Source: a virus
Virus record (IMG/VR): IMGVR_UViG_3300030109_003494
Coordinates: 1 to 25,518 of that record
Reading direction: 5' to 3' (one strand)
DNA: 25,518 bases
Below, piece after piece: positions 1-25,518 of this stretch; position 1 is the stretch's first letter, and every line of letters begins with the position of its first letter. Both the position numbers and the translations under genes were made by a program. Under the pieces are notes generated by a model. The model saw nothing but the letters and a program-made list of their open reading frames with translations, was not told the DNA's origin and did no database searches.

Positions 1-11
1 CTTTCAATAAT

Positions 12-97
12 CCCCTCTATATAGAGGGGCACTCCTAGAGGATCACCCTTTTGGGTGGTCCTCGCCTGGTAGATGACAGCTAGCAGCTCACCAGGGC
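12..97. repeat. Cluster of three inverted repeats at the left edge
   Basis: Three potential stem-loops follow one another. The first is a perfect 18-base palindrome at 12-29 (CCCCTCTATATAGAGGGG). The second is an 11-bp stem at 38-48 with 53-63, containing one G-U pair and a TTTT loop. The third is a 6-bp stem CCTGGT (65-70) with ACCAGG (90-95) enclosing AGCT repeats. None is followed by a T-tract on either strand, so they do not look like simple intrinsic terminators. A structured RNA, a protein-binding site or a packaging site are all possible. Confidence 0.6.
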
Positions 98-180
98 ACA
101 AGCAGCTTTAAAAAATAACACCAGGCACAAGGATCAAGGACCAGGGCTCAAGCAGCTTTGAAGCAGCTTTGAAGCAGCAC
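91..180. repeat. Degenerate direct repeats (CAAGG / AAGCAGC family), left copy
   Basis: Positions 91-109 and 141-159 are 19-base direct repeats with one mismatch (CCAGGGCACAAGCAGCTTT). The AAGCAGCTTT core recurs at 100, 150, 161 and, partially, 172. A 17-base stretch at 123-139 (AGGCACAAGGATCAAGG) is repeated exactly at 1054-1070, on the far side of the two rightward genes. No gene is evident in this stretch. Confidence 0.75.
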
Positions 181-211
181 AAGGCCGCAAGAATTTTTTT
201 TAATTTAATAC

Positions 212-242
212 TTGCATTGTTATGGGAGATATCTTATATAAT
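212..242 (+). promoter_or_regulatory. Sigma70-like promoter for the GP88-like gene
   Basis: TTGCAT at 212-217 is followed after 17 bases by TATATA at 235-240. An overlapping TATAAT at 237-242 gives a 19-base spacer. The predicted transcription start lies just upstream of the ribosome binding site of the gene at 262. Confidence 0.55.
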
Positions 243-261
243 AATTATTAAAGGGGTGAAT

Positions 262-891
262 ATGAATATAAAAGAAGCTAAGGCAATTGTTGGAGGATTA
301 AGTAATCCTTCCAAGATGCCAGGCTATGGTTACGGGCTAAGCGCTTTTGATTGTGCGGTAGGCTCGAAGCTTAGACTGATAAAGAATAGTACTTGTTCGA
401 TGTGTTACGCTTTAAAAGGGCGGTATACATTTCCAGGTGTTAAGAATGCTCACGCCAACAGACTCGAAGCGATCACTAAATCAAATTGGGTTGAGGCTAT
501 GATTTTATTGGTGAGTAATTACGGAAAAAAAATACCTTATTTTAGATGGCATGATTCAGGAGACTTACAGTCACTGGACCATCTTAAAAAGATTGTAGCT
601 GTTGCAATGGCAACGCCAAGCGTTAAGCATTGGCTGCCAACAAGAGAAGCGGGAATCCTGAAAGCTTTCTATAAAGAAGGGCATTCACTCCCGGGAAACC
701 TGGCTATACGTGTGTCAGCTACAATGATTGACGGCAAGCCCCATAGCAATGTGGGGTTGACGTCAACTGTAAGCAAGAATGAAGCGCCAATTGGATTTAG
801 TTGTCCCGCTGGAAAGCAAGGCAATGAGTGTAGAAGCTGCCGGGCTTGTTGGAATATCAATATACAGAATGTTAGTTATGCAGCGCACTAA
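262..891 (+). CDS. GP88-like phage protein (Cys-rich, unknown function)
   Basis: The product is 209 residues. I chose the ATG at 262 because AGGGGTG precedes it at good spacing; an in-frame ATG at 169 would add 31 residues encoded by the repeat and promoter DNA. The protein has a CxxC-Y-A motif (C45, C48) followed by KGRY, a central FRWHDSGDLQS segment and KHWLPTREAG. The C-terminus has a second Cys group (C181, C190, C193, C196). This pattern resembles the phage GP88-like family, whose biochemical role is not established as far as I know. The two Cys groups suggest a metal or Fe-S site (inference). It overlaps the next gene by 14 bases, so the two are probably co-translated. Confidence 0.8.
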   Translation: MNIKEAKAIVGGLSNPSKMPGYGYGLSAFDCAVGSKLRLIKNSTCSMCYALKGRYTFPGVKNAHANRLEAITKSNWVEAMILLVSNYGKKIPYFRWHDSGDLQSLDHLKKIVAVAMATPSVKHWLPTREAGILKAFYKEGHSLPGNLAIRVSATMIDGKPHSNVGLTSTVSKNEAPIGFSCPAGKQGNECRSCRACWNINIQNVSYAAH

Positions 892-1120
892 AGGGATCTG
901 TGATACTTGCTTCAGGGAATATTCCCTGGAGCTTATGATAGCCGGGAAAAATGCGCAGCCTGATTATTGCATCAGATGTTTTAACCGAGGCTCAAGGCAC
1001 ATGGTCGATGAGCCAATGCTCAAGCTTCGAGAAGTCGCAAGGCTCAGGGAAGAAGGCACAAGGATCAAGGCGCAAGCCTTGTTTAGCAAGACTCAAGGCT
1101 CTAGCTCCAGAAAAAAGTGA
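878..1120 (+). CDS. Small zinc-knuckle protein
   Basis: An 80-residue product if translation starts at the ATG at 878, inside the end of the previous gene; no Shine-Dalgarno is visible, so coupling is likely. C8-x2-C11 and C31-x2-C34 form a treble-clef or zinc-ribbon type site. The last 30 or so residues (KLREVARLREEGTRIKAQAL) are basic and encoded by the CAAGG repeat DNA, so this tail may be an accident of repeat invasion. The 3' half overlaps the leftward nuclease gene at 992-1402 on the other strand by 129 bases, so the C-terminus of one of the two is probably dispensable. Function unknown; nucleic acid binding is possible. Confidence 0.6.
   Translation: MQRTKGICDTCFREYSLELMIAGKNAQPDYCIRCFNRGSRHMVDEPMLKLREVARLREEGTRIKAQALFSKTQGSSSRKK
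986..1100. repeat. Degenerate CAAGG direct repeats, right copy, with a GNRA-loop hairpin
   Basis: The segment contains many variants of GGCTCAAGG, GGCACAAGG and GATCAAGG. It includes the exact 17-base copy (1054-1070) of the sequence at 123-139. CAAGGC (1066-1071), GCAA, GCCTTG (1076-1081) forms a 6-bp stem capped by a GNRA tetraloop. GGCTCA (989-994) with TGAGCC (1009-1014) forms another possible stem. The repeats encode the C-terminal ends of both convergent genes. Confidence 0.7.
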
Positions 1121-1402
1121 GATGCCTCTTCGTCCGAGGGGGGTAGCCATGATAAATGATTTTCCACCGTTCGTATTATGGCTCATATGCCATGATATTT
1201 GGCCAGGAGATAGCCCAATTGAATTACCCCTAGTTACCTTAAGCTCTATCCAAAACTGTCCTCTATCCTTATCTGTGATTTTATATACAGCAAGCACATC
1301 AGGTAGTCCTAACGGAGTGACAGCTTCAATTCTTGTTAGAGTAACTTTTGTAAACTTATCCTTTATCCTTTTCCAAAACTTTGTCTCTGGTTTCGTTGTC
1401 AT
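992..1402 (-). CDS. PD-(D/E)XK nuclease (VRR-NUC/resolvase-like)
   Basis: The product is 136 residues. E26, then GLPD with D35, then WIELK with E53 and K55, then LSPGQ with Q68 followed by W, form the ordered PD-(D/E)XK catalytic pattern seen in small phage VRR-NUC and Holliday-junction-resolvase-like enzymes. They would cut branched or damaged DNA during replication or packaging. The core ends near residue 90. The remaining 46 residues are encoded by the CAAGG repeats and look unrelated to the fold. The start overlaps the end of the terminase-like gene by 47 bases. Family assignment rests on motifs only, and the exact substrate cannot be told. Confidence 0.75.
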   Translation of the reverse strand: MTTKPETKFWKRIKDKFTKVTLTRIEAVTPLGLPDVLAVYKITDKDRGQFWIELKVTRGNSIGLSPGQISWHMSHNTNGGKSFIMATPLGRRGISLFSGARALSLAKQGLRLDPCAFFPEPCDFSKLEHWLIDHVP

Positions 1403-1874
1403 CTATCTCTTCAAAGCTCCCTTCAATAGATAATTTATTATCCATATCCTTTAATAGTTTATCAACTTCATCTCGGTTTAATTGGTCAATAGATCCATGC
1501 ATAATTTCTTTTCGATCAATATATAAACCACCAACTTGGCCTCTTGATTTCTCAGCCGTAACAGCAGCATTCCAATTACCCTTTTCTTCCGCACCTCTAC
1601 TCAATTGATCCAATCTTTTCAAATGCTTATGAAGATTAATTTCATATTTCTTTTCTTCTTGATTACGCAGCTCACGTATATATTCAGCACAACCAGGATG
1701 TTTGCGAAGTTCAGAAGCCTCAACTTTGGCCCTCTTCTCCGAGTATCCTGCAGCGATTGCACACTCAGTTGCCGTCTTTTTATCACCCTCTTGAACAAAC
1801 ATTACACAAAATTTAATTTGTTTGGGTGTTAATTTATCTCTTAAAGTCTCAATATTCATAGGTTTTTTATACAT
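1356..1874 (-). CDS. terS: Small terminase-like subunit
   Basis: The product is 172 residues, or 167 if the second ATG at 1859 is used; neither start has a clear Shine-Dalgarno. The N-terminus LTPKQIKFCVMFVQEG followed by KTATECAIAAGYS is the helix-turn-helix signature of the Terminase_2 type of small subunit, which recognises the packaging site and feeds DNA to the large terminase. A charged helical middle (KRLDQL) and an acidic tail (EGSFEEIDDNE) suit oligomerisation and partner contact. The large subunit is not next to it here, which is unusual but known when the module is split. The repeat-rich DNA directly upstream (1892-2082) would be a natural binding site. Confidence 0.8.
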   Translation of the reverse strand: MYKKPMNIETLRDKLTPKQIKFCVMFVQEGDKKTATECAIAAGYSEKRAKVEASELRKHPGCAEYIRELRNQEEKKYEINLHKHLKRLDQLSRGAEEKGNWNAAVTAEKSRGQVGGLYIDRKEIMHGSIDQLNRDEVDKLLKDMDNKLSIEGSFEEIDDNETRDKVLEKDKG

Positions 1875-1891
1875 TATATAGTATTTTTAGC

Positions 1892-2082
1892 AACAAGACG
1901 GCTGTTTTTTAGGTGTCTTACTGCTGTCTTATTACTTTTTATCCTTAAGTGATTGAAATACATATACATTTCTTATAACAAGACAGACAAGACAGACAAG
2001 ACACCATATTTTTTTTATTTTTAATTAGTGAAAATGTTTTGAAAACATCTATAGTCTTGTTTGTTATATGTATAACATATAG
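1892..2082. other. Candidate replication origin or packaging site (iteron-like repeats and palindromes)
   Basis: The gene-free stretch 1875-2207 holds three tandem 9-base copies of ACAAGACAG at 1978-2004 (the last ends in C). Inverted copies of the core lie at 1914-1920 and 1925-1931 (TGTCTTA), and related sequences near 1894 and 2054. Two palindromes follow: ATGTTTT-G-AAAACAT (2034-2048) and TGTTATA-TG-TATAACA (2062-2077). TAACATATAG occurs at 2073 and again at 2175. AT-rich DNA plus short repeats between oppositely oriented genes suits an origin or a terminase recognition site; nothing in the sequence decides between them. Confidence 0.5.
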
Positions 2083-2104
2083 TTTTAACATATTTCACTC
2101 CCTT

Positions 2105-2149
2105 CCCCCTTGATCCAGCTTTCTTTATCGAGGGGGTTTATTTTTATTT
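2105..2149 (+). terminator. Rho-independent terminator (rightward)
   Basis: CCCCCTTGAT (2105-2114) pairs with ATCGAGGGGG (2127-2136) in a 10-bp stem with one G-U pair and a 12-base loop. It is followed by TTTATTTTTATTT. It lies just before the next promoter and would insulate the small rightward genes from upstream transcription. Confidence 0.75.
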
Positions 2150-2176
2150 GACATTAGTATTTATATGGGATAATTA
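2148..2176 (+). promoter_or_regulatory. Promoter for the 2208-2996 gene cluster
   Basis: There is a perfect TTGACA at 2148-2153. The -10 is either GATAAT at 2169-2174 (15-base spacer) or TAATTA at 2171-2176 (17-base spacer). The TATGGGA around it resembles the promoter region at 221-240. Confidence 0.6.
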
Positions 2177-2207
2177 ACATATAGATTAAACAAAAAGGAG
2201 AGTCAGT

Positions 2208-2417
2208 ATGTATATTGATGAATACAAAATAGAAAATTGGGGTAGCACCTGGACTAAAGGTAAAGAAAGAAAGAATCAATTAACAGGATCAATAACTGGA
2301 AAAGATATTGATATAAAAAGATTGGTTCATTTGCTTGAAGAATACAATGAAGCTGTCAATGGGGAGTATTCCTCTAGAGATATTACTATAAACATTTCAA
2401 TGATGGAGAGAAAATAG
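2208..2417 (+). CDS. Small hypothetical protein
   Basis: The product is 69 residues. The start is set by AAGGAG at good spacing. It is rich in charged residues, with a helical LVHLLEEYNEAV segment in the middle. Its stop codon overlaps the next start (TAGTG), so it is the first gene of a tightly coupled group of four small genes. I do not recognise the family. Position behind a strong TTGACA promoter and its own terminator-insulated unit suggests an early-expressed accessory protein (inference). Confidence 0.7.
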   Translation: MYIDEYKIENWGSTWTKGKERKNQLTGSITGKDIDIKRLVHLLEEYNEAVNGEYSSRDITINISMMERK

Positions 2418-2689
2418 TGAGTAAGACAGGGGCGTGGGCCTTGGAGCAACAAGAAAAGGCCATGGAGGAAGCTGCAGATCGCTTGAAAGAAGAAGAAGGA
2501 TTAAAAACTTTCAAGGTAACTGAGCGCTATATCAAGCAAGACACCTGGATTGTTAACGCAATCAACAAAGAAGAAGCAATTGATATAGCTATGTCCGTAG
2601 ATCCAGATGGATCAGAAGTGGTTGAAGTTACCAGCACAACAACTGAACCATTGAGAGATCACATAAAGAAAATATTGGAGGACAAATGA
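2417..2689 (+). CDS. Small hypothetical protein, possibly DpnD/PcfM-like
   Basis: The product is 90 residues and starts at GTG, with GGAGAG upstream inside the previous gene. The first 30 residues are an acidic helix (EQQEKAMEEAADRLKEEEG). The rest (TFKVTERYIKQDTWIVNA followed by KEEAIDIAM) has the strand-helix look of small DpnD/PcfM-like phage domains. This is a weak resemblance and no function follows from it. It overlaps the next gene by four bases (ATGA). Confidence 0.7.
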   Translation: MSKTGAWALEQQEKAMEEAADRLKEEEGLKTFKVTERYIKQDTWIVNAINKEEAIDIAMSVDPDGSEVVEVTSTTTEPLRDHIKKILEDK

Positions 2690-2889
2690 CAAGTCTTAGA
2701 AAATTAGAAGAAAAATATTATCCTATTTATTGGCGAATAGTTACAGATAAAGAAGATGATATACAAATAAAAGACAGACACGGTAAAGTAATTCCAAAGA
2801 GCTCTAAAATATATGCTATGGAAAGAGACTTTATTGAGGATAAAATAAAAGAAGAATTACAATTTAGTGGGGAGATTGTCTGTATATGA
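2686..2889 (+). CDS. Small hypothetical protein
   Basis: A 67-residue charged protein starting in an ATGA overlap behind GGAGGAC. The visible features are a KLEEKYYPIYWRIV N-terminus, a DIQIKDRHGKVIP strand-like middle and a basic/acidic C-terminal helix. No motif is recognised. It ends in another ATGA overlap with the following membrane peptide. Confidence 0.65.
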   Translation: MTSLRKLEEKYYPIYWRIVTDKEDDIQIKDRHGKVIPKSSKIYAMERDFIEDKIKEELQFSGEIVCI

Positions 2890-2996
2890 TAACTAACATA
2901 CTACTAGGGCTAATACTCTTAGCCCTGGTTTTTATAGGGTTTATGGTGTTTGCTTTAGGTAGAATTGTTGATACTCATGTCAACAAAAAGAATTAA
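2886..2996 (+). CDS. 36-residue single-span membrane peptide
   Basis: ATG at 2886 overlaps the previous stop (ATGA), with GGGGAG about a dozen bases upstream. The peptide is a short polar start, a hydrophobic span (residues 5-24, LLGLILLALVFIGFMVFAL) and a basic tail ending KKN. One transmembrane helix with the C-terminus probably inside is predicted. Small membrane peptides in phage early clusters can act in host takeover, superinfection exclusion or lysis; the sequence does not say which. It converges with the leftward gene at 2993 with a four-base overlap. Confidence 0.6.
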   Translation: MITNILLGLILLALVFIGFMVFALGRIVDTHVNKKN

Positions 2997-3196
2997 TCAA
3001 AGAACCACTTAGGGTCTTCAACAATAGGCTTGAGGATCTTGCGTAAAGCATCTCTTCCTTCTTCACAAATAGTGAGCCATTCTTCGACGGTGTAGCTGCG
3101 ATTGTACTTTGGATTCCAAAATTCAACAGCAAGATTATTACATTTGAAACACCTGGAGATTCTACTCACAGGACTATTAGGCAATCTCATACTCAT
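2993..3196 (-). CDS. Small hypothetical protein
   Basis: A 67-residue product with AAAGG upstream of the ATG. It has one CxxC (C16, C19), then EFWNPKYNRSYTVEEWLTICEEG and a C-terminal helix. The lone CxxC plus one later Cys is not enough to claim a zinc site. It is the last gene of the leftward SNF2 operon, separated from the zinc-finger gene by 64 bases that hold a possible promoter of its own. Confidence 0.65.
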   Translation of the reverse strand: MSMRLPNSPVSRISRCFKCNNLAVEFWNPKYNRSYTVEEWLTICEEGRDALRKILKPIVEDPKWFFD

Positions 3197-3217
3197 ACAC
3201 GGCCTTTATTCGGGCGC

Positions 3218-3246
3218 ATGGTATCAAAAAGGTGGCTCTCCGTCAA
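3218..3246 (-). promoter_or_regulatory. Possible leftward promoter before the 2993-3196 gene
   Basis: On the minus strand, TTGACG (3246-3241) is followed after 17 bases by TACCAT (3223-3218). The -35 is good and the -10 is weak, so this is tentative. Confidence 0.35.
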
Positions 3247-3260
3247 ATAATATCGTGGGA

Positions 3261-3422
3261 TTACTTTGAATGAATCTTGGAGTCTTGGTTCTTTTCTTTT
3301 GTTTCTTTCTTAATTTCGCCCTGCGAGTGACATACTTTACATTGGTGGATGGATTCTTCTGCTTCAAATCTCAGCCTTATGTAACCGTTGCCCTTGCAGC
3401 TCGAACAAATAATCGTTACCAT
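3261..3422 (-). CDS. DnaJ-type zinc-finger mini-protein
   Basis: A 53-residue product. ATG at 3422 is preceded by GGGGGAG at close spacing, a strong ribosome binding site inside the upstream gene. C6-SSC9-KGNG followed by C28-KVC31-HSQGE is the CxxCxGxG-type zinc motif of the DnaJ central domain, here with only one pair of half-sites, so one zinc. The second half is a Lys/Glu-rich tail. It overlaps the 3364-3567 gene by 59 bases in another frame. Such stand-alone fingers are common in phages and probably bind a partner protein or nucleic acid; the partner is unknown. Confidence 0.75.
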   Translation of the reverse strand: MVTIICSSCKGNGYIRLRFEAEESIHQCKVCHSQGEIKKETKEKNQDSKIHSK

Positions 3423-3567
3423 ATCTCCCCCTTACAATAGATTCAATACGATGTAAACGCATTCGAACTGCCATTTCTTTCGTGGTCCGTGGATCACGGA
3501 GCGCTATCTTATTAATCCTCATCCACTCATCCGATAATCTTTTTTTAAGATTACGCTGCTTTGCCAT
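3364..3567 (-). CDS. Small basic hypothetical protein
   Basis: A 67-residue, strongly basic protein (KQRNLKKRLSDEWMRINK at the N-terminus, then RMRLHRIESIVRGRYG). Its ATG lies inside the end of the upstream gene (17-base overlap) with no good Shine-Dalgarno, so translation is probably coupled. The charge suggests DNA or RNA binding. The family is not recognised. Confidence 0.6.
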   Translation of the reverse strand: MAKQRNLKKRLSDEWMRINKIALRDPRTTKEMAVRMRLHRIESIVRGRYGNDYLFELQGQRLHKAEI

Positions 3568-3727
3568 TTAATTCTTTTCGAACAGTTGGCTTTTGTTTCT
3601 TCCATTCTTCATCAACCAACATGGAGATGACAGCTCCAATTGATCTATGAGAATGATTGGCAATGATCTTTGCCTTGTTGTATGTATCCATTTTCGTGGC
3701 TACAGATTTATATTTACTTATGTCCAT
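3551..3727 (-). CDS. Ribbon-helix-helix (Arc/CopG-like) DNA-binding protein
   Basis: A 58-residue product. ATG at 3727 overlaps the stop of the helicase gene (TAATG), with AAAGGAG upstream. The order is a strand-like KSVATKMDTY, then helix YNKAKIIANHSH, then RSIGAVISMLVDEEW. This matches the strand-helix-helix layout of Arc/MetJ/CopG proteins, which dimerise to insert a two-stranded ribbon in the major groove. It may repress its own operon or the divergent promoter pair at 5212-5247 (inference). Confidence 0.65.
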   Translation of the reverse strand: MDISKYKSVATKMDTYNKAKIIANHSHRSIGAVISMLVDEEWKKQKPTVRKELNGKAA

Positions 3728-5196
3728 TAGGACTCCTTTCTTTTCTTAGCAGGTTCGATAACCCACTTCTTAATTTCTTCCCCCATGACAGCACTTGCAA
3801 TGTCAATCTTATCACGAAGACTATGAACTATTTTCTCATCTATCGTGCCCTCTGCAATCATGTCGACATATAACACCTTATCGTTTTGACCAATACGATG
3901 CGCTCTATCTTCGGATTGCATTCTCTTTTCTAAATCATACGTGTTGGAATAATAGACAACAGTATTAGCTGCCGTCAGTGTTAAACCATATCCCCCGGTT
4001 GAGGGATTACCAACAAAGTATTTTAGTTTAGAATTCTTATCTTGAAATCTATCAACAATATCCTGGCGGTCTTTATCTTTTGTATCACCATAATATGTAG
4101 AGACAGTTTCTGATCCAAACTTATCAGATAAAGTCTTCTGAATGTTTTGAATATCAAATCTATAATTAGCCCAGATGATAACTTTACCACCCACTTCATC
4201 AAGTATGTTTAGTAATTCATTCATGCGATTACTTTTTATTTCTTTTGTTTCACCATCATCAAAGGTCATGTGTCCGCAGCTTATTTGATGTAAACGAATC
4301 AATGCAGATAAAGTTGATAGACTTGTCATTGTCTTACCATCCATTGCCGTAACATTAAATCGTCTCATCTCTTCATAAGCTTGCACTTGTTCTGATGTTA
4401 AACTGATAAATCTTTTTGTATAAATTTTTTCTGGTAGATCCAAACAATCCTCCTTTAACACTCGATACGAATGCTGATCTATTATTGTATTTAATTCTGG
4501 TAACCGTTGAAATCCAACGACAAGTTGCGTGGACCGTGCGCCAAAATTCCTACGCACTAACACAGCATACCTGGATCTAAACGCCCAGTAGTTTTGACGT
4601 AAGATATCTTTACTTAAAAATTCCATTTGTGAATACACATCAAGTGGATTCTTGGTGACAGGAGATCCTGTCATGATACGTTTAAACACAGCTAAGTTAC
4701 TGAGTTTTAATACATTTTTAGTTCTTGAAGCTGTCGGTGTTTTAATTGTTGTTGACTCATCAATGGCCATGAGTGTGTTAGAAGTGCGTAAAAACTGTGT
4801 CGCAAATTTAGTTCCTTTGGCCGTGCTTAGTGCTTCGATATTCATTAACAGTATTCGAAGTTTACCATTAGGCTCTAAGATATCCCCAAGTTTTTTCTTA
4901 TCATCTTTTGTCATTTCACTTGGTGCTCTCCATGCAGCTACTACATGTGGTACATCATCAGATAGATGTGTGGGTATTTCACCTCTTTCCCAGTTACGAT
5001 ACACACCTTTTGGTGCAATGATAAGAGCTGCACTTATCTTGCCACGAAGATAATAGGCAGCCACTTCATCAATTAAAACCTTGGATTTTCCTGTGCCCAT
5101 CTCCATAAAGTAAGCAAAATACTTCTTATCCCAGGCACTACGCAATGCTTTCAATTGATGTTCGTATGGCTTCGTTTTAAAATTAAATTCACTCAT
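3727..5196 (-). CDS. SNF2-like superfamily 2 helicase
   Basis: The product is 489 residues, the normal size for phage SNF2-type enzymes. Motifs in order: Q-motif-like YEHQLKAL (11-18); Walker A GTGKS (34-38); motif II DES (146-148), a usual phage replacement of DEAH; motif III MTGSP near 175; GGYGLTLTAA near 400; motif VI QSEDRAHRIGQ (427-437). These proteins use ATP to translocate on double-stranded DNA, remodelling it for replication, recombination or repair. It is first in a leftward operon with the small DNA-binding proteins downstream, and its promoter overlaps that of the rightward replication module. Function assignment is firm at family level. Confidence 0.92.
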   Translation of the reverse strand: MSEFNFKTKPYEHQLKALRSAWDKKYFAYFMEMGTGKSKVLIDEVAAYYLRGKISAALIIAPKGVYRNWERGEIPTHLSDDVPHVVAAWRAPSEMTKDDKKKLGDILEPNGKLRILLMNIEALSTAKGTKFATQFLRTSNTLMAIDESTTIKTPTASRTKNVLKLSNLAVFKRIMTGSPVTKNPLDVYSQMEFLSKDILRQNYWAFRSRYAVLVRRNFGARSTQLVVGFQRLPELNTIIDQHSYRVLKEDCLDLPEKIYTKRFISLTSEQVQAYEEMRRFNVTAMDGKTMTSLSTLSALIRLHQISCGHMTFDDGETKEIKSNRMNELLNILDEVGGKVIIWANYRFDIQNIQKTLSDKFGSETVSTYYGDTKDKDRQDIVDRFQDKNSKLKYFVGNPSTGGYGLTLTAANTVVYYSNTYDLEKRMQSEDRAHRIGQNDKVLYVDMIAEGTIDEKIVHSLRDKIDIASAVMGEEIKKWVIEPAKKRKES

Positions 5197-5211
5197 CTCT
5201 TTTTTTATGTA

Positions 5212-5240
5212 TTAATAGTTGACTATGAGATATATTGCAA
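5212..5240 (-). promoter_or_regulatory. Leftward promoter of the SNF2 operon
   Basis: On the minus strand TTGCAA (5240-5235), a 17-base spacer, then TATTAA (5217-5212). The start codon of the helicase follows at 5196. The elements interleave with the rightward promoter at 5219-5247. Confidence 0.6.
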
Positions 5241-5247
5241 GTATAAA
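5219..5247 (+). promoter_or_regulatory. Rightward promoter of the replication module
   Basis: TTGACT (5219-5224), a 17-base spacer and TATAAA (5242-5247) make a near-consensus sigma70-type promoter. GGGAGAAG follows as the ribosome binding site for the gene at 5272. Confidence 0.7.
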
Positions 5248-5271
5248 ATAAAAAATTATGGGAGAAGATAT

Positions 5272-5832
5272 ATGTCCGATATAATAAACTTATTTGAAGA
5301 TAAAAGTTCTGAGTCATTTAATAAGATTGATGATGAAGCTCTTGGTCAATTAGGATCAGAGATTGAGCGTATTCGTTCTGTGCAAGAACAAATGCAATTA
5401 ACAGAAATCAAATTAAAAAAATTAAAAGAAGAAGAACAAGTATTAGCAGATAGCATTACCGATCTTCTTCAATCAAAAGGTGTATCAGAATTAAAACTTA
5501 CTGATGGATCTAAAGTCACCACGAAAGAACAACTCTATTGTAGTATTAAAGAAGATAATAGAGAAGCAGCACATAAATGGGTGCGTGATCAAGGCGATGG
5601 TGATATAATAAAGAATGTAGTTAGTGTGGATTTTAAAAAGGGCGAAGACGAAGTAGCTCAAGAATTCAAACAACTAGCAGAGAATTCGGGACTTGTTCCG
5701 AATGAAAACTCATCAATACATCCAAGTACACTTCGGTCTTACTTGAATGCAAAAGCCAGGGATGGTGTAGACTTTGATGAGAAATTGTTTGGTGCCTTTA
5801 GGCTTAATAAAGTCAGTATCAAGCAATCGTAA
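5272..5832 (+). CDS. Coiled-coil phage protein, replication module
   Basis: The product is 186 residues from the ATG at 5272, chosen because GGGAGAAG and the promoter lie directly upstream. An in-frame ATG at 5155 would start inside the opposing helicase gene and run through the promoter. Residues 20-65 form a coiled coil (RIRSVQEQMQLTEIKLKKLK). The C-terminal part, with an IHPSTLRSYLNAKARDG segment and DEKLFGAFRLNKV, resembles a conserved phage protein often found next to SNF2 helicases and replication genes. No enzymatic motif is present. A structural or loading role at the fork is possible, but this is inference. Confidence 0.75.
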   Translation: MSDIINLFEDKSSESFNKIDDEALGQLGSEIERIRSVQEQMQLTEIKLKKLKEEEQVLADSITDLLQSKGVSELKLTDGSKVTTKEQLYCSIKEDNREAAHKWVRDQGDGDIIKNVVSVDFKKGEDEVAQEFKQLAENSGLVPNENSSIHPSTLRSYLNAKARDGVDFDEKLFGAFRLNKVSIKQS

Positions 5833-5855
5833 CTATTAATAGTGAAAGGTAAATT

Positions 5856-6623
5856 ATGAATAAAGTAGTAGCGAAAAAAAACAATGGCAGTGCAGCCGTT
5901 GCAATTATGAAATCATTTGAGAATGTCTCAACGGGTTTCGAAGACATGGGAGCAGATGACCTCCAGCTTCCAAGGTTAAAACTTTTACAAGCAATGTCAC
6001 CAGAAATAGAAAATGATGAGTCACTGAGAAGTGGTCACATTTATAATTCTGTTACAGGCGATTGGTGGCCAAGTGATAGTGGTGTAAAAGTTATACCATG
6101 TGTATATCACAAAACGTATGTTGAGTGGGCTCCTGTTGGCAGTGGTGCTAAAGGACCTGTGGCCGTGCACCAAAGTAAATCGGTCATGGACGATACAGTA
6201 CGTGGAGAAGATAATAAGTTCTACAAAAACGATAACTCAGGTAATTACATTGAAGAGACAGCGAATTACTTTGTGTTAATCGTGGGGGAAAACGGAGAAA
6301 CTAGTCAATCAGTTATCTCAATGAAATCATCACAACTAACGCCAAGTCGTAATTGGAATAGTAAGATGAAGAATTTGAAGATAAAAAATTCTAGTGGTAT
6401 TTATTTTACTCCACCTATGTGGTCGCACATATACACATTAAAATCAGAGAAAGCAAAAAACGGTGACAAGACTTGGTACAAGTGGAAGATTGAAGTTGAT
6501 TCAATGTTAACACAAGATGCGCATGTCCAAGAAGCATCGAGCTTTTCTGATGAGATGGGGCAAGCAAAAGATAAACTGGTTCCAGAGCAAGACGAATCCA
6601 AGTCTAGCGAAGTACCATTTTAA
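5856..6623 (+). CDS. Putative ssDNA-binding protein with SSB-like C-terminal tail
   Basis: A 255-residue product behind AAAGG. After LPRLKLLQAMSPEI there is a strand-rich central domain with many aromatics (WWP, YVEW, WNSKM, MWSHIY, WYKWKIEVD), consistent with an OB-like or beta-rich nucleic-acid-binding fold. The C-terminus is a flexible acidic Ser/Glu/Asp stretch ending S-E-V-P-F. Bacterial SSB proteins end in an acidic stretch with D-I-P-F, which recruits partner enzymes. The tail, size and place just before the primase suggest the phage SSB. The core does not show a recognised SSB signature, so the call is an inference. A terminator-like hairpin follows the stop. Confidence 0.65.
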   Translation: MNKVVAKKNNGSAAVAIMKSFENVSTGFEDMGADDLQLPRLKLLQAMSPEIENDESLRSGHIYNSVTGDWWPSDSGVKVIPCVYHKTYVEWAPVGSGAKGPVAVHQSKSVMDDTVRGEDNKFYKNDNSGNYIEETANYFVLIVGENGETSQSVISMKSSQLTPSRNWNSKMKNLKIKNSSGIYFTPPMWSHIYTLKSEKAKNGDKTWYKWKIEVDSMLTQDAHVQEASSFSDEMGQAKDKLVPEQDESKSSEVPF

Positions 6624-6627
6624 CCAA

Positions 6628-6657
6628 CGGGGGCTGAAAAGCCCCCGCATATTTTTA
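6628..6657 (+). terminator. Intrinsic terminator or attenuator between the SSB-like and primase genes
   Basis: CGGGGGCT (6628-6635), loop GAAA, AGCCCCCG (6640-6647) gives a perfect 8-bp stem with a GNRA tetraloop, followed by CATATTTTTA. The T-run is short and offset by three bases, so partial termination is likely. That would make more SSB-like protein than primase. Confidence 0.75.
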
Positions 6658-6665
6658 GCTGTCTC

Positions 6666-8183
6666 ATGAATGTAGAAAAATTTAAACATATATTTCAAGG
6701 TCTCACCCGTGCGTATGGAGAGTATACGCCTGGTGATACTAAGAATGGAAAGGTCGGTGGCAGTGCAGTTACTAAAAGAGATAATGTATCAGATGCACTA
6801 TGGAAAAATCATCTTGAGGGTAAGGCGCCTAGTCTTGGAATTGTCCCCATTAGAGATGATAGCAGTTGTACTTGGGGTTGTATTGACATTGATACTTATC
6901 CTTTAGATCATAAATCCATACTCAATAGAATAAAAAAACTTAATTTAAAAATAACAATGTGTCGTTCTAAAAGTGGAGGGGCACATTTGTTTTTATTTTT
7001 TGATAAACCAATTGAAGCAAAAGATGTACGAAATAAACTAACAGAGATGAGTGCAGCTCTTGGTTATGGATCGTCAGAAATATTTCCAAAGCAAGTTAAA
7101 TTAAATAAAGAACGTGGTGACACAGGATCATTTTTAAATTTACCATACTTTAATGCAAGCGATACAATGCGTTACGCATTTAATGATGACGGTGAAGCTG
7201 CAACACTTGAAGAATTTTTTGAGTTGTATGAAAAAAATAAAATAACAAAAGAAGAATTTTATAAATTAGAAATTAGTCCAACAGATACAGAGATGTCAGA
7301 TGGTCCACCATGCCTGGAAATATTAATGACAGATGGAATAGAAGAGGGTGGTCGTGATAATGTTTTGTATCATTATGCTGTGTATGCAAAAAAGAAATGG
7401 CCAGATGAATGGCAAGACAAGATAGGTGAGTTTAATAATAAATATATGCGTAAGCCTTTGTCTTACACACAAGTAGAAAAAACAATTAAACAACATACAA
7501 AAACAGATTACAATTATAAATGTAAAGACCAACCAATGTGTGCATTTTGTAATGCACCTGCATGTCGTCAACGACAGTTCGGTATTGGTGGTAGCTATGA
7601 ACATAAGTTTAGTGATCTAAAAAAATATCAATCAGAGAATTCTATTTGGTATTTAAATGTAGATGGACACACAGTAGTTGTAACAACAAAACAATTGTAT
7701 AATCAAAATGAATTTGTTCTCGCATGTTTTGATCAAACAAATATTATTTTAAATGAAATACCAAAACAAGAATGGAAAAGAAAAATACAAGAGCTGGCAG
7801 ACGCTGTTGAAGTTATTGAAATGGGTGAGGATGTTACATTACATGGTAGATTTGATCAGCACTTATTTTCTTTTGTTAATGACCAAGGAAGAGCCGAACA
7901 TGCTGATGAAATAAATTATGGTAAAGCACTTGAAGAAGATGGGCATGTATATTTTAAAATGGAATTCTTAATCTCTTATTTAGAAAAGCAACGGTTTAAA
8001 GGTTTTGAAGCAACAAGAATTGCAGCTAGACTAAATGATCTTGGAGCAGAGAATACCAGGAAGTATATAGAAAAAATTCAATCAAGAGTTTGGAAAATGA
8101 AATCTGATTGGTTTAAGAAAAGAGATAATGAATTACCTCTTCCAGAAAAAAATTTAGAAACAGAAGAGGAGATACCATTTTAA
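6666..8183 (+). CDS. AEP primase of the TOTE-conflict-system type
   Basis: The product is 505 residues. Motif I is ID74-I-D76 within WGCIDIDTYP. Motif II is SKSGGAHLFLF with H107. A basic EIFPKQ segment near 138 completes the archaeo-eukaryotic primase (AEP) site, which makes primers or extends them. A zinc knuckle follows (C286, C292, C295, C300; CKDQPMCAFCNAPAC), then a C-terminal domain with RFKGFEATRIAARL near the end. The protein ends E-E-E-I-P-F, again an SSB-tail-like tip. No Shine-Dalgarno precedes the ATG, and a terminator hairpin ends about 10 to 20 bases upstream. It overlaps the methyltransferase by seven bases. The assignment is firm for AEP and good for the TOTE-type subgroup. 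Confidence 0.85.
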   Translation: MNVEKFKHIFQGLTRAYGEYTPGDTKNGKVGGSAVTKRDNVSDALWKNHLEGKAPSLGIVPIRDDSSCTWGCIDIDTYPLDHKSILNRIKKLNLKITMCRSKSGGAHLFLFFDKPIEAKDVRNKLTEMSAALGYGSSEIFPKQVKLNKERGDTGSFLNLPYFNASDTMRYAFNDDGEAATLEEFFELYEKNKITKEEFYKLEISPTDTEMSDGPPCLEILMTDGIEEGGRDNVLYHYAVYAKKKWPDEWQDKIGEFNNKYMRKPLSYTQVEKTIKQHTKTDYNYKCKDQPMCAFCNAPACRQRQFGIGGSYEHKFSDLKKYQSENSIWYLNVDGHTVVVTTKQLYNQNEFVLACFDQTNIILNEIPKQEWKRKIQELADAVEVIEMGEDVTLHGRFDQHLFSFVNDQGRAEHADEINYGKALEEDGHVYFKMEFLISYLEKQRFKGFEATRIAARLNDLGAENTRKYIEKIQSRVWKMKSDWFKKRDNELPLPEKNLETEEEIPF

Positions 8184-9199
8184 AACACTTAGATTTATTT
8201 AGTGGCATCGGTGGTTTTAGTCTTGGACTTGAAGCTACTGGTGGTTTTGAGACAGTTGCGTTTTGTGACATTGAAGAATATCCAAGACAAGTGCTGCAAA
8301 AACATTGGCCTCATGTTAAACAATATAAAGATATAAAGGAGCTGAACTATGAAAGACTCAAAGCAGATGGAATTGATTCCATCGATATCATTACAGGAGG
8401 ATACCCTTGCCAACCTTTCTCCGTCGCAGGTAGAAAAAAAGGTGAAGAAGATCCAAGACACCTCTGGCCAGAATATTTTAGACTTGTCAAAGAACTCAGG
8501 CCAACTTGGGTTATTGGAGAAAATGTTAGTGGACACATTAAACTCGGTCTCGACACCGTTATCTCGGACTTGGAGAGTGAAGACTACGCCGTTAGGCCGT
8601 TTAGTATTTCAGCTTCGAGCATCGGCGCCAACCACCAAAGAGAAAGAGTCTGGATTGTGGCGAACTCCAGACGCCCACGGGGGCCGAGGGCCGAGCTCCG
8701 AGAAGAGAATGAAAATGAAACTCGACAAGAAAATGCCAATCAGTTTGAACGATCAAGTAGCACATCCGGGTTTGATGTGGCCAACACCGAGTCAGAGAGA
8801 TTACAAAGGGGGCAGTGGAACAATCAAGGAGAAGGACGGGAAGTATTATCGTCAGAGCGACAAGACGGGAACGAAATACGGAGTGAGACTGGACGCTCTA
8901 ATAGAGTATCAACACAGGAAAATGTATCCAACCCCAGCAGCTCACGAAGGGAGACTGGGATATCAGAGGAGAGATACCGGGAAGAAGGGAACACAGAAGA
9001 GTCTAACAACGATAGTAATAGACGACGAGGGTGGCAGAGAGAAAACAACTGGGCAGTTGAACCCGACGTGGGTAGAGTGGCTCATGGGATACCCAAAAGG
9101 GTGGACCGACTTAAATCATTAGGCAATAGTTTGGTACCACAGATACCTTACTACATAGGGAAGACAATTTTAGAGGTGATGAATGGAAAAACTAATTAA
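8177..9199 (+). CDS. dcm: C5-cytosine DNA methyltransferase, AUU start
   Basis: The product is 340 residues. The frame is open from 8132 and contains no ATG, GTG or TTG before motif I. ATT at 8177 lies five bases behind AGAGGAG (8165-8171) and is the likely start. Motif I DLFSGIGGFSLGL (6-18), PCQ with catalytic C78, ENV (115-117), QRERVW (154-159) and the C-terminal RVDRLKSLGNS (308-318) are all present, so the enzyme looks intact. It should transfer methyl from SAM to C5 of cytosine. Residues about 163-300, where the target-recognition domain sits, are low in hydrophobics and rich in R, E, S and N. This stretch is shared with a second reading frame (8349-9122). Local G+C is clearly above the neighbouring genes. 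Confidence 0.85.
   Translation: MLKHLDLFSGIGGFSLGLEATGGFETVAFCDIEEYPRQVLQKHWPHVKQYKDIKELNYERLKADGIDSIDIITGGYPCQPFSVAGRKKGEEDPRHLWPEYFRLVKELRPTWVIGENVSGHIKLGLDTVISDLESEDYAVRPFSISASSIGANHQRERVWIVANSRRPRGPRAELREENENETRQENANQFERSSSTSGFDVANTESERLQRGQWNNQGEGREVLSSERQDGNEIRSETGRSNRVSTQENVSNPSSSRRETGISEERYREEGNTEESNNDSNRRRGWQRENNWAVEPDVGRVAHGIPKRVDRLKSLGNSLVPQIPYYIGKTILEVMNGKTN
8349..9122 (+). CDS. Overprinted +1-frame gene inside the methyltransferase
   Basis: The product would be 257 residues. AAGGAG (8336-8341) stands seven bases before the ATG, a better ribosome binding site than most genes here have. Visible features are SISLQEDTLANLSPSQVEKK, a W-R-V-K-T-T-P strand region, three [LM][WY]xTP motifs (residues 103-107, 143-147, 192-196) and a C-terminal GQLNPTWVEWLMGYPKGWTDL. 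From memory, phage proteins annotated near Dcm enzymes share exactly these LxPTP and NPxWVEWLMGxPxGW patterns; their function is unknown to me. Its composition is more protein-like than the matching part of the methyltransferase frame. The alternative is that it is a shadow of conserved methyltransferase DNA. A role in target recognition or as a partner subunit is speculation. Confidence 0.6.
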   Translation: MKDSKQMELIPSISLQEDTLANLSPSQVEKKVKKIQDTSGQNILDLSKNSGQLGLLEKMLVDTLNSVSTPLSRTWRVKTTPLGRLVFQLRASAPTTKEKESGLWRTPDAHGGRGPSSEKRMKMKLDKKMPISLNDQVAHPGLMWPTPSQRDYKGGSGTIKEKDGKYYRQSDKTGTKYGVRLDALIEYQHRKMYPTPAAHEGRLGYQRRDTGKKGTQKSLTTIVIDDEGGREKTTGQLNPTWVEWLMGYPKGWTDLNH

Positions 9200-9356
9200 A
9201 GAAACTTTAGGTATAGCTGCACAACTAGTAGCTAAAGCAGAAAACAAATCAGCAAAGCTAACAAAAAGAATATTAGTCAATGATTTGAAGATGATAAAAT
9301 TAAACTTAATGATGATACAAGATGATATTACAAGACAAGCACAGCAAAAAGATTAA
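9183..9356 (+). CDS. Small helical hypothetical protein
   Basis: A 57-residue product. ATG at 9183 overlaps the end of the methyltransferase (17 bases), with GAGGTG upstream. It is almost entirely helix-forming and basic (IAAQLVAKAENKSAKLTKR), ending TRQAQQKD. Its 3' end overlaps the helicase start by 35 bases in another frame, so it bridges the two genes and may couple their translation. Family not recognised. Confidence 0.6.
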   Translation: MEKLIKETLGIAAQLVAKAENKSAKLTKRILVNDLKMIKLNLMMIQDDITRQAQQKD

Positions 9357-10863
9357 TATAATATTTGGTCCACCTGGTACAGGTAAGACAACTCATTTAT
9401 TAAACATTGTTGAAAAAGAATTACAACAAGGAACACCACCAGATAGAATAGGATACTTTGCTTTTACAAACAAAGCTGCAGATGAAGCGATAGAAAGAGC
9501 TTCTATTAAGTTTGGTTTAGATAAAAAAGATCTAAGATATTTTAGAACATTACACAGTATGGCATTTAAATTTTTAGGATTAAAGAATGCTGATGTTATG
9601 GGTGATAAAGATTACAAAGAGTTATCTGATTACTTACAAGTTAATATTGTTAATCCAAATAAAACGGTAAGAGATCTAGGAATATCACAACCACAAGATC
9701 CTTATTTAAAAATAATTGATACAGCTAAAGTAAAAAATATTTCTTTGTCTGCAGCTTTTTTACAAAGCGATGAACATATACGAGGAGGCTTTGAGTTTTT
9801 AAGTTACATTGATAGAGGCATAGAAAATTTTAAAAAAAGAAAAAACAAATTAAATTTTACAGATATGATTTTAAAATTTAATGAAAGAAAAGATGCACCA
9901 AGATTAGATGTAGCGATCATTGATGAAGCACAGGATCTTAGTTTTATACAGTGGCAAATGGTTGAACTAATAATTAGAAACTGTCAACGTGCATATGTAG
10001 CTGGTGATGATGACCAGGCAATTTTTGATTGGGCTGGTGCAGATACAAAAAGACTTGGACTAATTGGTGGAGAGAGAACTGTATTGAATCAATCATATCG
10101 TATACCAAAATCTATTCACCGACTTGCAAATAATTTAATAACAAAAGTAAGAGATAGAGTTCCAAAAGATTGGCAGCCAAAAGATAGAGAGGGTTTAGTT
10201 AAATATCATCGCACGTGTTTTAATCCATCAATTGACTTAACCAATGGATCGTGGTTAGTATTAGCTAGAACAAATTATATAGCAGAACAATTCATTGAAG
10301 ATTTAAAAACAAAAGGATTCTTTTATGAATACAAAGGACGGTCTTCTGTTTCAGATAAAATGATGAGTGCAATTAAAGGTTGGAAAAAAATACAAGAAGG
10401 ACAATCAATTGAGTTACCAATCGTAAAAGATATCTATCATTACATTTCTGGTAATAGTGGTATTGAAAGAGGATTTAAAAATTTAGAAAGTGCTAGTGAT
10501 GAAGTGCAATATAACTATGAATCGTTGGTCGTGAGCCATGGTTTGAATGTCGATTCGAATACAGAATGGAACTTTGCACTAGATAAAATACCAGCAGAAC
10601 AAACAAGATATATTAATTCTGCTATGGATAGAGACCAGGATTTTCATAAATCGAAAAATATAAAAATTTCTACGATACACGCATCAAAGGGTGGCGAAGC
10701 AGACAATGTTATGCTATTAAAAGATCTACCTACAAAGGTAGACAATAATTTGAGTAAAGTTATTGATGACGAAAGGAGAGTGTTTTATGTCGGAGCGACA
10801 AGGGCAAAGAAATCTTTGCATCTTATTTCATCAAAATCAAACAGAGAGTTTAAGGAGTTGTAA
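9322..10863 (+). CDS. UvrD/Rep-like superfamily 1 helicase
   Basis: The product is 513 residues. Walker A GPPGTGKT (16-23), FTNKAADEA motif Ia, motif II DEAQD (201-205), motif III GDDDQAIFDWAGA (228-240), QSYRIP motif IV, HASKGGE motif V (453-459) and VGATRAKK motif VI (490-497) are all in order. This is an SF1A 3'-5' DNA helicase that unwinds DNA at the replication fork or in recombination. It is shorter than cellular UvrD (about 720 residues), as expected of compact phage versions that lack parts of the 1B/2B insertions. No Shine-Dalgarno is visible; the start lies inside the previous small gene. Confidence 0.92.
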   Translation: MILQDKHSKKINIIFGPPGTGKTTHLLNIVEKELQQGTPPDRIGYFAFTNKAADEAIERASIKFGLDKKDLRYFRTLHSMAFKFLGLKNADVMGDKDYKELSDYLQVNIVNPNKTVRDLGISQPQDPYLKIIDTAKVKNISLSAAFLQSDEHIRGGFEFLSYIDRGIENFKKRKNKLNFTDMILKFNERKDAPRLDVAIIDEAQDLSFIQWQMVELIIRNCQRAYVAGDDDQAIFDWAGADTKRLGLIGGERTVLNQSYRIPKSIHRLANNLITKVRDRVPKDWQPKDREGLVKYHRTCFNPSIDLTNGSWLVLARTNYIAEQFIEDLKTKGFFYEYKGRSSVSDKMMSAIKGWKKIQEGQSIELPIVKDIYHYISGNSGIERGFKNLESASDEVQYNYESLVVSHGLNVDSNTEWNFALDKIPAEQTRYINSAMDRDQDFHKSKNIKISTIHASKGGEADNVMLLKDLPTKVDNNLSKVIDDERRVFYVGATRAKKSLHLISSKSNREFKEL

Positions 10864-11130
10864 ATGATTTGCAGCAACATTTTACAACAAGCAAAAGAAT
10901 TAGTTGAAGGGGATCGTCAAGATGACTACGGCGATAAACTTAAGAATCATGAGAACATCGCTGCATTGTGGTCAATATTCCTCCAGAAAAATATTACAGC
11001 ACATGATGTGGCGATGTGTATGGCTTTGGTGAAGGTGGCTAGACTAATGCATGCACATAAAAAAGACAGCTATGTAGACTTAGCTGCTTATGCCTCTATT
11101 GCAGGGGAGATCAACGAAAGAGAAAAGTGA
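10864..11130 (+). CDS. DUF6378-like phage protein
   Basis: An 88-residue product starting directly after the helicase stop, with AAGGAG in the helicase tail. ILQQAKELVEGDRQDDYGD, then an NHENIAALW segment, then DVAMCMALVKVARL and YVDLAAYASIAGEI match the pattern of the DUF6378 family of small all-helical phage proteins near polymerase or nucleotide genes. It recalls MazG-like folds in its acidic helices, but I would not claim pyrophosphatase activity. It overlaps the polymerase start as GTGA. Confidence 0.8.
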   Translation: MICSNILQQAKELVEGDRQDDYGDKLKNHENIAALWSIFLQKNITAHDVAMCMALVKVARLMHAHKKDSYVDLAAYASIAGEINEREK

Positions 11131-13016
11131 ATCAACCCTCCTTGTTTAAAACACCAAGTGAGTGGATACCACCAGAGTCTGTTCCAGATTTATCCGATGC
11201 AAAAGAAATTGCTATCGATTTAGAAACAAAAGATGATGGATTAAATAGTGGTGTAGGACCAGGATGGGCTACGAAAAGAGGAAGAGTTATTGGTGTTGCG
11301 TTGGCCGTGGATGGTTGGGAAGGATACTATCCTATTGCTCATGAGGGTGGTGGTAACTTTGACGAGAAGATATTTAAAAGACAATTAAAAACAATTTTAG
11401 AATTACCTTGTGATAAAATATTTCACAACGCCATGTATGATGTTGGATGGCTAGATGCTATGGGTTTAAAAGTTCATGGTAAAATAATAGATACCATGAT
11501 CGCAGCTCCATTAATAAATGAGAATAGATTTAATTACTCTCTAAAAGATTTATCAAAAGAATATGTTGGTGAAACTAAATCAGAAGCTTTGTTGTATGAA
11601 GCTGCAAAAGAATGGGGTGTTAATGCAAAGAGTGAGATGTGGAAACTGCCTCCTATGTATGTTGGTCCTTATGGTGAACAAGATGCGGCTGTTACATTAA
11701 AACTTTGGCATGTATTACAACGAGAAATAAATACACAGAACTTAAATAATGTTTTTAATTTAGAGTCAGAGCTGTTCAATGTTTTATTCGCTATGAAAAA
11801 ACAAGGTGTAAAAATAGATCTTGAAAAGGCAGATAGAATAAAAAAAGATTTTCAACGCTCAGAAAAAGAAGTCTTAGATTATTTATTTAAAACATGTGGC
11901 TTTGAAGTAGAAATACTAGCACCTCTATCAATTGCAAAAGCTTTTGATAAACTTAAAATAAAATACAAGAGAACACCTACAGGATTACCAAGCTTTGATA
12001 AAAACTTTTTAGCAACACACAATCATAAGTTTGCACAGAGTATTGTAAAGGCAAGAGAGTTTAACAAAGCAAGAACAACATTTATAGATTCTATTCTTCG
12101 TCATGAACACAAAGGACGTATACATGCAGATGTCAATCAATTGAGATCAGAGACTGGTGGTACCATATCAGGACGTTTAAGTATGCAAAATCCAAACTTA
12201 CAACAAATTCCTGCTAGAAATGTTGATATTGGTCCTAAAATAAGACAACTATTTATACCAGAAGAGGGTCAGAAGTGGGGATGCTTTGATTATTCACAGC
12301 AAGAACCACGTCTTTTGGTGCATTATGCTGCAGTTATTAACGAAAACCAGGAGAAAAAAGGACAACAAGCGCTCAGAGGAGTCAAAACTTTAGTGGATGG
12401 ATACACAAATGGTAATATTGATTTCCATCAAACAGTTGCAGACATGGCTGATATAGACCGAAAACAAGCCAAGACAATCAATTTAGGGATGATGTATGGA
12501 ATGGGCAAGGGAAAACTTATGAGTGAACTAGGACTTGAAAAAGAGGAGATAGAAGATGTTTTTAATAATTATCATTCTACTGTTCCTTTTGTTAAGGAAC
12601 TAACAGATTTAAGCATGTCCAGAGCCTCACAATATGGCTTCATTAAGACATTACTACAAAGAAAATGTAGGTTCGATATGTGGGAACCTAATTCATTTGG
12701 TATGCACAAGGCTATGCCAAAGAAAGAAGCTGAAATAGAATATGGTTTTGGTCATAAGATTAAACGTGCTTATACATACAAAGCTTTGAATAGATTAATT
12801 CAAGGTTCTGCTGCCGATCAAACGAAGAAAGCAATGATAGATGTATTTAAGGAGGGTATTACACCTTTGATCCAAGTACATGATGAGCTAGATATTTCTT
12901 TCTCTACAGAAGAAGAGAGAAAAAAGATAATAGAGATCATGGAAAATGCTGTGGACATGAGAGTGCCTTCTAAAGTAGATTGTGAAATTGGTTCTTCGTG
13001 GGGCGAGATTGGATAG
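11127..13016 (+). CDS. polA: Family A DNA polymerase with 3'-5' exonuclease
   Basis: The product is 629 residues, starting at GTG in a GTGA overlap. The exonuclease domain has D31 and E33 (IDLET), N101 and D105 (FHNAMYD), and Y182 with D186 (YGEQD), a complete DEDDy site. Polymerase motif A is D388-YSQQE; motif B is R445-KQAK449-TIN-L453-GMMY457-G; motif C is H585-D586-E587. There is no 5'-3' exonuclease domain, as usual in phage replicative enzymes. Residue L453 aligns with E. coli Pol I F762. Phages with Leu there have been linked in the marine-virus literature to slower or temperate life styles. This is the main replicative polymerase. Confidence 0.95.
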   Translation: MNQPSLFKTPSEWIPPESVPDLSDAKEIAIDLETKDDGLNSGVGPGWATKRGRVIGVALAVDGWEGYYPIAHEGGGNFDEKIFKRQLKTILELPCDKIFHNAMYDVGWLDAMGLKVHGKIIDTMIAAPLINENRFNYSLKDLSKEYVGETKSEALLYEAAKEWGVNAKSEMWKLPPMYVGPYGEQDAAVTLKLWHVLQREINTQNLNNVFNLESELFNVLFAMKKQGVKIDLEKADRIKKDFQRSEKEVLDYLFKTCGFEVEILAPLSIAKAFDKLKIKYKRTPTGLPSFDKNFLATHNHKFAQSIVKAREFNKARTTFIDSILRHEHKGRIHADVNQLRSETGGTISGRLSMQNPNLQQIPARNVDIGPKIRQLFIPEEGQKWGCFDYSQQEPRLLVHYAAVINENQEKKGQQALRGVKTLVDGYTNGNIDFHQTVADMADIDRKQAKTINLGMMYGMGKGKLMSELGLEKEEIEDVFNNYHSTVPFVKELTDLSMSRASQYGFIKTLLQRKCRFDMWEPNSFGMHKAMPKKEAEIEYGFGHKIKRAYTYKALNRLIQGSAADQTKKAMIDVFKEGITPLIQVHDELDISFSTEEERKKIIEIMENAVDMRVPSKVDCEIGSSWGEIG

Positions 13017-13305
13017 AAAACATAAAAAAGGTTTTTTAAATCACACAAAAGCCATACTGTGGCTTACCGAAAATGATTACTATGTATTTGATAATGTCAG
13101 TGGCCTTGGGCCGTGCGACGTGATTGCTATGGATGATGATGGAAATATTATAAAGATAGACGTTAAGAGTGAAAGCATACGGAAAACAGGCACACATGCT
13201 GGATATAAGATAAAAAGAATTTTAACTGAAACACAAAAAAATATGGGCGTCAAATTACTCATGGTAACTAAGGAAGGAAAATGCTACTTCTATAAAAATG
13301 ACTAA
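13009..13305 (+). CDS. PD-(D/E)XK endonuclease
   Basis: The product is 98 residues if it starts at TTG (13009), directly after a GGGGCGAG purine run. A GTG at 12982 would add nine residues. It overlaps the polymerase end. E21, then GPCD with D37, then IIKIDVKS with D50 and K52, match the small PD-(D/E)XK fold. The basic N-terminus (DRKHKKGFLNHTKA) is typical of resolvase-like versions in phages. It probably cuts recombination or replication intermediates. This is the second such nuclease in the window, but it is not closely similar to the one at 992-1402. Confidence 0.7.
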   Translation: MDRKHKKGFLNHTKAILWLTENDYYVFDNVSGLGPCDVIAMDDDGNIIKIDVKSESIRKTGTHAGYKIKRILTETQKNMGVKLLMVTKEGKCYFYKND

Positions 13306-13504
13306 GATATTTTTATTGGTGGTAAGTTTATGGGGATTTAATGGTTCAACATGGGTCTATACAGGTAATCAAATGGTATTACAGGAGAAGTTTCCAACAA
13401 GAGAAGAGTGTGAAGATCTTGGTCGTAGATTTGTAAAATATGAATTAAATAAATATTTTAGTTATAGAGTTCAATGTGTAGAGGATGTATCAAAAGAAAC
13501 TTAA
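13298..13504 (+). CDS. Small exported or membrane-anchored protein
   Basis: A 68-residue product beginning eight bases before the previous stop. The N-terminus is a signal-like stretch (K3, then IFLLVVSLWGFNG), followed by a soluble part with one Cys pair (C38, C60) that could form a disulfide in the periplasm. The pattern WGFNG-xxW-VYTGNQMVLQEKF recurs in small marine phage proteins as I recall them; function unknown. It is the last rightward gene of the replication module and converges with the next gene with a four-base overlap. A role in lysis or envelope change is possible. Confidence 0.65.
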   Translation: MTKIFLLVVSLWGFNGSTWVYTGNQMVLQEKFPTREECEDLGRRFVKYELNKYFSYRVQCVEDVSKET

Positions 13505-13704
13505 TCTATAAGTCTATCTAGTTTCTCGTTTATTTCTATGACTTGTACTTCAATAACCGAGAGCCGTGTATCAATACGAAGCATATCTAAATCTTTTATC
13601 TTTGATTCAATGGCCGTGACCCGTGATGACATCATACCGTACGTTGTAGCAATACCAGCTACAATACCCATGATCCATATCCAATCACGTACAGATAGAT
13701 TCAT
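13501..13704 (-). CDS. Membrane-anchored coiled-coil protein (holin/XhlA-like candidate)
   Basis: A 67-residue product with one transmembrane segment near the N-terminus (DWIWIMGIVAGIATTYGMM, about 7-25). A heptad-patterned coiled coil follows (VTAIESKIKDLDMLRIDTRL to EINEKLDRL). A single span plus short coiled coil is seen in XhlA-type and i-spanin-like lysis accessory proteins. It sits at the end of the virion gene block, a usual place for lysis genes. No lysin is visible next to it. The start overlaps the stop of the 495-residue gene by one base. Confidence 0.65.
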   Translation of the reverse strand: MNLSVRDWIWIMGIVAGIATTYGMMSSRVTAIESKIKDLDMLRIDTRLSVIEVQVIEINEKLDRLID

Positions 13705-15191
13705 TATCTATTAGGATTTAAGTTAATGAATTGTGTTCCAGGTTGATCAGGATTAGAATCAAATAATCTTTCAAAAAGACTACGTTCGTCAACAGTGTTA
13801 TCTAATGAGTTTAAAATAGATAAAGCATCCGCTTCAGTTTGTGGGTTAGCAACACTAGGATCAGCTATCGCTGGTGTATTTATTTGAGGCTGTCCCAAAT
13901 TAGCTAAAGCATCACCAACATACTGATCAAACTCAACTGGATCAGCATTACTAGGAGGTAACATACTTGTAGATTCAAATCCTGTAAGATCATCTATTTC
14001 TTTTAATATTAGTTCTTTTTGTTGATCATTTAGTTCGGGGTTAGCGACTACGTTTTGTTTTAGCTGCATATTATTTTCCGCAACTTGATTGGCAAAGTTC
14101 TCTCCACTTACCTGAGTTCCCGGCATAATTATATTTTCATCTTTTAATCCTGTAATAGGAGGTTCTTTTACTTGCATGTTTACATTTCTATTGCCACTTG
14201 GATTTGTATTAAATACTTGTATGCCCGGAGTATTAGGATCTGCGTCAAAGGCTGTACCAATATCTTTTAAAAAGTTTGGTGCTAAGTTTAAACTTCGATC
14301 TTCTCCCGGTGTAGGATTTGTATTAAATACCTGTATCCCTGGCTCATTACGATTGGCATCAAGTAGTAATTCCAAAAAACTGGGGTCTGAAGCATCTGGT
14401 TTTGGTTTTACTTTTGGAATAATTAATTGTTGATTTAAAGGAACACCTGGTGGAGCAACGTCTAATCCTTTATCAAAATCATCTATTGTAATTGCCTCTG
14501 GTTCACCTGCACCTGCACCTGCACCAAAGCCTGTATCTAAAAGATATCTTTCACCAGGCATTTGATCACCTGCGTAAGGTATTTGTTTTTGATCAATACC
14601 TAAAAGTCCTTTTGCAAGTCTAGTTCCCGGAAGTCCTTGCTGTAATTGATTGGTAACAGGATACATCTTTGCAAACTCTTTTGGATATTCATTTTGTAAT
14701 TTTCTTGTTGGATCTAAGAAGTCTCTATTCTTTGTATCTTGAAAGGATGCTAGACCTGCATTAGTAAAGACAGGGCGACCATCACTTGTTTTAAGCATAG
14801 CTCCACTATCAGTTCTTAGTACACCACCCGGTACTTGCTTTGCTCTTTCATCACCTAATCTCGTTGTAAATGTATTTAATCTTGATCGAAGATCTTTTGC
14901 TAAATCTGTATTACCTTTTTCTAGAGCATTATTAATTCGTCTATCAAGACTACCAACACTTTGTTCTAAGCTTTTAATTTTAGTATTTGTATTTGTTTGA
15001 TTAGCTGCAGCTATGCCAGATTCTCTACCTCTATCATCAAACTTGGTCGTTGTTCTTTTACTAGGGCTTGGCCTATTTCTATCTCTGAATTGTTTAAAGC
15101 TTCTTTTATTTGCTGAACCGCCCGGTCTCCCTCTACGAGAGCCTCCTTTTCCGCCTTGTTTTTTTCTAGTTCTACGTCTTGGTGGTGGCAT
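13704..15191 (-). CDS. Virion-associated protein with Arg-rich N-terminus and triple repeat
   Basis: The product is 495 residues. The first 50 residues are extremely basic (MPPPRRRTRKKQGGKGGSRR at the start), so nucleic-acid contact is likely. A coiled-coil-prone part follows (about 70-110), then a Pro/Asn/Gln-rich, largely disordered remainder. Three repeats of an N-x(2)-PG-[IT]-Q-[VF]-[FI]-N-x-NP unit occur at about 277-294, 315-332 and 478-495, the last forming the very C-terminus. It is co-transcribed with the giant protein, two bases downstream of it. A structural or ejected virion role is inferred from position; no named family is recognised. Confidence 0.7.
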   Translation of the reverse strand: MPPPRRRTRKKQGGKGGSRRGRPGGSANKRSFKQFRDRNRPSPSKRTTTKFDDRGRESGIAAANQTNTNTKIKSLEQSVGSLDRRINNALEKGNTDLAKDLRSRLNTFTTRLGDERAKQVPGGVLRTDSGAMLKTSDGRPVFTNAGLASFQDTKNRDFLDPTRKLQNEYPKEFAKMYPVTNQLQQGLPGTRLAKGLLGIDQKQIPYAGDQMPGERYLLDTGFGAGAGAGEPEAITIDDFDKGLDVAPPGVPLNQQLIIPKVKPKPDASDPSFLELLLDANRNEPGIQVFNTNPTPGEDRSLNLAPNFLKDIGTAFDADPNTPGIQVFNTNPSGNRNVNMQVKEPPITGLKDENIIMPGTQVSGENFANQVAENNMQLKQNVVANPELNDQQKELILKEIDDLTGFESTSMLPPSNADPVEFDQYVGDALANLGQPQINTPAIADPSVANPQTEADALSILNSLDNTVDERSLFERLFDSNPDQPGTQFINLNPNR

Positions 15192-15192
15192 A

Positions 15193-18100
15193 CTATTGTC
15201 CTCTATTTGCTATTGCTTCTGTTATATCAATATCTCCGCTTTTGGCAAGTTGAGATCTATCTGATGGTGCTATTGTGCCAGTATTTTGTGAACTTTGTTG
15301 TAAGATATCTGGTATTACTAATCCAGATAAATTTGGTATGTTGATTGTAGGCTGTTTAATTGTTTCTAGAGGACTAGTAGTTGTGAGTGGTGTTGACTCT
15401 CCAGAACCAAAAGGTCCTTCAAGAAAACGAGATGCACTACCACCAATGTTTTCTTTACCCTTAAATATACCATCAATATTATCAAATAAAAGTGATCCTC
15501 TAAGCTCTCTAAATTTGCTGTTTATTGCATCTAATATATTCTTTCTATAGTTAGGCATCCCTCTTAGTTTTTCTGTGTCACGTAAGTTTTTTTTCATATA
15601 ATCAGGTATGGTGTATGGAGTAAACTGATTATTTATAAGAGCTAGTTTTTCTTTTTTACTTAATCTGTCATTTAAAAATTTATTTATTTTTGTTTTTGAA
15701 ACACCTAAAATTTCTGCCGCTTTTATAGCTTTTAACATTTGTTTATCTGCATCTAATTTCGCTCTATTTGCCTTGTTGTATATGTTTACAGCTTCTTCAG
15801 TACTGACCAAACCTCTTTGTAAATCTCTGGTCAAAATCTGTTTGGCATCTCTTACACGTCTTCTGTACTCCGATATTTTGTATTTACCTAAAGCATCTTC
15901 TAAAAAAGGATCTTGTATTCTAAATCCAAGAACACCAGCACTTTCGTTTAATACTTTATACTTTCTATTTAAATCATTAAAACTACCTGATGCAGCTAAA
16001 CCCAGTCTACCAAACTGTGTTAGTGATCCGGGCGCAAATACTTTCATCGCTTCAATAGTAACTTTACTTATTTTATCTCCCAAAGGATCTTCTGGATTAT
16101 ATACTCTTGACCCCTCTTTAGTTTGTCCACCTCTTAAAAATATATCTGCTGCAAAGTTAGTAAAAATTGCTTCTTCTACAAAAGGTTTCATTGTTTCGGA
16201 TGCACCAGCAATAGCTGCTGTTGTCATATTTTGTATAAAGCCCTCCTCGTCTATTGCACCCTTTCTCATTTCATTTAATGCTGTTCTAAATGGACGAGTG
16301 AGTGCATCATATGCATTAGTATGTGAGTAATCTATGTAATATAATTGACCATCTTGTTTAACTGGTATGATGTCAGAATTCTTTGACCACTCTGGTAGAT
16401 ATTCTTTAAGAGCATTTATCTGTTCATTACTTACGCCACTTATTAATTGACCCATTTCTGAAAAAGCTTTTCCAGAACCAAGTCCAAATACTGCCATGCT
16501 ACCAAGTCTCGTCATACCTATTCCACGAAGTAAAGGATCATTAAATTCTTTTACTCCTCTTGTAATGGTATTAACTCCTGTTCTAATTATCTCTGCAGGA
16601 AAAGCAACGAAGTTACCAAAGGGTAGTTTACGAAGAAGCTGTATTCCTTTTCCAACATAATCATAATTTGGAATATTATTTCTAACAATGTCAGCAGCAT
16701 ACTGATCAATAAATCTATCTATTCCTGATGCTTCAATTATTTCTCCATTATCATTTTTTCTAACAGGTGCATTTATATCATCAATACCAAATTTTTTTGC
16801 AAGATCTGCATACTTTGTAGTAAAACTTGTATTATTATTTAAAAACTCTTTTTGAAATAGTGTGTTAATTTTTTCCTTTTCTGCGTAAAAATTTTGTATT
16901 TTGTAGAAATCATCCTCAGCTTGATACAATGTTCTTGCACCTTTTCTAATTGGATCAAACCCTTCAAATTTTCTACCAAGAGAATCAAGAAAAGTTTGTG
17001 TCTTTCCAAGCTCTGTCATATTGTCTACACCTTCTGATATTTCATCCAAAGTTCTTTGTAAGTCTCCTAATCTAGCACTTGTATTTACAACACCAAGTCT
17101 CTGTAGTTTTTGATACTCATCAAATTGACCTTGCAAATCTTCAACGGTATTAAATTTTCTTTTAAAATCAGATGCTAATTGACTTTTTAAATTAGGAAAT
17201 AACACTCTCTTAGCCTCTGCAAATGCGCCTGGTTTAAATAAATTACCATTAACAGCAGAAAAAGATAACGCACTAATAAGATTTCTAAAGTGTGTGATAG
17301 GTGAAAGAGTCGTTTTCATTTCTTGTGTTAATGCTTTTGGTCCTAACAAAAAGGTATTATACAAAGCTCCTAATGTGCTTCCTCCTTGTGTATCATCAGA
17401 AAATTTTGCTATGGATTTTGCCACAGCTTCTGTAGTAAATTTACCATTCAAAGGATTAAAAGGATTTGATGTCACAATTTTTTCTGTAAAGTTAACACCA
17501 TCACCAGATGCAGCTTCTTTAAAAATAAACTTACCCAATCCTGCATCATACACTTCTGTAAAATACTTTGATGAATTTAAAAAATCTTCCATTTTAGCAA
17601 CTGATTTTACAAACTGTTGATTAGGATCTTTTACTTCTCCTAAAAGGTCACGAATTTCTTTGGGTAGATTTCTTCTTTTTTTAAATATTTCTGCATCTAC
17701 AACTTTTCTTTTTACCAATACATCTCCAACTCCAGTCTCATCTCCCGTTTGAAGTATGGTATCAATGTAATCATCCATGGCTTTTGCCATTTGAGGATCT
17801 TTAGGAGTAAATCCAACTATATTATCTCCTTCTTTTACAGCACTTCCCAATGAAGGAATTTTCGATGCTATGTAACCTTTTGCTTTATTTATTATTGAAG
17901 TACCTTCAGTCGTTGATTTTAATTCTTTAATATAATTTTGTTTTGTTGAACCACTAAATCTATAGCTTCTTGTTAAGTACTCACCGATGTTAGCTGAAAC
18001 TGTATCAATAAATTTAGTTCCACCTGGATCAGCAGATTGTGCTAAAGGATTTGCCATAATTTTTTTTGAAAGAGTATCTATTTTACTACGCATACCCCCT

Positions 18101-19254
18101 AGAATAGGAACCACATCACCAAAGCCCATGGCTTTAATACGCTCTCCTATCTCTTGAAATTTTTTAACATCTTTTGTAGGATTAGTTGTTAGATAATCAT
18201 AAAACATTTCCATGACTTTATCTCTTTCACGTATCATTTTACCATCCATCCTTTTGTTAAATTTTTTTTCTAAAATTTTTGTTGTATCAGTGAATAAATC
18301 TTGAGCTAAACGACTAGCATCACCAACTGCTGCTCTGTTAGCGGCAATCATTCTCTTTTCAGACATGAACATTGCTTCAGGATTATCTGCTCGTGATCTT
18401 GCGTATGAAAATATTTTATCTATGTAACGAACAATATTATTTTTATTAAAAGCAAAACCTTCTTCTGCTGTTTTTGAAACAGGCACACCATTCTCTAAGT
18501 AAGTTACCTCAGCTGGATTGTGTAATATGTCTCCTTTTTTCCCAAAACTAAATATCTTACCATCACTACCTCTCATTAAAGTCCCTATGCCCTTTAATCC
18601 CGGTAATAATATTTTATCAAAAAGACCGAACCCTAACGCACTTTCTGTTCCAAATTTAAGTCTATTTTTTAAACGTCTAAAAGCCTCTCTTCTTCCTACA
18701 TAACCTTCTTGACTATCTGTTTCCGTTAATCCAAAACCTACAGCGTCTCCTATTGTTCCTAAATCTTGTGTATGTGCTGCAGCTTCTGCCAACCCTACGG
18801 ACAGCGCTCTTGTCATCACAGGTTTTCTAGTGAATAAACCAGCGTTCTTTGCTTTTAATAATTTACCAGATGCTTTTAAAGCTATACCGCCTGGTACACC
18901 AAGTTGTGTTAATACTTCTGTAACAGATCCTGTCCATCTATCGTCAGCTAAATCTTCTAATTTTGTAAAAGTTTTTGTGCTATCAAACCAATCTTCTACA
19001 TCTTTTGTTAAGTCTGTTCCAAGTCCTAAATCAACTAAAGTAGTTCCAAGGGTCGTGATTCCTTCAACAGATTTTACCGCACCAGATCCTATACCAGCCA
19101 CGGCAGATGTTATTAATCCTGTTTTCTTATCATCTACTGCTTTTTCTGTTTTTGTTGATATGTTATTTTTTTTAAGAATGTCAGGAACTATAAATTTAAT
19201 TTCTTCTTCATCTTCTTTTTTCTTAAGAATATCAGGAACGATTAAATCGACCAT
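15193..19254 (-). CDS. Giant internal virion (ejection) protein
   Basis: A 1353-residue product. It starts MVDLIVPDILKKK, repeats FIVPDILKK at 21-28, and has a third copy, LVIPDILQQ, near 1312-1320. Long helical segments alternate with hydrophobic Gly/Ala stretches (e.g. SAVAGIGSGAVKSVEGITTL near the start). LPFGNFVAFPAEIIRTGVNT and KEYLPEWSKNSDIIPVKQDG in the second half match segments I recall from large structural proteins of uncultured marine phages. By size and place it corresponds to T7 gp16-like ejection proteins that enter the cell with the DNA. I see no transglycosylase motif. It has no ATP-binding site. Confidence 0.75.
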   Translation of the reverse strand: MVDLIVPDILKKKEDEEEIKFIVPDILKKNNISTKTEKAVDDKKTGLITSAVAGIGSGAVKSVEGITTLGTTLVDLGLGTDLTKDVEDWFDSTKTFTKLEDLADDRWTGSVTEVLTQLGVPGGIALKASGKLLKAKNAGLFTRKPVMTRALSVGLAEAAAHTQDLGTIGDAVGFGLTETDSQEGYVGRREAFRRLKNRLKFGTESALGFGLFDKILLPGLKGIGTLMRGSDGKIFSFGKKGDILHNPAEVTYLENGVPVSKTAEEGFAFNKNNIVRYIDKIFSYARSRADNPEAMFMSEKRMIAANRAAVGDASRLAQDLFTDTTKILEKKFNKRMDGKMIRERDKVMEMFYDYLTTNPTKDVKKFQEIGERIKAMGFGDVVPILGGMRSKIDTLSKKIMANPLAQSADPGGTKFIDTVSANIGEYLTRSYRFSGSTKQNYIKELKSTTEGTSIINKAKGYIASKIPSLGSAVKEGDNIVGFTPKDPQMAKAMDDYIDTILQTGDETGVGDVLVKRKVVDAEIFKKRRNLPKEIRDLLGEVKDPNQQFVKSVAKMEDFLNSSKYFTEVYDAGLGKFIFKEAASGDGVNFTEKIVTSNPFNPLNGKFTTEAVAKSIAKFSDDTQGGSTLGALYNTFLLGPKALTQEMKTTLSPITHFRNLISALSFSAVNGNLFKPGAFAEAKRVLFPNLKSQLASDFKRKFNTVEDLQGQFDEYQKLQRLGVVNTSARLGDLQRTLDEISEGVDNMTELGKTQTFLDSLGRKFEGFDPIRKGARTLYQAEDDFYKIQNFYAEKEKINTLFQKEFLNNNTSFTTKYADLAKKFGIDDINAPVRKNDNGEIIEASGIDRFIDQYAADIVRNNIPNYDYVGKGIQLLRKLPFGNFVAFPAEIIRTGVNTITRGVKEFNDPLLRGIGMTRLGSMAVFGLGSGKAFSEMGQLISGVSNEQINALKEYLPEWSKNSDIIPVKQDGQLYYIDYSHTNAYDALTRPFRTALNEMRKGAIDEEGFIQNMTTAAIAGASETMKPFVEEAIFTNFAADIFLRGGQTKEGSRVYNPEDPLGDKISKVTIEAMKVFAPGSLTQFGRLGLAASGSFNDLNRKYKVLNESAGVLGFRIQDPFLEDALGKYKISEYRRRVRDAKQILTRDLQRGLVSTEEAVNIYNKANRAKLDADKQMLKAIKAAEILGVSKTKINKFLNDRLSKKEKLALINNQFTPYTIPDYMKKNLRDTEKLRGMPNYRKNILDAINSKFRELRGSLLFDNIDGIFKGKENIGGSASRFLEGPFGSGESTPLTTTSPLETIKQPTINIPNLSGLVIPDILQQSSQNTGTIAPSDRSQLAKSGDIDITEAIANRGQ

Positions 19255-19255
19255 A

Positions 19256-20458
19256 TTAACTTGAAGGAGTAATGCCTTGGTCTGCTAAAAATTTATTTAT
19301 TTCCTCATCAGTGGCTTTTGGATTGGCTTCTTTTGTTGCAACGAATGCATCTTCATACGAAACAGAAGATCCTGTGCTACCATCATAAATATTACCTAAA
19401 TTTTGTTGTGCCTCTTCCTGACTTTCACCAGTTACACCCATCCAATTAGTTATATTATTTCTAATATATTCTTCTTTAGTCTCACCTAATTTTAATCCTC
19501 TTGCTAATCTTATTTGATCTTTTGAATTTAAATCAGGAGCCATTAATTGTATTGTTGCTAAATTTTGTTGAAAGTCTGTTCCTCCTGTAGCGTCCATTTC
19601 TGCAAGTTCTTTTTCTTGTGCAAACTCTCTTTCTTGTTGTTGCTGTTTTAATCCTTGTTCTACTGCTGCCATTTTTATTTTATCGGCACGGTCAGCTAAT
19701 GCTGTCCCTACTTTGGCAAACTCTGCCAGTGGTTCTCTAGCTGATCTTGCTATTTTATCCGCAAGATTACCACCCTTAGAACTAGCCAATCCTAAACCAA
19801 ATTGAACCATGGCATTATATACCGCAGCTTTACCTCTTCCTTTTGTATCACCTAAATACTTGTCAAATATGGACATATTTTCTTTGATATAATCATCAAG
19901 TTTTCCATCTTTAATATCGTTTGATTGTTTATTTGTTATTTTAAATACATCCTGTATGCCTTTTGCTTTTTCTCCTTCAGGTGTATCTGTTGTTTCCCCT
20001 GCTAAATTTTTTATGCCTTCACTTAACATACTTTCAGCGGCTTGTTTTCTATCTGCTCCAGTTTTCTTTCCTTTGGTTTCAGTTATTTGAGAATCATCTA
20101 TTTTATTATTTTCTACACTTTGTTCAGCGTTGTTCATTAAAGCGTCATAAGCCATGAAACCTCCAGTTCCAACAGCGGTCTGTCCTGCTATATTTTTAAA
20201 ACTTGGATTAAGAATTCCTGGTAATTGACCTCTCATACCCAATGCTTCTATTCCTTTTTGATTTGGGTTAAATCTAAATGTATTAACATTTACAGGTCCT
20301 TGAATAGGTCTTCTTGCGCCACCTACAAAATAGTTTTTTACATTACTTGGTTTAACAAGACCCTTTGCACCTCTTCCAAGAGCCATAGCACCTCTAATAG
20401 CATAAGGAGCAGCTCTTAAGGCTAGAGAACCTAATCCAAAAGCAATTGGTAAAACCAT
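19256..20458 (-). CDS. Putative internal virion protein
   Basis: A 400-residue product. Its N-terminus is hydrophobic and basic (LPIAFGLGSLALRAAPYAIR), which could insert in a membrane. The middle is acidic and Gln/Lys-rich, with a helical EQGLKQQQQEREFAQEKELA segment near 270. The C-terminal part (SYEDAFVATKEANPKATDEEINKFLADQGI) looks like a small helical domain. TAATG overlap with the upstream gene and two bases to the giant protein show a single transcription unit. The assignment rests on context with the other ejection-like proteins. Confidence 0.65.
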   Translation of the reverse strand: MVLPIAFGLGSLALRAAPYAIRGAMALGRGAKGLVKPSNVKNYFVGGARRPIQGPVNVNTFRFNPNQKGIEALGMRGQLPGILNPSFKNIAGQTAVGTGGFMAYDALMNNAEQSVENNKIDDSQITETKGKKTGADRKQAAESMLSEGIKNLAGETTDTPEGEKAKGIQDVFKITNKQSNDIKDGKLDDYIKENMSIFDKYLGDTKGRGKAAVYNAMVQFGLGLASSKGGNLADKIARSAREPLAEFAKVGTALADRADKIKMAAVEQGLKQQQQEREFAQEKELAEMDATGGTDFQQNLATIQLMAPDLNSKDQIRLARGLKLGETKEEYIRNNITNWMGVTGESQEEAQQNLGNIYDGSTGSSVSYEDAFVATKEANPKATDEEINKFLADQGITPSS

Positions 20459-21447
20459 TAGTTACCTAAACCTGGTATGTTACTAAAAGCGTCTTGTATA
20501 CCACCAAAGCCTTGACCAAATTGACCAAGAGCGCCAAGACCAGCGATACCTAAACCAAGTGCTTGAGCAAATGGACTAGTGCTAGGTTCTTGTATGTAGG
20601 AGATACCACCACTAGGTGTGCCTCGTAGTATATCACTTGCAAAACCAAGTCTTGTAAATGGCTCACGTTGTGCTTGAACTTGTTGTTGTCTTTGTGCTTC
20701 TAATTGTGCTTGACCAAGTTGTTGTTGTAATCCACCAACACCAAGAAGTGATTGAACATCTTGTTGACCTAACTGTTGACCAAGAGCGCCAAGACCAGCT
20801 TGTACTCTACCAAGATTACCTAACTGTTGACCAGCCATTAATTGTCTTCTTTGTTGTGATTCTTGTGCACCCATTGCAGCACGTTGTGCTTGTTGAAAGT
20901 TTCGTGATAAATCTTCAAATACTCTTCTTGATTTTATGTCTTGTAAATTACGATCTAGTTCTGCTTCTTGTACACCGAATCTAGAACCACCAAATACTCC
21001 TGCTCTTGTTGCTTGACCTGCTAATCTATTTCTAGCTTGATCTCCTTGACGATCTAATTCTGCTAAAGCTTGTTGCGTAACCTGTTGTTGATACGGGTCC
21101 ATGAAAGCTTGTGATTGTGATGGCTGAAAAGCTTGTGTGCCACCAATTAAACCAGCAACCCCTAGGTCTGCTGTTGACATTCCTCTTTGTAATGCAGGTT
21201 GAAAAGCACCTACATTTTGACTTGCTAATCCAAAAGCTTGCTGTTGTTGAGGCGTGAATCCTGCAAATTGAAATCCTGGTACGGGTTGTGAAACACCTGC
21301 TCTACCAAACTTACGTAAGTTAAAATCAGCATCACTTTCACCAGATAGTCTTGTTGCATTTGGATCACCAAATACAGAAGCTAAAAGCTGTTCAGCTCTT
21401 TTTTCAATATACTCTGGTTGTCTCTGTATTTGAGTTGTTGTACTCAC
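20458..21447 (-). CDS. Gln-rich internal virion protein
   Basis: A 329-residue product very rich in Gln, Gly, Ala and Leu. The central MDPYQQQVTQQALAELDRQG followed by AGVFGGSRFGVQEAEL is a pattern conserved in structural proteins of many podoviruses as I recall them. After it come about 100 residues of GLGALGQQLGQQ-type repeats. A long, flexible amphipathic Gln/Gly protein fits a tail- or core-associated ejection component. Overlaps of one base on both sides indicate one operon. Exact family uncertain. Confidence 0.7.
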   Translation of the reverse strand: MSTTTQIQRQPEYIEKRAEQLLASVFGDPNATRLSGESDADFNLRKFGRAGVSQPVPGFQFAGFTPQQQQAFGLASQNVGAFQPALQRGMSTADLGVAGLIGGTQAFQPSQSQAFMDPYQQQVTQQALAELDRQGDQARNRLAGQATRAGVFGGSRFGVQEAELDRNLQDIKSRRVFEDLSRNFQQAQRAAMGAQESQQRRQLMAGQQLGNLGRVQAGLGALGQQLGQQDVQSLLGVGGLQQQLGQAQLEAQRQQQVQAQREPFTRLGFASDILRGTPSGGISYIQEPSTSPFAQALGLGIAGLGALGQFGQGFGGIQDAFSNIPGLGN

Positions 21448-22316
21448 TAAGCTTTACCTCCATAATTTTTTTGTAGACTATACAAGAATTTTGATCCTCT
21501 GTCTCTAGTATCTTCTTTTCCTGTACCACCCATTGCTTGTCCTAATCCTCTTACCGTTCTTGCATTAACAACAAATTCACCATCACTTAACATTGCTGGT
21601 ATTTCATCACTTGTTTCTGTTCCTGGTCCTGCTATCTTACCATTCTTACGGGGAAAACCACCTTCTTGCAAACTTATAATACCACCATTTCTTTTACCCA
21701 TTAAACTAGAACCGTATTGTGAGTAAGGAATAATACTTGTTGGCATAATATCTGCTTGTCCTAATTGTTTAAAAGGATCTACTGTACCAAATACACTAGG
21801 CATCATTTCTGAATCTTTTTGTTCTTGTTCACTACCCATTAAACCTGTAGCTCCTGCAAGAAGAGCGGCACTTGTTAATGGTTTTGCTTTTATAAGGGCA
21901 GCAGCTTTTTGAAGTGCGTTAGGTGATATCATTTTGCCTCCAGCTAAATTTTTAATACCTGCAGCTTTCATTGATGCTGCGGCTTGAGCATTAGCTGCTC
22001 CAGCTCCTCCGGGTGTAATAGTAAGACCTCCTGCGGAAGTAGCCCCTCCACCACCTAATAAACCACCAAGACCTGCACCTGGTGTCATGCCTAAAAATCT
22101 TGTAGCTCCATATCCTGCAGCTCCACCTAGTAAAGCATTACGCAAAGATTCTTGAGGACTTCTGCCCCCAACTAAACTACCTATACCTGCACCTAAACCA
22201 GAGCCTAATGCTCCACCTAGTGCGGGTCCACCGTAAAGATAGCCTAATCCAGCTCCTATTACAGGCGCTGCTTTTTGTACTAACTTCTTAGCAGACTTAA
22301 AAATCTTTTTTAGCAT
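21447..22316 (-). CDS. Gly-rich, membrane-active virion protein candidate
   Basis: A 289-residue product. I chose the ATG at 22316, which has AAAGGAG just upstream; a TTG five codons earlier also lies in frame. After a basic start (LKKIFKSAKKLVQKAAP) come about 100 residues of Gly/Ala with glycine-zipper spacing (GAGLGYLYGG, GSGLGAGIGSLVGG). That is typical of proteins that insert in membranes. The C-terminus DEIPAMLSDGEFVVNARTVR is a motif I know from several marine phage virion proteins. It is the first gene behind the leftward promoter at 22394-22422, so it leads the ejection-protein operon. Confidence 0.7.
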   Translation of the reverse strand: MLKKIFKSAKKLVQKAAPVIGAGLGYLYGGPALGGALGSGLGAGIGSLVGGRSPQESLRNALLGGAAGYGATRFLGMTPGAGLGGLLGGGGATSAGGLTITPGGAGAANAQAAASMKAAGIKNLAGGKMISPNALQKAAALIKAKPLTSAALLAGATGLMGSEQEQKDSEMMPSVFGTVDPFKQLGQADIMPTSIIPYSQYGSSLMGKRNGGIISLQEGGFPRKNGKIAGPGTETSDEIPAMLSDGEFVVNARTVRGLGQAMGGTGKEDTRDRGSKFLYSLQKNYGGKA

Positions 22317-22365
22317 GTTCTCCTTTTGCAAATCATGATTGTTAAATAGTGCAAGGAGGCTGGCC

Positions 22366-22395
22366 TTGTGAAATAAGCCTAATTAATCATATAAT
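22366..22395 (+). promoter_or_regulatory. Rightward promoter for the 22429 gene
   Basis: TTGTGA (22366-22371), an 18-base spacer and a perfect TATAAT (22390-22395). The -10 shares bases with the leftward -10. Confidence 0.5.
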
Positions 22396-22422
22396 TATAG
22401 GCAAATTTCTAGTAATGTGCAA
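22394..22422 (-). promoter_or_regulatory. Leftward promoter of the ejection-protein operon
   Basis: On the minus strand TTGCAC (22422-22417), a 17-base spacer and perfect TATAAT (22399-22394). Transcription would start about 70 bases before the ATG at 22316. Confidence 0.7.
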
Positions 22423-22428
22423 CTACAA

Positions 22429-22710
22429 ATGAGCTTTGATATTACAAAGGTTCCTATGGTTCGTGTAACGTGGTTAGACGCTCGTGATATGGAAACTGGT
22501 TGGTTGCCTATAAAAGATATAATTAATGCACCGTTGGCCGTGTGTCAAGAAGTAGGGTGGATGGTTGTAAATACCGATGAAAAGATAGTTATTATGCGTT
22601 CTTGGTGCACAGATAAAGATGATAACCATGGAGGTGGTGCCATTGCTATACCAAAAGGTTGGGTAACAAAGGTAGAGTATTTGCACGTCGGCTATTCTGA
22701 AAAGAATTAG
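22429..22710 (+). CDS. Small conserved phage protein embedded in the virion block
   Basis: The product is 93 residues from ATG 22429. Other starts are GTG 22417 (97 residues) and ATG 22456, which has AAAGG in front (84 residues). MVRVTWLDARDMETGW, then VCQEVGWMVVNTDEKIVIM, then AIAIPKGWVTKVEYL form a compact beta-rich domain of the kind found as small accessory proteins in many phages. It is opposite in direction to all neighbours and has its own promoter, so it is expressed separately from the virion genes. Function unknown. Confidence 0.75.
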   Translation: MSFDITKVPMVRVTWLDARDMETGWLPIKDIINAPLAVCQEVGWMVVNTDEKIVIMRSWCTDKDDNHGGGAIAIPKGWVTKVEYLHVGYSEKN

Positions 22711-22740
22711 TTGTCAAGAAAACAATTTTAAAAAGTTCTG

Positions 22741-22768
22741 TTGATTTCAATCAAAACATGTTTACATT
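22741..22768 (+). promoter_or_regulatory. Promoter with palindromic operator-like site
   Basis: TTGATT (22741-22746) and TACATT (22763-22768) are 16 bases apart, upstream of the gene at 22805. TTGATT-TC-AATCAA (22741-22754) is a perfect inverted repeat that covers the -35 and could bind a repressor. Confidence 0.4.
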
Positions 22769-22804
22769 AGGTTCTCACCAAAATTAACAATCACAGGAGC
22801 AAAT

Positions 22805-22990
22805 ATGGAAAACCAAGAAATAAACAAAGCCATTGCCTACCTTGCAGATAAGGTGAGCAAATATCATGAAAGACTAATAGCTATGGAAAGAGATGTAGAA
22901 AGACATGTTAAAAATGTTGATCAACATTGTAATGGAGATTGTGATTGTAAGAAATCAGAGCCAGAGCTTATAAAAGCTTTGCGAACTTAA
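22805..22990 (+). CDS. Small helical protein with Cys-rich tail
   Basis: A 61-residue product with AGGAG upstream. Residues 1-40 are an amphipathic helix (NKAIAYLADKVSKYHERLIA). H41-C42-NGDCDC (C42, C46, C48) follows, which may bind a metal. It is rightward against the flow of the virion genes and converges with the next gene with a four-base overlap. Family not recognised. Confidence 0.65.
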   Translation: MENQEINKAIAYLADKVSKYHERLIAMERDVERHVKNVDQHCNGDCDCKKSEPELIKALRT

Positions 22991-23253
22991 AGTTCTCCAC
23001 CTTCACCAAAAGTACCAGGCATTTTAACGACTCTGATGGTAACGTCTTTGGCTTTTGTTTCAGCCCAAAGTTTACCACAGTCGTTACATGTGCCAGTGGC
23101 TTTCTCTTCTTCGTCAACTTCATTACCACAATTATTACAATAAATTTTTACATACACTTCAGGTTTTAAAATAGGTATTTCTTTATCACCTACTTTTTCT
23201 GTGCCAATTTGCTCAGCGTCTTGTACCTTTTTACCTATGCTATCGTCTGCCAT
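22987..23253 (-). CDS. Zinc-ribbon protein
   Basis: An 88-residue product. C39-NNC42-G and C56-NDC59-G form a classic zinc ribbon; acidic residues (VDEEEKATG) lie between the knuckles. The N-terminal 35 residues are charged and probably flexible. It overlaps the preceding structural gene by one base (TAATG), so it is made with the late proteins. It could be a small virion component or a late regulator; neither is shown. Confidence 0.7.
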   Translation of the reverse strand: MADDSIGKKVQDAEQIGTEKVGDKEIPILKPEVYVKIYCNNCGNEVDEEEKATGTCNDCGKLWAETKAKDVTIRVVKMPGTFGEGGEL

Positions 23254-23627
23254 TATGTAATCTCCATTAAACTTACCAATATTTTTACATTATTTCCAAG
23301 TATTTTAACAGCATCTTGTTGTTCTAAAACGACAGGATGTGTAAGTACCTCTAATTCTGCGCCATCAGCCAAACTATCTTTATATAATTCAATTTCTAAA
23401 GGTGAACTAGCATCATAATCTAGTACAGCAACAGTTGTTGTCACAGCACCACCTGTTTGATTTGATAATCTAATACTTTTTACAATAGCTGTAGTAGGTA
23501 AAATTGGTGGAACAGCGCCTTCATTAGCTGTAGGCACCGTGTAAACTGCTGTATTAGATCCTGTAGCAGTCTTAGAAAAACTTTTAAATAAATCAGCCAA
23601 GGAAGAAACTCCTTGCTGTGGATTCAT
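23253..23627 (-). CDS. Putative minor structural protein (beta-rich)
   Basis: A 124-residue product, mostly beta-strand-forming and rich in Thr, Val and Ala (SNTAVYTVPTANEGAVPPIL, then GGAVTTTVAVLDYD). Such compact strand-rich proteins next to tail genes are usually head- or tail-decorating components. Its start lies 35 bases inside the previous small gene. No Shine-Dalgarno better than AAAAG is present. Family not recognised. Confidence 0.65.
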   Translation of the reverse strand: MNPQQGVSSLADLFKSFSKTATGSNTAVYTVPTANEGAVPPILPTTAIVKSIRLSNQTGGAVTTTVAVLDYDASSPLEIELYKDSLADGAELEVLTHPVVLEQQDAVKILGNNVKILVSLMEIT

Positions 23628-23760
23628 CTTTTATATCTTGTTGAAATCCAAAGTTTAATTGTTGTGTAATTTGTTCAAGCACACGAATTAGTGCATCAAA
23701 TTGTGATGCTTCATATTCAGGTGTTGAATCTGGTAATCTTGTTGTTGCTATTTTAGCCAT
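23593..23760 (-). CDS. Small virion-block protein
   Basis: A 55-residue product. ATG at 23760 overlaps the stop of the large tail-like gene (TAATG), with GGAGG (on the minus strand) upstream. MAKIATTRLPDSTPEYEASQ, then FDALIRVLEQITQQLNFGF, is a short helical protein; its end overlaps the next gene in another frame by 35 bases. Such small proteins between tail genes often serve assembly, but nothing in it is diagnostic. Confidence 0.65.
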   Translation of the reverse strand: MAKIATTRLPDSTPEYEASQFDALIRVLEQITQQLNFGFQQDIKDESTARSFFLG

Positions 23761-25518
23761 TATCTACCTCCATCTGGTTTAACATCTAGTCTTAGCGTAC
23801 CATAACGCCAATTAGCGCCTGCTGCAGTGCTTCTTATGTCTACATTTGCTTGTCTACCTCTACCACGTAAATCAAATTTTGTCGTGCTTGTAGTTACACT
23901 TCTTGATATTGTTGAAGCTGTCTCTGATGGGAATGATTTAAAACCTAGTTTTATTGTTGCATCACCTACTTGATCTTTAAAATCTGGTATACCTCTACTT
24001 ATAGAAAGCATTTGTTGACCATCTTGTATATCAAAATCACCTGACGTTATGAATGCAGTCATAGCTGTGCCATCATCATCAAAACCAACTTCGTGTTCAT
24101 AAAATGTAGAAGCACCATCTGTTAAACCTATGACTGTAGGAGTTGTAGCTGTAGTTGTAGGAAAATATTTTGTTGCATAAGGTTGTTGATAGACACCATA
24201 ATCAGACCACGTTGTTCTATCAAGATTAGATGTATACCAAGTTTTTTCTAAGTAATTATAACTTACAGATCTATCTATCTGTGTAGAATTAGAAGAAGGA
24301 TAGAACCAAGTAATTTCATTAAACTCAGAATTAATACCTGCGTATGTTTCAGCATAATTTGCAATACTAAAATCTTCAAATACATAATCTTGTACACTAC
24401 AAGGTAATTTTTTAACTGTACCATCGTAAAGGTAAAAAGCATTTTGTGACATCCAATATGCTACACCGTTAATATCAACGGCTGAATGCACACCAACGGC
24501 GCCACAATTAGCACCTAACTGCACTAATGAAAATGTAAATGGAGCTCCTACAAATTGTAAAGCATGTAATGAGTTATCTGTCCATACCAGCACAGCGTTT
24601 CTAGATCTAACTGCTGATACAATCTTTGATCCATCTTGTATTCTAAATGACCCTGCCGTATTTGTTGCTGTAGGTGTCCATGTTGTAAAATCTTCTTGTG
24701 AAGAGAATCGTAAAAATAAATCATCTTGTGTTGTTGAATTACCTATCGTTGTTTCTGTACCAAATAAAAATATATGTCTATCGGGCATTGATACGAGATT
24801 AAATCTTGAATTTGTTGGAGCTTGAGAAATGACTGTAGCTCTTGTTCCTGTACCAGCCGACGTATCCCATCTGAATGTACCCCCTTTATGTACTGTAGCA
24901 ATTAAATCTTCACCAAAATTATCAAAGCTCCAGTTACGACCATCAAGTGTAACGGTAGACGTTGATCTTGGTGTATTCCATGTACTTGTATTCCATGTGC
25001 CAATACCCCAACCATAGCCATATACAGAAGCATCAGGTCCAATACTTATTTGATAATTAATATTACCAGTGCCTCCGCCACCACTTGTAGATCCAGAAGC
25101 ATTACTTGTTTGTGTTACAACATAACTATTAGTGTTAGTTATGGATGTAATTTCAAATTCTGCATTCATGTCTAATCCATCAATAGCTGAAAAAGAATCA
25201 AAGGTTACGAAGTCACCAATCAAAGCATTGTGACCACTGTCTGTTACTGTAACATTGTTTGTTCCATTTGTAGTAAAAGGATTTGAAATACTGCTTGTTG
25301 TTTTTCTTATAGGTGTTACGTCAGCAATCGTACCCTCTGTATAAATATAAAATTTTCTATCAGTTCCAAGAGCCGTGTACCGTACACCGTTTAGATCAGA
25401 CCATGCATGAATATCTCTTGCTACACCAATAATTGTATTATTAACAATCTTTTGCCAACCACCTACTTTTTGCGGTAAACCATAATGAAAACGTACATTA
25501 TCAGCGTCTATCCAACGT
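23760..25518 (-). CDS. Large tail/structural protein, 5' end beyond the window
   Basis: The frame is open to the right edge, so at least 585 residues are present and the true start lies beyond. A shorter reading from TTG 25223 would cut conserved-looking sequence. The visible N-terminal part reads DNVRFHYGLPQKVGGWQKI, then GVARDIHAWSDLNGVRY and KFYIYTEGTIADVTP, a pattern I know from structural proteins of marine podoviruses. The remainder is strand-rich with repeated Trp/Gly/Thr blades (WSFDNFGEDLIATVHKGGT, RFNLVSMPDRHIFLFG, AVLVWTDNSLHALQF) that suggest a beta-propeller-like fold. The C-terminus is RLDVKPDGGR. A tail or head-tail role is likely. Confidence 0.7.
   Translation of the reverse strand, partial: RWIDADNVRFHYGLPQKVGGWQKIVNNTIIGVARDIHAWSDLNGVRYTALGTDRKFYIYTEGTIADVTPIRKTTSSISNPFTTNGTNNVTVTDSGHNALIGDFVTFDSFSAIDGLDMNAEFEITSITNTNSYVVTQTSNASGSTSGGGGTGNINYQISIGPDASVYGYGWGIGTWNTSTWNTPRSTSTVTLDGRNWSFDNFGEDLIATVHKGGTFRWDTSAGTGTRATVISQAPTNSRFNLVSMPDRHIFLFGTETTIGNSTTQDDLFLRFSSQEDFTTWTPTATNTAGSFRIQDGSKIVSAVRSRNAVLVWTDNSLHALQFVGAPFTFSLVQLGANCGAVGVHSAVDINGVAYWMSQNAFYLYDGTVKKLPCSVQDYVFEDFSIANYAETYAGINSEFNEITWFYPSSNSTQIDRSVSYNYLEKTWYTSNLDRTTWSDYGVYQQPYATKYFPTTTATTPTVIGLTDGASTFYEHEVGFDDDGTAMTAFITSGDFDIQDGQQMLSISRGIPDFKDQVGDATIKLGFKSFPSETASTISRSVTTSTTKFDLRGRGRQANVDIRSTAAGANWRYGTLRLDVKPDGGR

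Follow-up and report, generated by a model that had tools for sequence, protein, structure and literature searches.

A nested gene in a phage C5-cytosine DNA methyltransferase most likely encodes the target-recognition subunit of the same enzyme

Is the long reading frame lying inside a phage methyltransferase gene itself a gene, and if so, what does its product do for the phage? The question is raised by a virus record of 25,518 nt (25.5 kb; IMGVR_UViG_3300030109_003494, positions 1-25,518), referred to here in its whole length as the window. The outer gene, alpha (8177..9199, 340 aa, probable ATT start), encodes the catalytic subunit of a C5-cytosine DNA methyltransferase and wholly encloses a second gene in relative frame +1, beta (8349..9122, ATG start, 257 aa), whose product is a probable specificity subunit; all alpha and beta features given below are on the + strand. 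An earlier note had reported a 257-codon ATG ORF at 8349-9122, which we confirm, and had held that the overlap takes in the catalytic motifs. This is borne out, as beta covers alpha motifs IV-VIII together with the entire VIII-to-X interval, and ends just short of the GN of motif X.

Chance can yield long same-strand overlapping ORFs, and the +1 ORF could have been no gene at all but a side effect of codon bias and of the conservation of alpha. We give this explanation virtually no credence, as it is refuted by the shuffling of codons, the frame-specific constraint described below, and the distribution of beta among relatives. When alpha codons were shuffled synonymously, the +1 frame was open in none of 20,000 shuffles (mean 10.0 stops), and across 71 homologous loci it held 0 stops against 9.4 expected, with a mean of 23 in the third frame. 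A beta-similarity search returned 80 relatives, every one with both frames open in the same frame relation. Since beta-based retrieval is biased towards intact beta, the search was repeated using only the 57 alpha residues upstream of beta as the query, counting the 77 loci in which the 3' end of alpha was complete. Beta was found in 76 of these, comprising 73 where it lay in the first-picked ORF and three (L222, L255, and L280) where it was recognized on inspection, so that both routes uphold the note's view that both frames are coding. In the sole exception, L250 (1268-1864), the alpha ORF stops shortly past motif VIII and no beta was found in the +1 frame. In addition, the record of Paenibacillus phage Rani annotates the beta homologue as "g50 Internal gene".

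Selection was analyzed in 32 independent pairwise comparisons, with sites classed by their effect in both frames. The +1 frame showed no clear constraint upstream of beta (dNN/dNS 0.80, 95% 0.61-1.01; dSN/dSS 0.90), and constraint on this frame sets in at the beta start. Within beta, dNN/dNS was 0.39 (N-terminal part), 0.35 (modules), and 0.23 (C-terminal part). The constraint persists when the alpha amino acid is held fixed, with dSN/dSS values of 0.39, 0.46, and 0.10 for the same three parts against the 0.90 found upstream, while the unused third frame gave 1.67, 1.30, and 1.93. Beta is a genuine gene nested in alpha. The two frames share the burden unevenly: in the N-terminal part, the stronger constraint falls on the alpha frame (dNN/dSN 0.20), whereas in the module region alpha is nearly unconstrained (dNN/dSN 0.74; dNS/dSS 0.95) and beta is constrained (0.37). 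The DNA between motifs VIII and X is therefore maintained mainly for beta, and the low-complexity "DVANTES" linker of alpha is largely a shadow of the beta modules.

Beta has its own translation signals. The AAGGAG ribosome binding site that the note had placed seven bases ahead of the ATG is present at 8336..8341, where it is spelled by Lys-Glu codons of alpha. AAGGAG is used at 57 of 66 Lys-Glu-Leu/Ile positions, yet AAG makes up 28% of Lys codons and GAG 36% of Glu codons. A TGA stop in the beta frame (8343..8345) lies one codon ahead of the beta ATG, 56 of 72 loci have a stop at equal spacing before the ATG, and Met1 does not vary in alignment A1. Because the Shine-Dalgarno sequence, the upstream stop, and Met1 are all conserved, beta most likely initiates independently and is not reached by frameshifting. 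The alternative would be a single methyltransferase polypeptide made by a programmed frameshift from alpha into the +1 frame and back, with no separate beta protein. Module segments do occupy either alpha frame, depending on the phage, and Darolandstone gp38 looks as if a shadow frame gave way to a C-terminal motif that is in frame, but the stop before the ATG, the invariant ATG, the Shine-Dalgarno sequence kept at the Lys-Glu codons, and the constraint on the beta N-terminal part in its own right all speak against such a product. We consider it very improbable, although a frameshift further downstream may occur.

With independent initiation of beta as the preferred reading, the next matter is what the two products are. 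Alpha matches PF00145 (E=2.5e-44) and PHROG 363 (E=5.5e-79). Motifs I, IV (PCQ), VI (ENV), VIII, and X are present in it and invariant in alignment A2, and the stretches that had been named as marks of the methyltransferase frame (PCQPFS, ENV, QRERVW, and RVDRLKSLGNSLVPQ) were all found. The listed methyltransferase ORF starts at GTG 8291, which would leave motif I out. Translation of alpha most likely starts at ATT 8177, since no ATG, GTG, or TTG precedes motif I and the context of this ATT is common to L085; a GAGGAG at 8166..8171, 5 nt before the ATT and similar in L085, is the probable ribosome binding site. This rare ATT start after a strong GAGGAG (8166-8179) is kept in L085, the closest relative (~2320-2340), and most other relatives have ATG.

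The alpha catalytic domain, with motifs I-VIII, spans 8177..8686 and was modeled by AlphaFold with pLDDT mostly of 75-97. It matches M.HhaI, and the alpha model aligned to this enzyme (2i9k) with Z 21.5 and rmsd 2.8 over 205 of 327 residues. Residues 171-303 (8687..9085) form a low-complexity linker where a recognition domain and motif IX would be expected, with pLDDT <50 throughout, and no motif IX window was found in the 8 alphas scored. A C-terminal segment with motif X (RVDRLKSLGNSLVPQ; 9086..9196), conserved in alignment A2, packs back against the catalytic domain in the model. Alpha thus has the catalytic motifs and the M.HhaI-like fold of the C5-methyltransferases and no folded recognition domain of its own. 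The region missing from alpha is the one that holds the recognition domain and motif IX in M.HhaI. According to the model, then, alpha is a catalytic subunit without recognition domain or motif IX, and its linker is predicted to be disordered.

Beta consists of an N-terminal part of ~103 residues, 1-7 units opening with [W/Y/L]xTP, which we call [W/Y]PTP or simply PTP modules, and a closing motif LNPTWVEWLMGYPxGWTDL. In the window, the N-terminal part (aa 1-103; 8349..8657) overlaps alpha motifs IV-VIII and is conserved in alignment A1. It is followed by module 1 (WRTPDAHGGRGPSSEKRMKM..., type M02; 8658..8777), module 2 (WPTPSQRDYKGGSG..., type M16; 8778..8924), and module 3 (YPTPAAHEGRLGYQ..., type M17; 8925..9056), and then by the C-terminal motif LNPTWVEWLMGYPKGWTDL (9057..9119), which is motif IX-like by position and is the most constrained part of beta. 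The C-terminus that the earlier note had linked to phage proteins near Dcm enzymes belongs to a known family, PHROG 1008, which beta matches with E=3.6e-32 (residues 7-255 on profile positions 32-281 of 329). In several loci (L080 and L081, 2501-4303; L079, 478-2208; L041, L043, and L044), beta extends well past the alpha stop and reaches up to 601 aa, which suggests a C-terminal extension or fusion.

Identification of beta by other means failed. Searches against Pfam and NCBIfam gave no match, single-sequence and profile searches against PDB chains gave no credible match, and AlphaFold produced a poor model of beta alone (pLDDT 54.6). Comparison with 8 canonical C5-methyltransferases by hhalign gave a probability of 0.6%, and a motif IX profile built from 8 canonical enzymes had no significant match among 33 beta proteins, its best window being the LNP motif in 13 of the 33.

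The layouts seen in relatives are more informative about the place of beta. DLane gp65, an actinophage protein, carries the catalytic motifs, four units, PRLAAAFPEWMMGWP, and a GNGV motif X all on one chain, and is matched by the beta profile with E=3.6e-10. In Colucci, gp82 has motifs I-VIII and the adjacent gp83 has six units, LNPAFVEWMMGL, and motif X (E=1.7e-15). In Brevibacillus borstelensis L108, beta is in frame with motif X and a second ORF carries alpha motifs I-VIII; its alpha groups among the nested alphas of Paenibacillaceae (98/85). The module-bearing alphas group together, separate from seven single-chain canonical enzymes (98/98), in a tree that does not show which layout came first. 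Taken together, the fused, adjacent, and nested forms put beta where the enzyme would have its recognition domain. Among actinophages, the single-chain methylases DLane gp65 and Tweety gp72 have homologous PTP modules and an FxEWMMG motif ahead of motif X, but they keep one frame throughout and have no counterpart of the beta N-terminal part. As these in-frame homologues have a corresponding motif ahead of motif X, the beta C-terminus can be assigned as a putative motif IX by its position.

Two further observations concern these relatives. The actinophage methylases Darolandstone gp38 (L199, 483-2177) and Tweety gp72 (L200, 1044-2156), each a single chain, both contain a shadow-like low-complexity stretch and then the in-frame C-terminal motif, and another frame may hold part of the module array. 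Five separate loci with identical match statistics (L111-L115) lie on one Roseovarius MAG chromosome (OX638333) and are probably repeated prophage copies.

Beta is most likely the target-recognition subunit of the same enzyme as alpha, a role that the earlier note had missed when it proposed an overprinted partner. It could instead be a conserved protein that is translated but has an unrelated role, such as anti-restriction or regulation, and merely shares DNA with alpha; the lack of a known fold or solved-structure relative and the negative sequence tests for motif IX would agree with this. However, its actinophage homologues share a chain with the catalytic motifs, at the position of the recognition domain, and precisely that region is missing from alpha, making an unrelated function improbable. 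We consider it highly probable that alpha and beta are the two subunits of one C5-cytosine DNA methyltransferase, with beta supplying the missing recognition half through exchangeable cassettes, and the two proteins would form an alpha-beta complex.

The module array varies within an otherwise conserved protein. The 71 loci contain 229 modules in varied order, which fall into ~48 clusters by rough k-mer clustering; the median length is 41 residues, and the modules differ greatly in both sequence and length. Among the 352 gene pairs with beta N-terminal parts at least 88% identical, 320 differ in at least one module, although the pairs are not independent. Between the window and L085, one clean 32-residue unit differs, the rest is nearly identical, and both frames remain in phase. 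Compared with the M02-M16-M17 array of the window, L085 has an extra M08 cassette, and L062 has a single cassette. Modules turn over fast between close relatives, with both frames staying open. Near-intact transfer of modules between very diverged genes was poorly supported, as nucleotide identity above 90% was seen in 1 of 602 diverged pairs.

By analogy, each cassette would recognise one target site. The multispecific C5-methyltransferases of the Bacillus subtilis phages SPR, phi3T, and SPbeta carry several recognition segments of ~40 residues consecutively. The likeness is one of layout, and those enzymes are single chains in one frame, whereas here the segments would make up a subunit of their own, encoded in an overprinted frame. 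Beta may also be a specificity subunit whose PTP cassettes are scaffold or DNA-contact repeats and do not each read one target. The great differences among cassettes in sequence and length could be taken that way, but cassettes of ~40 residues are the usual pattern in the phage multispecific enzymes, and the fast turnover of the beta cassettes in an otherwise conserved protein also speaks against this reading, so we regard it as possible yet rather unlikely. We favor, with some reserve, an overprinted combinatorial specificity subunit in which 1-7 swappable cassettes, gained, lost, or exchanged in the DNA with both frames left open, would reprogram restriction-site protection and leave the catalytic core untouched.

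Two-polypeptide enzymes of this class have precedents, of which the earlier note took no account, just as it missed the array of exchangeable modules in the nested protein. M.EcoHK31I, whose target is YGGCCR, and M.EaeI are two-polypeptide C5-methyltransferases of the same kind, and Lee, Kam and Shaw reportedly described in 1995 that the small M.EcoHK31I gene is nested within the large one in a different frame. By that description, the likeness to our locus lies in a nested small-subunit gene in the other frame. In M.AquI, whose target is CYCGRG, the catalytic and recognition halves are on different chains, encoded as adjacent alpha and beta subunits. Published work describes M.EcoHK31I as an active C5-methyltransferase of two polypeptides, of which the small one has motif IX and the large one motifs I-VIII and X along with a predicted TRD, and places motif X of M.AquI in its small subunit (PMC3404938). 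The large subunit of M.EcoHK31I and alpha are thus alike in having motifs I-VIII and X without IX; they differ in that a TRD is described in the former, and the beta of the window carries three PTP modules. The published placing of the TRD speaks against our reading of beta as the recognition subunit, as do the negative motif IX tests. The Colucci gp82/gp83 pair and the Brevibacillus L108 genes have an M.AquI-like layout, and the window differs from it in having motif X in alpha and nested genes.

Among phages, PHROG 363 and PHROG 1008 and gp51 and gp50 of Paenibacillus phage Rani are the same two proteins in the same nesting, and PHROG 1008 is labeled plainly "DNA methyltransferase". A hidden out-of-frame protein has also been reported from the methylase gene of phage ShiLan, where it is an HNH insertion (PMC11855218), but that insert is a homing endonuclease, whereas beta is a probable enzyme subunit. 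In a Synergistaceae MAG (L127, 1144-2643), the methyltransferase ORF contains an HNH-like insertion (CEIC...HHHDYNRPYDVMWLCQKCHHQWHK) that follows the first alpha motifs and lies in the beta frame.

Beyond mentions of M.EcoHK31I, we found no description of the phage nested gene or its modules in the open-access literature searched, the coverage of which was incomplete. The nested layout (through the M.EcoHK31I precedent), the family (PHROG 1008), and the "internal gene" of Rani are already known; the cassette array in an overprinted frame is apparently undescribed within the same incompletely covered literature. BcepC6B, ESSI2_ev129, vB_Eco_K-01, C72C1, Lacticaseibacillus R9.1, and plasmid pTO42E have one CDS annotated at this locus, and the beta profile matches all of them. 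In most records examined, only alpha is annotated, and the half that probably sets specificity has been missed because the records annotate the catalytic half alone.

The genes around alpha encode a primase (6666-8183), a helicase (9322-10863), and a DNA polymerase (11127-13016), and no restriction enzyme gene was recognized among the ten neighboring proteins searched. Such surroundings suit an orphan methyltransferase that belongs to a replication module and would most simply serve against restriction. In the mechanism we propose, alpha would provide the motifs for catalysis and cofactor (I-VIII and X), with a disordered linker where the recognition domain and motif IX belong. Beta, for which the ribosome would start anew at the binding site within alpha and read the +1 frame, would contribute an N-terminal docking part, three target-recognition cassettes, and the motif IX-like C-terminus. 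The two would assemble into one active methyltransferase, which most likely shields the phage DNA against host restriction.

In conclusion, this locus presents a long, near-complete gene-in-gene overlap with clear frame-specific selection, in which both products are probably required parts of one enzyme, and the arrangement is spread over phages and prophages whose hosts belong to many bacterial phyla. The cassette array offers a test of whether modular recognition can evolve within doubly coding DNA, and the ~48 types of swappable modules make up a set for methylome assignment.
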